In this document: in pieces, positions 1 to 64,000 of the stretch
Layout of the letters: each line of letters starts with the position of its first letter
How positions within the stretch are numbered: the first letter of the stretch is position 1
Source of the DNA: Christiangramia fulva
GTDB taxonomy: Bacteria; Bacteroidota; Bacteroidia; Flavobacteriales; Flavobacteriaceae
Assembly (NCBI RefSeq): GCF_003024155.1
Contig: NZ_CP028136.1
Location: 1-64,000, forward strand
DNA length: 64,000 nt
Reading direction: 5' to 3'
Position numbers and translations under genes: made by a program
The notes under the pieces: model-generated
The model's input: only the letters and a program-made list of their open reading frames with translations
Told to the model about the DNA's origin: nothing
The model's database searches: none

Positions 1-2
1 AA

Positions 3-890
3 CTGAATAAGTATAAATTCATCAGGCTTTTCCAGAAGTCAGATGTAAAACGTCCCAATGTATCCAATAATGCCACGAAAGCCGAAACCACTTTTAAGAA
101 ACTACTGGAAGCGGTTTGCAAAACCTACAATTTAGGGTATCAAAACAGGGACGGTGAATTTCGCATAGAGCACATCAGCTGGTTTGAAAAGAATTTAGGG
201 ATTGATTTCACCAAATCCAAAAAGAACGAATTCAGGCTGAAGGGAACCCGGAAATACAGCTATGATGCCCAAAAGCTACCCAAGTTTGAAAAGTTCTCAT
301 TTATGGAAGCCGGTTCCGCTGATTTTGTGGGTGCCGATATCTGGTATGATTCCAATTGCGTGAACAATGACGAGGAAAACAAAAGCGAAAATTCAACAGA
401 GATAATCACAACCGATGTGATGTACTGCATCGAGAACGGGGATAGCGAAAGCGAGAATGTTTCAGATGACGGTTTTGTGCTGATTGCCTGTGATGAGGAA
501 GGAAACATTCTTTATGAGCCTGGTATTCTTGACAGTGCAGCCATTATTAATAACACGCTAAGCTGGGCTCATTTGCACCGGGATTTATGGAAGCATGGCC
601 GGGTACTCGAAGAAGGTTATCTCAATAACGAACTAACTGAATTCGCATCTACGGTACCTACCATTAAGCAGGATAAATTCAACGTATTATTGGAATGCTT
701 TCAAATAAGAAGCTTTGAGCCATTAGACCAGTTGCGATCTACTTTAGGCTGGGGATTTATCCAGGCTGCTGAACTCAGCCTGATCGATTGTACCCTGACC
801 ATAGATATGAACCTTGAAAAGATAGTTTCCAAAAACCCTGAAGATGTGTTTGGAGATTTCGATAGTGATTTTGATCCTGATTTTGACTAA
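3..890 (+). CDS. Phage structural protein, 5'-truncated
   Basis: The reading frame is open to the left edge of the window, so this is the C-terminal 295 residues of a longer protein; the first internal ATG is at 303. I do not recognise the family. The visible part is soluble, acidic, without membrane segments, and ends in a short Asp/Phe/Asp-rich tail (residues just before the stop at 888-890). It lies 11 bases upstream of another large protein and in line with tail-fibre and lysis genes, so a baseplate or tail-associated role is likely by context. It is a poor candidate for an enzyme: I see no catalytic motif. Confidence 0.75.
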   Translation: MNKYKFIRLFQKSDVKRPNVSNNATKAETTFKKLLEAVCKTYNLGYQNRDGEFRIEHISWFEKNLGIDFTKSKKNEFRLKGTRKYSYDAQKLPKFEKFSFMEAGSADFVGADIWYDSNCVNNDEENKSENSTEIITTDVMYCIENGDSESENVSDDGFVLIACDEEGNILYEPGILDSAAIINNTLSWAHLHRDLWKHGRVLEEGYLNNELTEFASTVPTIKQDKFNVLLECFQIRSFEPLDQLRSTLGWGFIQAAELSLIDCTLTIDMNLEKIVSKNPEDVFGDFDSDFDPDFD

Positions 891-901
891 AAAATAAAAA
901 G

Positions 902-2443
902 ATGAGCTTTTACAATACCACCAAAAACCCGTTTCCATTCTATCCGCTGGAAGGTACCGTTTGGACCAATACCAAACCCCTGTGGTTTCGAAACAATTGT
1001 AAGTTTCAATACCAAAAGCATATCATTTTCCACGGGAAAAGATATTTTCAGCTACGGGTAAGCGATAACCTGCAGATGCAAGGTGATATTACTTCCGTCG
1101 TGCTTCGCCGGGTTTCCGATAATGTGGTAATGGCTGCTGATAATTCACATACGCTATACGTCGATAACAAGCTCAATAGAAAATATGTCGTTATTGAAAT
1201 GGATATTCCTTCCGGGTATATCGATGCCGATTACTACGTGGCTGTGGAGACTGATTATGGATATTATTATTCAGAACCTTTTTGTGTGAAGAATCCGGAT
1301 ACTGATCTTATAGGAATCACCTGGGCCTCTTCGAAAGGTAAAGTCGGGGATATGGTCTATCCTGAAAACTTCCGGCATTTTGTGAATATCGAGGCGAATA
1401 TCCTCCCCGGGGAATATCAGATCGAAGAAGACACGAGTGAAAATGGCTTTGGTGAAGAGATTCCCGATCTGCAGGTGCTCCGGCAGCCCTATACTTTTTC
1501 CTTCATGGCTCCTAATTTTTTAGCCCAGGCATTCTCGGCGTTGCGGCTTCATGATAAAATTCAAATTCTGAACAGGCCTAAAGGAGATTATGACGAGGCC
1601 TTTGATGAGAATATCAAGAATGTACAGGTAACCATTACTTCTGAAGAAGACGGTTGCTTTTCGTTGGTCGAAGTATCTTACCAGGAAGAAACTATTATAA
1701 CTACCGCTTGCGAAGATGAGATTCTACCGGCTAATAATCCGCCACAGGCTGATATTGTATGGAACGATACCCAAACTACCGAAGACAGGGTGTGTAATGT
1801 ACAGGAGACCTGCCAGCAAACTGTCTTAATTACCGAGTTTACCTACGATCCTGATGATAATATGGACCATACCGAATGGGAAAGAAGTTCTGATTACGGG
1901 GCTACCTGGGTAAGCCTTGGGAATAGCGTTGGAGATACTAAAATATTTAATGAACCAACCGAGGGGCATTACTGGTATCGATTAAAAGCCATAGATACAT
2001 ACGGGGCCATAGGATATTCTAATATTCTCAAATATGAGGTTTATGACTACGCTTCTTTCAGCAACTTAGCTACCAGTGCAATTCGTACCTGTGAATTGCT
2101 CGGGGATGCCAAAGATTTTGACATTGTTGGTGATGTGAGTCAGAATGCAAAAATCCAGTTCAAGGTGCTCAGCACTTATGGCCGAGGCTTTTATTTGAAG
2201 CTTTATAACCGGGATGATGACAGTTTGTTATTAACCTGGTTTGGCGGTCCTGCCGGAACCACTACCGATAAGATAGTAACCCTTGACGGGGCCGGGCTTG
2301 GAAGGTACCGGGTGGAAATGTGCCTGAACAGTTGTAATGGTGATATATATATACAATCTACCGTTGAGCTTCGACTCTATAAAGATGATAATACTACACT
2401 GGGAGACAGTCACTTCAATCTGGTAAAATTCTACCAGTGCTAA
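902..2443 (+). CDS. Phage structural protein with Ig/PKD-like domain
   Basis: 513 residues beginning at ATG 902, 11 bases after the previous stop. No signal peptide or membrane segment. Roughly residues 275-385 look like a beta-sandwich (PKD/FN3/Ig-like): it opens with a Pro-rich linker (NNPPQADIVW), holds WERSSDYGATW, and closes with YWYRLKAIDTYG, a pattern common in tail and baseplate proteins of Bacteroidota phages. The C-terminal ~130 residues are another beta-rich module rich in Tyr, Leu and Asp. Its place between the truncated protein and a 200-residue virion-like protein suggests a baseplate or tail-tip component. Function is inferred from context. Confidence 0.75.
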   Translation: MSFYNTTKNPFPFYPLEGTVWTNTKPLWFRNNCKFQYQKHIIFHGKRYFQLRVSDNLQMQGDITSVVLRRVSDNVVMAADNSHTLYVDNKLNRKYVVIEMDIPSGYIDADYYVAVETDYGYYYSEPFCVKNPDTDLIGITWASSKGKVGDMVYPENFRHFVNIEANILPGEYQIEEDTSENGFGEEIPDLQVLRQPYTFSFMAPNFLAQAFSALRLHDKIQILNRPKGDYDEAFDENIKNVQVTITSEEDGCFSLVEVSYQEETIITTACEDEILPANNPPQADIVWNDTQTTEDRVCNVQETCQQTVLITEFTYDPDDNMDHTEWERSSDYGATWVSLGNSVGDTKIFNEPTEGHYWYRLKAIDTYGAIGYSNILKYEVYDYASFSNLATSAIRTCELLGDAKDFDIVGDVSQNAKIQFKVLSTYGRGFYLKLYNRDDDSLLLTWFGGPAGTTTDKIVTLDGAGLGRYRVEMCLNSCNGDIYIQSTVELRLYKDDNTTLGDSHFNLVKFYQC

Positions 2444-2504
2444 AATTTTATGAACCTATAAGTTTCTTTTTTGTATATTGCATGTGTGTATGACTTCAGG
2501 AGCC

Positions 2505-2580
2505 TTATCCACTCTAAACGGATAATCACTTCACAGAGACTCGTCCACTAACGGACTTTCGCAGGAGGTATTGACACCTC
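2505..2580 (+). promoter_or_regulatory. Structured 5' leader with three hairpins
   Basis: The 183-base gap before the 2627 gene contains three successive inverted repeats: TTATCC (2505-2510) with GGATAA (2520-2525); GTCC (2543-2546) with GGAC (2553-2556); GAGGT (2565-2569) with ACCTC (2576-2580). The first two have similar loops (ACTCTAAAC and ACTAAC). None is followed by a T-run, so they do not look like a simple terminator. A leader or processing structure for a highly expressed virion protein is an inference. Confidence 0.45.
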
Positions 2581-2626
2581 AAAAACCTGTCATAATAAGC
2601 TAAAGTTTAATTTAAAACGCATTATT

Positions 2627-3229
2627 ATGCCAAATGTTCAATGTAACGACACCGATGTGTTGTGCCCTGTGGATTGTGCAACGGCTGGAATACCTACCGT
2701 CAATTTTGATGACTGTTCTCCCGAGAATAACGAATCAGAGATTGAATGGATAGCTATTTCCCGTTCCGATTCCGACGACTTTGCAGATGTTGAGGATGCT
2801 ACCGAATGGACTACCAGGATCGCTCAGACAGCCGCTGATCCGGCTCCAAGCCCTGATAACTCCATACGTATGATTCGCGTCATCGGTGATAAACCGGCAC
2901 CCGAAGTTCAGAACAGAACAGTGTCCGGAGGTCGTCAAATCCAGACAGCCAAAAACCACACCCTGAATGTAGAGATCGATGAAACCAATAGTGATAACTA
3001 TGAGTTTATCCGTTCTACTCAGTGTAACCCAACCTATAAGCTATGGTATATTACCAGAGCAGGTTTGGTGTATGGTGGTATTTGCGGCATCAAGGCACAA
3101 GCTATCTTCAACCTTATCCAGAACCGTGGTGATGGTGAGATTGAAAAATATGTTGGTACTGTCACCTGGAAAGATCGAATTGATCCACCACGCGCTAATT
3201 TCCCATTAGCAGGTGAAGTTAATTTCTAA
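2627..3229 (+). CDS. Putative phage virion protein, possibly tail tube
   Basis: 200 residues from ATG 2627, preceded by AAAACGCATTATT and a 183-base leader with hairpins. The N-terminus is Cys-rich (Cys at residues 5, 12, 16 and 29), unusual for a cytoplasmic protein, and the rest is a small beta-rich fold with a Thr/Val/Glu pattern (TLNVEIDETN, KYVGTVTWKDR) typical of tail-tube or small virion proteins. No membrane segment. It stands alone with its own leader between larger tail genes, as abundant structural proteins often do. I cannot assign a family; a tail-tube role is a guess from size, fold pattern and place. Confidence 0.6.
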   Translation: MPNVQCNDTDVLCPVDCATAGIPTVNFDDCSPENNESEIEWIAISRSDSDDFADVEDATEWTTRIAQTAADPAPSPDNSIRMIRVIGDKPAPEVQNRTVSGGRQIQTAKNHTLNVEIDETNSDNYEFIRSTQCNPTYKLWYITRAGLVYGGICGIKAQAIFNLIQNRGDGEIEKYVGTVTWKDRIDPPRANFPLAGEVNF

Positions 3230-3250
3230 TTCACTTAATCTTTCCGGCAG

Positions 3251-5620
3251 ATGACAATCGCTGATATCAAAGCAAAAATTACAGCCTGGATCAGGACTGG
3301 AATCCCCAACAATGTAAAGTCCTCTAACGTGAGGACTTTGCTTTCTTGGTTAGCCATTCGTGTAGATGTCCAGGAAACAGGCCGTTTAAGAATTATTAAA
3401 ATATCTGGTAATACCTCCGAAGATCTTCAAAAAGGGGATAAAGTAACCGGAATTGTTGAAGACACCTTTATGTTCAACGGGGTATATCTGGGCGGGGACA
3501 TTAACCTGCTTTCCAGTTATTCGGTAAACAACTACGCCACTATTGCCGACCTTTACCCTACCGATCGCTTACTGGAATCTTCCTATAAATGGAAGGAAAA
3601 CTACACCTATACCGTTTTATGGGTCCGTTACGTAAAGAACGGGGTCATCAATCGCATCGATTTTAATCAGGATATTCCTTTGGATGCTCCCGATGCGCAA
3701 GACAGGATCGATAGAATTGTATTTAATATTGACACTCTTTCCCTTGAGGTGGTCAAAGGTGATCCTGCACCGGTACCAAGTCCTAAAGCTATAAATGAAA
3801 ATCAAAAACAGATCACTTTCGTTCCGGTAAAAACTGGAACCACTCAGCCGGAAGGAGTGGGTGAAACGGTGGTTTATGCCGAGAATGCTCAGGAACTAGG
3901 CGGTGAATTTGATACCAGTGTTTCAGATGCTTCCATTGATCCTAATAACGCGGAAGATCCTGCAACCGGCTCTAAGGCTATCAAGTTCAACAATGTACCC
4001 AATCTGGCATACCTTGATCTTGATACAAGCACGGCTTTCAGCAATGCTGATGCCTCTCTTTTGGTGCTAAGCATTAAGTGTATCAACAATAAAAAACATA
4101 AACTGGCCATTGAGTTTAGAACTCAGGCCGGTACTTCATTAAGCTCTTTTAACCTTGAAGACGGTGTTCTTGGCTTTGACCGTTCCAATCTTACCGATTA
4201 CCAGGTCATAGCCATTCCTCTGGATGGCCTCAGTATTACCAATTCAGACCGTATAAGAATTACCAATCTTACTACAGGCTCCAGCCTGTTTATTGATGAC
4301 ATTCTTATACAGAAAGGAACTCCTAACACTACCACCTCAGGCGCTTTTCTTCCTACCGGAGGTTTTGTTGGTACGGCCCAGGAATTAAAAGACCAAATAG
4401 ATGCCATTGGAGCTAATCCAGGAGTAACTACCGTTACCGGTGACGGCGTGGATAATACCGATCCAGACAATCCGGTGCTTTCTTTTCCGAATGCTGATCA
4501 GGTAGATGACTCTTCAACTACAAATAAGTTTGTTACTCAGGCTGAGAAAGATAAGCTTGCCGCCATTAGCAACCCCATTCTTTTAAAAGGACAATGGGAC
4601 CCGAATTCAGGTGCTTTTCCTTCGAACGTAAAAGCAGGATGGAGCTATATAGTTTCCGGTACCGCTACGGTAGACGGGATAGAATTTGGAATAAAAGACA
4701 GGATTATTGCCTTAGTAGATAATGCTTCCACAACCACCTATGCAGATAACTGGTTCCATGATGACTATAGTGATACGTCTTATCAATCTGAACTTACCAC
4801 GGCAGGAACAAAGGCAACTCCTGTGGATGCCGATATTTTCGGGTATCTCAATTCTGCAGCTTCAAACATTCTGGTAAAGTTTACATGGGCAAACATAAAA
4901 ACCGCTCTTGAAAACTTTTTCAATCCCAAATACCAGAAAATAAAAGCCGATTACGGAACGGTTCAGAATTTATTTGACAACCAAAGTGAGCAATTCACCA
5001 ATGAGCAATATACCATATTAGACGCCACCGGATGGAATGACGGCACAACGACTATCACTTCAGGCTGGGCAACGGTAAAATACAATGGAGGCACAGCAGG
5101 TGATGAAAGTGATTATGATCTTAGGGAGTATGAGCAAGGTTTAGAATTTTCAGCAACCGCCAACCAATACGGACAGCACCCGGCTTTTTCAAGTCAGAAC
5201 GAGGCTATTATTTGGCTTCTAGGAAACGCAGTTGGTGAAGCTCCTAATAATGCTCCTACTATTTCAGGAGTTCCCGATGTAACACAAACAGAAGGATATT
5301 CAAGTTTCACGGTTGATCTTTCTGCCTATTCTTCCGACCCTGACGGGGATGCCTTGACTTATGATGCAAGTTCAGCAGACACCAATTTAGCAACGGTAAG
5401 TGTTAGCGGTTCAATCCTAACAGTAACCGAAGTTGCAGGTTCAGGAACGGTAAATATTACGGTAACTGTTGATGATGGACTTGCAACCGGACAAGATGTG
5501 TTTTTGTTGACCGTAGATGCGGCAATAACAGGAACACAATTAAACACTCCTACAGGAATGACAGCACAATCTTCAGGGGGTGATGCAATAGATATATTCT
5601 GGAACGATACAAATTCATAA
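3251..5620 (+). CDS. Phage tail-fibre protein with collar-like and Ig-like modules
   Basis: 789 residues from ATG 3251. An N-terminal beta-rich region (residues 1-170) probably attaches to the tail. Around residues 417-435 is a fibre-type motif, TTNKFVTQAEKDKLAAI, seen in many phage side-tail fibres near Gly/Asn/Val-rich stretches. Residues ~665-765 form an Ig/cadherin-like repeat (DPDGDALTYDAS, then GTVNITVTVDDG). The last ~25 residues begin an FN3 domain (TPTGMTAQSS, FWNDTNS) that is cut by the TAA at 5618-5620; the rest of the FN3 fold is encoded by the next ORF, one base later. The two ORFs may act as one receptor-binding fibre. Confidence 0.8.
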   Translation: MTIADIKAKITAWIRTGIPNNVKSSNVRTLLSWLAIRVDVQETGRLRIIKISGNTSEDLQKGDKVTGIVEDTFMFNGVYLGGDINLLSSYSVNNYATIADLYPTDRLLESSYKWKENYTYTVLWVRYVKNGVINRIDFNQDIPLDAPDAQDRIDRIVFNIDTLSLEVVKGDPAPVPSPKAINENQKQITFVPVKTGTTQPEGVGETVVYAENAQELGGEFDTSVSDASIDPNNAEDPATGSKAIKFNNVPNLAYLDLDTSTAFSNADASLLVLSIKCINNKKHKLAIEFRTQAGTSLSSFNLEDGVLGFDRSNLTDYQVIAIPLDGLSITNSDRIRITNLTTGSSLFIDDILIQKGTPNTTTSGAFLPTGGFVGTAQELKDQIDAIGANPGVTTVTGDGVDNTDPDNPVLSFPNADQVDDSSTTNKFVTQAEKDKLAAISNPILLKGQWDPNSGAFPSNVKAGWSYIVSGTATVDGIEFGIKDRIIALVDNASTTTYADNWFHDDYSDTSYQSELTTAGTKATPVDADIFGYLNSAASNILVKFTWANIKTALENFFNPKYQKIKADYGTVQNLFDNQSEQFTNEQYTILDATGWNDGTTTITSGWATVKYNGGTAGDESDYDLREYEQGLEFSATANQYGQHPAFSSQNEAIIWLLGNAVGEAPNNAPTISGVPDVTQTEGYSSFTVDLSAYSSDPDGDALTYDASSADTNLATVSVSGSILTVTEVAGSGTVNITVTVDDGLATGQDVFLLTVDAAITGTQLNTPTGMTAQSSGGDAIDIFWNDTNS

Positions 5621-5621
5621 A

Positions 5622-7619
5622 ATGGCACAAGAAACAAATATATTATTACAGGTAAGTGATGACGGCTTAAGCTGGTCTGATCTGGTTACCCTTACTAATG
5701 GTTCTGTATCTCATAGACATGAAGGGTTAGCACTTGGAACTACTAGGTATTACAGAACTATTGCAAAGGGTGACGGGGTAAATACTTTAGACAGCCCACC
5801 TTCAGCATCCGTAAGTGTGGCTTCTGGATTTGTACAACGGTATCAAGATGTTTTAGATTACGCCAATGCCAACGCCATAGGAACACCGTCATTCACGCAA
5901 AACCTGATTAATGACCGAATAGTAAGGAACTTAATAAAAGAAGGGATTTTACACGAAAGCGACAAAACCCAGGATAAAACAGACACTCTTTGGTACTTTC
6001 AACAGGAAGCAGGAACGCCTTATGAGTTTTTGACCTTAAACTGGATTGATCCTACAAAACACCGATTGACCAACGCAGGAACAGAAGATTTAGATTTTGT
6101 TGGTGGCTCAGGATTCAAAACCACAGGAACTACAAAATGGTTCAATACTAACTACACTCCTTCTACAGATGCTGTTCATTATGGGGCGAATGATAGTTGT
6201 GTCGTTTTTAAAACCTTTGATATTCCTACCACCTTTGCCGGGGAATCAAAAATCTTAGGAGCCAATAATGCTAACGATACCCATACTCAAATATCAAACA
6301 CCCCTGATTCTACTTTATTACTGAAAGTAAACGGAGATTACGGAGCAGTAGCGGAAAACAGCTTTACTATTAGCCAGTCATTAATAAATGGAACATTTGC
6401 AGTTAGTGACGAAACGACTTCTCATAAAAAGCTTTTTAGAGATGGTAGTTTGCACCTGGAAAAGAGTAATAATTTTGGTGGGAATTTACCCAATATCCCT
6501 ATTTACTTATTTGCTGTAAATACAGGATCAGGGCAAAATTCAACAGGAGTGTCGAGGGGGTTAGGTTTTGTGAGTTTTGGTTCTTCCATGCTTTATGCCC
6601 AGGATATTTTGAATAACATCCTGAACAACACTTATTTTTTTAAAGAAAACACTACTCCTGGAGAATTAAAAATCACCGCAGCAAATAGTGTTCTTCCTTC
6701 ATTATATTATCCTAAAGTAAAAATAGCTGAACCTTATAAGGCTTTATTTCCCGGTATTACTAAAAAATATTTAATTCTTTACTCCACAAATCACGCAGGG
6801 GATGGGGCAACATCCGATCCTTCAAATGGTGCGATTTTTTGGGGGCAAGCAGATCATCCGAATTTAGATGGTTTTGAGGAAGGTGGAGTGATAACTTCAG
6901 GTTATCAGTCTGAAACTCCTGATTGTCTGATTAATCCAAATGACCCTAATGGAGAAACATTCTGGCTTTTTTACCATCCTGGCACTACTTATCCAGGTGC
7001 AGGTGGTATTCAGCAAACAAGGCTTTGGACTACTTCAGGTGGGAATACTCCTCATGAGGCAACTTATACTGATAGAGGTACGGTGCTAGGAATTACAGCA
7101 ACTGAAAATAGTTACAGTGTTCCACATTTAGGTTATCCAGAGTGCTATTTAGAAGATGACGGAAGCATAACTGTTATTCATACAGTAAAAGGCTATGAAA
7201 GTGCCACAAGTTCAGGAATCACAAAAAAAGGAATTAGCACTTGTCCTGGTAATAATTACACATTTACGCGAACGGTTCAGGACGTGGATATAACATCTTT
7301 TATGCCCTATTTCAGATTACTCCATGCAAGCCCATCGTTATTTTTTGATAGAAATGGTATTCAATATTGCGTAGCTAGAAATGCAATATGGGAAGTTACA
7401 AACCTCCAAAATTACAGTGATTCGGTTAAAATATCAGTCTATCAATGTGACGGGAATTATCAGCCTACCGCATTAATAGGTAATATCTCAGGACCTGATA
7501 GCGGGAATAAAAACAGTAACGCAGGTTATTATATTGAAGGAGATACCCTGTACGTTTATTATATTATGGGTGCTACTGATTTGTATGTAGGTACTTGGGA
7601 CTTAAAAAACTTAGACTAA
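5622..7619 (+). CDS. Phage receptor-binding/tail-fibre protein, FN3 remnant plus propeller-like C-terminus
   Basis: 665 residues. ATG 5622 follows the upstream stop by one base. Residues 2-68 complete an FN3 domain begun in the preceding ORF (LLQVSDDGLSW, GTTRYYRTIAKGDG). Residues ~75-340 resemble a concanavalin/LamG-type fibre module. From about residue 347 the pattern (YPKVKIAEPYKALF, YLILYSTNHAGDG, GETFWLFYHPG, YPECYLEDDGSITVIH) looks like a five-blade beta-propeller of the GH43/GH32 type, which would suit glycan binding or hydrolysis at the host surface. I could not place catalytic Asp/Glu residues with confidence, so enzymatic activity is only a possibility. Confidence 0.75.
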   Translation: MAQETNILLQVSDDGLSWSDLVTLTNGSVSHRHEGLALGTTRYYRTIAKGDGVNTLDSPPSASVSVASGFVQRYQDVLDYANANAIGTPSFTQNLINDRIVRNLIKEGILHESDKTQDKTDTLWYFQQEAGTPYEFLTLNWIDPTKHRLTNAGTEDLDFVGGSGFKTTGTTKWFNTNYTPSTDAVHYGANDSCVVFKTFDIPTTFAGESKILGANNANDTHTQISNTPDSTLLLKVNGDYGAVAENSFTISQSLINGTFAVSDETTSHKKLFRDGSLHLEKSNNFGGNLPNIPIYLFAVNTGSGQNSTGVSRGLGFVSFGSSMLYAQDILNNILNNTYFFKENTTPGELKITAANSVLPSLYYPKVKIAEPYKALFPGITKKYLILYSTNHAGDGATSDPSNGAIFWGQADHPNLDGFEEGGVITSGYQSETPDCLINPNDPNGETFWLFYHPGTTYPGAGGIQQTRLWTTSGGNTPHEATYTDRGTVLGITATENSYSVPHLGYPECYLEDDGSITVIHTVKGYESATSSGITKKGISTCPGNNYTFTRTVQDVDITSFMPYFRLLHASPSLFFDRNGIQYCVARNAIWEVTNLQNYSDSVKISVYQCDGNYQPTALIGNISGPDSGNKNSNAGYYIEGDTLYVYYIMGATDLYVGTWDLKNLD

Positions 7620-7663
7620 TGAAAACACTACTTATAGCAATAGCATAATTTAAAATAAATAAC

Positions 7664-8467
7664 ATGAAAACACCCATTTACTTTTTATTGACGCTTTCCC
7701 TGCTTTTAGTAGGATGTGCGAAAGATGATGTGAACGTCCCAGAGGCGAAGACCTATGCGAAATTTGATACTTCGCTGAAAGCTCACGACAAAGCCGGTGC
7801 AACCGCGCTTTATACCGATGATGTGATCAACATTACATTTTTACCGGGCACTACTGCTCAATCAAAAACACTTTTTAGAAGTGTGATCTCCGATTTTGAA
7901 GCAAACCTTTCTGTTCGTTTCAATGAGGTCTATGCCGCCGATGAAAAGATTAAGCTCGGCAGCCTGCATAAAGGTGATGTGGTAGCCATCAAAGGAAACA
8001 CCGGTAACATTATAGGCCGTACCGTAATTACACCCGATAATGAGGTGAGAGATGCTTATAATTTAGCCCCGGCGATCAGCGATTCAGAACTTGTCATCAA
8101 CTTTAAGACCGCTAGTTTTACCGACCTCGTTATTAAATACACAATGGACGGAAACTACGTAGAAGGTCAGGTTGACAATGGTATACAAGCATGGCAATAC
8201 GGTGAATTTGCTTATGTAGATAACACGCTTACTAAAGTCAGAAATGAAACTATTTCAATAGGCGGTTTTCCAACTGAGCGAATGCATGTACCTGCATGGG
8301 CAACACTGGGAAAGACCAGAGGCGATTCTATATGGAATGATGAGATTTTGTTTGCAGAATCACTGGATCAGGAAACCGTTGCACGATTACTCGCCTATGA
8401 ATTAGGACAGGAATCGGCTTTGGATGGCCCGGTAAACTTTGAGGAATTAACAGCGCTTGGGTACTAA
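7664..8467 (+). CDS. Prophage lipoprotein with surface-export signal
   Basis: 267 residues. A short hydrophobic signal peptide ends in a lipobox with Cys18 (LLVGC). The residues right after the Cys are AKDDV, which fits the lipoprotein export signal C-X-K-(D/E)2 described for Bacteroidota (Capnocytophaga), so the protein is predicted to be exposed on the outer face of the outer membrane. The mature part is soluble, with no family I recognise. It overlaps the next gene by one base (TAATG). A lipoprotein next to the lysis cassette may block superinfection or alter the lysogen surface; alternatively it belongs to the virion. A 9-codon ORF at 7619-7648 precedes it and has a similar start (MKTLLIAIA). 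Confidence 0.8.
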   Translation: MKTPIYFLLTLSLLLVGCAKDDVNVPEAKTYAKFDTSLKAHDKAGATALYTDDVINITFLPGTTAQSKTLFRSVISDFEANLSVRFNEVYAADEKIKLGSLHKGDVVAIKGNTGNIIGRTVITPDNEVRDAYNLAPAISDSELVINFKTASFTDLVIKYTMDGNYVEGQVDNGIQAWQYGEFAYVDNTLTKVRNETISIGGFPTERMHVPAWATLGKTRGDSIWNDEILFAESLDQETVARLLAYELGQESALDGPVNFEELTALGY

Positions 8468-8949
8468 TGAAAACCTTCTTCATTTACATACTCACCCCGG
8501 TTTATTTCCAGAAGCTGCCTGGTGGAAAATGGTTTAAGGCCGAAATGCTCTTTTACTATTTCCTGCTGGCAACAATGCTGCTCACTGGAAGACTGGCTTA
8601 TGTAACCGGGCACGATCCTGAAATAGACTTCTGGCAGGTCGTATTTACAATTTTCACCTACCTGCCTTTTGTATTTCTATTCTTTGCGCTGGCACGTACC
8701 ATATTCTTCAGGGGTATTCATAAGATTTCAGATATACCGGCAGACTTATGGCTTACCCGGCTATGTGTGGCTCATAAATGGTGGTTTAAAAAATCAGAAG
8801 AAGATATGGAGCTTCAGGATCGGCTTGAAAAACGATTCTTAAGAGCTTACGGCTTTGATTTTGAAGATATGCCAATGAGTAAACTCACCAAATTTCAGCC
8901 TTTACTATTGCCAGTAATGAACCTTATTGTGTGGTGGACATTCGTATAA
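8467..8949 (+). CDS. Phage membrane protein of unknown function
   Basis: 160 residues from ATG 8467, whose A is the last base of the previous stop. Two clear hydrophobic segments at about residues 27-45 (MLFYYFLLATMLLTG) and 57-80 (VVFTIFTYLPFVFLFFALA), and a weaker one at the C-terminus (LLLPVMNLIVWWTFV). A charged cytoplasmic-type stretch with many Trp, Lys and Glu lies between. The gene is in a tightly packed set of membrane proteins before the holin. No family recognised; a lysis-timing or inner-membrane accessory role is inferred. Confidence 0.65.
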   Translation: MKTFFIYILTPVYFQKLPGGKWFKAEMLFYYFLLATMLLTGRLAYVTGHDPEIDFWQVVFTIFTYLPFVFLFFALARTIFFRGIHKISDIPADLWLTRLCVAHKWWFKKSEEDMELQDRLEKRFLRAYGFDFEDMPMSKLTKFQPLLLPVMNLIVWWTFV

Positions 8950-9557
8950 CAGATAGCGAAATAAAAGAATACTGGACATGGTATGATAAGCTAATTCTGA
9001 AATGGAATTTGGTTTCCTTCTTTGGATTCATTACCACAGCTGTGATCTGGGCTTTTATCCTGAAGCACGTTTTTAAGGTGAAAACAAAGTTCTGGCTTTT
9101 GAACGATACTAAAGACGGTGACTGGGGCGATCCTAAAGAGTTAGCAAAAAAAAGGCTTCTCCTAAAGGAGAATGCCCCGGCACTTTTCAAGTGGTTCATA
9201 AAGCTCGATGGAGCTATCTGGTGGTGGTTGAGGAATCATTCCTGGAATTATATCAGCAGGTATAAACCGGAATGGAACGGAGGCAGTAATGAAGGTTTTG
9301 AGATCATCAAAAACACCACTCCATTCAGTAATGAATATATTATTTCCAGGAAAGGAATCTTTGAGCAAAAAGGCATTTATACCTGGCTAACTAAACACAT
9401 GAAAATTGAAGGTGAACTGGAGGTAGCCTATATCGTAAATGGAAAATTAGAATGCCGCTATTCAAAAGTCTGGAAAGACATCTTTGGAAGGTGGCATCAA
9501 AAACAAAAAGGCTCAGGAGGCCAGTATTATAGATGTAACCGAAAACCTCTATTATGA
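8931..9557 (+). CDS. Phage membrane-anchored protein of unknown function
   Basis: 208 residues. The start is GTG at 8931, inside the previous gene (19-base overlap); no ATG fits better. One membrane segment at residues ~28-48 (SFFGFITTAVIWAFIL) is followed by a soluble domain rich in Trp (AIWWWLRNHSWNYISRY) and a beta-rich end (GELEVAYIVNGKLECRYS). The Trp/Arg/Asn pattern resembles small phage proteins annotated only as unknown function. It ends in an ATGA overlap with a 30-residue ORF, so translation is likely coupled. Role unknown. Confidence 0.65.
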   Translation: MVDIRITDSEIKEYWTWYDKLILKWNLVSFFGFITTAVIWAFILKHVFKVKTKFWLLNDTKDGDWGDPKELAKKRLLLKENAPALFKWFIKLDGAIWWWLRNHSWNYISRYKPEWNGGSNEGFEIIKNTTPFSNEYIISRKGIFEQKGIYTWLTKHMKIEGELEVAYIVNGKLECRYSKVWKDIFGRWHQKQKGSGGQYYRCNRKPLL

Positions 9558-9646
9558 AAGTCCTAAATAAATACTGGATTCAGTTCACCATCATCATTTT
9601 GTTTGCGCTGGCTTACTGGTTCCTGAGATATATATTGAAAATATAA
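9554..9646 (+). CDS. 30-residue single-TM phage peptide
   Basis: ATG 9554 overlaps the upstream TGA (ATGA), which suggests coupled translation. The peptide is 30 residues: a basic N-terminus (MKVLNKYW), about 18 hydrophobic residues (FTIIILFALAYWFL), and a basic tail (RYILKI). Small one-TM peptides are common in lysis cassettes as holin partners or antiholins. Below the usual gene-caller size limit, so likely to be missed. Confidence 0.5.
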   Translation: MKVLNKYWIQFTIIILFALAYWFLRYILKI

Positions 9647-9690
9647 ATTAAATACGAACCTTAACGCTGTAAGCGTGTAAAACGCCCCCG

Positions 9691-10341
9691 ATGATTCATA
9701 ATTCTCAAATCCCGAGCGTGGTACTACTGTTTTTTAAAAAGATTATTACCTATGAAAGCGGCTCTCTAGTTGTGATAGGAGCTTCTACAGGAAGCCTGGT
9801 ATCTCAATTGTTCAAAATTCTTTTTCAGGGAATTGAACAACGTGATATGATTATGCCACTATTTCTGGCGGTCTTCACCTTTATCATCTATGTGGTGATG
9901 TTCATGGTTGATTTCATAACCGGCCTGAGAGCGGCAAGACATGAGGCTAGAAAAAACCAAAAGAAAGACTATATAGAATCCTCTAAACTGTGGAGAAGCT
10001 TCTGGAAATTCTTTGGCGTGGTGAATATTCTTTTCATTCTCACAGGTTTCTGTTTGATGATCGCAATTCTGGACAGGGAGTGGATATATAATATTTTTTT
10101 GATGTCTATCCCTTCTGTAATGCTCATGGTAATATTATTTGAATTTCACTCCATAGGTGAAAATTATAAACGCAGGTATGGCTATAAACCTTCTTACTAT
10201 CAGTTTTTTGATAAGCTCACTCAAACTGTGGAGAACGGAATCATGAAAAGGATTGGGAATTGGTTTTCGGATAATGATAAAAGACAACCGGCAGGTAACG
10301 GAATTAAGCCTGATCGAGAGGAAGAAGATCTTCCTGATTAA
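9691..10341 (+). CDS. Phage holin (holin-4-like)
   Basis: 216 residues from ATG 9691, after a small hairpin (ACGCT 9664-9668, AGCGT 9672-9676). It has hydrophobic segments near residues 22-45, 53-78 and 110-150. The motif FMVDFITGLRAARHE near residues 70-84 matches the D-x-x-TG signature of the Bacteroidota/Firmicutes phage_holin_4 group, where it follows a membrane helix and precedes a basic stretch. The C-terminus is charged and cytoplasmic. It sits directly upstream of the endolysin, as expected for a holin-lysin pair: holes in the inner membrane let the lysozyme reach peptidoglycan. Confidence 0.8.
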   Translation: MIHNSQIPSVVLLFFKKIITYESGSLVVIGASTGSLVSQLFKILFQGIEQRDMIMPLFLAVFTFIIYVVMFMVDFITGLRAARHEARKNQKKDYIESSKLWRSFWKFFGVVNILFILTGFCLMIAILDREWIYNIFLMSIPSVMLMVILFEFHSIGENYKRRYGYKPSYYQFFDKLTQTVENGIMKRIGNWFSDNDKRQPAGNGIKPDREEEDLPD

Positions 10342-10364
10342 TAACAAATAAAGCCCCCCGTAAA

Positions 10365-10907
10365 ATGAAGAAAAAAATGGAACCATCAGATCTATTAGTG
10401 GACTTTGTTGCGGAGTATGAGCAAAAACATGACGGCAGCAGAGAAATGATTGGCTTGCAACCAAAACCAGATGCAGTGGGAAACTGGACCGAAGGTTTTG
10501 GGCATGCTATGATTGATGAGTACGGGGATTTTAGAACCGTTAGAGATTATCCAACACTGGAATCAATATTGCCATTCTCACAGGTGCATACCGATGAGGA
10601 AGCCTGGGCATTGCTTAAATGGGATTTAAGAAATAAAGCTGCCGGTGCAAATATGAGATTACGAGTAGAGCTGCCACAAAATAAGTTTGATGCGATCCTG
10701 AGTCATTCCTTTAATTGCGGCTATTCTCAAAAACTGTATCACCTGGTTAATACCAAGGCACCAGACAGGCTAATTAAAGAGTGGTTTACCAAGCATTATG
10801 TCACCGCTAATGGGATAAAATTGCAAGGCTTAGTCTTACGCCGCCATGATGAGTGGGAAATATTCAGCCAGGGGGAATATAAAAGAGATTACAAAATTTC
10901 AGCCTAA
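10365..10907 (+). CDS. Phage endolysin, GH24 (T4-type) lysozyme
   Basis: 180 residues from ATG 10365. It hydrolyses the MurNAc-GlcNAc bond of peptidoglycan. The family's Glu-Asp-Thr triad fits E17 or E19, D36 and T42 in the motif GNWTEGFGHA (residues 39-48); E. coli T4 lysozyme has the same arrangement before its GxGH. Later motifs (NKFDAILSHSFNCGY, GLVLRRHDEWEIF) match the family's helical lobe and C-terminal Arg-rich helix. There is no signal peptide, so release should depend on the holin just upstream. Stop overlaps the next small ORF by one base. Confidence 0.92.
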   Translation: MKKKMEPSDLLVDFVAEYEQKHDGSREMIGLQPKPDAVGNWTEGFGHAMIDEYGDFRTVRDYPTLESILPFSQVHTDEEAWALLKWDLRNKAAGANMRLRVELPQNKFDAILSHSFNCGYSQKLYHLVNTKAPDRLIKEWFTKHYVTANGIKLQGLVLRRHDEWEIFSQGEYKRDYKISA

Positions 10908-11026
10908 TGCAATTCGATTCTGTATGCCTGGAAGATTTTACCGCTACGATAATAGCTTTTATGGATATGCAGGATGCAGAAAAGAATAAAATTAATTTGG
11001 AATATGGAGAAACCTATCAAAACTAA
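10907..11026 (+). CDS. 39-residue phage ORF, unknown
   Basis: ATG 10907 uses the last base of the endolysin stop (TAATG), and the ORF ends inside the next gene (23-base overlap). The peptide is 39 residues, acidic, soluble (begins MQFDSVCLEDF), with no membrane segment. The tight coupling suggests it is translated; function unknown. It also explains why the next gene should start at 11004. Confidence 0.45.
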   Translation: MQFDSVCLEDFTATIIAFMDMQDAEKNKINLEYGETYQN

Positions 11027-11387
11027 ACCGATATTCTTTTCCTATTGCTTTGCAGAATTACAAAAAATAGCTGTTGATCATGGCTATAATTTACTTATTC
11101 ATGGAAGTTTAAACCGAGATCTTGACCTGGTATGTGTAGCATGGACCGATAACCCTAAATGCAGAATTGAGTTACTGGATGCTTTTTCTGACTATTTGGG
11201 ATGTCTACATAATAGAAGTAGCTTAGGGTATATGAAAAGCTATAACCATTCTGTTTTACCAGGCGGAAGGGATTCTCATATTATTTATCTGAATTATGGA
11301 TTTGATCAATTAGGAAAACATACTGAAGATCAGTGGTATTTAGATATTTCATTCACACCTCAAATTAAAAATTATGGCACCAACTAA
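11004..11387 (+). CDS. Nucleotidyltransferase-fold-like phage protein
   Basis: 127 residues. I chose ATG 11004 over a TTG at 10974, because it begins just before the first predicted strand and overlaps the small upstream ORF like its neighbours do. The motif IHGSLNRDLDLVCVAW (residues 32-47) has the G-S...D-x-D pattern of the minimal nucleotidyltransferase fold (G34, S35, D39, D41). Many phages carry short proteins with this HGS-RDLDL core and no known substrate. The C-terminal part (YLNYGF, WYLDISF) is beta-rich. Possible target: a nucleotide, tRNA or antibiotic-like small molecule; not decidable here. Confidence 0.65.
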   Translation: MEKPIKTKPIFFSYCFAELQKIAVDHGYNLLIHGSLNRDLDLVCVAWTDNPKCRIELLDAFSDYLGCLHNRSSLGYMKSYNHSVLPGGRDSHIIYLNYGFDQLGKHTEDQWYLDISFTPQIKNYGTN

Positions 11388-11514
11388 TTTCTACAATGAA
11401 CCTTTAAAAATTAATTACAAACCAACCTTAAAAGACAGGTATGATTTTTTAATAATGGATTTCAAGTATTGGTTAGCCAATAAACTTGAATCAATAGCCT
11501 CTAAATTAAGATGA
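11374..11514 (+). CDS. 46-residue phage ORF, unknown
   Basis: ATG 11374 lies 14 bases inside the previous gene and the TGA at 11512-11514 overlaps the next ATG (ATGA). The peptide is 46 residues, basic at its C-terminus (KYWLANKLESIASKLR, probably an amphipathic helix). No signal peptide. The stop/start overlaps on both sides support translation. Function unknown. Confidence 0.5.
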   Translation: MAPTNFYNEPLKINYKPTLKDRYDFLIMDFKYWLANKLESIASKLR

Positions 11515-12134
11515 TCACTTGGAAGAAAATATCATTCTATTGCTTTGCTATTATAGCAATGCTCATTATCCTGCTTACATGGAAAGGTTGCGGACGGGAA
11601 AAACAGATCATTACCGTAAAGGTCCCGGTAGTTCAGGGAGAATTCAACTGGCAGGAATCAACGCTTATCCCTAATAAAGAACCTGCAAAAGTGGTTTATC
11701 TGCAAGGTAGGCCCTTCCCGGTTGAAAATCCGGTGAATGATTCCCTGTTGGCTATCTACAACCAGACAAAAGATAGCCTGAAACGTGCCCGGATGTATAT
11801 CGATGCTATCCAGATCCGGGAATATAAAAACCACTTTGAAGATGAGTATTTAAAAGCAGATGTATTTAGCAAAGTGCAGGGTTACTCTAAAGGTGTTCGG
11901 CTAGAATATGAAATCAAGGAACGGAAGATCACTCAGGAAATAGAAAGCACCCGGTTACGATTGTTATTCGGTGGTAAAATTGGAGTGAACCAGGATCTTG
12001 ATTCATTCATCTGGGAGGTCGATGCAGCCGCGCAAAATGCAAAAGGAAATATCATTGAGGCGTCCTATCTTCGACTCAATAAACAGAACTATGGTTTGAT
12101 AGGCGGCAAGTTTTCGATATTCAATATTAAATAA
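11511..12134 (+). CDS. Membrane-anchored periplasmic phage protein, spanin-like
   Basis: 207 residues from ATG 11511. A single N-terminal membrane helix (about residues 8-25, FYCFAIIAMLIILLTW) with positive residues before it points to an N-in, C-periplasmic topology. A Cys at residue 27 follows the helix but does not make a proper lipobox. The middle (residues ~75-130, rich in Lys/Arg/Glu/Asp with LLAIYNQTKDSLKRA) is helical or coiled coil, and the last ~60 residues are beta-like. Anchored coiled-coil proteins at the end of a lysis cassette often span the periplasm and disrupt the outer membrane (i-spanin). That role is an inference; no partner o-spanin was seen. Confidence 0.55.
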   Translation: MITWKKISFYCFAIIAMLIILLTWKGCGREKQIITVKVPVVQGEFNWQESTLIPNKEPAKVVYLQGRPFPVENPVNDSLLAIYNQTKDSLKRARMYIDAIQIREYKNHFEDEYLKADVFSKVQGYSKGVRLEYEIKERKITQEIESTRLRLLFGGKIGVNQDLDSFIWEVDAAAQNAKGNIIEASYLRLNKQNYGLIGGKFSIFNIK

Positions 12135-12165
12135 GGCCTATTACTTATAAAGTTCAATTATAAGG

Positions 12166-12327
12166 TTACTTATTGGCCTTAATAAACTTCACCAGCTCTT
12201 CTTTATTTGGAAACTCAATGATCGATTTGGATTTGATCCCTTTTCGTTCACAATAACTCTTGATCCCGGAATAATTTCCGGTGTATGGAGTTTCACCACC
12301 TTCATATTTGATTAAGAAATAGCCCAT
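12166..12327 (-). CDS. 53-residue ORF between prophage and tRNA-Ser
   Basis: Minus-strand ORF, ATG at 12327-12325, stop at 12168-12166, with an AAGG-containing leader. The peptide (begins MGYFLIKYEGG, ends ELVKFIKANK) is basic, soluble and has an alternating beta/helix pattern. It reads opposite to the phage late genes and ends 32 bases after the last of them. Size and place could suit a small regulator or excisionase-like protein, but no motif shows this. Confidence 0.5.
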   Translation of the reverse strand: MGYFLIKYEGGETPYTGNYSGIKSYCERKGIKSKSIIEFPNKEELVKFIKANK

Positions 12328-12369
12328 AAATACGACCTTACTTTCCCCTATTCTTTCCCCTAAAAAACG

Positions 12370-12396
12370 AAACCCCCAGTAAACACTGAGGGTTTT
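12370..12396 (-). terminator. Rho-independent terminator of tRNA-Ser
   Basis: On the minus strand, two bases after the tRNA, an AAACCC...GGGTTT stem extended by CAGT/ACTG closes on a short A-rich loop and is followed by a T-run (GTTTTTT on the minus strand, plus-strand 12362-12368). Confidence 0.8.
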
Positions 12397-12397
12397 G

Positions 12398-12482
12398 CGG
12401 AGAAAGAGGGATTCGAACCCCCGGAGGTGTGACCCTCAACGGTTTTCAAGACCGCCGCATTCGACCACTCTGCCATTTCTCC
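12398..12482 (-). tRNA. tRNA-Ser(TGA)
   Basis: 85 bases on the minus strand. The acceptor stem is GGAGAAA (12482-12476) with TTTCTCC (12405-12399), and the discriminator base is G, as for serine tRNAs. The anticodon loop reads CTTGAAA with anticodon TGA. A long variable arm, typical of class II tRNAs, precedes the T-arm GGTTCGAATCC. CCA is not encoded. The 3' end faces the phage genes, so this tRNA is the likely integration site. Confidence 0.95.
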
Positions 12483-12606
12483 TTTAGCGGATGCAAATAT
12501 AACAAGCTTTTCTAAATTCCCACAACTAAAATTGAAAGTTTTTACTTCCTTTTTTAAGGGGTTCTCTTTCAGCTAAAAATGATTTATCTTCGAAAAAAAA
12601 TACCCA

Positions 12607-13299
12607 ATGAAACTTTATTTTCAAATATTAATTCTTTTTGTATCCGCCTCGCTTTTCGCGCAGGTAGAAAAATATCCCGAGATCATGAACCAGGATTGGC
12701 CCAATCTAAAAAAGTACCGCGAAGCCAATAAAAAGATCGATTCTGCTCCCGTTGCCGTGTTTATGGGTAATTCTATTACCGAAGGCTGGGCAAATATGCA
12801 TCCGGAATTCTTCAGTTCAAATAATTATGTTGGCCGGGGAATTAGCGGGCAAACCACTCCGCAGATGCTCATCCGCTTTCAGCAGGATGTGGTAGATCTT
12901 AATCCGCAAGTTGTGGTGATACTTGCCGGCACTAACGATATTGCAGGAAATACTGGATTTTCAACGGTGAAAATGATCACCGACAATATTAAATCCATGG
13001 CTGAGATCGCCGATGCGAATGATATCAAAGTGGTACTTTCTTCTATTCTTCCCGTTTATGATTATCCGTGGAGAACCGGTCTTCAGCCGGTCCCTAAGAT
13101 CGCGGAAATCAATCACTGGATGAAAGATTTCGCCAAAAAACATGGCTATGTGTACCTCGATTATTTTTCAGCCATGAAAGATGAACGTCAGGGATTGCCG
13201 GAAAATCTTTCAAAAGATGGGGTACATCCCACTTCTGAAGGTTATGACGTGATGGAACCCCTGGCAAAAAAAGCCATACAAAAAGCACTAAATAACTAA
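12607..13299 (+). CDS. SGNH/GDSL-family hydrolase, secreted
   Basis: 230 residues from ATG 12607, with a signal peptide (residues 1-18, ending SLFAQ). It carries all four SGNH blocks: GNSITEGW (Ser56, nucleophile), GRGISGQTT (Gly), AGTNDIAG (Asn) and DGVHPTSEGY (Asp/His). The family includes acetyl-xylan esterases, lipases and platelet-activating-factor-acetylhydrolase-like enzymes that remove acyl groups from sugars or lipids in the periplasm. Substrate cannot be told. It is the first chromosomal gene beside the prophage; a weak -7-like TATCTTCG lies just upstream. Confidence 0.88.
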   Translation: MKLYFQILILFVSASLFAQVEKYPEIMNQDWPNLKKYREANKKIDSAPVAVFMGNSITEGWANMHPEFFSSNNYVGRGISGQTTPQMLIRFQQDVVDLNPQVVVILAGTNDIAGNTGFSTVKMITDNIKSMAEIADANDIKVVLSSILPVYDYPWRTGLQPVPKIAEINHWMKDFAKKHGYVYLDYFSAMKDERQGLPENLSKDGVHPTSEGYDVMEPLAKKAIQKALNN

Positions 13300-13370
13300 C
13301 AATTTACTTCCGATTTTTTGCCTTAGAAATAGTATATTGGAAAATTAATCCTTAAAAATTTACCTGAAAA

Positions 13371-14393
13371 ATGAAAAGAATTCTGGCAATTGCCATTCCG
13401 GCGATCCTGATGGCTTGCGGTGCGCAGCATAAAGATATTGAAAAGGCCGATCCCATGGAATACGCCAACACTATTACCGCTTCTGAACTGCATGACCACC
13501 TATATATCTTCGCCAGCGATGAATTTGAAGGTCGCGAAACAGGTGAACCCGGACAGAAAAAAGCGGCTCAATACCTAAAAAATGAATATAAAAACCTTGG
13601 CCTCGCTTCGCCACTCGGAGGTGATGATTATTTTCAGGAAGTAGATCCCAGTTATTTTAAAAGAGGAAATATAAAAGCAACCGAAAATGTGGTCGCCTAT
13701 ATTAAAGGTTCTGAAAAGCCCGACGAAATCGTAGTGATATCTTCTCATTATGACCACGTGGGAATTGACGATCAGGGAAATATTTACAACGGAGCTGATG
13801 ATGATGGCTCGGGAACCGTAGGTGTTTTGGAAATTGCTGAAGCCTTTAAAAAAGCTACAGAAGATGGGTACAGACCAAAGCGATCTATTTTATTCCTCAA
13901 CAATACAGGTGAGGAAAAAGGCCTTATAGGTTCAAAATATTATACCGATCATCCGGTTTTCCCTATGGAAAATACTGTTGCCGATTTAAATATTGATATG
14001 ATTGGTCGTATCGATCCTGCCCATGAAGGCAATGAAAATTATGTATATCTGATAGGAAGCGATAAACTTAGCACGCAGCTTCATAAGCTTAGCGAGGATG
14101 TAAATAAAAAATACATGAACCTTGACCTGGATTATAAATATAACGATGAATACGATCCTAACAGGTTCTATTACCGCAGTGACCATTATAATTTTGCAAA
14201 ACATAATGTGCCCATTATTTTCTATTTTAACGGGACTCATGCCGATTACCATAAAATGACCGATACACCAGACAAGATAAATTATGATCTCCTGGCAAAG
14301 CGCGCTAAGCTGGTATTTCTTACCGCCTGGGAAATCGCTAATCGTGATGAAAGACTGGTTGTTGACAAGGCGAATTCCGATTCAGCACAATAA
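13371..14393 (+). CDS. M28-family zinc aminopeptidase, lipoprotein
   Basis: 340 residues from ATG 13371. The signal peptide ends in a lipobox with Cys16 (LMACG), so the enzyme is predicted to be membrane anchored. The M28 core has the expected zinc and catalytic residues: HYDHVG (His), NGADDDGSG (Asp, bridging), NTGEEKGLIG (Glu-Glu), NIDMIGR (Asp) and SDHYNFAKHNVP (His). It removes N-terminal residues from peptides, probably for nutrition or envelope turnover. It follows the SGNH gene by 71 bases and is followed by a strong terminator, so the two may be separate units. Confidence 0.92.
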   Translation: MKRILAIAIPAILMACGAQHKDIEKADPMEYANTITASELHDHLYIFASDEFEGRETGEPGQKKAAQYLKNEYKNLGLASPLGGDDYFQEVDPSYFKRGNIKATENVVAYIKGSEKPDEIVVISSHYDHVGIDDQGNIYNGADDDGSGTVGVLEIAEAFKKATEDGYRPKRSILFLNNTGEEKGLIGSKYYTDHPVFPMENTVADLNIDMIGRIDPAHEGNENYVYLIGSDKLSTQLHKLSEDVNKKYMNLDLDYKYNDEYDPNRFYYRSDHYNFAKHNVPIIFYFNGTHADYHKMTDTPDKINYDLLAKRAKLVFLTAWEIANRDERLVVDKANSDSAQ

Positions 14394-14410
14394 AGAAAAT
14401 AGTAATCATG

Positions 14411-14439
14411 AAAAGTCCTCCTCGTGAGGGCTTTTTTTT
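14411..14439 (+). terminator. Rho-independent terminator
   Basis: The stem AAGTCCTC/GAGGGCTT (one G-T pair) with a CTCGT loop is followed by eight T residues (14432-14439). It lies 18 bases after the M28 peptidase stop. Confidence 0.9.
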
Positions 14440-14653
14440 GATCAAGTTGTCCCATTAAAAGCGGTAGAGGAATTCTAACCTGAACAACCCTGCGCAAAAT
14501 GAAGAATCATTTAGTAAAATTTCTATTTTCATGAGATCCTTTATTAGACTGCTGTCTTAAGAAGGAAAAAATGAGATTCTTTTTTGTCAGTTTTAACAGG
14601 TTTTTACATTTTTTAAAACTGGTGATCTTTGCTTAAAACTTTTTGCTTACGGC

Positions 14654-14682
14654 TTTGAGCTCAAAATTTCCTGATACCTTTG
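14654..14682 (+). promoter_or_regulatory. Bacteroidota-type promoter for uup
   Basis: TTTG at 14654-14657 (-33 element) and TACCTTTG at 14675-14682, a full match to the -7 consensus TAnnTTTG, 17 bases apart. Transcription would start near 14689, giving a leader of about 14 bases to GTG 14703. This rules out the longer reading frame that starts upstream at TTG 14643. Confidence 0.7.
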
Positions 14683-14702
14683 TCAAAAAGAAAAAAATAA
14701 AC

Positions 14703-16577
14703 GTGAACTACCTTTCAGTAGAAAATATAGCAAAATCATACGGGGAACGTGAGCTTTTCCGAAACATCTCTTTCGGGATCAACGAAGGCCAGAAAGTAGG
14801 CTTCGTAGCCAAAAACGGAACCGGCAAAACCAGCTTATTGAACATTCTCGCCGGCACCGATACCCCCGACGAAGGCCAGGTAGTTTACCGCAACGATATC
14901 CAGACGGCTTTTCTTTCTCAGGAACCCGATCTCGATCCTGAACTGAACATTGAGCAGGTGATCTTCTCCAGTGAGAATCCTATTTTAAAGATCATTGAGC
15001 GCTATGAAAAGGCGGTTCATAATCCCGAAGACGCCGATGCCCTTCAGAAAGTTATGGATGAAATGGAAGCGGCCAATGCCTGGGATTTTGAAACCAGGTT
15101 CAAACAGATCCTCTTTAAACTCAACCTGGAAGATTTTCAGAAACAGGTAAAATTCCTTTCCGGCGGACAAAAGAAACGTCTTGCTCTCGCCAGGATGCTT
15201 CTGAAGAATCCCGATTTTATTATCCTTGATGAGCCCACCAACCATCTCGATCTCGATATGATCGAATGGCTGGAGGAATACTTCAGGAAGGAAGATTTCA
15301 CCATTTTTATGGTGACTCACGACAGGTATTTCCTTGAAAGAGTATGTAACGAGATCATTGAACTGGAAGACGGTAAGCTCTATACCTATAAGGGAAATTA
15401 TTCCTATTATCTCACCAAGAGGGATGAAAGGCACGAGCTTGAAAAGACCAACACCGAAAAAGCGCAACAGCTTTATAAAAAGGAACTGGATTGGATGCGC
15501 CGGCAGCCAAAGGCGCGGACTACCAAATCTAAATCCCGCATTGATGATTTCTACGAGATAAAAGACCGCGCCTCCCAGCGCCGAAAAGACCATCAAGTAC
15601 AATTGGAGATCAATATGGAGCGAATGGGCAGCAAAATTGTCGAGATCCATAATATTTCCAAAGAACTTGGCGGAAAAAAGCTCATGGAAGGCTTCGACTA
15701 TAATTTCAAAAAAGGTGAGCGTGTGGGGATCATTGGTAAGAATGGCACGGGAAAATCTACATTTCTGAACATGCTTACCGGGATTATTCCACCGGATACG
15801 GGAAAAATAATAGTGGGCGAGACCATTAAATTCGGCTATTATACACAGAAAGGAATGGAGATCAAACCTGGACAGAAGGTGGTGGAAGTGATCAGGGAAT
15901 TTGGAGATTATATTCCTCTGAAGAAAGGCCGACAGATCTCAGCGGAACAACTGCTGGAGCGCTTTCTTTTCGACCGAAAGAAGCAGTATGATTATGTGGA
16001 AAAATTGAGTGGTGGCGAAAAGAAAAGGCTTTACCTCTGTACCGTACTTATTCAGAATCCTAATTTCCTTATCCTCGATGAGCCCACCAACGACCTGGAT
16101 GTACTTACACTAAATGTCCTGGAGAACTTTTTACTGGACTTTCCCGGTTGCGTGGTGGTGGTGTCTCACGACCGATATTTTATGGACAAGATCGTTGACC
16201 ATTTGTTCGTATTTCAGGGCGATGGAGAAATTCAGGATTTCCCCGGAAATTATACCGACTACCGGGAATACGAATCCTCCAGACCTAAAAGTTCCAATTC
16301 TGAAACTTCTGAAGCTAAGCAGGAGAAAAAGAAAACCTCCAGCACGAGTTCCGGCTCTGCACTCTCTTACAATGAAAAGAAGGAATTTGGAAAACTGGAA
16401 AAGGAGATCGCCAAGCTCGAAGAGAAAAAAGAGGAGATACAGCAGGAATTTTTAAAAGAACTTTCAGGAGAAGAGATCAACAAAACCTCACAGGAATTAA
16501 AAAAGGTCGAAGACGACATAGAAACCAAAACCAACCGCTGGTTTGAATTGATGGAGAAAATGGAAAATAGTGATTAG
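14703..16577 (+). CDS. uup: ABC-F ATPase, Uup family
   Basis: 624 residues. The start is GTG 14703; an upstream TTG at 14643 lies before the promoter. Two ABC domains: Walker A AKNGTGKT (residues 36-43), signature LSGGQKKR and Walker B LDEPTNHLD; then GKNGTGKST, LSGGEKKR and LDEPTNDLD. The linker between them is charged and helical. The C-terminal ~80 residues are coiled coil (LEKEIAKLEEKKEEIQQE), the feature that separates Uup from other ABC-F proteins such as EttA; length matches E. coli Uup (635). ABC-F proteins act on the ribosome, or for Uup also on DNA structures (transposon excision). No membrane domain. Confidence 0.92.
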   Translation: MNYLSVENIAKSYGERELFRNISFGINEGQKVGFVAKNGTGKTSLLNILAGTDTPDEGQVVYRNDIQTAFLSQEPDLDPELNIEQVIFSSENPILKIIERYEKAVHNPEDADALQKVMDEMEAANAWDFETRFKQILFKLNLEDFQKQVKFLSGGQKKRLALARMLLKNPDFIILDEPTNHLDLDMIEWLEEYFRKEDFTIFMVTHDRYFLERVCNEIIELEDGKLYTYKGNYSYYLTKRDERHELEKTNTEKAQQLYKKELDWMRRQPKARTTKSKSRIDDFYEIKDRASQRRKDHQVQLEINMERMGSKIVEIHNISKELGGKKLMEGFDYNFKKGERVGIIGKNGTGKSTFLNMLTGIIPPDTGKIIVGETIKFGYYTQKGMEIKPGQKVVEVIREFGDYIPLKKGRQISAEQLLERFLFDRKKQYDYVEKLSGGEKKRLYLCTVLIQNPNFLILDEPTNDLDVLTLNVLENFLLDFPGCVVVVSHDRYFMDKIVDHLFVFQGDGEIQDFPGNYTDYREYESSRPKSSNSETSEAKQEKKKTSSTSSGSALSYNEKKEFGKLEKEIAKLEEKKEEIQQEFLKELSGEEINKTSQELKKVEDDIETKTNRWFELMEKMENSD

Positions 16578-16622
16578 TGATCGGTGTATGGGGATTGGGG
16601 AATAGTGATTCGTGATTCTAAA

Positions 16623-17628
16623 AACAACCGGCAACCTTTCCAAAACTCCTAAATCTGAATTCTGCATTCAGAACTAACCTAAGGCATAAAGCTTATAGCT
16701 CCTGATAACATACCTTTCTTCTAATTTTTAATGCTTAGGACTATCCCAACAATCTAACATCTAAAAATCCAATAATCCAGAATTATTTTCCTCTTTCCCT
16801 CTTTTCCTTTTTAACTTTGAATTTTGAATTTTGAATTCTGAATTCTGCATTCATAACTAACCAACGCAGCAGATTCGAAAGATTAAAAAAGAGATCGTCA
16901 CTGCGAGGAAGCATAGCGACCGAAGCAGTCTCCTCCTACAAATCCAACCAGCCAAAATGAGATTGCTTCTGCGCCTCCGTCGCAGCGCAAAGACGACTGA
17001 AAATAAGAATAGATTCTGACCCAGAAACAACCGGCAACCTTTCCCAAACTCATAACTCTCAATTCTGCATTCAGAACTAGTCTAATGCCTAAAGCAGAAA
17101 ACCAATGAGAACATATTTTACTTCTAATTTTTTAATGCTTATGACTATCCCAACAATCTAACATCTAAAAATCCAATAATCCAGGATTATTTTCCTCTTT
17201 CCCTCTTTTCCTTTTTAACTTTGAATTCTGAATTCTTCATTCAGCACTAACCCAAATCGACAGATTCGAAAAGATTAAAAAAGAGATCGTCACTGCGAGG
17301 AAGCTTAGCGACCGAAGCAGTCTCCCCTACTAAAAGCTAACCATCCAACATGAGATTGCTTCTGCGCCTCCTGCGCATCGCAAAGACGAATGGAATTAAG
17401 AATAGGTCTGACACGGATCCAAAACTCATAACTCAGAATTCTGGATTCATAACTAGCCTAATGCCTAAGGCATAAAGCTTATAGCTCCAACCAATGATAA
17501 AACACCTTACTTCTAATTTTCTAATGCTTATGACTATTCCAACAATCTAACATCTAAAAATCCAATATTCCAGGATTATTTTCCTCTTTCCCTCTTTTCC
17601 TTTTTAACTTTGAATTTTGAACTAACAA
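16623..17628 (+). repeat. Tandem ~400-bp repeat array, three copies
   Basis: The 1,051-base gap holds three diverged copies of one unit, aligned by TAACTTTG at 16812, 17216 and 17605 (periods 404 and 389). Copies start with ACAACCGGCAACC (16624, 17027; missing in the third), then a run of AATTC-type words, TCCCAACAATCTAACATC, a pyrimidine-rich stretch and TAACTTTG. The first two units also carry two dispersed palindromes each in opposite orientations (16891-16933 with 16959-16997; 17283-17326 with 17352-17389). The third ends directly at the next gene's ATG. Confidence 0.85.
17605..17612 (+). promoter_or_regulatory. -7 promoter motif before methyltransferase gene
   Basis: TAACTTTG matches TAnnTTTG and lies 17 bases before ATG 17629. 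Identical motifs occur at the same place in the two upstream repeat units (16812-16819, 17216-17223). I see no clear -33 TTG, so activity is uncertain. Confidence 0.4.
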
Positions 17629-18405
17629 ATGCTTTTCGAAATTAAAAGTTACCTGAATTTCCTCCTGAACAGCCAAAACCAACACGGCCTCCACTCTCCC
17701 TTTGTCTACAAATTGGTAACGGAATGCTTCTATGATAAAAAGGATCACTCTGAATACGAGTTGATCAGAAACTATCGAAACGATCTTTTGAGAAATAGGA
17801 ACAAGATCCAAATAACCGACTATGGTGCCGGCAGCCGCGTTTTTAAATCGAATCTCAGGCCGGTATTCTCTATCGCCAAAAGCTCAGGCATCACTCTACA
17901 CAGGGCGAAATTGCTTTTCCGGCTAACAAAATTTTTAAATATCCGCAATGCCCTGGAGTTGGGCACTTCATTGGGTATTGCTTCAACTGCTATAGCTGCA
18001 AATCGAAACACAAAACTTACCACTATTGAAGGCTGCCCCGAAATTGCGAAACTGGCAAACCGACAATTTGAAAAATACGGCTTAAAAAATATCCGGCTGA
18101 TTAATTCCGAATTTGAGCAGGCGATAAAGGAAATACAGGAAAATTCTTCGAAATATGACCTGGTATTTTTCGATGGCAATCACCAGAAGCAGGCTACTCT
18201 AAAATATTTTGAACACTTGCTCCCTTCCGCTCATAACGATTCCGTATTTATTTTTGACGATATTCACTGGTCTCCGGGAATGGAAGAAGCCTGGGAAAAG
18301 ATAAAGAAACATGAGTTGGTAAGAGTAACGATCGACACCAATCAATGGGGCCTGGTTTTTTTCCGAAAGGAACAGGTTAAACAGGATTTTGTAATTCGTG
18401 TTTAA
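17629..18405 (+). CDS. SAM-dependent methyltransferase, O-methyltransferase-like
   Basis: 258 residues from ATG 17629, joined directly to the last copy of the tandem repeat. The Rossmann core shows motif I ALELGTSLGIAS (near residue 105), motif II TTIEG (acidic residue for SAM ribose) and FDGNH followed by FDDIHW near residues 180-210. This pattern is common to a group of flavobacterial methyltransferases with an N-terminal helical part (HGLHSPFVYKL). Substrate unknown. Its last four bases overlap the end of the opposite-strand GT gene. Confidence 0.8.
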   Translation: MLFEIKSYLNFLLNSQNQHGLHSPFVYKLVTECFYDKKDHSEYELIRNYRNDLLRNRNKIQITDYGAGSRVFKSNLRPVFSIAKSSGITLHRAKLLFRLTKFLNIRNALELGTSLGIASTAIAANRNTKLTTIEGCPEIAKLANRQFEKYGLKNIRLINSEFEQAIKEIQENSSKYDLVFFDGNHQKQATLKYFEHLLPSAHNDSVFIFDDIHWSPGMEEAWEKIKKHELVRVTIDTNQWGLVFFRKEQVKQDFVIRV

Positions 18406-19124
18406 AAGTTTCTGAAGAGATTATATTTTAAAATACACCAAAGTGCCTCTACTCCATCCTTCCATTTTATCTTCTTTCCTTCAACATAAGTTCTTCCATA
18501 ATAAGAGATTCCCACTTCATAAATTCTGATTCCAGGAATTCTGCTGATCTTGGCGGTCACCTCCGGCTCGAAACCGAATTTCTTTTCTTTTAGATCCAGG
18601 CTCTTCAGGATCTCTGTCCGGAACATCTTATAACAGGTTTCCATATCGGTAAGGTTCAGATTGGTGAAAGCATTGCTAAGTGTGGTAAGGAATTTATTGC
18701 CGATGGAATGCCAGAAGAATAATATCCTGTGTGCATAACCTCCCATGAATCTGGAACCATAAACAACATCAGCTCTTCCTTTTAAAATAGGCTTTAATAA
18801 ATTGATATATTCATGCGGATCATATTCCAGATCGGCATCCTGTATAACAGCAAAATCACCCGTGCATTCTGAGATCGCTCTGTGAAGTGCAGCCCCTTTA
18901 CCCTTATTGCTTTCCTGTTCAAGCAGTTTCGTATTGATCCCCTTATTGCTCTGGATAAATTGATTGATGATTTCTTTGGTGGAGTCGGTGGAACAGTCAT
19001 CCACGATGATGATCTCCATATCCAGGTTTAATCCCAGATCAAGATCTTTTAACACCTCAGGCAGCTCCCCGATGGTTTCGGCTTCATTGTAAGCCGGAAT
19101 GAGGATGGATAGTTTTTTATTCAA
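18402..19124 (-). CDS. Family 2 glycosyltransferase, DPM/DPG-synthase-like
   Basis: 240 residues. The start is TTG 19124-19122. GT-A fold: ILIPAYNEAETI at the N-terminus, IIVDDCSTD (UDP/GDP-sugar site), then DADLEYDP, the DxD-type motif, and GSRFMGG, all typical of dolichyl/polyprenyl-phosphate mannose or glucose synthases without membrane tail. Such enzymes load a sugar on a lipid carrier for cell-envelope glycans. An 8-codon ORF (ATG 19140, stop overlapping the TTG region) precedes it. It converges with the methyltransferase gene. Confidence 0.88.
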   Translation of the reverse strand: MNKKLSILIPAYNEAETIGELPEVLKDLDLGLNLDMEIIIVDDCSTDSTKEIINQFIQSNKGINTKLLEQESNKGKGAALHRAISECTGDFAVIQDADLEYDPHEYINLLKPILKGRADVVYGSRFMGGYAHRILFFWHSIGNKFLTTLSNAFTNLNLTDMETCYKMFRTEILKSLDLKEKKFGFEPEVTAKISRIPGIRIYEVGISYYGRTYVEGKKIKWKDGVEALWCILKYNLFRNF

Positions 19125-19224
19125 AGGCAGACTTTTGCATGTAAATCTAACAATTAGAACTAAAAATTAAATCTTTGTAACAAAAAAACTAACTTCACGT
19201 CAAACATTATGAAAAGTTGTTTTC

Positions 19225-19932
19225 ATGAGTAAAGTAATCGAAATTAAGAATATTACACGGGATTTTCCACTGGGGCAGGAAGTTGTAAAGGTTTTAAAAG
19301 GAATAGATCTTGAAATTGAACGCGGAGAATACGTGGCTTTTATGGGGCCTTCTGGTTCAGGGAAATCCACTTTAATGAACCTTTTGGGCTGCCTCGACAC
19401 ACCAACTTCGGGAACTTATATTCTTAACGGAAAGGATGTAAGCCAGATGAGCGATGATGAACTTGCTGAAATTCGCAACAAGGAAATAGGATTCGTATTC
19501 CAAACCTTTAACCTTCTTCCACGAACCACGGCTCTCGATAATGTTGCTTTGCCCATGATCTATGCCGGAGCTTCAAAAGCTGACAGGACAGAAAGAGCTA
19601 AAGAAGTACTTCGAAGCGTGGGCCTGGGCGATCGAATGGACCATAAACCCAATCAGCTCTCCGGAGGTCAGCGTCAACGGGTCGCAGTAGGCCGTGCTCT
19701 CGTAAACCATCCTTCCATAATCCTTGCCGATGAGCCTACCGGAAACCTGGATTCCAAAACTTCCGTGGAAATAATGAATCTTTTTGATGAAATTCACTCC
19801 GCAGGCAACACAGTAATCCTCGTAACCCATGAAGAAGACATCGCCAAACATGCGCACCGTATTATTCGTTTAAAAGATGGGATGGTAGAAGAAGACGAAA
19901 GGAAGTCTGTAAACAGTTTACAGCAGAAGTAA
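19225..19932 (+). CDS. ABC transporter ATPase, MacB/LolD group
   Basis: 235 residues from ATG 19225. Walker [10 protein letters not shown] (residues ~41-49), Q-loop [11 protein letters not shown], signature LSGGQRQR, Walker [13 protein letters not shown] and H-switch VTHEEDIA. The extended Q-loop and the DEPTGNLDS box place it in the MacB/LolD/FtsE group, which works with FtsX-like permeases in lipoprotein release or export. No permease gene is next to it, so its partner lies elsewhere. Confidence 0.9.
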
Positions 19933-20006
19933 ACAATTATTCTGCCACCCTGAGCTTGTACCCTGAGCGCCTAGCCTGAGAACCTGGCCTGAGCTTGTCG
20001 AAGGGT

Positions 20007-20073
20007 CAGTATTCAGTATTCAGTATTCAATATTCAGTATTCAATATTCAATATTCAATATTCAATATTCAAA
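20007..20073 (+). repeat. 7-bp tandem repeat (ATTCAGT/ATTCAAT)
   Basis: About nine head-to-tail 7-bp units, first ATTCAGT then mostly ATTCAAT. A GAGCTTGTCGAAGGGT-type motif common in flavobacterial intergenic repeats precedes it at 19990-20006. Confidence 0.9.
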
Positions 20074-20198
20074 GATTTAAAATTATTTTCTGTTGAGGAG
20101 TTTTTTGAACTTTTGGCCTCTTTTCCTTTTTTACTCTTTTACTTATTATTTTATACTTTCAACTTCCTTTCCTATATTGCAACTATAAACTACTAATA

Positions 20199-20378
20199 AT
20201 GATAGATTTAGACCAGGAAGCCTGGATGTATCTCGCGCTAATAGCAATTTTTCTTGTGTATTTTTTCTGGAGCTCCCGCAGAGCTAAAAAATTAAGGAAG
20301 AATAGAAAAAATCGTAATTTCCGCCGCCGCTATCTCGAGCGCAAACAAAAAGAAAATTCTAAGACCATCAATTCTTAA
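20199..20378 (+). CDS. Small one-TM basic protein
   Basis: 59 residues from ATG 20199 to TAA 20378. Acidic N-terminus (MIDLDQEAW), one membrane helix at about residues 9-24 (MYLALIAIFLVYFFW), then a strongly basic tail rich in Arg, Lys and Asn. Codon use looks normal and the gene sits clear of the repeats on each side. Small proteins of this layout are conserved in flavobacteria; function unknown. Confidence 0.6.
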   Translation: MIDLDQEAWMYLALIAIFLVYFFWSSRRAKKLRKNRKNRNFRRRYLERKQKENSKTINS

Positions 20379-20734
20379 GCAGAACCTTTAATTTTAAACT
20401 GATTATTGATGGCTATAAGACTATTTTCGAGATTTTGGGACAGGAACCAATAACTAGAAGCCTCTTTTTTCTCTTTAGCTTCTTAACTCATAAAAAATGA
20501 GATTGCTTCTGCACCTCAGGCGCATCGCAATGACCTTGTTTAATTATGATTTACGAATTTAGAAGTACGATTTTTTAGATTTTGCTTTTGAGAGTCTGAA
20601 ACAGGGAAGAGCTTAGAGCTTAGATTTTCGAGCAAAAAACCATTCCCAAATTTCCAAATTTCCAAATTCTCAAATTGATACATTGATACATTGGTACATT
20701 GGTACATTGGTCCATTTTCACATTGCCCCCGCCG
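20379..20734. other. Intergenic region with palindrome and word repeats
   Basis: No gene seen in these 356 bases. They hold one copy of the dispersed palindrome (20499-20534) and, at about 20641-20726, repeats of AAATTTCC and then of GATACATTG/GGTACATTG before the recQ stop. Confidence 0.7.
20499..20534 (-). repeat. Dispersed GTCATTGCGA palindrome
   Basis: GAGATTGCTTC...GCATCGCAATGAC. Same family as copies in the 16.6-17.6 kb array and at 30795-30836 and 48377-48412: conserved GTCATTGCGA and GAAGCAATCTC ends around a GC-rich inverted centre. Confidence 0.75.
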
Positions 20735-22930
20735 CTAATTCGCTACCTCACTGATAAACTTAATGCGATAAAGCCTTAATTCCTCCACATCATAATCCCC
20801 ATCAAATTCTTCCATGGCTTCATCGATCTTATCGGTTTCAGCTTCGAGGAAATAATCATGGATTTCTTCCTGTTGATCTTCATCGAGGATCTCGTCCAGG
20901 TAATAATCAATGTTCAATTTGGTCCCGCTATAAACGATAGCCTCCATTTCTTTGATGAAGTCGGGCATCTCCATCCCTTTTGCCGAAGCGATATCGGGTA
21001 ATGGAAGTTTACGGTCCACACTTTGAATGATATAAAGTTTTAAAGAACTGTTGGCGCCCGTAGATTTTACCACAAGATCATCTGGTCTTGTAATATCATT
21101 ATCTTCCACATATCGGGAGATGAGCTCGACAAATTCCTTTCCGTATTTTTTTGCCTTTCCTTCGCCTACCCCATGAATATTGCTCAGTTCATCAATACTT
21201 ACCGGATATTTCAAAGCCATATCTTCAAGCGATGGATCCTGAAAGATCACAAAAGGAGGCAGATCTTTCTTGTCAGCGACTTTCTTCCTTAATTCCTTGA
21301 GCATCTTAACCAGGGTAACATCTACCGAGGCCGCAGATTTAGAAGATGCAGAAACTTCCTGGGTTTCCTCGTTGTAAATATGATCTTCGGTCATAAGGAA
21401 AGAGGTAGGATTTTTAATATAATCCTCACCTTTTTGGGTAATTTTCACCACCCCGTAGGTTTCAATATCTTTTTTCAAATATCCAGCAACCAGTGCCTGT
21501 CTTATCAGGGCCATCCAGTAATTTGAATCATGATCGCTGCCTTTGCCGAACAACGGATGTTCATCGGTTTTATGCGAAAGGATCAGGGCGTTAGACTTTC
21601 CGATTAATGTTTTTACAACTTCTTTTGATTTATAGAGCTCTTTTGTTTCTTTAACCGTTCTTAGCAGCAGCTCAAGATCATCTTTGGCTTCATGTTTCTT
21701 TTTCGGATTTCTAACATTATCATCCATACTGGCGCCCTCGCCGGTCTTTTCATTGAATTCCTCTCCAAAATAATGAAGAATGAATTTTCTCCTGGAAACA
21801 GAGGTTTCTGCGTAGGCTACCACTTCCTGTAAAAGTGCCTGGCCTATTTCCTGTTCGGCAACAGGTTTTCCGCTCATGAATTTCTCCAGTTTTTCAATGT
21901 CTTTATAAGAATAGAAAGCCAAACAATGTCCTTCACCGCCGTCTCGACCGGCACGACCGGTTTCCTGATAGTAGCTTTCTATACTTTTTGGAATATCGTG
22001 GTGGATCACAAAACGCACATCGGGTTTATCGATTCCCATTCCGAAGGCGATGGTAGCAACCACCACATCAATATCTTCCATAAGGAACATATCCTGATGT
22101 TTGGAGCGCGTTTTAGCATCGAGTCCTGCATGGTAAGGCACTGCTTTGATTCCGTTTACCTGTAGCGTTTGCGCAAGTTCTTCTACTTTTTTGCGGCTAA
22201 GGCAGTAGATTATTCCCGACTTCCCCTCATTCTGCTTTACAAATCGAATGATATCAGCGTCGACATTTTTTGTTTTCGGCCTTACTTCATAATAAAGATT
22301 GGGTCGGTTAAAACTCGCTTTAAAGGTTTTCGCGTCGGGAATACCCAGGTTCTTCAGGATATCTTCCTGAACCTTAGGCGTAGCGGTAGCGGTAAGCGCG
22401 ATAATTGGGATATTATCACCTATTCTCTTCAGGATACTTCTTAAATTCCTGTACTCCGGCCTGAAATCATGGCCCCATTCACTAATACAATGGGCCTCAT
22501 CAACAGCCATAAAAGAAATGGTTTGTCCGCGAAGGAAATCCACATAATCTTCTTTGGTGAGCGATTCAGGAGCGACATATAGCAATTTAGTGATACCGTT
22601 TTCGATATCATCTTTTACTCTTTTAACTTCAGTCTTGTTAAGGGAGGAATTCAAAACGTGGGCAATGCCATTTTCCGAAGAAATACCTCGTATGGCATCA
22701 ACCTGGTTTTTCATCAGCGCGATAAGAGGCGAAACCACGATAGCCGTTCCCTCCTGGATCAGGGCGGGAAGTTGATAGCACAGGGATTTTCCTCCGCCCG
22801 TCGGCATTACTACAAACGTATCATTGCCTTTAACGATGTTCGAGATCACTTCTTCCTGAAGCCCCTTAAACTGACTAAATCCAAAGTACTTCTTAAGCTC
22901 TTTGTGTAGATCAATTTCGGTCAAACCCAT
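20735..22930 (-). CDS. recQ: ATP-dependent DNA helicase RecQ, zinc-site variant
   Basis: 731 residues from ATG 22930. Superfamily 2 helicase that unwinds DNA 3'-5' in recombination and fork repair. Motifs: Walker A PTGGGKS (residues 43-49), DEAH with the RecQ aromatic loop (DEAHCISEWGHDFRPEY), QxTGRAGRDG, then RecQ-C and a winged helix, and an HRDC domain near residues 540-620 (DLPPFVIFQDPSL, IHGVGEGKAKKYG). The usual four zinc-binding cysteines after the helicase core are absent: the stretch reads SVSRRKFILHYFGEEF and continues with no Cys. The ~100-residue C-terminal tail is longer than in E. coli RecQ and acidic. Divergent from kdsD. Confidence 0.93.
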   Translation of the reverse strand: MGLTEIDLHKELKKYFGFSQFKGLQEEVISNIVKGNDTFVVMPTGGGKSLCYQLPALIQEGTAIVVSPLIALMKNQVDAIRGISSENGIAHVLNSSLNKTEVKRVKDDIENGITKLLYVAPESLTKEDYVDFLRGQTISFMAVDEAHCISEWGHDFRPEYRNLRSILKRIGDNIPIIALTATATPKVQEDILKNLGIPDAKTFKASFNRPNLYYEVRPKTKNVDADIIRFVKQNEGKSGIIYCLSRKKVEELAQTLQVNGIKAVPYHAGLDAKTRSKHQDMFLMEDIDVVVATIAFGMGIDKPDVRFVIHHDIPKSIESYYQETGRAGRDGGEGHCLAFYSYKDIEKLEKFMSGKPVAEQEIGQALLQEVVAYAETSVSRRKFILHYFGEEFNEKTGEGASMDDNVRNPKKKHEAKDDLELLLRTVKETKELYKSKEVVKTLIGKSNALILSHKTDEHPLFGKGSDHDSNYWMALIRQALVAGYLKKDIETYGVVKITQKGEDYIKNPTSFLMTEDHIYNEETQEVSASSKSAASVDVTLVKMLKELRKKVADKKDLPPFVIFQDPSLEDMALKYPVSIDELSNIHGVGEGKAKKYGKEFVELISRYVEDNDITRPDDLVVKSTGANSSLKLYIIQSVDRKLPLPDIASAKGMEMPDFIKEMEAIVYSGTKLNIDYYLDEILDEDQQEEIHDYFLEAETDKIDEAMEEFDGDYDVEELRLYRIKFISEVAN

Positions 22931-22934
22931 TCAA

Positions 22935-22960
22935 TTGTGTTACAATTTTACATACATTTG
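22935..22960 (+). promoter_or_regulatory. Promoter for kdsD-tatC
   Basis: TACATTTG at 22953-22960 fits the -7 consensus TAnnTTTG, with TTG at 22935-22937 upstream (15-base gap, shorter than usual). It lies in the 85-base divergent space between recQ and kdsD. Confidence 0.5.
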
Positions 22961-23015
22961 CATTTACTAAATATACATATTTCTTTAGTACCTGCAATTC
23001 ATAATTACATCAAAT

Positions 23016-23984
23016 TTGAAACTTAGCGCTCAGATCATTTCCACTGCAAAAGAAACAATTTCAAACGAGGCAGAGGCCATTTCTAACCTCCAAAATTTCA
23101 TAGATGACGAATTTGCAGATGCGGTTCAAAAAATATACCAATCTCAGGGCCGGGTCGTAATAACCGGAATTGGCAAAAGCGCAATCGTAGCCAATAAGAT
23201 CGTGGCCACCCTTAATTCCACAGGCACGCCCTCTATTTTCATGCATGCTGCAGATGCTATACACGGCGATCTTGGCATCGTTCAGGAAAATGATGTAGTG
23301 ATCTGTATTTCGAAAAGCGGAAATAGCCCCGAGATAAAAGTACTGGTTCCTCTTATCAAGAATTTTAAGAATACCCTCATCGCCCTTACCGCCGACGAAG
23401 ATTCTTATCTTGGGAAACAGGCCGATTTTGTACTGAACTGCTATATTGAAAAAGAGGCCTGCCCCAACAATCTCGCTCCTACCACCAGCACTACCGCGCA
23501 AATGGTAATGGGAGATGCGCTCGCCATATGTTTGCTCAACCTGAAGGGTTTTACCAGTAAAGATTTTGCAAAATACCACCCCGGTGGCACCCTCGGAAAA
23601 AAATTATACCTGCGGGTGAGCGATATAATTTCCCAGAACGAGGTACCGCAAATTTCACCCGATACCAATGTCGCGAACGCTATTATTGAAATTTCTGAAA
23701 AGATGCTTGGCGTAACTGCGGTTTTGGAAAATGATAAGATTGTGGGTATTATTACCGATGGTGATATCAGGAGGATGTTGAAGAATCATGAAGAGATAAA
23801 AGGTCTGACTGCAAAAGACATTATGAGCAAGGACCCAAAAACTATTTTAGAAGAAAAACTGGCAGTCGAGGCTTTGGAAATTCTGGAAGACAATAAGATC
23901 ACCCAGATTCTGGCCGTAGATGGATCCGGAAATTATAAAGGCGTTGTACACATACATAATTTAATCAGAGAAGGAATATTATAA
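23016..23984 (+). CDS. kdsD: Arabinose-5-phosphate isomerase (KpsF/GutQ family)
   Basis: 322 residues with a TTG start at 23016; no in-frame ATG fits. It interconverts ribulose-5-P and arabinose-5-P, the first step of Kdo synthesis for LPS. Residues ~30-190 are a SIS domain (ITGIGKSAIVANK, CISKSGNSPE, APTTSTTAQMVMGDALA), followed by two CBS domains (residues ~205-322; MLGVTAVLENDKIVGIITDGDIRRM and the last ~55 residues). Length and order match E. coli KdsD. Its stop overlaps the tatC start (TAATG), so the two genes are translationally coupled. Confidence 0.92.
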   Translation: MKLSAQIISTAKETISNEAEAISNLQNFIDDEFADAVQKIYQSQGRVVITGIGKSAIVANKIVATLNSTGTPSIFMHAADAIHGDLGIVQENDVVICISKSGNSPEIKVLVPLIKNFKNTLIALTADEDSYLGKQADFVLNCYIEKEACPNNLAPTTSTTAQMVMGDALAICLLNLKGFTSKDFAKYHPGGTLGKKLYLRVSDIISQNEVPQISPDTNVANAIIEISEKMLGVTAVLENDKIVGIITDGDIRRMLKNHEEIKGLTAKDIMSKDPKTILEEKLAVEALEILEDNKITQILAVDGSGNYKGVVHIHNLIREGIL

Positions 23985-24820
23985 TGAAGAAATTAGGCTC
24001 CCCACAGGAAGAGACCGGAGGAGAAATGTCTTTTCTTGATCATTTGGAAGAATTAAGATGGCATTTAATACGGGCAACATTAGCAGTGCTGATCGCAGCC
24101 ACGGCAGCCTTTCTCCTGAAGAGTTTTATTTTTGACACGCTGCTTTTCGGACCCGCTCATGCCGATTTCTTCTCCTATGAAGTACTATGTCATATTTCAA
24201 GATTTTTCGGACTTGAAGGGGGGTTCTGCGATCAGGAAATGCCTTTTAGAATTCAGAGCCGGACGATGGGCGGCCAGTTTTCAGCTCATATCTGGACATC
24301 CATTACCGCCGGCTTTATAATCGCCTTCCCGTTCGTGATCTATGAATTTTGGAAATTTGTGGCTCCGGCCATGCATACTCATGAGAAAAAGTATGCCAGG
24401 GGATTTATTTTTATCACTTCCCTGCTCTTTTTTATCGGTGTGCTTTTTGGATACTATATCGTTACACCCCTATCTATCAATTTCCTCGGAAAATATCAGG
24501 TTAGTCAGACTGTTTTCAATGATTTTGACCTGAGCAGCTATATTAGCCTGGTAAGAGCTTCGGTGCTGGCCAGCGGCCTCATTTTTGAACTTCCTATTGT
24601 GATCTATTTCCTCTCAAAAGTAGGAATAATCTCTTCCGGTTTCCTTAAAAAATATCGCAAATACGCCCTGGTACTGGTACTTATAGTTTCGGCAATCATT
24701 ACCCCGCCCGATATTGTAAGCCAGATCATCGTGGCCATTCCCGTTTTGGTACTTTATGAGGTAAGTATTTTTATTGCCAGGATAATCGAAAAACAACAAA
24801 GAGAAGAATTAAAAAATTAA
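23984..24820 (+). CDS. tatC: Sec-independent translocase subunit TatC
   Basis: 278 residues from ATG 23984 (overlaps the kdsD stop). Core receptor of the Tat pathway in the inner membrane, which exports folded proteins with twin-arginine signals. It begins with FLDHLEELRWHLIRA, the conserved TatC N-terminal motif, and has six hydrophobic segments. A longer periplasmic loop (residues ~45-95) and FEFWKFVAPAMHTHEKKYA-type signature (residues ~120-138) are typical of Bacteroidota. tatA/B are not in this window. Confidence 0.95.
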   Translation: MKKLGSPQEETGGEMSFLDHLEELRWHLIRATLAVLIAATAAFLLKSFIFDTLLFGPAHADFFSYEVLCHISRFFGLEGGFCDQEMPFRIQSRTMGGQFSAHIWTSITAGFIIAFPFVIYEFWKFVAPAMHTHEKKYARGFIFITSLLFFIGVLFGYYIVTPLSINFLGKYQVSQTVFNDFDLSSYISLVRASVLASGLIFELPIVIYFLSKVGIISSGFLKKYRKYALVLVLIVSAIITPPDIVSQIIVAIPVLVLYEVSIFIARIIEKQQREELKN

Positions 24821-24823
24821 GCT

Positions 24824-25171
24824 ATGATTGATAAGGTTGACGAATTCAATTCGTACCGGGCCAAAATGAATGATAAGATTTTGGCTGAAAACAATAAAGT
24901 TCTCAAAAGGATTTTTAATTTAGATACCAATGCCTTCGCCGAAGGTGCCCTGGACAAAAAAACCAAGGAATTATTAGGTCTTGTGGCTTCAGTGGTGCTT
25001 CGCTGTGACGATTGCGTGAAATATCACCTGGAATCCAGCCATAAACAGGGAATAACCCGTGAGGAAGTGATGGAAACATTAAGTATTGGTACCCTCATTG
25101 GTGGAACCATTGTAATTCCACATCTTAGGCGAGCATTCGAATACTGGGAAGCTTTGGAAGACGTAAAATAA
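24824..25171 (+). CDS. Carboxymuconolactone decarboxylase/AhpD-fold protein
   Basis: 115 residues from ATG 24824, three bases after tatC. All-helical AhpD-like fold with a CxxC pair followed by His (RCDDCVKYH, residues ~64-72), the active-site motif of alkylhydroperoxidase-type members. A Glu-rich helix (EVMETLSIGTLIGG) follows, as in the family. Such proteins reduce peroxides or act in thiol redox chemistry; the exact reaction here is unknown. Likely in the kdsD-tatC operon. Confidence 0.88.
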   Translation: MIDKVDEFNSYRAKMNDKILAENNKVLKRIFNLDTNAFAEGALDKKTKELLGLVASVVLRCDDCVKYHLESSHKQGITREEVMETLSIGTLIGGTIVIPHLRRAFEYWEALEDVK

Positions 25172-25362
25172 TTAAGGAAGGTTTAATGTAGATAATTTCC
25201 TGATAATTATATATTTAACCTGACCTGTAGAACTCCTTAAAGCGCTTTCCCCAGTGCCTGGATGCCCCTAGGCAGGGAGTCGAAGGGTTGGCGATGCAAA
25301 AAAAAGGAAGAAGGAGCAAAAAATAAAAATAAAGCATAGAGATACCCCGTAAAAATTGAACG

Positions 25363-26103
25363 ATGAAACTACGTGCAGAAAAACTGGTAAAAACTTATAA
25401 AGGAAGGGACGTGGTTAAAGGCATCTCCCTGGAAGTAAACCAGGGAGAGATAGTTGGATTACTGGGGCCTAACGGTGCCGGAAAAACTACCTCTTTTTAT
25501 ATGATCGTGGGCCTCATAAAACCCAATAGCGGAACAATTATTCTGGATAAGGTTGATATCACCAAATACCCCATGTATAAAAGGGCTCAACACGGAATTG
25601 GATATCTCGCCCAGGAAGCTTCGGTTTTTAGAAAATTAAGCATAGAAGACAATATCATGAGCGTTCTGGAACTTACTAAACTCTCTAAAAAGGAGCGCGA
25701 AATGAAAATGGAGTCGCTTATTGAGGAATTCGGTTTAAGCCATATTCGGAAGAACCGCGGGGATCTTCTTAGTGGTGGCGAAAGAAGGCGTACCGAGATC
25801 GCCCGCGCCCTGGCTACCGACCCTAAATTTATTCTTCTTGACGAACCCTTTGCCGGCGTTGACCCGGTCGCGGTGGAAGATATCCAGCGCATCGTGGCCC
25901 AGCTTAAAACTAAAAATATAGGTATTCTCATCACCGATCATAACGTACAGGAAACTCTTGCGATTACCGACCGGACTTACCTGATGTTCGAGGGAAGTAT
26001 CTTAAAACATGGAATTCCGGAAGAACTTGCCGAAGATGAAATGGTGAGGAAAGTTTATCTGGGTCAGAATTTCGAACTTCGGAAGAAGAAGCTTTTTACT
26101 TAG
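25363..26103 (+). CDS. lptB: LPS export ABC ATPase LptB
   Basis: 246 residues from ATG 25363. Cytoplasmic ATPase of LptB2FGC, which pulls LPS from the inner membrane. Walker [10 protein letters not shown] (residues ~34-42), signature LSGGERRR, Walker [14 protein letters not shown] and H-switch ITDHNVQE; the LSGGERRR and FAGVDP forms and the [13 protein letters not shown]-loop are diagnostic of LptB. Length fits. lptF/G are not adjacent. It is followed 21 bases later by an asparagine-synthase-like gene. Confidence 0.95.
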
Positions 26104-26124
26104 TCCTGGATTAATTTTTAGATC

Positions 26125-27969
26125 ATGAAGTTTATTTTTTCTTCACAAAAACTTGATTTAAAAAAATCCTCCGATTTCCCGAATCTTCAGAAATTTGATC
26201 TTTCCTGCGGAAGCATCCTTTTAAACGATCCCAACACTAAAATTTCTCATAATGGCCTGACCACTATACTTGATGGTTTTTTAAAAGATTTTGAGAAAAA
26301 AGATGATCTCGAGGCCAGGATCTCTGCTTCCGAATATGTTTTTGAAACCTGGCCGGTAAAAGATACCATTACAGGCAGTTTTTGTTCAATGATAATCTCT
26401 GAAGAGAAAAATGAAATAACTCTTTGCAGTGACCTTGTCAATATCTATCCGCTTTATTACCTGAAAAAAAAGGAGGTCTTCTTTATCTCAAACAGTATTA
26501 TTTTACTGGGAAGGTATTCAGGCGCTGAAGTTGATAAAACCGGGATCGTCCAAAGAGCCCTGGGTCCTGAATTCATGAATATTGGTTCCCGCACGATCCT
26601 TAAAAATTGTAAAAGACTCCTGCCCGGTGAATGGCTTCATTTTGACCTAAAGGGAAATATTCTCAAAAGAAAATTCGATAATTCACTTTACCAGAATATG
26701 AGCGGACCTTTTTTTGAAGAAGGAATGCTGGAAGACTACTGGAACCACTATAAAAAAGAGACTGAACTTTGTACAGCGGGATTTGATCAGGTGTCCATCG
26801 CGCTAAGCGGGGGAATTGATAGTCGAATAGCTCTTGGATCTGTACCTGATTCTAAAGAAATTCACGCTTATACTTTTGGTTCGCCCGAAAATTACGAAAC
26901 AGGCGTGGCCCGAAAGCTTGCCAGGATTAAAGGGGCTGAACATTTCAGTTTTTCTAACCTTTCATTATACTTTCCGGAAAAACCTGTTCTTAAAAATTAC
27001 ATTAAAACAACCGAAGCCATTAAACTTAATTCATGGTTAGAGCTTCTTGAAAATATCCAGATCGAAGTAAAGCAACCACTTCTCCTGGGAGAGCTCTGCG
27101 AAGGGCTGCCGGCACGGAATATAAAAAAGTTTAATTCTGCTCATTTTCGAAAAAAGAACTTTATTAAATATTATCTGAAAAAGGATCAATTTCCTCTTAG
27201 CTCTCCCAATCCGGAAAATTTTCAAGAATGGAAGGCTAAAAAAAGACAATTACTGGTTTCCTGGTTTGACGAAAACTGGTTCAAACGGATGGAAATGGAA
27301 GGGTTCAGAAAAGAGGTCATAAAAAATACTCTTTCAGATATTGAGGAGATTTTCGATCGTATAGAAGCTCATAATCTTCCTTATGCCGAATTGTATGATG
27401 AATTATTTTCATGGTACACTTTTACCAGAATGGAATTATCGCGACAGGTTAACATATGTAATGAAAAATTCTATGCTTTCAGCCCCGGCATGTCCATCCA
27501 GATGCTAAAAAAAACCAGTAACATACATCCCAACCTGAGACTTTTTTATCGCTTTGCAAACAAAATGTTGAAAAATGAACCGGATCTAAGGCCTTTCCGA
27601 AATGTTCCAACAAGCCAGATACCATTGTTTCCCCAGCAATTCCCGGACTTCCTGAAAATCCCTGCCTGGGGAATCAGATCAAGAATAGACGACTGGCTGG
27701 TAAAACGCATGATAAAATCAAAAGATCCTTCAAAAAGAGTAAAGCTTTTCCCCGGGATGAACTGGGCAAAGATATATCAGTTGCCAGATCTTGAGGAGCG
27801 TATGGAGAGCTATTATCAGCCTAACTTTTTGGGAGATGAATATGCCAAAACCTTTATCCACCTGACCGAAAAAAGAAAAAATTTTAAAAGCTGGCCCTTT
27901 GCAAATATGGATATTATGAGCGGGGTAGCATTAAATATGGAGTTGGAACTGATAAAAAAGAATTCTTAA
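26125..27969 (+). CDS. Asparagine-synthase-like protein lacking catalytic Cys
   Basis: 614 residues from ATG 26125. The C-terminal half has the PP-loop SGGIDSR (residues ~230-236) and HAYTFGSPENYETG of asparagine synthase-type ATP pyrophosphatases. The N-terminal part has the Ntn-hydrolase-like layout but starts MKFIFSSQK with no Cys2, so glutamine hydrolysis by the usual mechanism is not expected; ammonia or a bound amine would have to be the donor. Such proteins occur beside surface-glycan and peptide-tailoring genes. The stop overlaps the opposite-strand pssA end by four bases. Product unknown. Confidence 0.8.
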   Translation: MKFIFSSQKLDLKKSSDFPNLQKFDLSCGSILLNDPNTKISHNGLTTILDGFLKDFEKKDDLEARISASEYVFETWPVKDTITGSFCSMIISEEKNEITLCSDLVNIYPLYYLKKKEVFFISNSIILLGRYSGAEVDKTGIVQRALGPEFMNIGSRTILKNCKRLLPGEWLHFDLKGNILKRKFDNSLYQNMSGPFFEEGMLEDYWNHYKKETELCTAGFDQVSIALSGGIDSRIALGSVPDSKEIHAYTFGSPENYETGVARKLARIKGAEHFSFSNLSLYFPEKPVLKNYIKTTEAIKLNSWLELLENIQIEVKQPLLLGELCEGLPARNIKKFNSAHFRKKNFIKYYLKKDQFPLSSPNPENFQEWKAKKRQLLVSWFDENWFKRMEMEGFRKEVIKNTLSDIEEIFDRIEAHNLPYAELYDELFSWYTFTRMELSRQVNICNEKFYAFSPGMSIQMLKKTSNIHPNLRLFYRFANKMLKNEPDLRPFRNVPTSQIPLFPQQFPDFLKIPAWGIRSRIDDWLVKRMIKSKDPSKRVKLFPGMNWAKIYQLPDLEERMESYYQPNFLGDEYAKTFIHLTEKRKNFKSWPFANMDIMSGVALNMELELIKKNS

Positions 27970-28715
27970 ACTTCCTCTTTAGCTTTTGGGGAAAATACCG
28001 AGAGTATTACATACCATAAGATGATCAGTGGTATGGCTATAAATTTCAAAAAGATGATCAGGATGAGGCAACTGATCAGGAAAAAATAGCGCAGTTTATT
28101 CTCTTTGATCCCCCAGTCACTGAATTTTAAGGCGAAAAGAGGCAATTCAGCATTCAGCAAAATACAGCTTACAAAAGTGAGCGCCAGTAAAAACCAGTGA
28201 TTAAGGATAATATCTGAAACAACAGGACCGGGCTGGTAGGTAAGGATTAGCGGCAGGCTTAGTATCAGCAGGGCGTTTGCGGGAGTGGGCAAACCTATGA
28301 ATGAATCAGTTTGTCGATCGTCCACATTGAATTTCGCGAGCCGGTAAGCCGAAGCCAAAATGATCAGTAGCCCAAAAAGTGCCCAGGGATTAAAACTTAC
28401 ATGAAACAAAGAAGTACCCCAGTCAGCTCCGGGACCGCCACCGGGCAATGCCTTGTTTAAAAGCTGAAACATCACGATTCCCGGCACTACCCCACTGGTA
28501 ACAACATCGGCTAAGGAATCTAGCTGCAGACCGATCTCGCTTTTCACATCCAGCAAACGTGCGCTGAGACCATCAAAGAAATCGAAAAAAATTCCCGCAG
28601 CTACAAAAACCGCTGCCAGGATCAAATTTCCTTTAACAGCAAAAATAACAGCGATACTTCCGCTAAGAAGGTTTAAAAGCGTGATAAAGTTTGGAATATG
28701 ACGTTTTATGCCCAT
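27966..28715 (-). CDS. pssA: CDP-diacylglycerol-serine O-phosphatidyltransferase
   Basis: 249 residues from ATG 28715. It makes phosphatidylserine, precursor of phosphatidylethanolamine, in the inner membrane. The CDP-alcohol phosphotransferase motif DG(x2)AR(x8)G(x3)D(x3)D is complete (DGLSAR at ~residue 48, then GLQLDSLAD). About seven hydrophobic segments follow. The start NFITLLNLLSGSIAV is typical of bacterial PssA of the Bacillus type. It converges on the asparagine-synthase-like gene. Confidence 0.92.
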   Translation of the reverse strand: MGIKRHIPNFITLLNLLSGSIAVIFAVKGNLILAAVFVAAGIFFDFFDGLSARLLDVKSEIGLQLDSLADVVTSGVVPGIVMFQLLNKALPGGGPGADWGTSLFHVSFNPWALFGLLIILASAYRLAKFNVDDRQTDSFIGLPTPANALLILSLPLILTYQPGPVVSDIILNHWFLLALTFVSCILLNAELPLFALKFSDWGIKENKLRYFFLISCLILIIFLKFIAIPLIILWYVILSVFSPKAKEEV

Positions 28716-28788
28716 AAATGCTTATTTAAATACTAATCTACTATTTTGAACCGAAAAACTTCTAAAAATTTCATTAATCCGGAAAAAG

Positions 28789-28980
28789 CTGTAGACTGAA
28801 GACTGTAAACTGAAGACCGAAGACTTTAGACTAAAGACTTTAGACTAAAGACTGAATATATACCGTAGGCTGTTTGATCCATTATTACATTTCTACATTG
28901 ATCCATTTCCACATTGATACATTTCCACATTGATCCATTTCTACATTGATACATTGGTTCATTGATACATTTTTACATTG
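28789..28980 (+). repeat. Two word-repeat blocks before lnt
   Basis: 28789-28856 repeats AGACTGAAGACT/AGACTAAAGACTTT words (period ~13-14). 28879-28980 repeats ACATTGATCCATTTC/ACATTGATACATT (period ~15). The second block reaches the lnt promoter. Confidence 0.9.
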
Positions 28981-28995
28981 AAATCCCTATTTTTG
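28962..28995 (+). promoter_or_regulatory. Promoter for lnt, partly inside a repeat
   Basis: TATTTTTG (28988-28995) matches TAnnTTTG, 17 bases before ATG 29013. The likely -33 TTG (28962-28964) sits inside the ACATTGATACATT repeat block. Confidence 0.5.
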
Positions 28996-29012
28996 CCCAG
29001 ATGTAAGTTTTC

Positions 29013-30605
29013 ATGAAAAACCTGTTTTACGCTATTATTACCGGATTCCTTCTGGCCATTGCCTGGCCAACCTACGGATTCCCGCTTTTCATATTTTCTG
29101 CCTTCGTGCCTCTTTTACTGGCGGAATTTAATATCCGGAACCATTCAAAAAACTGGGTCAAAACAAAGGTTTTCGGCACAGCTTACCTCAGCTTTTTCAT
29201 CTGGAACCTCATCACCACCTACTGGATCTATTTTTCAACCCCTTTTGGCGGAGCATTTGCAATTATCGTGAACTCCCTACTCATGTCAATCGTTTTTCTC
29301 ATCTATCATATCGTAGCCAAACGCACCGGTTTTTCGGCCGCTGCATCTTTCCTGGTAAGTATATGGATGGTCTTTGAAAAAATACATTTAACCTGGGATT
29401 TCTCCTGGCCATGGCTGAACCTCGGGAATGCATTTTCTGAATATATCAGCTGGGTTCAATGGTATGAATACACTGGTACTTTCGGGGGCACCTTATGGAT
29501 CTGGCTTGTGAATATTGCTGTTTTCAAATTTATCCTTCAGTACAGGGAATTTGGCGAAAGATCCTTGCTTTACCGCGGAATTCTGAAAGCTGCACTTTTG
29601 ATAATAATTCCGCTTGGAATATCGCTGCTGATGTACTGGAATTATGAAGAGCCTGAAAAACAGCTTGAAGCGGTCATTCTTCAGCCGAATATCAATCCAT
29701 ATACCGAGAAATATAATACTACCGATACCCGAATTGGTGAGTTATTGGAAAAACTGACGGACCAGGCGGTGACCGATTCTACTGACATCATCATCGCACC
29801 CGAAACCGTGTTCGCTGATGGTACGCGATTGCCAAATCTTTCCAATTCAGAAGCGGTTTTCTTTGGAAATCAGATAAGCCGGGAACATCAGGATCTCGAT
29901 TTTCTGGGAGGCATAGCGATTTACGACCGTTTCAGCGATCCTTCGAAAGTCAGGAAGCAAACAAACCAGATTGGAGAGGCCGATTGGTATGATGATTACA
30001 ATTCGGCTTTCATGGTGCGAAATTCCACCGATAGTGTCCAACTTTATCATAAGTCAAAGCTGGTAGTGGGCGTGGAAAATTTTCCTTATCAGAATATTCT
30101 GAAACCAATTTTGGGAAATATCATGATCGATCTTGGAGGTACGGTAGCCATGAAAACCACGCAGGAAGAAAGGGAAGCTTTTCAGTTGAAAGATTCTGTT
30201 GCCACCGCACCTATTATCTGCTACGAATCGGTTTACGGCGAATATGTTACGGGATATATAAAAAATGGCGCGAATTTTCTCAGTATTATTACCAATGACG
30301 CCTGGTGGGGAAATACGCAGGGTCATAAGCAGCACCTAAGCTACGCCCGCCTGCGGGCAGTAGAAACCCGAAGATATGTCGCCAGAAGTGCCAACACCGG
30401 AATTTCAGCAATTATCAATGCCCGGGGTGATATTGTAAAAAAACTGGAGTATGAAAAAAGAGGTGCCATCAGAGGCAGGATCGGCCTGAACGATAAAAAG
30501 ACTTTCTATGTAAAGCATGGAGATTATATCGCCCGTATAGCCGAATTCCTGGCAATTTTCATCTTCCTTTTCGCCATGGTCAAATATCGGCGCACACGTA
30601 ATTAG
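29013..30605 (+). CDS. lnt: Apolipoprotein N-acyltransferase
   Basis: 530 residues from ATG 29013. It adds the third acyl chain to the N-terminal Cys of lipoproteins in the inner membrane. The N-terminal ~200 residues form several membrane helices (VSIWMVFEKIHLTWDFSWPWLNLGN matches the conserved part of Lnt in two pieces). The nitrilase domain has its triad: Glu in IIAPETVF (~residue 262), Lys in YHKSKLVVGVENFP (~345) and Cys in IICYESVYGE (~400). A C-terminal helix follows. Length fits E. coli Lnt (512). Confidence 0.94.
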   Translation: MKNLFYAIITGFLLAIAWPTYGFPLFIFSAFVPLLLAEFNIRNHSKNWVKTKVFGTAYLSFFIWNLITTYWIYFSTPFGGAFAIIVNSLLMSIVFLIYHIVAKRTGFSAAASFLVSIWMVFEKIHLTWDFSWPWLNLGNAFSEYISWVQWYEYTGTFGGTLWIWLVNIAVFKFILQYREFGERSLLYRGILKAALLIIIPLGISLLMYWNYEEPEKQLEAVILQPNINPYTEKYNTTDTRIGELLEKLTDQAVTDSTDIIIAPETVFADGTRLPNLSNSEAVFFGNQISREHQDLDFLGGIAIYDRFSDPSKVRKQTNQIGEADWYDDYNSAFMVRNSTDSVQLYHKSKLVVGVENFPYQNILKPILGNIMIDLGGTVAMKTTQEEREAFQLKDSVATAPIICYESVYGEYVTGYIKNGANFLSIITNDAWWGNTQGHKQHLSYARLRAVETRRYVARSANTGISAIINARGDIVKKLEYEKRGAIRGRIGLNDKKTFYVKHGDYIARIAEFLAIFIFLFAMVKYRRTRN

Positions 30606-31263
30606 TTCGGAGTTAAGAGTTTTGAGTTAAAAGTTCGGAGTTCGGAGTAGAGCAGGCACTCAGGACAGGTGCTAAGTGACAATCTGAAGATTTAAATTCA
30701 AGATTCCGAATCTTTTAAAGAGCCTGAAAAATAGCATAAAGCCTATAGCCTTAAAGCTGCATATTTCTAACCTCGCAAATACTAATTCAACGACGTCATT
30801 GCGATCATCCGCCTTAAGCGGAGGAGAAGCAATCTCTTATTCAATTTGAAAATATCCCAATTTGAAAATTTGAAATTGGCTTATTATTGAGATTTTAGAA
30901 TCAGGACAGGTTATTATGAAGAGTCATTTAAATAGCCTAAAGCCTATAGCCTATTGCTTAAGGCTGTTAAAACGTACATTGATCATGGTTTGGAGTTAAA
31001 GGTTCGTAGTTCGGAGTAGAGCAGGCACTCAGGGCAGGTGCTTAGTGACAACCTGAAGATTTAAATTCAAGATTCCGGATTTAAGATTCTAGATGGCCTT
31101 TAAAGAGCTTGAGGATAGAAGAGGATATTATTGAAAATACTTTTAAGCCTATCGCCTATAGCCTAAGGCTTTTAAAACGTACAGCTTATTGTCTATTGAT
31201 CATTGCTAATTGCTAATTGTTAATTGTCCATCGTTAATTGCTCATTGTTAATTGTTACTTGCC
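30604..31263 (+). repeat. Duplicated ~369-bp intergenic block with palindrome
   Basis: No gene seen in this 658-base gap. GGAGTAGAGCAGGCACTCAG occurs at 30642 and 31011 (369 bases apart), and similarity continues through ATTTAAATTCAAGATTCCG and AAGCCTATAGCCT. A dispersed palindrome is at 30795-30836, and the right end (31195-31260) repeats TTGCTAATTG/TTGTTAATTG words. Confidence 0.8.
30795..30836 (+). repeat. Dispersed GTCATTGCGA palindrome
   Basis: GTCATTGCGA, then CCGCCTTAAGCGG, then GAAGCAATCTC. The centre is an inverted repeat CCGC/GCGG around TTAA. Confidence 0.8.
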
Positions 31264-32661
31264 CTACTGTCCCCTGAAAAAAATCACCGTACTCAAAGTC
31301 TTTAGTAAAATACTAAGATCAAGAAAGATCCCTCGATGCTTAATATAGTAAAGATCATATTGCAACTTTTCAAGCGCGTCATCATGACAATCCCCGTAAT
31401 TCGCCATAACCTGTGCCCATCCGGTAAGGCCCGGTTTGATGATATGCCGGGTTTCATAAAAAGGAATAAGCTCAGAAAGCTCTTTTACAAAGACCGGTCG
31501 CTCCGGCCTCGGACCAATAAGGCTCATTTCACCTTTCAGCAGATTGTAGAACTGGGGAATTTCATCAATACGGGAACGCCGAAGGAATTTGCCAAATGCT
31601 GTCACCCGGTAATCATCCTTTTGGGCGTATTGCGGACCGTCAATTTCGGCATCTTTGATCATCGTTCTGAGTTTCAGGATCTCAAAGATCTTTCCGTTTT
31701 TACCGACTCGTTGTTGCCGGTAGAATATTTTTCCGCGATTGGCGAGAAGATTTCCTAATAATATAAAAGGAAGCAGTAAAATTCCGAATACGATACCAAG
31801 AATAGAAACAAGGATATCGAAAATCCGGAACATAAAAAGGTAGAATTTATTCTGATTGCTTCGGCTAAAGGGAAAATATTTATAAAAATCCTTGTCGACA
31901 TTTTGTACCGGAATACGCTGGGTTATTTCCTCATATACCTGTGTATAATCCCTGATAGGAAATCCTTTTTTGAGCAGTGCGATCAATTCGTTGTACAAAC
32001 TTAGCATCAAACCTTTTTGGTAAGCGCTGGCAACGACGATCTCATTGATATGGTGCTTTTTGATCACTTCCTGAAGCTCCTCAACTTCAAACCTCAATAA
32101 AGATTGTTTGGTTAGTGCCATTTGCAGCTGATAATCGGTATTTATATAACCCACAACAACATAATTGGGATCAGATTTTTGAAGGGCTTCAGCGATAAGT
32201 TTTATATCAAAGGAATCACCAACTACCAGTACCCTTTTGTAAAATCTGGGGGAAGAGATCAGACTGATATAAAGGAACCTCCACGTTAGCAGGGCTAAGG
32301 CAACCGAAAGATAAAAGAAAACGATCTGCAACCGATTATCAGGAAGACTTGGCGTGAAAAAGGGGGTCAGCATATAAAAAAGTACGGTCAGGCTCGTGGT
32401 AATCAGCACATTCCTTACTACACTGTCAAACCTGTCTGCTTTCTGAAGATCATATAGTTCAAAAACACTTGCGAAAAGGTTCAGATATAGAAGAAATACG
32501 AGGGTCCACGTCCAGTGATCAGGAGTTATCTGGAAATAATTGAACCTAAAAACGATACCTACGACCGCCAGAGTGGTAAGTACACCCAGCATATCAAAGA
32601 GACGCAACAGGAGCTTTCGCTCAGAGATCTCGAAATGGAAAAGGGGCTTCTTCTGAGACAT
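31264..32661 (-). CDS. Polyprenyl-P sugar-1-phosphate transferase, initiating enzyme
   Basis: 465 residues from ATG 32661. It moves sugar-1-phosphate from UDP-sugar to undecaprenyl phosphate to start each repeat unit. About four membrane helices in residues 15-130, a Rossmann-like middle (RVLVVGDSFDIKLIAEAL), a fifth helix (~280-310), and the C-terminal catalytic domain with KIFEILKLRTM, DEIPQFYNLLKGEMSLIGPRP and LTGWAQVMANYG, the WbaP/WcaJ hallmarks. It is the last gene of the minus-strand glycan operon. Start sugar cannot be told. Confidence 0.92.
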   Translation of the reverse strand: MSQKKPLFHFEISERKLLLRLFDMLGVLTTLAVVGIVFRFNYFQITPDHWTWTLVFLLYLNLFASVFELYDLQKADRFDSVVRNVLITTSLTVLFYMLTPFFTPSLPDNRLQIVFFYLSVALALLTWRFLYISLISSPRFYKRVLVVGDSFDIKLIAEALQKSDPNYVVVGYINTDYQLQMALTKQSLLRFEVEELQEVIKKHHINEIVVASAYQKGLMLSLYNELIALLKKGFPIRDYTQVYEEITQRIPVQNVDKDFYKYFPFSRSNQNKFYLFMFRIFDILVSILGIVFGILLLPFILLGNLLANRGKIFYRQQRVGKNGKIFEILKLRTMIKDAEIDGPQYAQKDDYRVTAFGKFLRRSRIDEIPQFYNLLKGEMSLIGPRPERPVFVKELSELIPFYETRHIIKPGLTGWAQVMANYGDCHDDALEKLQYDLYYIKHRGIFLDLSILLKTLSTVIFFRGQ

Positions 32662-32696
32662 CGCTGTAGATTTTCAGCTTTGGCTAATATATGAAA

Positions 32697-33704
32697 TTAA
32701 CCCAGTAAATCTATCCAAAACTCTTTAAGCCTCTCCCAATCGTATTTTTCAGCCTCCAGACGGGCATTTTTACTAATGCTTTCTGCTTTTGTTGGATTTT
32801 GAAGCAGATCTGATATTTCATGTGTAAGATCCTTCACAGTTCCTTCGGCTAATTTTCCGCTGAGATCATGCTCGATAAGGTAAGGAAGTCCGCCTACGCT
32901 TGCCGAAACTACCGGTAATCCCAGCGCCATCGCTTCAAGGACGCTTACCGGCAGATTATCTACGGAAGAAGTATTCAAAAATATATCATAATCCTCGGAT
33001 AATGCTGCCCATTCGGTTTTGCTGAGTTTTCCGCAGAATTTTACAGGCAGCCCGTGCTTCTCAACATAGGCTCTTGTTTTTTCAAAACTTCCGTCTTTCT
33101 CAGGGCCTACCATACAAAGTTCGGCTTCAGGATATTCTTTCTGCAGTTCACTGATGATCTTCACGGCAAGCTTCGGCCGATACACCTTATCAAAAGCCCG
33201 TACCCAAAGGATTCGGGGTTTCAGATTTTTTCGTGCTTTAAAAGGGTACTGACTAACACTAATGGCATTGGGAATATATAGTAGATTTTCCAGCTCAAAG
33301 GTTTCAAGCTGTTCCAAAAGATATTTTGAAGGTACTATATTGAAATAAGCTTTTTTAAAGATCCTTAATATACTAGGGGAGCTTTCGCTAAATCGCTGAA
33401 CAAGGTTTCCGCCGTGAAGGATAAATATATAGGGAAGTTTAAGCATACTGCAGCAGTAGCCGCTCATGACCGCGTACCAGAAATTGGAAGTGCTGTAGGT
33501 ATCAATAAGCACCAGGTCGATCTTTTTGCTGTTTCTTAAAATACTGCTTAACATATGCAGTAGCCGCAAAACTTTATTTTTGTAATGGGAAACAGCTTTG
33601 AACTCTAATCCTTCTTCGGCAAGTAAATCGGGTAAAATATCAACGCTGGTGGGAGCCGCGCCATGCTTTTCAAGTTTATTGCCGATATAAAGGATATTTT
33701 TCAT
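32697..33704 (-). CDS. Family 4 glycosyltransferase (paralogue A)
   Basis: 335 residues. I chose ATG 33704 (MKNILYIGNKLEKHG), which aligns with the start of the paralogue at 36116; a longer frame to 33788 only reads through a hairpin repeat. GT-B fold: N-terminal ILYIGN, middle FILHGGN, and the C-terminal nucleotide-binding part with LWVRAFDKVY, MVGPEKDGS and ALGLPVVSASVGG near the E-x7-E region. Retaining transferase; sugars unknown. The protein shares its design and many words (HGGNL, MVGPEKDGS) with the 35103 gene, so a tandem duplication is likely. Confidence 0.85.
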   Translation of the reverse strand: MKNILYIGNKLEKHGAAPTSVDILPDLLAEEGLEFKAVSHYKNKVLRLLHMLSSILRNSKKIDLVLIDTYSTSNFWYAVMSGYCCSMLKLPYIFILHGGNLVQRFSESSPSILRIFKKAYFNIVPSKYLLEQLETFELENLLYIPNAISVSQYPFKARKNLKPRILWVRAFDKVYRPKLAVKIISELQKEYPEAELCMVGPEKDGSFEKTRAYVEKHGLPVKFCGKLSKTEWAALSEDYDIFLNTSSVDNLPVSVLEAMALGLPVVSASVGGLPYLIEHDLSGKLAEGTVKDLTHEISDLLQNPTKAESISKNARLEAEKYDWERLKEFWIDLLG

Positions 33705-33724
33705 AAAGTTAGTTATCATAATTA

Positions 33725-33766
33725 CCTCTCCCTCGGGAGAGGTCGGAACTGTTTTATACAGTTCCG
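33725..33766 (-). repeat. Two adjacent hairpins just upstream of a GT gene
   Basis: CCTCTCCC (33725-33732) with GGGAGAGG (33735-33742), and CGGAACTG (33744-33751) with CAGTTCCG (33759-33766). They end 20 bases before ATG 33704 in the gene's sense, so they would form in its leader. They look like a repeat element of the same broad GC-rich CTCCC type as the one in the 39 kb gene. Confidence 0.75.
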
Positions 33767-33791
33767 GTTGAGGAAGGTCAGGAATCAAGCA

Positions 33792-35112
33792 GCCTGCTCC
33801 ACTTTTCCTTTACCGGTTCCATTTTTCCCTCACCAGTTCCCCGTCAATATATTCTCCCCTTTTTCGAAGAATATGTGGGTAAAACCTCGAGATCCAGGAG
33901 AGGCGATTTTTTCAATCGCATCTCCGCGGGTTTTTTTTCACGGTTTTTTGGCATTTTCGCCAAAAAATTCCCTGAAAAAGGCGTCTTTTTCTTTGCTTCG
34001 TTTCTTTTGGACGAGCAAAAGAAATGAAGGTTCACAAACTCCTGTTTATTTTATAAAAATAAAACACTGAGCTAAAGGAAGGAAATAAAAGAATGTAAAA
34101 CGCCAAAGAAATTAACCCGCACCTATCAAAAAAAACTAAGCAAACAGCCAGTTCAACTTTTCCTTCACAAGTTCCCTTTCAATAATTTCCTCCCTTTTTC
34201 GAAGAATATGTGGAGAAAACCTCGAGATCCAGGAGAGGCGATTTTTTCAATCGCCACTCCGCGGGGTTTTTTCCACGGTTTTTGGCATTTTCGCCAAAAA
34301 ATTCCTTGAAAAGGCGTCTTTTTCTTTGCTTCGTTTCTTTTGGACGAGCAAAAGAAATGAAAATTCACAAACCCACACCTATCAAAAAAACTGAGCAAGC
34401 AAACTGTTCCTCTTTTCCTTCACCAGCTCCCTTTCAATAATTTCCTCCCTTTTTCGAAGAATATGTGGAGAAAACCTCGAGATCCAGGAGAGGCGATTTT
34501 TTCGATCGCCTCTCCGCGGGGTTTTTTCCACGGTTTTTGGCATTTCGCCAAAAAATTCCTTGAAAAAGGCGTCTTTTTCTTTGCTTCGTTTCTTTTGGAC
34601 GCGCAAAAGAAATGAAGGCTCACGAACTCCTGTTTATTTTATTAAAAATAAAACACTGAGCTAAAGGAAGGGACAAAGGTGAAAAAAATACAGCATTCCC
34701 AAAGCATTTCTGAAATACTGTAGCTATTTTAGAACTCACATCCTCAGGATCTATAACCTACAAAAAATAACTATCCAACCAGCCTGTTCCACTTTTCCTT
34801 CACCAGTTCCCTTTCAATAATTTCCTCCCCTTTTTCGAAGAATATGTGGAGAAAACCTCGAGATCCAGGAGAGGCGATTTTTTCGATCGCCTCTCCGCGG
34901 GGTTTTTTCCACGGTTTTTGGCTTTTTCGCCAAAATATTCCTTGAAAAAGGCGTCTTTTTCTTTGCTTCGTTTCTTTTGGACGAGCAAAAGAAATGAAGG
35001 TTCACAAACTCCTGGTTATTTTATAAAAATAAAACACTGAGCTATACGAAGAAAATAAAAGATTGAAAAGCACCAGGGAAATCAACCCCTATCATAAAAA
35101 AACTAAGCAAGA
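33792..35112 (-). repeat. Four-unit repeat array carrying a GT 3' end
   Basis: Units begin at about 33792, 34147, 34401 and 34782, each 254-381 bases, and the same sequence begins the 35113 end of the GT gene. Each unit starts with GCCTGTTCCACTTTTCC, the reverse of the GT's last codons (ELVKEKWNRL). Each also holds GAGAGGCGAT...ATCGCCTCTC (10-bp stem in units 3-4, imperfect in 1-2), TTGGC...GCCAA and TTTCTTTTG-GACGAG-CAAAAGAAA (9-bp stem). Several small open frames here (SSKRNEAKKKTPF) are repeat readings, not genes. Confidence 0.85.
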
Positions 35113-36116
35113 AGCCTGTTCCACTTTTCCTTTACCAGTTCCCAGTCAAACTGCTCAACCTTATCACGGGCATTTTTACAGATCTCCATGGTATGTTCCG
35201 GATCTTTTATCAGCCTTATCACCTCTTTGGCCATGGCCTCCTCATTATCGTCAGATACCAAAATACCGTCATGATCATTCTGAATAAGAACAGGCATCCC
35301 TCCAACATTCGTGCTTACTACAGGCAGCCCAAGGCTCATTGCCTCAATAACACTGATCGGAGTATTGTCTATAGAGGTAGTATTGATAAAAAAATCATAG
35401 TTTTCTGAAAGTCTGGCCCAGTGTTTCTTCTTAAGTTTCCCCGTAAATTTAACCTTTAGGTTATATTTTTTCGCAAGCTTCCTGCACACCGCCATACTGC
35501 CATCTTTCTCAGGACCCACCATACACATGCTGGCCTCCGGATATTCTTTTTGTATATGCTGCAGCACTTTAAGGGCCATCATCGGGTTATAACGGTTCTG
35601 GAAACGTCTTACCCAAAGCAGTTTCGGCGCAAAACTTTCTCTTTTCTTAAATGGATAATTTTCGGTTTTGATCGCATTGGGAATGATCTCCATATTCTTA
35701 AAACCATAAGAGCTAAAAATGGAATAAAGAAAATTGGAAGGTGCTACATTCACATCCGCGTTCCCAAAAAGGCTCAGGCTGAGTTTTTTGGAATTTTCCA
35801 GACGCTCAGGCAGGTTGCCGCCGTGCAATATGGGTATATAGGGAAGATTCATCATCTGGCAGGCTTTCCCCACCAGGTAAGCGTAATAAAAGTTCATGGC
35901 TCCATAGGTGTCAATAAGAACAAGGTCGGTTGTACTTTTATAACGCGCGATTAAAGTAAGCATCTCGGCAAGCCGGAGAGCTTTATTATTACGTGTGGAT
36001 GCCGTACGGACGGTATATCCCTCTTTTCGCAGCATTTTACTAAAAAAGGAAATATAGGTAGCCGTAAAGCTATTTACTTGTAAGTCGTTTCCTATGTACA
36101 GGATTCTTTTTTTCAT
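35103..36116 (-). CDS. Family 4 glycosyltransferase (paralogue B)
   Basis: 337 residues from ATG 36116, overlapping the end of the polymerase gene by 47 bases. GT-B fold: KRILYIGND at the N-terminus, PILHGGN in the middle, then LLWVRRFQNRYNP, MVGPEKDGSM, and the C-terminal EAMSLGLPVVSTNVGG acceptor-proximal loop. Close relative of the 32697 gene. Its last codons (DWELVKEKWNRLLA) recur in the downstream repeat array, so recombination has used this end of the gene. Retaining transferase in the surface-glycan locus. Confidence 0.88.
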   Translation of the reverse strand: MKKRILYIGNDLQVNSFTATYISFFSKMLRKEGYTVRTASTRNNKALRLAEMLTLIARYKSTTDLVLIDTYGAMNFYYAYLVGKACQMMNLPYIPILHGGNLPERLENSKKLSLSLFGNADVNVAPSNFLYSIFSSYGFKNMEIIPNAIKTENYPFKKRESFAPKLLWVRRFQNRYNPMMALKVLQHIQKEYPEASMCMVGPEKDGSMAVCRKLAKKYNLKVKFTGKLKKKHWARLSENYDFFINTTSIDNTPISVIEAMSLGLPVVSTNVGGMPVLIQNDHDGILVSDDNEEAMAKEVIRLIKDPEHTMEICKNARDKVEQFDWELVKEKWNRLLA

Positions 36117-37437
36117 CTACTATATACAATAACGCAAGTCCGTACACAAAAGCCGGCTGGGCTATCCGCATGGCCGAATGATTGATGGTCAGGAACCAGA
36201 ATGCCACAAAAGCCAGAAAATAATAATTGTTCTGAAACTTGAACCAGAATATTATTGGGACAAATATAAGGATTGCCAGAGCAAATATTCCGAGGATCCC
36301 ATGTTCGGATAATAATCGGCTGATTTCATTATGGGTATTGATCCCTATTCCTAATTGTTCTCTTCTATATTCCCTACCCTTTCCCACTCCAATTCCAGTA
36401 ATTGGGTGATGATAAAAGGCGGTGAGTTCGGTCTCAATAATTTCAACCCTCCCGGTGGTAATATCTTCCTTTAATTCACCTGCTTCGTTCTTATTGGTAT
36501 ACCTATTTAAAATTAATCCGGAAGTTTCCATGGACGAAAAGAACCAGACAAGCAGGAAAATGATTCCCATCCCGATTATACGAAGGTTTGTTCCTTCAAT
36601 TTTTTTTGCGTCCTGTTTATAATAAAAGAAGATCAAAAAGCAAACTACACAAACCGCAGCCGTTAATACACCTCCCCTTGAAAAAGTAATTAGTGCTCGG
36701 TAACCCATCATGATTAGAAGAATAGTGTCTATAAGATTAATTAATCGATCCCTGATAGTTAACAATCGTGTACATAATAAGAAACATCCCAATCCCAGGA
36801 CGCTGGAAATTTGATTAGGGCCAAATCCCGCAGTAGCAGCATAATTTCCCGAAAGACTAATTTTCACATCATCCATACTGGGAGTATAAAAGTACAGGTA
36901 CATCATCTGGGCGATAAGAGGCATCAGCATCATTAATAATACCCGTTGAAAATCCTCTCGCTTGATCTTTTTATAATAACAGTATAAAGCCGAAACCCCC
37001 AGGCAAACAGGTCCGCTGATATTAAAAGCTACCAGTTTCCTGAAATCGGCATCATAACTTATGGTCATGGAAGCTACTACAACTCCCGGGAACAACATTA
37101 AAAGATATAACCAGTATGGGATTGTTTTTGACGATGCGCCTTTAAAGAACATTCCTATTAGTAAAAATACGATTACCGCGTATTTTCCCGTCTCATAGAA
37201 TATCACCGCACCGGTCTGTCTGAAGAACACCTCCCCTCCTGCTATATAGGCTGCGGCCATTAATGCTTCATTTCCCTTATTTTTACGGTCTATGATCACA
37301 AAAAGAAAGGAGGCCATAATTCCCAGCAGAATGATCTTTGCCAGGCTTGGAAACAAATAAATAACCAGCCCATATCCTATATGCAGTATAAGCATACGTA
37401 GATAGAACTGGTTATTGATATAATTAAAATCTTTCAA
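36070..37437 (-). CDS. O-antigen/capsule polymerase (Wzy-like)
   Basis: 455 residues with a TTG start (37437), which overlaps the preceding stop as TTTGA; an internal ATG at 37395 is an alternative. About eleven hydrophobic segments. The long periplasmic loop and the motif HNEISRLLSEHGILGIF (near residue 365) are typical of the Wzy_C/O-antigen ligase family, which joins lipid-linked repeat units in the periplasm. Such genes are poorly conserved, so polymerase rather than ligase is chosen from the locus context. Confidence 0.8.
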   Translation of the reverse strand: MKDFNYINNQFYLRMLILHIGYGLVIYLFPSLAKIILLGIMASFLFVIIDRKNKGNEALMAAAYIAGGEVFFRQTGAVIFYETGKYAVIVFLLIGMFFKGASSKTIPYWLYLLMLFPGVVVASMTISYDADFRKLVAFNISGPVCLGVSALYCYYKKIKREDFQRVLLMMLMPLIAQMMYLYFYTPSMDDVKISLSGNYAATAGFGPNQISSVLGLGCFLLCTRLLTIRDRLINLIDTILLIMMGYRALITFSRGGVLTAAVCVVCFLIFFYYKQDAKKIEGTNLRIIGMGIIFLLVWFFSSMETSGLILNRYTNKNEAGELKEDITTGRVEIIETELTAFYHHPITGIGVGKGREYRREQLGIGINTHNEISRLLSEHGILGIFALAILIFVPIIFWFKFQNNYYFLAFVAFWFLTINHSAMRIAQPAFVYGLALLYIVDEKKNPVHRKRLTSK

Positions 37438-38486
37438 AGCTCTTTGAAGAAATTTAAATACCGCTTAAGTATTCCGGCCTCCGAATATAATTCTTTTACC
37501 CGTTTATTTAAACCGGAAGCATCTTTCTTTCTCATTTCAGGATTTTCCAAATAAGTGGTAACCACTTTGGCAATGGATTCCGCACCTCCCGGAGGAATTA
37601 ATTTCCCATGGATCCCTATAACTTCACTGCATTCCCCTACATCAGTGCAAACTACAGCTAAACCAGCAAGTCCGTATTCTATTAGGGCCAAAGGCAGACC
37701 TTCCGATAGTGAAGATAATACGCCAATATCCGCTGACTTTAGATAAGGAAATACCGAAGCTACCTCTCCATAATAGTAAACCTCTTTCCTTTTTCTAAAT
37801 TCTTCCTTCAGATCTTTGGAATAGGTATCCTGAAAATCCCTTCCAAAAAGATACAGTGAAATAGAATATTTTTGTTTGAGAATATCAAAAGCACGTAATA
37901 GAGTTTGATGATCTTTCTGAGGCCTCAGATTGGCCACACAGATGAGTTTATAATCTTCATTCCCTTCTAATTCCTTTGCCTCTTCTTCTTTTATTTGGAC
38001 GAAATTTGGAAGAACGAGAAGCGGTTTATTAAATTCCAGTTTCTCTTTTGTCCATTTTTCCAGTTGCAGATTTACACTGATGATCCCTGCAAAATATCGC
38101 GACAACATTTTTAGCGGTTGCAACTTTCGCTTTTCCAGGAATTCACTGTTGCCATAATGATCGTGCCAGATAATTTTGAATTCGCTTCCGCTCAATTTGC
38201 ATAAAACTGCCAGAAACCAGGAAGTTCCATGCGCATGGACGAATTCTATTTCGTTACTTTTGATAATACCATTCAGTTTCCTGATTGCCGATATGTCAAA
38301 GATCGATTTCCTTCCCAGGAAATAAAAATCCGGATCATCCTTTATATTTTTGGCCAGCAGACCTTTCTCACGTGTGGCTACAAGTACTGATTTTCCGGCA
38401 CGGTCTTTCAGGGCATTGAAATAGTTCAACGCCATTCTCTCCGCGCCACCGGGATGTAAGGAATCAATTAATTGTAGTACACGCAT
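37434..38486 (-). CDS. Family 4 glycosyltransferase
   Basis: 350 residues from ATG 38486. GT-B fold with DSLHPGGAERMALNY at the N-terminus, a pattern widespread in capsule and EPS GT4 enzymes, HAHGTSW near residue 90, and a C-terminal half with ANLRPQKDHQTLLRAF, GEVASVFPYLKSAD and SLSEGLPLALIEYGLAGLAV (E-x7-E). The last bases overlap the polymerase TTG. Sugar unknown. Confidence 0.88.
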   Translation of the reverse strand: MRVLQLIDSLHPGGAERMALNYFNALKDRAGKSVLVATREKGLLAKNIKDDPDFYFLGRKSIFDISAIRKLNGIIKSNEIEFVHAHGTSWFLAVLCKLSGSEFKIIWHDHYGNSEFLEKRKLQPLKMLSRYFAGIISVNLQLEKWTKEKLEFNKPLLVLPNFVQIKEEEAKELEGNEDYKLICVANLRPQKDHQTLLRAFDILKQKYSISLYLFGRDFQDTYSKDLKEEFRKRKEVYYYGEVASVFPYLKSADIGVLSSLSEGLPLALIEYGLAGLAVVCTDVGECSEVIGIHGKLIPPGGAESIAKVVTTYLENPEMRKKDASGLNKRVKELYSEAGILKRYLNFFKEL

Positions 38487-38606
38487 AAATTCAGCTGGTT
38501 TATATACTAACTCTGTTTACATTCAAATCCGTTCAGGGTTCAAAGTTCAATGTTTAGCTTTTGATATTCAACATTGAAGGTATATTCATTTTCCAAACCT
38601 CAGCCT

Positions 38607-39002
38607 TCAATCCTTTCTAAACTTGGAACCTTTAAAATCAGATCTATTAAGAAAACCTATAAAAGCTGTAATCTTTGCTATCTCCTTTTCACACTTTTGA
38701 GAAAGCTTCTGAAATTCTTCTTCTGATATTAGCTTCTTATCTTTTGCCCTATACAACTGCGATTTTAACTCTGTACAGGATCCACGGGAGAAACCTAAAA
38801 AATTTCGAAACTCAAGATTCCCTCCTCTTCCAAAACCTTCTGCTATGTTGTCCATAATTGAGCCTGAGCTTCTGTCCATCTGATTTAGTAGAGAATATCG
38901 TTTTCCAAGTGGCGTTGTTTCGAACAATTCCTCCAGATCTAAACAAATTTCCCGCGCCAGCTGCCAAACCTCCAGGTCTTCAAATCTCTCTACTTTACTC
39001 AT
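38607..39002 (-). CDS. Four-helix-bundle protein (23S rRNA IVP family)
   Basis: 131 residues from ATG 39002. The sequence FEDLEVWQLAREI, then SLLNQMDRSSGSIMDNIAEGFGRGG, NFLGFSRGSCTEL and a final EIAKITAFIGFLN matches the small helical family named after proteins encoded in intervening sequences of 23S rRNA. It forms a pentameric four-helix bundle in known structures; its cell role is unknown. It lies between two GT genes, with AACTTTG-type word repeats on both sides (38527-38580, 39036-39067), so it may be an insertion in the glycan locus. Confidence 0.85.
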   Translation of the reverse strand: MSKVERFEDLEVWQLAREICLDLEELFETTPLGKRYSLLNQMDRSSGSIMDNIAEGFGRGGNLEFRNFLGFSRGSCTELKSQLYRAKDKKLISEEEFQKLSQKCEKEIAKITAFIGFLNRSDFKGSKFRKD

Positions 39003-39035
39003 ATTTTTAATCTTTAGTACAAAACCACCGTAAAC

Positions 39036-39067
39036 GTTGAACTTTGAACTTTGAACTTTGAACTTTT
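39036..39067 (-). repeat. GAACTTT word repeat at GT 3' end
   Basis: Four copies of TTGAACT (7-bp period) run into the stop codon region of the next gene (39066). Confidence 0.85.
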
Positions 39068-40283
39068 AATTTTTCAACACTCCCCTTATCCCTGCTTCAA
39101 ATTTTTCCAGTGTATATTCCTGGCTCCACTCATGCGCCCTTTTTGACATCTTATTCATTTCCTCTTCATCTTGCAGTAACTCAATTATCTTATCAACTAC
39201 TTCCAAAACGCTCCCTGTTTCTGTTCCCCCTTTGGGGGAATTAAGGGGGCTGGGGAGAGATGGAGAGGGGCCTTGGGGGCCTTGGGGGCTGGGGAGAGAT
39301 GGAGAGGGGCCTGGGGGCGCTGGGAGAAGGATCCCCCTGGATCCTTCTCCCAGCATCCACGGCACACACGAGATTTCCGTTCCAATTGGTATACATCCAA
39401 AGAACATTCCCTCTGCCAGGGCTTTTGGCCAGCCCTCGCTCCTCGATGGGAGTATACTAAAATGCGCTTTTTTATAGGCATTCTTTAAGACCTCCTGAGG
39501 CTGATTTCCTTTTAAAAAAATAAACTGCTGCAGCTCGTTTTTTGAAATATAATCTTCTAAATTTTCCTTTTCCGGACCTTCCCCGTAAATATCCAATTCG
39601 ACATCAAATCCATTTTGATAAAGCTCCTCAACGATCTTTACGGCTAAAACAGGTTGCTTTCCTTCGCTAAGGCTTCCACAAAAGAGAAACCGGAAAGGAG
39701 CTTTAAAATTTTTACTTACCTGCTCTTTCTCCGATTCTGAAAAACTCGCCGTAAAAAAAGGAATGATATTCTTACTTTGATTTTCCCAGTTTCCATAGAC
39801 CAGAACTTTCGTATTTCTGCTTAAAAAAGTATTGGAAAGCCACCATTTCTGAAAACGGTAACTTAAAGGCTGTTCGCTTTTCGATTCCCAGTTCCCGGCA
39901 TACTTTACCGTCTTGGGTTTGTGCGGAAACAAAGATGAAACTACCATAGCCAGCATTCCCACATTGCCTGGACATCGAATATGTATATGATCGGCCAGCT
40001 TCATTTCCCGGTAGCAGGCTTTAATCACTTTAAAACTGTCTGCTATATTTTTTAAAAAATCATTGCCTTTATAATGTAATGAAGGAATCTTTACATGCTG
40101 AATATTTTTATGCTGATAGGCCTCGTCAATTACTGAAGGATCCCTGGAACTTCGGGGTGCTACCACTTTGACACTTTCAATGTCGGCAATCCATAGGTTC
40201 ATTTCTTTCACATAAGGACCATAGGAATATAAATTCCCCTTCTTCAAAAAATGGTCGGCATGTGAAAAGATACTGAATATCAT
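39066..40283 (-). CDS. Family 4 glycosyltransferase with in-frame repeat insertion
   Basis: 405 residues from ATG 40283. GT-B features: KTVKYAGNWES in the N-terminal half, FRFLFCGSLSEGKQPVLA and LPSRSEGWPKALAEGMFFGCIP (E-x7-E) in the C-terminal half. After the conserved LGEGSRGILLPA a stretch of ~34 residues of Pro, Ser, Gly and Leu (two copies of GPSPSLPSP 13 residues apart, ending NSPKGGTET) interrupts the fold before VLEVVDKIIELL. It comes from a GC-rich DNA repeat at 39224-39353. The enzyme may still fold, as the insertion lies in a surface loop before the last helix; activity is uncertain. Confidence 0.85.
   Translation of the reverse strand: MIFSIFSHADHFLKKGNLYSYGPYVKEMNLWIADIESVKVVAPRSSRDPSVIDEAYQHKNIQHVKIPSLHYKGNDFLKNIADSFKVIKACYREMKLADHIHIRCPGNVGMLAMVVSSLFPHKPKTVKYAGNWESKSEQPLSYRFQKWWLSNTFLSRNTKVLVYGNWENQSKNIIPFFTASFSESEKEQVSKNFKAPFRFLFCGSLSEGKQPVLAVKIVEELYQNGFDVELDIYGEGPEKENLEDYISKNELQQFIFLKGNQPQEVLKNAYKKAHFSILPSRSEGWPKALAEGMFFGCIPIGTEISCVPWMLGEGSRGILLPAPPGPSPSLPSPQGPQGPSPSLPSPLNSPKGGTETGSVLEVVDKIIELLQDEEEMNKMSKRAHEWSQEYTLEKFEAGIRGVLKN
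39224..39353 (-). repeat. GC-rich repeat element inside a GT gene
   Basis: Consists of TTCCCCCTTTGGGGGAA (39224-39240), two direct copies of GGGGGCTGGGGAGAGATGGA (39245, 39284; 39-base period), and a perfect 15-bp inverted repeat CTGGGAGAAGGATCC/GGATCCTTCTCCCAG (39320-39334 with 39339-39353). Confidence 0.85.
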
Positions 40284-40284
40284 C

Positions 40285-41088
40285 CTATGCTTTTTTTTCC
40301 ATAAACAGACTTACCTGCATGCATTCCAGAAATCGCTTTCTCGATCCACGGGATTTTTCCCAGTCTTCTTCATGCCATTTTCTTCCTTTTTCCATTCGCT
40401 TTTCTTCAGAGATTGGCAGAAGATTTAATAAAAAGAACCATTTTGACTTTCCTAGGGTTCCTCGTCTATCCAGAATATTGAATGATTTCTCAAACTTTGA
40501 AATGGTCCTTTCAGTAAATGGCCATTCCCAGTCTTTATCGCTTTGAAAAGGTCGGTAAAGACTCCTCAATACCCAGACAGGCTTACTCGTGGTCGTTGGA
40601 TCATAACTTACAATTTGTCCTTTAGGAGCAAGCTTTTCATTCAGCTTTTCTATAAGCTCATCTACATCTTTAAAATGATGAAGCACGGCATAGGCATAGA
40701 TCAGGTCAAAATCCTTTTCTTTAAACTCATTGGAAAGAAAATCAATGGCATAGCCGTTCGCACTGGGAATATTTTTCAACCTTGAATTTAAATGTTCGAT
40801 CGCTTTTTCACTAAGATCAATTCCTATATATTCTTCCGCATTCTGTGCCAAATACATGCTTAGGGAATTTCCCATAAAACAACCGAGGTCCAGTACCTTT
40901 TTTCCTTTTACATTCCCTATCCAATCATAATGTTGCTGCACAACTACCTTTTCTACCCCAACCGACTTACGAAATTTGGTTAGGATTCCATTCCTTAAAG
41001 AATACCACAATTTTGTAGCAAAGTTCTTTTTAAAACTTTGATAAAACTCCTTCTGGCGTCTATTGATTTCTTCCTGCTTATTTTTCAT
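40285..41088 (-). CDS. SAM-dependent methyltransferase in glycan locus
   Basis: 267 residues from ATG 41088, one base upstream of the GT gene's start. Rossmann core: motif I KVLDLGCFMGNSLS (near residue 65), EYIGIDLSEKAIEHL (acidic II), then DFDLIYAYAVLHHF (motif IV/V) and VSYDPTTTSKP. Basic ends. Likely methylates a sugar hydroxyl or phosphate of the glycan; a lipid or polyprenol target is possible. The C-terminal ~60 residues are rich in Lys, Trp and Arg. Confidence 0.85.
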   Translation of the reverse strand: MKNKQEEINRRQKEFYQSFKKNFATKLWYSLRNGILTKFRKSVGVEKVVVQQHYDWIGNVKGKKVLDLGCFMGNSLSMYLAQNAEEYIGIDLSEKAIEHLNSRLKNIPSANGYAIDFLSNEFKEKDFDLIYAYAVLHHFKDVDELIEKLNEKLAPKGQIVSYDPTTTSKPVWVLRSLYRPFQSDKDWEWPFTERTISKFEKSFNILDRRGTLGKSKWFFLLNLLPISEEKRMEKGRKWHEEDWEKSRGSRKRFLECMQVSLFMEKKA

Positions 41089-41105
41089 ATTTCCTAAAGT
41101 TGGAT

Positions 41106-42173
41106 TTAATTAAATATTTCAGGATTTTGGGATAAATCTTTTATTACCTTAATTAATTCATATTTCTGCTGAAATCGTTGATAACAGCTCTCTGCCATCT
41201 GCTCTCTCATTTTGGGATTTCTTATCAGGGATTTCATTTTATCAGCAAGGTCTTTATGGTCTCCGGTTTTAAATAATATTCCGTCTTTCCCATTTCTGAT
41301 TATTGAGGATATCCCAGTAGTATTCGATCCTATGACTGGAGTATGAACAGAAAAACTTTCAATTACCACATAACCAAAAGCTTCATTATAAGACGGCACT
41401 ACAGAAAAATAGGCCGTCGAGAATTGATCCAAAACATAATTTCGTGATTGGTTTCCAGCAAAAAAAATATTCTTCTCCAGATTTAATCTCTTTTGAAGTT
41501 GTCTGAGATTTTCTAATTCACCGGTTGATTCATCTTCTCCAATAATAATAAGTTTAATATCTTCAAATTCATCCTTTACGAGTGCCAGTGCTTTTACTAA
41601 AACCCTCACTCCTTTAACTGTATGTAATCTTCCTGCGTAAACTATCTTCCTAGCCTTAGGTTTTTCGGTCAGGTTCGGATCTCTTACTGCATTATTAACA
41701 ACCTGAATTTTATTGGGTGGAATATTGAAAGAATTGGTCAAATCTAATTTTGCTGCTTCCGAATTGGTTACTATTTTAGAAGCTAAAGAGTAAAAAAATC
41801 TTTTTCTTAATTTTAAAACTGAATTAGTATCCAACTGCGTGGTTAATGTGTGATACCAGGCTACTCTGTTTTTAACCCTTACAAGAAATCCTGCCAACAA
41901 ACAAATATTGACTGCAGCAAAATTGGCAATAATTGTTCGTGGTTTATATTTTCTAATATATCTTAAAAAAAATAATAGATCTTTTATTTTAGTTGGTCGC
42001 TTCGAAGGCCATATTAAGATTTCAATCCTATCATTGATCCTAAAAGGATGTTTTTCATTAGCATGTGTAAAAATAACTACCTTATTTTTCTCAGAAAGAA
42101 GGTTTGCCAGACTGATAAAAAATTCAGCTACCGAAGAATTTTTAATGGTAAAAGCTAAAAATACAGTCTTCAT
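41106..42173 (-). CDS. Family 4 glycosyltransferase
   Basis: 355 residues from ATG 42173. GT-B fold: VFLAFTIKNSSVAEFF, VAWYHTLTTQLD (N-lobe), then KIVYAGRLHTVKGVRVLVKAL, GNQSRNYVLDQFSTAYFSVVPSYNEAFGYVVIES (contains the E-x7-E Glu pair) and NGKDGILFKTGDHKDLADKM. It lies between the methyltransferase and a GT2 gene (3-base gap). Retaining; substrates unknown. Confidence 0.88.
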   Translation of the reverse strand: MKTVFLAFTIKNSSVAEFFISLANLLSEKNKVVIFTHANEKHPFRINDRIEILIWPSKRPTKIKDLLFFLRYIRKYKPRTIIANFAAVNICLLAGFLVRVKNRVAWYHTLTTQLDTNSVLKLRKRFFYSLASKIVTNSEAAKLDLTNSFNIPPNKIQVVNNAVRDPNLTEKPKARKIVYAGRLHTVKGVRVLVKALALVKDEFEDIKLIIIGEDESTGELENLRQLQKRLNLEKNIFFAGNQSRNYVLDQFSTAYFSVVPSYNEAFGYVVIESFSVHTPVIGSNTTGISSIIRNGKDGILFKTGDHKDLADKMKSLIRNPKMREQMAESCYQRFQQKYELIKVIKDLSQNPEIFN

Positions 42174-42176
42174 TTT

Positions 42177-43169
42177 TTAATTTAATAATGCACTAATTCT
42201 TCCTTTAAAATCTGCAAACCCGCTTTTATCTCCCTCCAAATAATTGAACAACCTGATAAAAGCTAGCAGATAAGATATTCCATACCATTTAACCCGTGCT
42301 TTTAACTTTGGTTTGGGATTTTTATTTTTCCAGACGTATTTTCCATTCTTCACCACCATCTGTCCGTATTTATAATGATCCGGTCTTCCTGATTCTTCAT
42401 GCAGATGAAATACCCTGGCTGCAGTATTCACATATAGTTTTCCTAATTTGGAAGCCCTTAAGCAAAAATCCATGTCTTCATAAAGTCCGTAACCCTCAAA
42501 ATAAGATGAAAATTCTATTTCTGAAAAAAGTGATTTCCGATAAGAAGCAACACCTCCCATAAAGAATTCCACTTCATAGATTTTTCCAGATGGCGGCAAA
42601 AATCCTGTAGAGAATCCATGAGAGAACTCAGGCATAAATCCCGGCGGCTTATCTGATAATAGCCCCAGCCTTTTCCTTAAAACATTCCGCTGCCCCAGCT
42701 TACGTATATAACCGTCTATCTTAAATTCATCAAAGGCCGGTTTATAGTCCTCTTCCACTTTTTGCCAGACAGTTTCATCATTTATCCAGCCTCCTGCTGC
42801 GATAGCCTCTGGCCTTTTTTTATAAGTAGTGATCAATTCTGCAAAATATTCTCTCTCTAAGACTATATCATCATCTAAAAAACAAATGATATCCACATCC
42901 CCACTCTGACCTATCCCATAATTGCGCTGCCTTGTAAGCCCACTGTCTTCCTTCTCTACTTTTATATACCTTAGATTTTTATAGTTATGAGCATCAAATA
43001 GATCTCTGGTATCATTCTCTCCCGAACCGTCCACTATCAGGATTTCATCCGGATATAGACTTTGTTTTTCAACCGATTCTAGCAGCCTTTTTAGCGAAGC
43101 GGGCCTTTCATAGGTACAGATAATGAGGCTGAATGTGAACTCCCGCTTTGTCATTCCCTTATTTGGCAT
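42177..43169 (-). CDS. Family 2 glycosyltransferase
   Basis: 330 residues from ATG 43169; an alternative ATG at 43154 (MTKREFTF) avoids overlap with the upstream gene and is equally likely. GT-A motifs: SLIICTYERPASLKRLLES, ILIVDGSGEND, then FLDDDIVLE (DxD, metal/UDP site) and YEDMDFCLRASKLG (catalytic base region, ED-x-D). Inverting transferase. C-terminal ~50 residues are helical and basic, suited to membrane contact. Confidence 0.88.
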   Translation of the reverse strand: MPNKGMTKREFTFSLIICTYERPASLKRLLESVEKQSLYPDEILIVDGSGENDTRDLFDAHNYKNLRYIKVEKEDSGLTRQRNYGIGQSGDVDIICFLDDDIVLEREYFAELITTYKKRPEAIAAGGWINDETVWQKVEEDYKPAFDEFKIDGYIRKLGQRNVLRKRLGLLSDKPPGFMPEFSHGFSTGFLPPSGKIYEVEFFMGGVASYRKSLFSEIEFSSYFEGYGLYEDMDFCLRASKLGKLYVNTAARVFHLHEESGRPDHYKYGQMVVKNGKYVWKNKNPKPKLKARVKWYGISYLLAFIRLFNYLEGDKSGFADFKGRISALLN

Positions 43170-44688
43170 TGTTCAGTTCCTCACATAGTCTTTCGCTTAA
43201 CCTCCAGCGTCTTTTCATGCTTCCAAAATAACGAAAAGGATTTTTAATGGATTGCTTTCTGTAATATTTAATGAACAGGGACACTTTATAGCCTCTTTGC
43301 ATTATTTGAGTATAAGCCGACTTCACCAGATACATCATCGTGGGAGAAGGTTTTGGCTCTTCTTCTGGGGAATCCTGTCCTTTCATCACCTCTCTGAATC
43401 CGCCTCTCTCGGCCTTAAGGTGCACAAACTGAAGATCGGGATGATAAATGATATCACAGCCTTTGCTTCTTAATTGCAATCCGTAATCTATGTCTTCCCC
43501 AAACCCCTTTTCCAGGAATTCGGAAAATTCACACTTCAGCGCGTATTCCGATTTCACCACCGAGGTCCCTGAACCAAATGCGCCCCATTGTTTGATCTTC
43601 GGAAAAACAGACTGTTCTCCGGGCTGAAGACAATTTAAATTGATACAACCCACTCCCAGTCTGTTAATTTCAGCTAATGTTTTTTCCAGCAGATCTGTCT
43701 CAAGCCTTATATCATCATCAGCAAAGAAAATATATTTGGCGGTAACCGATTTCATCGCAAGGTTTCTGGCGTGGCAGGCTCCTGTTCGGTGAACAAAGTG
43801 ATGGATGACCTCAAAGGACCATTTCTCCTTCAAAAATTCCAGTTGGGATACTGACGCTGGATCCGGATCCTGCTCTACGATGATAACACGATTTGGTAAC
43901 TTGCTTTGTTTGCTTAAGTCCACCAATAGATTCCTTAAATGTTCCGATCTTAATAGAGTTGGTACGATTACATCAATGTCCTCGCTTTCGTTTGATACTT
44001 TTTCCCGCCTGATCTCATGAATAGGAAGATGTATTTTTTGTTTAAAAAAAGACTTCTTTCCCAGGCTTTTCAGGAAAGGAATGAGTAGCAATCGTTTTTC
44101 GTATCTCCAGAAGCAAAACAGCAAGATCCATAACCATTCCTTTTTATAATGCTGTGCCACGAATCTGAACAATTCATCATCAGTACTATTAAAACTGAGC
44201 TTAATTGTTTGATTGCTTTCTGTCAGATTTGGATTGGTATAACAAAAAAGTCCGTTCTGCTGACCGGTTTTCGCAATTGAATTTAAAAGGTAACCGAAGC
44301 TTGTAATTTCTTTGAAGGTATCCCTGAATCTCAGTGCAGTTTTTCCGTAGGTCCCACCTATATCTGTGCTCATCCTCCAGGTGGGATAAACCACTTCATA
44401 ATTCGGATTCACAAACGGAAGCTGATCAATATAACCAATTTGATCAGGAATATATTGATTAACAATTGGAAAACTGGACATGATTAATTCATGCGGAAAG
44501 CACTCTTCGATATTATCAGCAATTATAGGATCAATATCCTGATCTCTCCAGATGATCAGCTCCTCCGGAAACTTTTCAGCTACTTCCCAAAAAGCATTGA
44601 CGAGAGATCTGCTTTCTAATAATAATTCTTTACCATCCCGGCTAGTATGTATAAATTTCCTGGCATTGCTGTGAAGCAGAATGATCAT
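43159..44688 (-). CDS. GT2 with unknown N-terminal domain
   Basis: 509 residues from ATG 44688 (MIILLHSNARKF); in-frame starts at 44727 (ATG) and 44742 (TTG) would add 13 or 18 residues. The first ~240 residues are of unknown type, with a WRDQDIDP and PHELIMSSFP pattern. The GT2 domain starts near residue 255: IDVIVPTLLRSEHLR, VIIVEQDPDP, FFADDDIRLETDLL (DxD), GFGEDIDYGLQLR (ED-x-D). A layout with such an N-terminal part recurs in flavobacterial glycan loci. The N-terminal part could bind the acceptor or be a second transferase. It overlaps the next gene by 11 bases. Confidence 0.82.
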   Translation of the reverse strand: MIILLHSNARKFIHTSRDGKELLLESRSLVNAFWEVAEKFPEELIIWRDQDIDPIIADNIEECFPHELIMSSFPIVNQYIPDQIGYIDQLPFVNPNYEVVYPTWRMSTDIGGTYGKTALRFRDTFKEITSFGYLLNSIAKTGQQNGLFCYTNPNLTESNQTIKLSFNSTDDELFRFVAQHYKKEWLWILLFCFWRYEKRLLLIPFLKSLGKKSFFKQKIHLPIHEIRREKVSNESEDIDVIVPTLLRSEHLRNLLVDLSKQSKLPNRVIIVEQDPDPASVSQLEFLKEKWSFEVIHHFVHRTGACHARNLAMKSVTAKYIFFADDDIRLETDLLEKTLAEINRLGVGCINLNCLQPGEQSVFPKIKQWGAFGSGTSVVKSEYALKCEFSEFLEKGFGEDIDYGLQLRSKGCDIIYHPDLQFVHLKAERGGFREVMKGQDSPEEEPKPSPTMMYLVKSAYTQIMQRGYKVSLFIKYYRKQSIKNPFRYFGSMKRRWRLSERLCEELNNAK

Positions 44689-44796
44689 TTGGGAACGGCT
44701 TTGCTCAAAAGTACTATTTTTTAGCATTAAGCCATAAGTCAAAAGCCTTCAGCAATAAATTATTCATTCTTATTGATCATTGATTATTGGTAATTG

Positions 44797-45960
44797 TTAA
44801 TTGTTAATTGAACTATTTTTCCATTTTTGAAGGACCTCCTCATAAAACCGAATATTCTTCTCCGCCACAACTTCCGTTGAAAACTTCTCCTCCACTCGCT
44901 TCCGGGCTGCCTTTCCCATATTACCGGCTAAATTTTTATCTTTCAGCAACTGCAGAATTTTCTCCGCATACAACTGATGATCCCTGGGATCTACAGTAAA
45001 TCCGGTTTCACCATCGATCATTACCTCCGGCGCCCAGCCGATATTAGAAGTTACCAGTGCTTTCTCCATAGCCATCGCTTCCAGCCAGGTCATTGGTAAA
45101 GCCTCGGCAAAACTTGGCAGCACAACTACGTTCGCTTTCTCGATCTCCTTTCGAACCATCGAATAATCCAGCGATCCAATATACTCAAACTGTTTCGCTG
45201 CTTCTTTTGAGAGTTTTCCTTTAAAGAGTTCCCATGTTGATACATTTTCAAAAATATCCACCACATCTCTTCCCGCCAGGAGGAGTTTCGCTTCTTTATA
45301 CTGTTTTGCCACTTCATTAAAAATCTCCGCCAGTTCCAGCACGCCCTTTTTTCTTATGATACTCCCAAAATAGAGGATTCGGTTTGGTTCGGGATTGTTT
45401 TCTGATGGCTTGAAATCTTCTATGGAGATACTATTAGGAATGACTTCATAGCCCCGGTTCAGCTTTAGAACCTCCATGGTTTTTCTTCCGGTAAAATCGC
45501 TTACCGCCAGGATCCGGTTTGCATTCTTCATGGCCTCCCTCTCAAAGAACCGGTTCTTAAATTTTTGCTTACGGTTTTCCAGGGCACAGAAATAAGCATC
45601 CGTCCCGTTCATACGAATCAACAGCGGCACCTCAAATTTCATAAATGCAGTAATCCCGGTCCAGTCCGGTGCTTCGATAAGGTCGATTGTTTCCTTTTTG
45701 ATGATTCGATTGATTCGTCCCTGAAGGTATTTTCGGTAGAGATACCAGCCACCGACCTGATAACTTTTCTGCTTAATGAAATAAAACCTCAGCCCGTTCT
45801 CATCAAAGTGTTTATCTATTTCCTGCCCATATAAAATAATGCTTACCTGTACACCTTTTTCAACCAGGGCCTCAGCCATGTTCTTGATGCTGCTTCCCAG
45901 GCCGCCCGAAGCAGGGCAGAGTTCATGTGGATATTCGGGTGTGAGATAAGCTATATGCAT
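44797..45960 (-). CDS. Family 4 glycosyltransferase
   Basis: 387 residues from ATG 45960. MHIAYLTPEYPHELCPASGGLGSSIKNMAEAL is the glycogen-synthase-like GT4 opening (KxGGL-type loop, here SGGLGS). The C-lobe has RILYFGSIIRKKGVLELAEIF and SFAEALPMTWLEAMAMEKALV (E-x7-E). The 3' end runs into an AATTGTTAATTG word repeat (44771-44812) that encodes the last residues (SSINN). Retaining transferase. Confidence 0.88.
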   Translation of the reverse strand: MHIAYLTPEYPHELCPASGGLGSSIKNMAEALVEKGVQVSIILYGQEIDKHFDENGLRFYFIKQKSYQVGGWYLYRKYLQGRINRIIKKETIDLIEAPDWTGITAFMKFEVPLLIRMNGTDAYFCALENRKQKFKNRFFEREAMKNANRILAVSDFTGRKTMEVLKLNRGYEVIPNSISIEDFKPSENNPEPNRILYFGSIIRKKGVLELAEIFNEVAKQYKEAKLLLAGRDVVDIFENVSTWELFKGKLSKEAAKQFEYIGSLDYSMVRKEIEKANVVVLPSFAEALPMTWLEAMAMEKALVTSNIGWAPEVMIDGETGFTVDPRDHQLYAEKILQLLKDKNLAGNMGKAARKRVEEKFSTEVVAEKNIRFYEEVLQKWKNSSINN

Positions 45961-45962
45961 TT

Positions 45963-46772
45963 CTATATATAATTGAACTTCTTGCGAAGTTTTCGACTAC
46001 CTAGTCCGATGCCCAATCTGGTTAAATATGAATTACCTTTTCTCTTAATTGGATCGTATCTCTTAGTCTTAGGCTTTTGTTCCCAGATATGGCTTGCTCC
46101 AGTTTCTTTTATAAAAGATGAATTAATTACTTCAATGGCGCTAATCTCTTCTTTTATTTTATAGATTTCTTTACTGGTCCCAAATATGCCTTTCAGTTGT
46201 TCCAGAGTTTCTTCATCAAGTTCTACCATATCCTCATATCTTAATACCAGTTTATTCTCAAAATCAGGTATATTTTTTAACACGTAATTACTAAGTTTTC
46301 TGCTATAGTAATAAGGATATACACCAAATGATATTCCCAGCCTCTTAACCTTATCTCTTAATTTAACTTTGTTAAAACGCATTCCTTTGACCAATGAGTT
46401 AAAAACGCTGGCTGGATCTCTTAAAAGAATAATATGAATATCATTGGGAAATAGTCGTGCAAGCTGATCTACACCTATAAATGAAGTGTCTTTTATCATT
46501 ACATATTCTGAATTGGATTTTTCAAGAATGCGTTCTCTTAAACCCTCTATAAATAAATGCTCAAGAAATTTTTTATCCGTTTCAAAAAATACCTGTTTAT
46601 CATAAATATTGAAGAACTCGCTGAGTATAGCGGATAATCTGGTTTCACTCCTATTGTGAATTAAAACTGTATGCCCTGTAAAAACTTTTAAAGCTTCTGA
46701 TACAAAATTATGTCCAGTGCGTGGTAAATAAGAATGTAGAAAAATTATTTTCTGTTCTTTCCGGTTTCCCAT
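45963..46772 (-). CDS. Sulfotransferase-family protein
   Basis: 269 residues from ATG 46772, overlapping the next gene by 28 bases. A 5'-phosphosulfate-binding-type loop, LPRTGHNF (residues 16-23), follows a first beta strand (IIFLHSY), and a 3'-phosphate region appears in ILLRDPASVFNSLVKG (residues ~135-150). This is the PAPS layout of P-loop sulfotransferases. KTSFIGV-like and RYEDMVELDEETLEQL follow, also typical. It would place sulfate on a sugar of the surface glycan. The key Lys of the classic 5'-PSB loop is replaced by Arg, so a related function is possible. Confidence 0.72.
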   Translation of the reverse strand: MGNRKEQKIIFLHSYLPRTGHNFVSEALKVFTGHTVLIHNRSETRLSAILSEFFNIYDKQVFFETDKKFLEHLFIEGLRERILEKSNSEYVMIKDTSFIGVDQLARLFPNDIHIILLRDPASVFNSLVKGMRFNKVKLRDKVKRLGISFGVYPYYYSRKLSNYVLKNIPDFENKLVLRYEDMVELDEETLEQLKGIFGTSKEIYKIKEEISAIEVINSSFIKETGASHIWEQKPKTKRYDPIKRKGNSYLTRLGIGLGSRKLRKKFNYI

Positions 46773-48157
46773 ACTAGAGATTTTATTTTTTCGGAAATTC
46801 GATCTGAAGCCTTATCGAAAGGATTCAGGTTTATAATATTAAACCAGCTTCTGGAATTCTTAAGAACCTCTTTGGTTTCACACTTTTCTGCTCGCTTAAT
46901 TGCTTCAATGATATCAGCCTTGGAATCGATCCAATAGACTTCTCTTTTATTTTTCATTGATCTGAAGTGTACATAATCATAAATTTCTCTTACATCCTTT
47001 TTCAATTCGTCTATTTTGGGGATATAGTTAATATAGGCACACGGCTTGTTTCTGGCCGCAAAATCAAATACCATTGACGAGGCTATATTGATCACCATAA
47101 AACTATGTTCGATAATATTCGTCTGCAGGATCATATCCTCCCGGGTGGGCATCACCGTGTCCCAGCTATTGTTCCCGCTGCTCCATTGTGGATCAATGGA
47201 GGTGATTTCCTGTTGATAATCAGACAATACCTCATCATATCTTCCGGATAGGTCTACCGGACATCTTCTGAAAATAATTCCTGTTTTCTCTCCCTTTTCA
47301 TTCAATCCTCGAACCGCTTCAGCTACATCCCTCAGGAATACCTCATCATGCGGTGAGGTGGTGATATCATCTCCTGAAAAACACAGGTAATCTTTTTCGG
47401 GATCCAGATTGTATTTTTCGCAGAATATTTGCCTTGGGATAAGCACCTCATCCTTATAATGGATTTCGAATTGGGGCGTGCCGGTAATTTTCACCTGCTC
47501 TTCCTGAATGTAAGGGTAATATGCCAGCAGCTCTTTTTTCATATAGTCGCCCCAAACAAAATAATAATCGCTATCTATAACCTTGGTGGCCTTTGGCAGA
47601 TTATCCCATGAAAAGATAAAGCAGGTAGTGGTTATACCCAGATCCTGTGCCGCCGTAACCGGTGCGATAGCATTCACCGGACGCTGATTGGCACAAAATA
47701 CCAGATCAGGTTTTTCTCTCTCCAGCACTTTTTTACATTCCTTATAATAAGCTGACTTCCTTTCGGAGTTCTGCATACGTTCCCTTAGAACTTTCAACCC
47801 CTCTTCTCCGGTATAAGTAGCAATTAATCGGGAAACGATCAGGTTTTTCAGTTTATTTTTCCAGCCTCTGTTAGAGGAGGCAAACTTATATTTGTCGTAA
47901 ACGGGATCATTGAATTTATCCCGAAAATGATTCAATTCTGAAATGATCTTCGCTCTTTTATACAGATCGGTGATCGCTCTTGGTTTTGGCCTTAGTTTGA
48001 TCTCCCTTTCCCCTTCGGCAGAAATATCATAAGGAGTGGCATTCCAGTAAACGATCTCCAGTCCCTTTTCCCTTGCCTTTTTCGGAAAATCGGTGAATAA
48101 AAAGTTTCTAAGACTTACACCGTCAGGAATGATTACAAAGACTTTTTTCTGCTTCAA
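46745..48157 (-). CDS. GT-B-like glycan protein of unknown specificity
   Basis: 470 residues with a TTG start (48157). First gene after a 560-base repeat-rich gap, with a -7-like TATCTTAG about 30 bases upstream in the gene's sense. Two Rossmann-like lobes (KKVFVIIPDGVSLRN at the N-terminus; GTPQFEIHYKDEV and CFSGDDITTSPHDE in the second half), and ending with NIASSMVFDFAARNKPCAYINY, a UDP-glycosyltransferase-like C-lobe. It resembles CDP-glycerol- and nonulosonate-locus GT-B proteins. I cannot name its sugar. Confidence 0.68.
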   Translation of the reverse strand: MKQKKVFVIIPDGVSLRNFLFTDFPKKAREKGLEIVYWNATPYDISAEGEREIKLRPKPRAITDLYKRAKIISELNHFRDKFNDPVYDKYKFASSNRGWKNKLKNLIVSRLIATYTGEEGLKVLRERMQNSERKSAYYKECKKVLEREKPDLVFCANQRPVNAIAPVTAAQDLGITTTCFIFSWDNLPKATKVIDSDYYFVWGDYMKKELLAYYPYIQEEQVKITGTPQFEIHYKDEVLIPRQIFCEKYNLDPEKDYLCFSGDDITTSPHDEVFLRDVAEAVRGLNEKGEKTGIIFRRCPVDLSGRYDEVLSDYQQEITSIDPQWSSGNNSWDTVMPTREDMILQTNIIEHSFMVINIASSMVFDFAARNKPCAYINYIPKIDELKKDVREIYDYVHFRSMKNKREVYWIDSKADIIEAIKRAEKCETKEVLKNSRSWFNIINLNPFDKASDRISEKIKSLVWETGKNRK

Positions 48158-48717
48158 GGTGCTTATATAGATATTGGCTAAGATAAAAATTTAGAGAAAT
48201 TAAAGCTCCCCACTTTTAAATACTTACTACTCTCTTATCTACATTCCATGTCAGGCTGAACCTGTCTGCCGGCAGTTAGGCTTGTCTCAATTTCTCTTGT
48301 AAAATAAAATATAAATCACTCATCTATAGACTGCTTATAGCTAATTTCTTCTGCCTTAAGGCTTCCAGCTTAAATAGAGATTGCTTCTCCGCCTGCGGCG
48401 GATCGCAATGACACTGAATTAGTGACATGAATATTTTACAGCACCTCTTCAAGAATAAAAACTAATAAACAGTCAAGCTCCAAACTAAAACCATTTTCAA
48501 ATCTTAAAATCGGCTAATCTTCAAATTAAAAAAACCTCACTGCTCTCCATGATGAACCTGCGGGTAGCCGAAGCCATCAAGCTGAACTCGTCTCAGCTTC
48601 TCTTAAGGTAGAAATACTAAAAAGAAACCTCCGAACTCTGAACTCTGAACTCCTAACTCTTCACCGGCAGAGCTAAAAGAGATCAGCCGATGGGAAAAAT
48701 AAGAACAGAAAACCAAA
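48158..48717. other. Intergenic region with palindrome and word repeats
   Basis: No gene seen in these 560 bases. There is a dispersed palindrome at 48377-48412, GTCAGGCTGAACCTGTC and related GAACTCGTCTCAGCTTCTC words (48249 and 48583), and CGAACTCTGAACTCTGAACTC near 48628-48655. Confidence 0.7.
48377..48412 (-). repeat. Dispersed GTCATTGCGA palindrome
   Basis: AGATTGCTTCTCCGCC-TG-CGGCGGATCGCAATGAC; the best-kept copy, with CCGCCTGCGGCGG at its centre. Confidence 0.85.
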
Positions 48718-50418
48718 CTATATCAAAAGGCCTAAATTAACCCACTGCCATACATAAAAACTATTCTCCTGTTTTCCGTTTTGATAAGCTTCCCATTCCT
48801 TCCGAAGAGCCTTCGAATCAAACCAGTTGGAAAATTCAGAGTTAAGCAATTTCTCAATTCCCTGATTAACAAACCCCCTCAGTTCTTCTCCCAGCCATTC
48901 CCGCTGAGGCGTTTGTAATGCTCTCTTCGGAGCTTCCGCAATTTCAAAAGGAACATATTCTTTAACGATTTCGCGTAGCATGTATTTGTGCACACCGCCT
49001 CTTATTTTCATTTGATCGGGCAATGCAAAAGCCATCTCCACCAGTCGGTAATCCAGGAAGGGCTCTCTCAGTTCTGTGGAATAAGCCATTGAAATCCGGT
49101 CATTAAATCTCAAGGCCCGTGGCAGTTTGGTATTAAAAAGATCCCGGTACTGTAAATTCTGAATTACTGAGGAAAAAAGTTCAGGGTATTGAGGTTTTTC
49201 GGCCAGTTTCATGAAACCTTTATTCAAAACACCTGTACGAAGCGGAGATACATTTCCACTCCCCTGTATTAATTCATTCGTGGCTCTTCCATAATAATCA
49301 TATCCTGCCCATTGTTCATCCATTCCCTGTCCGTCCAGTAATACTTTCACGCCATCTTTAGAAGCCTTTTGAAAAATTTTTGAATAGGCCAGCGTCGGAA
49401 TTCCCCCATAAGGCTCATCCTGGTAAAAGCTTATTCTTTCGGAAAGCTCAGGTACTTCTTCAGGTGACAATTTTACTTTTTCAAGCGAATTCCCTGTCCT
49501 TTTGATCATTTTTTCCACCCAGGGCAGTTCATCATAGCGCTCATCGCCGGTATAAAAAGTATAAGCCTTAATATTATGGGTCGGGTGCAAATGATTCACC
49601 AATGCCAATAAGAGTGAACTGTCCACTCCCCCGCTTAAATTGAAACCCACCTCCACATCGGCCCTGAAGCGTAATTTTATGGAATCTTCAAGTAACGCGA
49701 GATATTTTCTTTTAACCTCCGAATCCGAGCCGTGATCAGAAGGTATTTCTTTTATTCTTTTTTCAAAATCATACCACTGATGCTTTTGAAGCTTTCCATC
49801 TTTGAATTCTAAGTAATATCCTGCCTGCAGCTGAAAAATATCCTTATAGAAAGTAGTTTCCGGACTTCCATAGCTGCCGTAACAAAAATAATTGGCCCAG
49901 GTTTTCTCATCCGGATTTTTTTCAACAAATCTATGAATAGCTTTGATCTCACTGGCAAAGATGAAGCTTTCTGCATCCTTATAATAATAGAAGGGTTTTA
50001 CTCCAAACCGGTCCCTTGCTGCAAATAACTCTTTTTTTTTCTTATCCCAGATCGCAAAGGCGAACATCCCGTTCAGTTTTTCCAGGCAGTCTTTTCCGAA
50101 AATGATATAAGAAGCCAGTAAGACCTCCGTGTCAGAACTTGTTCTAAAATTATACCTGTCTCCTATTTCGGCTTTTAACTCTTTATAATTATAGATCTCC
50201 CCGTTAAAGATCAGCTGAAATCTTCCGGTAGTATCGCTAAAAGGCTGGTTGGCGTTCGTGGAAAGATCAATGATGGAAAGTCGGTTATGTCCTAATAGAC
50301 AGTCGCCATTCTGATAGATTCCGGAAGCATCCGGACCCCGGTGCTTGATGCTTTCAAGCATTTTCTCAAGGTCTTCTTTATTGTAATTCGTCCCTATGAT
50401 ACCGGCGATCCCGCACAT
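48718..50418 (-). CDS. asnB: Asparagine synthase, glutamine-hydrolysing, glycan-linked
   Basis: 566 residues from ATG 50418. It moves NH2 from glutamine to an acyl-adenylate. The N-terminal Ntn domain has Cys2 (MCGIAG), RGPDASG and FNGEIYN; the synthetase domain has the PP-loop SGGVDSSLL and YSTELREPFLDYRLVE. This contrasts with the 26125 protein, which lacks Cys2. In polysaccharide loci such enzymes often amidate uronic acids; here it follows neuA by one base, so amidation of a nonulosonate or uronate is likely. Confidence 0.9.
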   Translation of the reverse strand: MCGIAGIIGTNYNKEDLEKMLESIKHRGPDASGIYQNGDCLLGHNRLSIIDLSTNANQPFSDTTGRFQLIFNGEIYNYKELKAEIGDRYNFRTSSDTEVLLASYIIFGKDCLEKLNGMFAFAIWDKKKKELFAARDRFGVKPFYYYKDAESFIFASEIKAIHRFVEKNPDEKTWANYFCYGSYGSPETTFYKDIFQLQAGYYLEFKDGKLQKHQWYDFEKRIKEIPSDHGSDSEVKRKYLALLEDSIKLRFRADVEVGFNLSGGVDSSLLLALVNHLHPTHNIKAYTFYTGDERYDELPWVEKMIKRTGNSLEKVKLSPEEVPELSERISFYQDEPYGGIPTLAYSKIFQKASKDGVKVLLDGQGMDEQWAGYDYYGRATNELIQGSGNVSPLRTGVLNKGFMKLAEKPQYPELFSSVIQNLQYRDLFNTKLPRALRFNDRISMAYSTELREPFLDYRLVEMAFALPDQMKIRGGVHKYMLREIVKEYVPFEIAEAPKRALQTPQREWLGEELRGFVNQGIEKLLNSEFSNWFDSKALRKEWEAYQNGKQENSFYVWQWVNLGLLI

Positions 50419-50419
50419 A

Positions 50420-51103
50420 TTATTGTTTTAAGATATTTTCTGCTCTTTCCCAGTCGTCGGAAGTATCGATATTGACGTAAGGATCTTTTGTAGTATCTAC
50501 AAATCCTATTTTTTCACCAAGCAATGAACCCTCTAAGATAATTTTACTTCTGGTTACATATACCGCACCGTCACGGTGATAGGCTTTTGGCAGTTCCTGC
50601 CGCCTGGGAATGGGAGTGCTTTCACCCGTGGCGATTTTCAGTTTTCCGTCCTTTTCTTCAAAAGCCCAGTGCGGATTATAATTTTCCGGGATTTCCCGTA
50701 CGCTAATTACAGAGTCAAACTCACCCTGTTCCAATTTTTGAATGGCTTCATCGATAAGTCCATTCCTTCGGAAAGGCGTGGTTGGTTGTAAAAGGCAAAC
50801 GGCATCAAATTTTTCACCCTTTTCTAAAAAGAATTTTAGTGCATGTTGGATTACTTCAATACTCGGAGTATCGTCTTGGGAAAGTTCTTGCGGACGTTTG
50901 AAAGGCACCTCCAATCCGTGAGCTTTTGCGATTTCAATTATTGATGCATCATCTGAACTTAAAACCAGCCTGGAAAGCAATTCAGCCTTCTTTGCCGAGG
51001 CAATACTGTAAGCGATCAGTGGTTTTCCCTTCAGTTCTTTTATATTCTTGCCGGGTATTCCTTTACTCCCTCCCCTGGCAGGTATAAGTCCAAGTACTTT
51101 CAT
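50420..51103 (-). CDS. neuA: CMP-nonulosonate cytidylyltransferase
   Basis: 227 residues from ATG 51103. It activates a nine-carbon keto-acid sugar with CTP. The signature LIPARGGSKGIPGKN (residues 6-20) is the CTP-binding loop; LLQPTTPFR (residues ~107-115), HRDGAVYVT and NIDTSDDWERAE (Asp for metal) follow as in NeuA/LegF-type enzymes. Sialic, legionaminic and pseudaminic acid versions cannot be separated by eye. It overlaps the formyltransferase gene by four bases. Confidence 0.9.
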   Translation of the reverse strand: MKVLGLIPARGGSKGIPGKNIKELKGKPLIAYSIASAKKAELLSRLVLSSDDASIIEIAKAHGLEVPFKRPQELSQDDTPSIEVIQHALKFFLEKGEKFDAVCLLQPTTPFRRNGLIDEAIQKLEQGEFDSVISVREIPENYNPHWAFEEKDGKLKIATGESTPIPRRQELPKAYHRDGAVYVTRSKIILEGSLLGEKIGFVDTTKDPYVNIDTSDDWERAENILKQ

Positions 51104-51897
51104 TGATCGAGATTTGAAACGATCGGAAAATCAGCGTCAATAGCTTCTTTTTTCTTCAGATATTCAGGAATCATTCCCTGCGAAATATTCTGATAGGCCC
51201 TTCGAAGCTTTTCCGTAGTCAGATCTTTAATTCTACAAATTTTCCCCGGATTTCCCTGCTTGAAAGGGGTAATTTTTCCTGATTCGTATTCTTTAAGTAC
51301 TATTGGTAAAATTTTTCCGGCCTGAAGGATCACTTTGTTTCCTATATCATGTAAACTGTCATGCTCTTCCAGTTCCGGTCGCAATTGATGCAGGATTCCT
51401 CCGGCATCGACTTCTGCAGTAGCCAGGTGTATGGTAGCTCCAACCAGCTCCGGTCTTCCGTCTATCAGAGGAAAAAGATTGGTGGCCGAACCTTTATACC
51501 AGGGAGATAGTCCCAAATGGAGATTGATAACCCTCTGCGGAAAGGCTTTTAATAGCTCATTTTGAATGATGGAGGTACCGAAAAGAATAATATAATCGGG
51601 ATCAATATCATTAAGAACCTTTAATGTTAATTCTGAATTGATATCGCCATGAGCCATCTTTAGCTGTAGTACCGTTTGTGGGAAACCTTCTTTACCGAAA
51701 AATTCGATTTCCGATTCCTCCCTTTTTCTGAGATGTATTTTCTGAAACTCCGCGTCCTCATACTCAAGGCTTGAAGTATCTGAAATCTTGGTTGATTTTT
51801 CCTCGCTGATAATAAGCTTTAGATCGGTCTGCTCCTCCAGACACCTCGCGATATACTGATGCCTGTAACTATTGCTGGTAAGAAGTACCGTTTTCAT
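51100..51897 (-). CDS. Formyltransferase-family protein
   Basis: 265 residues. The start is ATG 51897 (MKTVLLTSNS); a longer frame to 51996 reads into the deacetylase gene. The N-terminal Rossmann part ends in VINLHLGLSPWYKGSATN (residues ~125-145), the methionyl-tRNA-formyltransferase-like site in which Asn and His sit at the catalytic position, and GATIHLATAEVDAGGIL (Asp) follows. Such enzymes use 10-formyl-tetrahydrofolate to formylate sugar amines. Between neuC, deacetylase and neuA, N-formylation of a nonulosonate or its precursor is the simplest reading. Overlaps the deacetylase by 29 bases. Confidence 0.85.
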   Translation of the reverse strand: MKTVLLTSNSYRHQYIARCLEEQTDLKLIISEEKSTKISDTSSLEYEDAEFQKIHLRKREESEIEFFGKEGFPQTVLQLKMAHGDINSELTLKVLNDIDPDYIILFGTSIIQNELLKAFPQRVINLHLGLSPWYKGSATNLFPLIDGRPELVGATIHLATAEVDAGGILHQLRPELEEHDSLHDIGNKVILQAGKILPIVLKEYESGKITPFKQGNPGKICRIKDLTTEKLRRAYQNISQGMIPEYLKKKEAIDADFPIVSNLDQ

Positions 51898-52846
51898 AGC
51901 GATGCCAATTGGAAAATTCAGGGTTTTCGAACAGATTTTTCCTCTGGAAGAGATTTGCTTTTCCGCCGGGAAGATCGTTGCAGTCATACCTTCCAAGCAG
52001 GAAAGGATTCTCTGCAGGATTTTTATTTATGGCTCTTTCCATACTGAAAGCCATTTCATAACCTGTTTTGGCTAAAGGTATGGAAAGATTTTTACAGGCC
52101 TCAAAAGAACCATAAGGATAACTGAAGGCTTTTGCTCTTCCCCCGAACCGGCTGATAAAGAACTCCTGACTTTTTTCAAGTTCTTTTTTCACTTTTTCAG
52201 CTGGCAGCATTCCCAAAGGATCATGATAATGTCCATGAGAACCAAGACTGCCTTCCCCCCATAATTCGGCAAGCTGTTCTTCACCCATATAGAGTTCATT
52301 CGCCATTTCGGCTTTATCAAAATGATCTTTAAAAAGAGGGCTAATGATCTTCCTCAGTTCCTCGAATCCCAACCTGAAATTCAGGAGGTATTTTAGTCTG
52401 GCAACTTCTTCCTCATCATAGTTATAATGGATTATAGCCTTGTTTTTTTCCTCATCGCTCAGCTTGATCGTCCACTTCTTTTCTATTTCCTTACGGAGCT
52501 CCACAGGAGATATCCTTGATCGAAGAAGATGAATTTGATGTACCAGGGAAACTTTTTTTTCTGAAAAATTTGAAGTATTCACGAAACAGATGAACGGGAT
52601 CTTCATTTCATCAAGTATAGGTTTAGCCAGCTCGAATTGTTCTTTCAGACCGTCGTCAAAAGTGATAAGAATTGCTTTTTTATCTTCAGAAATTCCTTTC
52701 AGTATATCTTTTTGCGAAACAAACTGCCCATATTTTGCCAGTTTCTGTAACTGTTTTCTGAACCGATCAGGTGTAACCCCAAAGATACTGGGATATTCTG
52801 TTTCAAAACTTTTCCTGATATAATGAAAGTTTGCGACTGCCAGCAT
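51869..52846 (-). CDS. Polysaccharide deacetylase (NodB-like)
   Basis: 325 residues from ATG 52846, one base after neuC. NodB homology motifs: TFDDG (residues 62-66; metal Asp and catalytic Asp), SHGHYH (203-208; metal His pair) and FSYPYG (~240). The region between motifs 1 and 2 is longer than usual (~110 residues, charged, helical). It removes N-acetyl groups from sugars; followed by a formyltransferase, it may prepare the amine to be formylated. It has no signal peptide, so action is cytoplasmic. Confidence 0.88.
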   Translation of the reverse strand: MLAVANFHYIRKSFETEYPSIFGVTPDRFRKQLQKLAKYGQFVSQKDILKGISEDKKAILITFDDGLKEQFELAKPILDEMKIPFICFVNTSNFSEKKVSLVHQIHLLRSRISPVELRKEIEKKWTIKLSDEEKNKAIIHYNYDEEEVARLKYLLNFRLGFEELRKIISPLFKDHFDKAEMANELYMGEEQLAELWGEGSLGSHGHYHDPLGMLPAEKVKKELEKSQEFFISRFGGRAKAFSYPYGSFEACKNLSIPLAKTGYEMAFSMERAINKNPAENPFLLGRYDCNDLPGGKANLFQRKNLFENPEFSNWHRYENGTSYQQ

Positions 52847-52847
52847 A

Positions 52848-54011
52848 TTAGTATTGGATGCTTTTATGCGATCTTAATTCGATTTTTGCCAGTATATTAG
52901 CGATTTTCTTACCGGAATTACCATTGCCGTATATAGTTGAAGTACTAAATCTACCATTTCCATTCAATTCCTTGATTTTCGCCAGTATCTCTTCCCGCTT
53001 GTAGCCCGTGTGAGTGACATTTTCTCCTTTGAGCCTTCGTTGCTGCCGGCTCCCAATATCTATGGCCGGTACTCCAAGGTAACTGCACTCCCTGATCCCC
53101 ACACTGGAATTTCCGATCAGCATTTTGGAATGCTTCAGCAATCTTAAAAAGTCCAGGGGATCTATATTTTTAAAAAAATGGATGTTTTCGGGATTTTCCT
53201 GTTCTCTGAAAGTCCTAATTCCATTGGAAGTGCCGTCAGAGCCCGCATCTACATTTGGCCAGAACCAGAAAGACGGAATTCCCGAGTCGCTTACCGCATG
53301 AAGCGTTTCTAGTATATGTGTTCTCGCTTTTTCATATTCCGAGGTAACAGGATGCTGCATTACCACCAGGTATCCATCCTGCCAGCGAATGTTTTTTCCC
53401 ACTCCGCCATATTTTTCTAACGGATTAAAATTAAGAGCCTCATCATTGGCAATCTCCTTTGCAAGATCGATGGAAGGGCATCCGGTATTGATCACCATTT
53501 CAGGATCCTCTCCCAGCCTGATCACCCTTTCCCGGGCATCTTCGTTCGACACCAGGTGAATATCGGCAAGTTTGGTATTGGCGTGCCTTACTTTTTCATC
53601 GATGCTTCCGGTCACTTCTCCTCCCTGTATATGCACTAAGGGAATATTCTGGTATGCCGCGGCTATAGAAGTAGCGATGGTTTCAAACCGGTCGGCGATG
53701 GTGATGACCGCATCAGGCTGCAGGTTATAAAAGACATTGGTGAGTTCCATTAGTCCGAGACCGGTAGTTTTCGCCATGGTCGTGGGATTCTCCCCCTCAA
53801 GCACCATATAGACCTTTGCCACTGCCTCAAAACCATCATTCCTGATAAAATCTGCCGCATTGCCATATCTGTCAAGCAAAGCCGAACCAGCAACCACCAA
53901 TTGAAGTTCCAATTTAGGATGTTCTTTAATAGCCTGCAGTGCCGATTTGATCCTACTATACGACGGACGGGCGGTGATGACTACGCAGATTTTTCTTCGA
54001 TCTAGGCTCAT
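52848..54011 (-). CDS. neuC: UDP-GlcNAc 2-epimerase, hydrolysing (NeuC/LegG)
   Basis: 387 residues from ATG 54011. It converts UDP-GlcNAc (or a diacetyl-bacillosamine nucleotide, for LegG) to a free 2-epimerised amino sugar plus UDP. Typical motifs: VITARPSYSRIKSAL, ADRFETIATSIAA, HIQGGEVTGSIDEKVRHA and GNSSVGIRECSYLGVPAIDIGSRQ, in two Rossmann lobes. Length fits both NeuC and LegG, so the sugar product is not settled. It overlaps the methyltransferase-like gene by four bases. Confidence 0.88.
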   Translation of the reverse strand: MSLDRRKICVVITARPSYSRIKSALQAIKEHPKLELQLVVAGSALLDRYGNAADFIRNDGFEAVAKVYMVLEGENPTTMAKTTGLGLMELTNVFYNLQPDAVITIADRFETIATSIAAAYQNIPLVHIQGGEVTGSIDEKVRHANTKLADIHLVSNEDARERVIRLGEDPEMVINTGCPSIDLAKEIANDEALNFNPLEKYGGVGKNIRWQDGYLVVMQHPVTSEYEKARTHILETLHAVSDSGIPSFWFWPNVDAGSDGTSNGIRTFREQENPENIHFFKNIDPLDFLRLLKHSKMLIGNSSVGIRECSYLGVPAIDIGSRQQRRLKGENVTHTGYKREEILAKIKELNGNGRFSTSTIYGNGNSGKKIANILAKIELRSHKSIQY

Positions 54012-54646
54012 GTAAGATAATCTCTTTTAAAATATTTAAGCTTCATCAGTATCTTGGTCTTTATCCAAAACAAATATTGGAAAAAATCGGGATTGGTGAA
54101 TATTACTTTCAATCCTCCTTTGAATTCATCCGGATTCTTTTTTGAATATACACTGTTTTTTCGGACCGACACCATAGTGGCAAATTTATGCTTTGGAAAC
54201 AAGGATCTCAATTTCTTTACCTGTTCTTTTCTATCTCCTTCTATTAGCAGGATACATTTTTTGCTCATCTTTTTCTTTAAACTCTCCAGCTCATTTTCGA
54301 TACCATCAATGATAATTAGATCCAGCAAAAGCCCCTCTGGTAATGCTTGAATATTCGGATATAATTTCAATTGGCTAAAATTTTTACCCATATTTTTAGA
54401 CAGTTGCTTCAAACAGAATTCATTGTTCTCGGTTCCATACACTTGTGGTTTAAAGCTAAATTCTGCCTTCAGTATGGAGTCGCTGATGGTCCCGATTCCC
54501 ACCCCTGCCTCTAGTATGGTGCCGGGTTGAAAAATAGAGACTGTTTTTAATATACCGTAAATTGCGTATTCGCTGGCAATAAATTGGCTGCCATCAGCCT
54601 GGGAAAATTTCTGGTATTGTTCTTTTGCTATAGCTTTAATACGCAT
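54008..54646 (-). CDS. SAM-methyltransferase-like protein
   Basis: 212 residues from ATG 54646. Motif I is EAGVGIGTIS (near residue 46), followed by YGTENNEFCLKQL and LIIIDGIENELE (motif IV-like). A basic C-terminus with Phe/Trp (FFQYLFWIKTKIL) may sit at the membrane. The match to a class I methyltransferase fold is fair; the target is unknown. Its start is only 12 bases from the divergent GT39-like gene. Confidence 0.7.
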   Translation of the reverse strand: MRIKAIAKEQYQKFSQADGSQFIASEYAIYGILKTVSIFQPGTILEAGVGIGTISDSILKAEFSFKPQVYGTENNEFCLKQLSKNMGKNFSQLKLYPNIQALPEGLLLDLIIIDGIENELESLKKKMSKKCILLIEGDRKEQVKKLRSLFPKHKFATMVSVRKNSVYSKKNPDEFKGGLKVIFTNPDFFQYLFWIKTKILMKLKYFKRDYLT

Positions 54647-54658
54647 TTTTAACTAATA

Positions 54659-56163
54659 TTGATAAAATATTGTTCGCATTTGGTAAATCAGCTTAAAAAT
54701 AAAATTCCTCTTTATATAATGGCCGTATTCGCAGGAATAATTATTTATCTGATATCCAAAAATCATTATTTAGGATTTTCTCCCGACTCAGTGACTTATT
54801 ATGAAGCCGCAAACAGTCTTAAGGCAGGGAAAGGATTTACTAATCTGGATGGCAAATATATAAACCATTGGCCTCCTGGCTATCCTTTATTGATTTCTGC
54901 ATTCTCCTCTATCCTGGGAATCTCAATAATGCTAGCTGGAACACTGGTAAATGCGCTAAGCCTTTTTTCCACTACTATAGTTCTTTTTAAAATTTTTGAA
55001 CTTTACGGAATCCCTGGGAGGATTTCCTATCTTCTGCTGCTACTGTATATTTTTTCTCCTGTATCAACAATATATATATATGGTATTTATCGGAAGGTTT
55101 TTTCATATCCCTGCTCCTTTCCTCCTTTTTGTTCCTAAAAAAATGGCAGAACACGCATTCCGGATGGACTTTATTTGTAAGTGCATTGATTTTAGGAATG
55201 TCTATTTTGGTACGATATGCTGGTATTGGTTTCGCAGGCGCATATTTAATGTATATAGTACATAAAGACTTCAAATCCTTAAGAATATTATTTTCCAGTT
55301 TGCTTTCTTTTTTTACGGCTCTTCTGATCCCAATTGTTCCCTGGTTTATTTATACCCGCTTAAACGACGTGTCTTCACATGATCGGAAGTTTTCTTATGA
55401 GCTGATTCCTTTCGCTAAATTACAGGAAATGTTTTTCAATTTTGGAACCTGGATTTTCGGCAATATGAATGGCTTGGTATTTATGGCGGTTGCTTTTTCC
55501 TTTTTGGTATTGATTTATAGAAAAAGACTAAAAAAAATCAAGCTTAAGGATTTTATTTTAAGGAATTGGAGAGAGTTCAGACTTCCATTTATCCTTAGCT
55601 GTACGTATTTTTTATTTATTCTTTTTTCAGCTGCTTTTTTAGATCATGCCATCCCGTTCTCAAATCGTATCTTTAGTCCTGTTTATCCTTTTTTTCTGAT
55701 CGGCTTAGGACTTTTTATTACTTTTTTATCTCGGCAGGTTTCCTTTAGATTATATCTTCTGCTCCCCCTATTGATATTGATTTCTTATTCTTTTCGAAGC
55801 ATTCCGGTCTATAGCGATCATTATAAAGATGGTTCGGGATTTACTTCTGTCAAATTTAGCGAATCACCCACAATTCAATATCTTAGAAAGAACTATCCAA
55901 ATAAAATTATTTATACCAATGATGTATTTATTCCAAAGATTTTTACGGATAACAAAAAAATAAAACACCTGCCTCTTTCAGCTGATTCTGCAGATCTTGA
56001 GAAATGGAGATCCAACATAAAAGATAGCGCAGCCATAGTAATTTACCTGGACTCTGTGAATTGGCGAAATTATATAATTAAAAAGTACAAAGTAGAAAAT
56101 CTTTTTAAAGATCAGAACATTAAAAGATTTAACGATGGAATTATTATCAAACCGGAGAAATAA
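54659..56163 (+). pseudogene. GT39-like membrane glycosyltransferase, frame broken in AT repeat
   Basis: Two plus-strand frames (54659-55138, 159 residues with a TTG start; 55129-56163, 344 residues) read as one GT-C protein. The first part has FSPDSVTYYEAANSLK and HWPPGYPLL; after the break the other frame gives WYLSEGFFISLLL, the conserved SE loop, then many membrane helices and a periplasmic tail. The break lies at (AT)6, 55070-55081; removing one AT unit yields a continuous 500-residue protein (TIYIWYLSEGFF). It is the only plus-strand gene in the locus. It may be phase-variable, an old pseudogene, or a sequencing error. An ATG at 54719 is an alternative start. Confidence 0.8.
55070..55081 (+). 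repeat. (AT)6 dinucleotide repeat at the frame break
   Basis: Twelve bases, six AT units. The number of units sets the reading frame of the GT39-like gene: five (or eight) units join both halves. Confidence 0.85.
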
Positions 56164-56181
56164 GAATTTCGAGAAAATTTC

Positions 56182-57201
56182 TCAAGCTTTTTCATTTATC
56201 CTGATAAATATTTTTTGAAGTTTAGCTGCCGGTTCTAAATACTCGTTATAATATTCCTGGTTATTCTGCTGGATTTCCATTCTAAGATCGCTATCGTTAT
56301 AAAGCTGTCTGATTTTCTTAAGCAACTCCTGTTGCGATTTAAACACCAAATAATTGGCACCCTCCCTAAAATCACCCGGTAACTGGAATTCATCAATGGG
56401 GGAAGTCAGTATGGCCATACTATGGGCTACATATTCTCCCAATTTCCATCCTATACTTTTTTCAAGTCCTTCGGTAATAATTCCCACGGAGACATTTTTA
56501 AGTTTTTTAAGATAGTTAGCTTTGTGGTATTCTTTATCTGGAATCAGTAATTCAGGGCATTCTTTTTCTGAAAACTCGTCCTTTTCGATCCCACTAGAAA
56601 ATAGATCTCCGTATTGTTCTTTAAGTATTTTATTGATCTCTATACGATCCCTGTTCATTTTTTTTCGCTCTTCCTTTTTCCAATCGGTAGGATTATTCTC
56701 CGGATTCCACAGTCTGCTTCTAAAAACAATTCCAAAATCTTCTTTGGGAGAAGCTTGTAATTTTTTTAGATGGGAAGATCCAATCGAATTTTTCATATTT
56801 AATATTCTGGAAAGAGTAGGATGGTATCTTACCGAATACTTAAAGAAATTCTTTTTGTAAATGAGATTTTGTAGATATCTGTTTTCATAGAAAACAGAAT
56901 AATTCAGGCCGTAGGGAACCAGTTTTTCCTTTTTATTATAATCTTCTTTCAGTAACATTCTTTTTATATAGAAATCACATTCCTCATAAATAGATTCCTG
57001 TATTTCGGTACTATCTGCCATGTCAAATATGAGGATCTTATCCTTATACTTGACTCTGCAGAGATCGATAGGATAGCTTATGTTTTCGAGAGAGTATTGC
57101 AGGTTTATCTTTCCTTTTTGGTGTAAAAGTTCCAGACCAGTAATTAGTTGCGTAAAATGTAACCGCGTGCTATGAAAGTAAAAACAAACATCTGGTATCA
57201 T
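56182..57201 (-). CDS. Glycosyltransferase-like protein, unclassified
   Basis: 339 residues from ATG 57201. It begins with CFYFHSTRLHFTQLITGLELL and ends with IGWKLGEYVAHSMAILTSPIDEFQLPGDF, then ELLKKIRQLYNDSDLRMEI, which is the nucleotide-binding C-lobe plan of exostosin- or GT1-like proteins. The middle is variable, charged and helical. Likely a retaining transferase in the nonulosonate branch, but family and sugar are not clear. Confidence 0.68.
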   Translation of the reverse strand: MIPDVCFYFHSTRLHFTQLITGLELLHQKGKINLQYSLENISYPIDLCRVKYKDKILIFDMADSTEIQESIYEECDFYIKRMLLKEDYNKKEKLVPYGLNYSVFYENRYLQNLIYKKNFFKYSVRYHPTLSRILNMKNSIGSSHLKKLQASPKEDFGIVFRSRLWNPENNPTDWKKEERKKMNRDRIEINKILKEQYGDLFSSGIEKDEFSEKECPELLIPDKEYHKANYLKKLKNVSVGIITEGLEKSIGWKLGEYVAHSMAILTSPIDEFQLPGDFREGANYLVFKSQQELLKKIRQLYNDSDLRMEIQQNNQEYYNEYLEPAAKLQKIFIRINEKA

Positions 57202-57284
57202 AAAGGAAATTATTAGTAGAAGTTCCTAATTTCAAAAAGGATATCTAAATTTACTATGACGCTTATCCATCCATAGATATCTAT

Positions 57285-58298
57285 TTAGACATCAGTGATC
57301 ATATCAGCAGTTAGAAAATCCCATTTTTGGCAATCTTTTAAGAGAGCTTTACCAACCACCTTATAAAAATCCTCTGGTTTGATGCCATACCCATTGGGCT
57401 TTTTTGCTTCCAGATCATTGAAATTCAGAATATGACCTTTTTTCAGGTCCTTATTTACCGCTAATGACTTTTCAAAAATTCCTTTAAGGTCAGTAAATCT
57501 TGAATTGTCTTTTTTATCCACCGGATTTTCAAGAGCTTTTGAAATGTGCTTTATAGCTATTAGCAGCTCGATTATTTCTTCTATTTCAAGAGAGGAGGAA
57601 GCATCAGGCCCAAAGCTTTTCCTGCTAAAGACCGCATGGAATTCGAGAATTTCTGCACCAAGCGCAGTTGCAGCTATACAGGTTTCTTTTTTAGCGGAAT
57701 GATCAGAGAATCCCACCGAAGTCCTGTATCTTTCTTTTAATTCTCCTATCACATTTAACCCAAAATTCTCCGGTTTAGAAGGATAGGCCGTGGTACACTG
57801 TAATATGGAGATATCGATGTTTTTTTCTCTTAAAAATTCAACGCTTTTATCCAGCTCTTCATAAGAACTCATTCCAGAAGAAAGTATTACAGGCTTTCCA
57901 GTATTCGCTATCTTTTCCAGTAAAAGAAAATTAGTCACCTCCCCCGATCCTACTTTATACCTCTTCACTTTAAGTTCCTCCAGAAGATCGACAGCCGCAT
58001 TGCTGAATGGCGAAGCCAGAAATTCAACTCTTTTTTCATCACACCTCTGTTTAAGAATTTTCCATTGCTCCTTGGTAAACTCCATTCGTTTCCAGTAATC
58101 GTAGCGCGTCTGGTCTTGTTGGGAGAACTTTACCCTGAAAGGCTCATAGATGCTACTTTCCGCCTCCGCGATATGCACCTGGAATTTTACGGCATTCACC
58201 CCGGCATCTGCAAGAGCATCGATATAGGCAAGAGCCATTCCCAGGCTTCCCTCGTGGGCCTGACCAACCTCAGCTATTATTTCTACCTGTTTTATCAT
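57285..58298 (-). CDS. neuB: N-acetylneuraminate/legionaminate synthase family
   Basis: 337 residues from ATG 58298. It condenses PEP with a six-carbon amino sugar to make a nonulosonic acid. The TIM barrel has IAEVGQAHEGSLGMA at the N-terminus, AVKFQVH, FLASPFSNAAVDLLEEL, KVGSGEVTNFLLLE, ILQCTTAYPS and VGFSDHS, all NeuB hallmarks. The SAF (antifreeze-like) domain fills residues ~280-337 (KPNGYGIKPEDFYKVVGK). With neuC and neuA in the same locus, a full path to a CMP-nonulosonate is present. It does not lie next to them: a GT and the GT39-like gene come between. Confidence 0.92.
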   Translation of the reverse strand: MIKQVEIIAEVGQAHEGSLGMALAYIDALADAGVNAVKFQVHIAEAESSIYEPFRVKFSQQDQTRYDYWKRMEFTKEQWKILKQRCDEKRVEFLASPFSNAAVDLLEELKVKRYKVGSGEVTNFLLLEKIANTGKPVILSSGMSSYEELDKSVEFLREKNIDISILQCTTAYPSKPENFGLNVIGELKERYRTSVGFSDHSAKKETCIAATALGAEILEFHAVFSRKSFGPDASSSLEIEEIIELLIAIKHISKALENPVDKKDNSRFTDLKGIFEKSLAVNKDLKKGHILNFNDLEAKKPNGYGIKPEDFYKVVGKALLKDCQKWDFLTADMITDV

Positions 58299-59384
58299 TT
58301 AGAGTTGTATTCTAAAGTCTATGGTTTTTAGATCTTCTGCAATTTTAAAAGAATAGTTGGCATTCCTGTATTCAAATACTATTTTTTTAAGAAGCATATC
58401 ATTTACTTCTTTCATTGAAATATAGGTTTGAGTTTGTTTCTTCAAAAGCTTTTTCAATTGATGCTTGAATGAAGAATAATAGGGATCTTCCTCAAAAACT
58501 GCACATATCACTCCTTTTTCTGTAGGCATGATCTCATGAAGAAAATGTTCCACCTGAGCAAGAATGTTTTTTACACGATAAGTTTTATCAGGGGTTTTTA
58601 GCAAATTACTGTCTTCCTTACTGATGATCTTACCCATTTCAGGCTGCCTTTTGGGCCTGATTACTTCCAGCTGATTGTTCATAAAGTAATGTTGCTCATT
58701 GACTCGCATGATGTTTTTTACTCTTGGTCTTTGAGTAATGATTTTATCCTCCGATCCCTGGAAGCTTTGATGCCAGAAATGATAGAATAGTTTATCCGGA
58801 TGTTTTATTCTTTTATATCCAGCTCGTTCAGTTCGATCAAACAGGTCTACATCTTCCGCACCATAAAAATGAAAGAATTCATCATAGCCATTCACTTCGA
58901 TAAAAGCTTTTTTGGGAGCGAGTATCATCCCGTTAACCTCTCCTTTTCTTTCAATTTCAGGATCTTTGAGAGTATTCTTTTTAACCACTTTTGCCGATTC
59001 CTCTTTGGAAAGATAGTTTAGGCTAAAAAGGCCAAAACTATTTTGATCAGAAAAGTCTTCAAGCTTTTTGGTGGTTAAAGGATGAAATAGAAGGTCCACG
59101 TCAGCTATAAATATAAATGGAGTGGATGCTTTAAGAATTCCATAGTTTAAAGCTTTACTTTTATTCCATAAAAGCTGGGGCACCTCCATAGCGAAAAATT
59201 GCACGAAAGTATAATTTTTAAATAGCTCTTTTAATTCTTCTACAAGTTCATATTTACTTCCGTAATCCACGAAGATGACGTTAAAATTTTGATCAGTCTG
59301 TTTGGAGAGAGAGTCAAGCGTCAACCTGATCCTTTCCAGGTCCCGATCTCGGTTAGCATATATGATGGTAATTTCTGGATTCAT
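58299..59384 (-). CDS. Family 2 glycosyltransferase, chondroitin-synthase-like
   Basis: 361 residues from ATG 59384. The start PEITIIYANRDRDLERIRLTL, followed by VIFVDYGSK, FIFIADVDLLFHP (DxD) and EVNGYDEFFHFYGAEDVDLFDR (GYDE-x-F-x-x-Y-G-x-EDxD) matches galactosyl/chondroitin-type GT2 enzymes. Inverting. The C-terminal third is unique. It lies directly upstream of neuB without a gap. Confidence 0.88.
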   Translation of the reverse strand: MNPEITIIYANRDRDLERIRLTLDSLSKQTDQNFNVIFVDYGSKYELVEELKELFKNYTFVQFFAMEVPQLLWNKSKALNYGILKASTPFIFIADVDLLFHPLTTKKLEDFSDQNSFGLFSLNYLSKEESAKVVKKNTLKDPEIERKGEVNGMILAPKKAFIEVNGYDEFFHFYGAEDVDLFDRTERAGYKRIKHPDKLFYHFWHQSFQGSEDKIITQRPRVKNIMRVNEQHYFMNNQLEVIRPKRQPEMGKIISKEDSNLLKTPDKTYRVKNILAQVEHFLHEIMPTEKGVICAVFEEDPYYSSFKHQLKKLLKKQTQTYISMKEVNDMLLKKIVFEYRNANYSFKIAEDLKTIDFRIQL

Positions 59385-60545
59385 TTATGAGCCCGATGTT
59401 TCTAATTCCTCTTCTACTAATTTATACTTTTTAAGAACTTCATATTTAATTCTTTCTCTATCAAGTCCGGGTCTTAAATTTTCGTTGTTAAATTTTATAG
59501 CTTTTTTTATATCTATTTCATCCTCTAAGACCTTTTCCAGTACATTCCGGATATGTTTAGGTTCTTCAGGATTATTAATGAGCAAGCCATTCAGGCCATC
59601 AGTGATTATTTCTTCAGTAGCTCTTCCGGGATTTGATTGAATGGGAAAAACTTCCATAACGATAGCTTCAAGTAAGGTGTTGGGCATACCGTCAGAAAGG
59701 CTGTTGCCTATAAAAATTTTGGTAAGTCCCATTAGCTTCATCACTTCCCGATGAGAAACTTTTCCAAGTACTTTAAAATTTATCCAGCTATTTATTTCGG
59801 AATTCCTGACGAAATGAAACACTTCCTCATCAGCCCCGAAAACTACTATTTCAAATTCTCTCAATTTTTCTTTTACAGGCAGCAAAGCCTTCAGCACCTC
59901 AATAGCCCTGCCATGTAATCCCTGGTAACCTTTTACAAGAATTAGATTCCTTTCATTGGGTTCTTTATGATACGATTCCAGCAATTGAAGGTCGAAACCT
60001 CCTCCCCCCGGAAAAGTTCCCAGATAAGTTCCTTTAAAGCCATTTTCTATCGCTATCTGCTGATCTCTTTTACAATCGGTAAATAAATAATTTACTCTTG
60101 GCAAAACTCTTTGAATATCTACCCGATAGTTTTTTTTCTTGCTGTAATAAAAAAGATCGCTACCCCAGGTGGATAGTATCCATTTTATTTTTGGAAATTT
60201 TTCTATGACCGGCAATACGGGAGCAGCTGAAAGATAGATCACAAAACTGTGAATTACATCAGGCCGGATCTCTTTTATTTTTCTTTCTAAAACCTTCTGA
60301 AAACTTCTTTCGTTTACTTTATTTATAAGTCTGTTAAATCCAGGATGATTTTTTTTTAGAAAATACCTTCCGGGAAAATCCCACTTATAACGCCAGCCAG
60401 TAATTTGCTGTGCAAAATCTATTTTTTCAACCTTTGTGTTGGAATCAAAAACATCCAGCCAGTATACATCATGCCCCGACTCCCTTAACTGCTCGGTCCA
60501 GTTAAAGAAATGTGGGGCGAATATGGATACCATTAAGATTTTCAT
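59385..60545 (-). CDS. Family 4 glycosyltransferase
   Basis: 386 residues from ATG 60545. GT-B fold: KILMVSIFAPHFFNWTEQL, DVIHSFVIYLSAAPV, TWGSDLFYYSKKKN (N-lobe), then LILVKGYQGLHGRAIEVLKAL, VLGKVSHREVMKLM and SDGMPNTLLEAIVMEVFPIQ (E-x7-E-like). Ends with an ATGA-type overlap into the next gene. Retaining; sugar unknown. Confidence 0.85.
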   Translation of the reverse strand: MKILMVSIFAPHFFNWTEQLRESGHDVYWLDVFDSNTKVEKIDFAQQITGWRYKWDFPGRYFLKKNHPGFNRLINKVNERSFQKVLERKIKEIRPDVIHSFVIYLSAAPVLPVIEKFPKIKWILSTWGSDLFYYSKKKNYRVDIQRVLPRVNYLFTDCKRDQQIAIENGFKGTYLGTFPGGGGFDLQLLESYHKEPNERNLILVKGYQGLHGRAIEVLKALLPVKEKLREFEIVVFGADEEVFHFVRNSEINSWINFKVLGKVSHREVMKLMGLTKIFIGNSLSDGMPNTLLEAIVMEVFPIQSNPGRATEEIITDGLNGLLINNPEEPKHIRNVLEKVLEDEIDIKKAIKFNNENLRPGLDRERIKYEVLKKYKLVEEELETSGS

Positions 60546-61768
60546 AGGCCCTCTATCATTTCCTTCAGATGTGCAGAAGACAAATAGTTTTCAATTTCAC
60601 TAAAGTCAATTCTAATTTCTCCTTGCTCCCATTTAAGATAAAGATCTTCAAGCAGAATAGCGATATGTTCAGCATCATCAATTTCTGAATAATAAGGATA
60701 ATCTTCTCCCAGTAATCGTCTGGCCTCACTTTTGGGAGGTCCTAACAACAAGATAGGTTTTCCAGCAGCGATACAATGCGGGAATTTCCCGGGTAGAAAA
60801 GGACTGAATTCTGCTTTGGCTTCTATGATGATATTTATAGTGGCTTTATCCTGTAACCAGAGTACCTCATTGAACGGGTGACTTTCGCAAAAGACTTCAA
60901 TTCTCGTCTCATCTTTAGCCTCTTTTTCAAGATATTCCTTATAATGAGGTGCTGGCCCTATATGGATCAGTTTCACTCTTGCATCCGGCTTTTTAGATAC
61001 AAACTTTTTAAATCCATCGATAAGGCCATTAGGTTGTCTGGCCTGTAAAAAATTCCCGGCATGAAGTACTGTGAATTCCGAAGGATCGATCTTCACCTTT
61101 TCAGATGGAGTTTTTTCTATTTCTTTGTTCAACTGGTGAGGAATGACGATCCCCTTTTCCAGATAAGCCTGATAATTGGACCCCATCCATTCCTTGAGGT
61201 AAAGAGAAGGAAAAGCAGCATACTTACATTTATCTGCAATTTCCTCCATAAATCGCTGCTTCAATTTATACCCGGCTTCTTTCCAGGTATAGGGTTTTGG
61301 ATACCAGTGCATGGGATAGGGATCATGTATATAAGCGATCCATTTATGATGCCATTCAGGCATTCTTAAAAGGGCATGATGGGGCCTGAAACTACCACCT
61401 TGGCTAAGAGTAAGCACCCAGGCAGACTCAAAATTTTTTTCTTCTTTTAGTGCCGCTATTATACTATTTCTGTCATTTTTTAAAGTAAAAGAAAAGCCGG
61501 TATTTTTTTCAATTTTCGGATTTAAACTTATCCCAAATAAGTAACGAAAATATCTTTCTACTCGGCTAAGAAAGAATAAAAGGCTTTTCCGGTTTTCGAG
61601 AATCGAAATACTTTCTGCTCCTTCAATCTCCACTTCTTTTCTGGAATAATGACATACTTTAACCAGATAACCTACCTTGATAAGGTTTTTTATTAAAGCC
61701 ATATTCGCCTTAGCACCACTGCTGTTATCGATATCTGTAGATTCGGCTATTACCAGTATACGTTTCAT
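60542..61768 (-). CDS. GT4-like glycosyltransferase
   Basis: 408 residues from ATG 61768 (a TTG three bases before it is not needed). N-terminal KRILVIAESTDIDNSSGAKANMAL (glycine/serine loop), then WIAYIHDPYPMHWYPKPY, and in the C-lobe FTVLHAGNFLQARQPNGLIDGF, INIIIEAKAEFSPFLPGKFPHCIAAGKPIL. The usual E-x7-E pair is shifted (EAKAEFSPFLPGK), which suggests a divergent subgroup. Three bases separate it from wecB. Confidence 0.82.
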   Translation of the reverse strand: MKRILVIAESTDIDNSSGAKANMALIKNLIKVGYLVKVCHYSRKEVEIEGAESISILENRKSLLFFLSRVERYFRYLFGISLNPKIEKNTGFSFTLKNDRNSIIAALKEEKNFESAWVLTLSQGGSFRPHHALLRMPEWHHKWIAYIHDPYPMHWYPKPYTWKEAGYKLKQRFMEEIADKCKYAAFPSLYLKEWMGSNYQAYLEKGIVIPHQLNKEIEKTPSEKVKIDPSEFTVLHAGNFLQARQPNGLIDGFKKFVSKKPDARVKLIHIGPAPHYKEYLEKEAKDETRIEVFCESHPFNEVLWLQDKATINIIIEAKAEFSPFLPGKFPHCIAAGKPILLLGPPKSEARRLLGEDYPYYSEIDDAEHIAILLEDLYLKWEQGEIRIDFSEIENYLSSAHLKEMIEGL

Positions 61769-61771
61769 CAA

Positions 61772-62881
61772 TTACTCCTTAACGCCAAGGTTTTCTACAA
61801 TGATTTTCACAATTCTCTTGGCTGCTTTACCATCGCCGTAAGGATTATTAAAGGATGCTTTATTTTTGGAAGCCTTTAATAACAATGAAGCCTCTTTAAT
61901 AATTTTTTCCTTGCTGGTTCCAACCAATATAGAAAGACCAGCCTCTACTCCTTCCATCCTCTCCGAAAAATCACGTGTGACCAGCACTTTTTTATCAAAA
62001 GCAGGTGCCTCCTCCTGAATACCTCCGGAATCGGAAATAATAAATTCACAGTTTTTCATTAAATATAGCATCGCGGGATAACTAACTGGGCTTATGAGAT
62101 GAATATTTTGAGTATTCCCTAACTTTTCATACACATGTTCTTTTACATTAGGATTAAGGTGCACGGGATATAAAAAATCAATTTCCTCTGTTTTTGAAAT
62201 TTCAAGTATAGCATCACACAGTTGCTCAAAGCCTTTTCCAAAACTTTCTCTCCGGTGGCCTGTAACCAAAATAAACCTGCCGGGAAGTATCCCCGTTTCA
62301 GAGGTAAGCTTTGATTTATTTATTTTATCAAGTCTGGAAACGCCCAGTTTTACCGCATCCACAATGGTATTTCCTGTAATAAAAATCTTGTTTTCAGCAA
62401 TATTTTCCCTTAGTAGATTCTCTCTGGCCTGAACCGTGGGGGCAAAATGATATTCTGTGAGCCTGGCCGTTATTTGCCTGTTTACCTCTTCAGGAAAAGG
62501 AAACTTTACATTAAAGGTCCGTAGTCCTGCTTCGATATGTGCTACCTGAATTTGCCGGTGAAACGCGGCCCATGCCGCCATCACCGATGTGGTAGTGTCA
62601 CCATGTACCATCAAGATATCCGGCTTAACTTCTGTAAGGACATTATCAAACGAAGCAATGATCTCACCACTTAGTTTATTTAAAGACTGATCTGGAGACA
62701 TTAGTCCGAGATCATAATGAGGTACAATTCCAAAAAAATCCAGTACCTGGTCCAGCATCTCTCTATGCTGAGCAGTTACACAAACTATATGATCAACTTT
62801 ATGCTTTTGCAGTTCATAAATTACAGGGGCCATTTTGATGGCTTCCGGACGGGTTCCGAAGCATACCAGTATTTTTTTCAA
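61772..62881 (-). CDS. wecB: UDP-GlcNAc 2-epimerase, non-hydrolysing
   Basis: 369 residues with a TTG start (62881). It interconverts UDP-GlcNAc and UDP-ManNAc, giving ManNAc or ManNAcA for the glycan. Motifs: CFGTRPEAIKMAP, VHGDTTTSVMAAW, HIEAGLRTF (Glu for catalysis), VTGHRRESFGKG (His) and SDSGGIQEEAP (UDP). Length matches WecB. It differs from the hydrolysing NeuC in the same locus, so ManNAc may be made by two routes for two sugars. Confidence 0.93.
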   Translation of the reverse strand: MKKILVCFGTRPEAIKMAPVIYELQKHKVDHIVCVTAQHREMLDQVLDFFGIVPHYDLGLMSPDQSLNKLSGEIIASFDNVLTEVKPDILMVHGDTTTSVMAAWAAFHRQIQVAHIEAGLRTFNVKFPFPEEVNRQITARLTEYHFAPTVQARENLLRENIAENKIFITGNTIVDAVKLGVSRLDKINKSKLTSETGILPGRFILVTGHRRESFGKGFEQLCDAILEISKTEEIDFLYPVHLNPNVKEHVYEKLGNTQNIHLISPVSYPAMLYLMKNCEFIISDSGGIQEEAPAFDKKVLVTRDFSERMEGVEAGLSILVGTSKEKIIKEASLLLKASKNKASFNNPYGDGKAAKRIVKIIVENLGVKE

Positions 62882-62910
62882 ACCAGGTTTATTTTATTAT
62901 AAAAATAACT

Positions 62911-63945
62911 TTAATGTGACCAATTCATTAAAGATTTAAAAAAGATCTGAAAACTTTTCTTTTTCGAGTAAGAAAATAAAAGTCTATGCCTTTTCAAGAG
63001 AATATAAAATAGTATTCTTGGAGTTTGATTTGATGGATACCTTAATATGTTTTGTCGAAATCGAATATCTAATTCCGAAAGAACTTTCTTTTCTCCATAA
63101 ATATCGAATACCTTTTTAAGGTTCTTTTTGTAGCATTTATAAGATCTAAAAAATTTAATCAAATCTATTTTTTGATGTAGGTGGAGGTTTTTAAAGAGTT
63201 TTGCCAAATCATGTGGATAATTCGATTCTAATTTGGCAAAATAAATTTGGTACATTTCCTTAACTTTTTGCGAAAATTCCTTTTTGTAATGAAATTGAGA
63301 AAGAACCGCTCCAGCAGTAAGACTTTCTGAATGAGACCTGTAACAATACAGTTGCTCTGGAATATGTTGAAAACGTGAATGTAATGAAGCCATCAACCAG
63401 AAAGCATAATCTTCTATTTTAAATAAATTTTCATTATAACCATTATTTCTCTCATATACTTCAACTTTATATAAAAAGCATGCTCTAATAATGTTTTCTA
63501 ATAAGATGGTATTCCCTGAAAAATGGCTATACGAACCAATATAGTTCCCTTTATCATCAATAATTTGAAAATTGCTAAAAACAAGATCTGCATCAGACCG
63601 ATAAATACTTGCCAGCATTTTCTCAATTGCTTCCTTTTTATAGAAATTATCATGAGAAGTCCAGGTTACATATTTCCCTATTGCAATCCTATGGCCGGTA
63701 TTTAAACTTGCGGGTAAATTTTTATTCCGGTCATGCGCTATAACTTTTACCCGATCATCTTTTGATGCATAAATATTAGCTATTTTTAAAGAATTATCGG
63801 TTGAAGCATCATCTACGATGATCAGTTCAAGATTAGTATAGCTTTGATCAAGACAACTTTCAATAGATTGAGACAAATATTTCTCGCCATTATAAACGGG
63901 AAGAATTATACTTACTAAGGGTGTATTATTTGAATTCTCATCCAT
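62911..63945 (-). CDS. Family 2 glycosyltransferase
   Basis: 344 residues from ATG 63945. GT-A motifs: VSIILPVYNGEKYLSQSIES, LIIVDDASTDNS, then VTWTSHDNFYKKEA and IYRSDADLVFSNFQIIDDKG (variant of DxD, here TSHDN), and KIEDYAFWLMASLH. Basic helical C-terminus. The start overlaps the end of the upstream gene by eight bases. Inverting; sugar unknown. Confidence 0.87.
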   Translation of the reverse strand: MDENSNNTPLVSIILPVYNGEKYLSQSIESCLDQSYTNLELIIVDDASTDNSLKIANIYASKDDRVKVIAHDRNKNLPASLNTGHRIAIGKYVTWTSHDNFYKKEAIEKMLASIYRSDADLVFSNFQIIDDKGNYIGSYSHFSGNTILLENIIRACFLYKVEVYERNNGYNENLFKIEDYAFWLMASLHSRFQHIPEQLYCYRSHSESLTAGAVLSQFHYKKEFSQKVKEMYQIYFAKLESNYPHDLAKLFKNLHLHQKIDLIKFFRSYKCYKKNLKKVFDIYGEKKVLSELDIRFRQNILRYPSNQTPRILFYILLKRHRLLFSYSKKKSFQIFFKSLMNWSH

Positions 63946-64000
63946 GCTTTTTATCCAGTAGAATTCCTTTTATTCTAAATAAAGGTTTTAAAATAGGATA
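63938..64000 (-). CDS. C-terminal end of an upstream glycan-locus gene, truncated
   Basis: A minus-strand frame open to the right edge encodes the last 20 residues (YPILKPLFRIKGILLDKKHG) and stops at 63940-63938, overlapping the GT2 start by eight bases. The overlap style matches the rest of the operon, so the locus continues beyond the window. Too short to identify; a basic, membrane-proximal tail, for example of a GT or flippase, is possible. Confidence 0.5.
   Translation of the reverse strand, partial: YPILKPLFRIKGILLDKKHG

Follow-up and report, generated by a model that had tools for sequence, protein, structure and literature searches.

A probable membrane GT-C glycosyltransferase gene of Christiangramia fulva is split across two reading frames at an (AT)6 tract

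The window analysed here comprises the first 64,000 nucleotides of contig NZ_CP028136.1 of Christiangramia fulva (assembly GCF_003024155.1). It contains a polysaccharide locus with genes for NeuB, NeuC, a cytidylyltransferase, a formyltransferase and a deacetylase, together with an asparagine-synthase-like gene, an O-antigen-ligase-like gene and many glycosyltransferase genes. Judging by these genes, the product of the locus would be a nonulosonic-acid-containing surface polysaccharide. The features surrounding the gene of interest, which is broken in this assembly, are listed in Table 1. Scans for promoters, terminators and promoters of the Bacteroidota type returned matches at about the level expected by chance.

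Table 1 Position, strand and basis of assignment of features at and around the split GT-C gene.
Feature	Position in window	Strand	Basis
Divergent neighbour (212 aa; weak match to PF00398, RNA-methylase-type, below threshold)	54008..54646	-	Profile search, C. flava comparison
GT-C gene, front frame	54680..55138 (54659 = earlier in-frame TTG)	+	Frame list, homologue alignment, P0017
(AT)6 tract, reading frame lost inside	55070..55081	+	Sequence, genome tract count
LSE codons of the conserved YLSEG motif, rear frame only	55087..55095	+	Family alignment
GT-C gene, rear frame	55129..56163 (open stop-to-stop from 55000)	+	Frame list, homologue alignment
Convergent neighbour, glycosyltransferase-like, sub-threshold match to PF13524	56182..57201	-	Profile search, C. 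flava comparison
NeuB-family synthase, nonulosonic-acid part of the locus	57285..58298	-	Profile search

The front piece aligns to residues 6-143 of two relatives, P0002 (58%) and P0006 (55%). The rear piece, taken from the beginning of its open stretch, aligns from residue 122 of P0002 (59%) and P0006 (48%), and these alignments end at residue 489 of 497 and residue 490 of 493, respectively. Since both pieces match the same homologues, homology must switch frame within the (AT)6 tract or at its edge, and the offset between the two frames is that given by a change of one repeat unit. The first-pass annotation had described two plus-strand frames as the front and back of one GT-C protein, broken in the tract by a single AT unit, with an SE-loop motif regained when the frames are joined; this observation was confirmed. 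The front frame carries an SPDS motif, with its Asp codon at 54785-54787, and the rear frame carries YLSEG, whose L, S and E hardly vary among 14 aligned family members. The frames themselves are as first described, but the start originally placed at 54659 is corrected, as the TTG at 54680, at which P0017 starts and to which the Christiangramia flava homologue also aligns, appears more likely.

The product is probably a membrane GT-C glycosyltransferase that adds a sugar to the surface polysaccharide. The PMT_2 profile matched nine of 14 relatives at E values up to 0.001 (best 3.3e-08); P0002 scored below the curated cut-off, and P0006 and both window pieces gave no match. The GT-C fold was found on a structure model of P0002 (pLDDT 83.8), and on the strength of this model the intact family is predicted to have that fold. 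The lists of structures obtained with the P0002 model are headed by ArnT, PMT and OST entries, at 10-15% identity in those rows, and no solved chain was found by sequence profile at E values up to 0.1. ArnT, PMT and oligosaccharyltransferase GT-C enzymes, which are numbered GT83, GT39 and GT66 in CAZy, differ from the present gene by that identity and by the break in the window copy. The modelled fold agrees with the GT-C identity originally assigned, here described as PMT_2/ArnT-like.

Homologues were matched in four of 24 genomes in the search of the genus and in eight of 397 in the search of the family, the strain's own genome being included in both counts. At all nine full-length homologous places with DNA, the gene forms one continuous frame of 489-547 codons. 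Two fragments were left out of this set (G009, which starts 14 bases from a contig end, and G125, whose sequence ends about 150 bases past the match), and the stops flagged by the search in G086 and G163 are, by their position, frame ends. None of these nine carries a comparable AT run at the break site, with (AT)3 in C. flava and none in G006. The first-pass annotation had proposed checking whether full-length homologues keep the tract, and at this site they do not. Elsewhere in its gene, the G006 homologue has a (TA)5 near residue 332 in a continuous frame. A distant GT-C homologue in another genus (G086) was observed to carry an (AT)8 near residue 346 (L009, 2522-2537), also in a continuous frame, and codon shuffles of that gene reached this run length in 123 of 2000 cases.

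Two proteins of the 14-member alignment, P0005 (334 aa) and P0004 (409 aa), start late and may be either broken or mis-started. No DNA encoding them was found in searches made with P0005, which among 372 genomes matched only the window's own, and in contig scans neither the rear frame nor P0005 picked up a relative. A full-length copy of the protein from Christiangramia fulva itself was not found in the protein collection, and therefore no other allele is known.

The part of the window from 20735 to 62881 is broadly syntenic with C. flava (G008). Most immediate neighbours of the broken gene are approximately 70-92% identical to their C. flava counterparts; the two GT-C pieces (48% and 54%) and the divergent neighbour (53.5%) are more diverged. 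The C. flava homologue, P0006, occupies the same syntenic place in the polysaccharide locus, in the same gene order and on the same strand, but differs in that it is whole (506 codons from stop to stop), has (AT)3 at the site and lacks an extra adjoining glycosyltransferase gene. This extra gene, the convergent neighbour located between neuB and the broken gene, is without a counterpart in C. flava over the 60 kb compared, and its relatives were found in three of 23 other genomes of the genus, one of them a weak match (27% identity). Since G006, one of the three, also has a whole GT-C homologue, the extra gene is no simple replacement of the GT-C gene. The orientation of the broken gene had initially been put forward as a possible sign of switching. 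The gene does lie opposite its neighbours, but so does its C. flava counterpart, and on account of this shared orientation an invertible or opposite-strand switch was rejected.

Apart from the break, the gene appears undamaged. Together the two pieces keep 66 of the 68 columns that are invariant in nine relatives, and in leave-one-out controls five relatives kept 68/70, 68/70, 68/70, 68/72 and 68/73 invariant columns. Within the close subfamily, compared in sets of four, the window gene keeps 129-151 of 142-170 columns (88-93%), and the corresponding leave-one-out figure for relatives is 79-94%. No second stop or frame shift was seen in the gene by homologue alignment or by the invariant-column test. 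Other disabling mutations, which the first-pass annotation had named as evidence against a switch, were thus not seen, and with 66 of 68 family-invariant residues kept there is no sign of a decayed pseudogene. The lack of decay elsewhere in the gene implies that the break is recent, that the gene sometimes serves, or that the break is a base-calling error.

The tract is the only (AT)6 in the 4,380,140-base genome, in which (AT)5 or longer occurs at four places. With 404 kb of the Christiangramia fulva genome as training set, Markov models of order 1-4 predict 0.3-2.1 (AT)6 per genome versus the one observed, so that such a tract somewhere in the genome is unsurprising. The fact that the frame break falls exactly in the genome's sole (AT)6 points to slippage, either in the cell or in sequencing. 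When the codons of both pieces were shuffled, an alternating A/T run of at least 12 was obtained in 334 of 2000 shuffles and a run of at least 10 in 412; for the rear piece alone, its run of 10 was reached in 99 of 2000, a borderline result indicating a somewhat long run. On both pieces together, the length of the tract does not exceed what composition and codons predict, and the tract can be derived from the Ile and Tyr codons of an AT-rich membrane protein without any need for selection. Other repeats also occur in the 404 kb sample of the genome: dinucleotide runs of at least five units at three places, homopolymers of nine at twelve, and two arrays in which a heptamer is repeated four or five times.

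Across the genus, (AT)6 or longer was found at 10 places in nine of 24 genomes, one of the tracts being (AT)8. Frames at these places were judged from open frames of at least 90 codons. Three tracts lie well inside frames of at least 150 codons, namely in the broken gene, in a GT4-like gene of G003, another species of the genus ((AT)6 at L040 1501-1512, open frame of 390 codons) and in an M14 peptidase gene of G021 (416 codons). For the other seven, the tract is outside any frame, close to the end of one or within one of fewer than 120 codons. The idea that AT tracts form a phase-variation class in this genus was rejected, as only these three of the 10 places are well inside frames of that length.

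The split is probably genuine and recent, a frameshift caused by slippage that left the GT-C gene out of use, with reversal at a low rate possible in principle. During replication, the polymerase would have slipped on a short AT run derived from codons, and the resulting change in repeat number would have shifted the reading frame of the membrane glycosyltransferase gene. From the sequenced clone one would then expect just a truncated front product, short and lacking both the YLSEG loop and most of the membrane helices, and one periplasmic sugar decoration would be missing from the nonulosonic-acid-containing surface polysaccharide; another slip could restore the frame, although at a low rate. 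The break looks recent because the gene shows no decay elsewhere, an absence also compatible with a working switch or with an error in base calling. We infer slippage in vivo as the cause and, from the lost motifs, a loss of enzyme function; the role in the polysaccharide and the low rate of reversion are likewise presumptive. A single copying slip of recent date seems a better description of the event than an on/off switch shaped by evolution, and the event is of a kind already known.

Alternatively, the break could be a sequencing or assembly error in a genome that truly has a continuous gene. The otherwise undamaged gene is consistent with this, as is the fact that protein searches met a single assembly of the species. 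The quality of the assembly was assessed by comparing 592 C. flava reference ORFs (at least 150 codons, 0.86 Mb) with 404 kb of the genome at limits of 45% identity and 75% coverage, a comparison that detects frame shifts and not in-frame stops. The number of genes that passed, 70, is small because most of the sampled stretches need not be orthologous. Of these, 69 were in one frame, and the sole split gene was the GT-C gene itself. An error-ridden assembly was rejected on this result, which in combination with a completeness of 99.99% indicates that frame errors are not common and that a single error is possible; we consider an error at this particular site unlikely.

The first-pass annotation had raised phase variation as a possibility. 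On this reading the AT tract would be a contingency locus at which slippage turns sugar transfer on or off, and the sequenced clone would be in the OFF state. The description of a GT-C protein split by a shift fitting one dinucleotide unit, in a gene otherwise undamaged, stands, but phase variation is unsupported beyond the break itself. As in phase-variable loci, an uninterrupted coding repeat with a unit that is not a multiple of three lies at the frame break of an otherwise intact gene, and that gene probably acts on a surface glycan. The arrangement resembles SSR phase-variable surface-glycan genes, such as those of Haemophilus influenzae, in having a simple repeat in the frame of a glycan gene and the frame off; it differs from them in that the tract has six units only and is missing at the site in homologues.

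Published surveys bear on this reading in both directions. Six units is above the five-unit threshold applied to H. influenzae (PMC2651432) and below the eight taken as indicative of phase variation in a Neisseria survey (PMC5953494), the table of which begins at six. In the H. influenzae survey, each of the eight dinucleotide loci had five units, and at seven of them variation occurred with no change in length; hifA/hifB with (TA)9-11 is the known dinucleotide switch in that species, and its phase variation uses mainly tetranucleotides (PMC2651432). The Neisseria survey notes that dinucleotide tracts switch genes in other Gram-negative organisms, but the dinucleotide tracts it aligned displayed no change in repeat number (PMC5953494). 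Instability of mono- and dinucleotide repeats is described as growing with length and with loss of mismatch repair (PMC7015867). A mutS gene is present in the Christiangramia fulva genome (906.5 bits versus a curated cut-off of 641.7), which speaks against phase variation. By these sources, short dinucleotide tracts are poor switches. The sole match of a literature search on SSR phase variation with Flavobacterium concerns, by its title, Treponema, and a search on Gramella with pseudogene, frameshift and glycosyltransferase found none. Because the tract is within the range of codon shuffles, missing at the site in homologues and short against one of the two survey cut-offs, though above the other, phase variation is not shown, and we regard it as quite unlikely.

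Improbable, too, is a broader proposal. Membrane glycosyltransferase genes that are AT-rich readily form short AT runs from Ile-Tyr codons, and in this bacterial family such runs would act as slow switches of surface sugar decoration, with this gene in the OFF state; the (AT)8 of G086 lies in an intact frame. Bypass during expression, in which the ribosome or RNA polymerase would slip on the AT run so that some full-length enzyme is made, is highly improbable: judged from the sequence alone, re-pairing with identical codons would be possible after a one-unit slip, and no stop closes the rear frame, but a single frame serves in all nine full-length homologues with DNA.

Christiangramia is a genus of marine Bacteroidota. 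Were the tract to switch, it would represent dinucleotide-repeat control of surface glycans in this genus and might help the cells evade phages or grazers, and its state could be read from one amplicon. A single slip, which is likelier, matters mainly for annotation, and the strain would probably be without a polysaccharide decoration that may be present in C. flava.

Several other repeats were observed in the window. A GC-rich 39-base tandem duplication at 39225-39335 lies in a GT4-like glycosyltransferase gene on the minus strand (39066-40283). It encodes an in-frame Pro/Ser/Gly-rich insert that is absent from the C. flava counterpart, and the stretch has no match elsewhere in the genome. 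Many degenerate 7- and 8-base tandem repeats, mostly intergenic, are present at 16568-17621, 20006-20072, 28789-28981 and 31056-31261, and a 389-base repeat in about two copies spans 16822-17621. A 255-base tandem duplication with copies 93% alike (34114-34616) is located approximately 330 bases upstream of the gene at 32697-33788.
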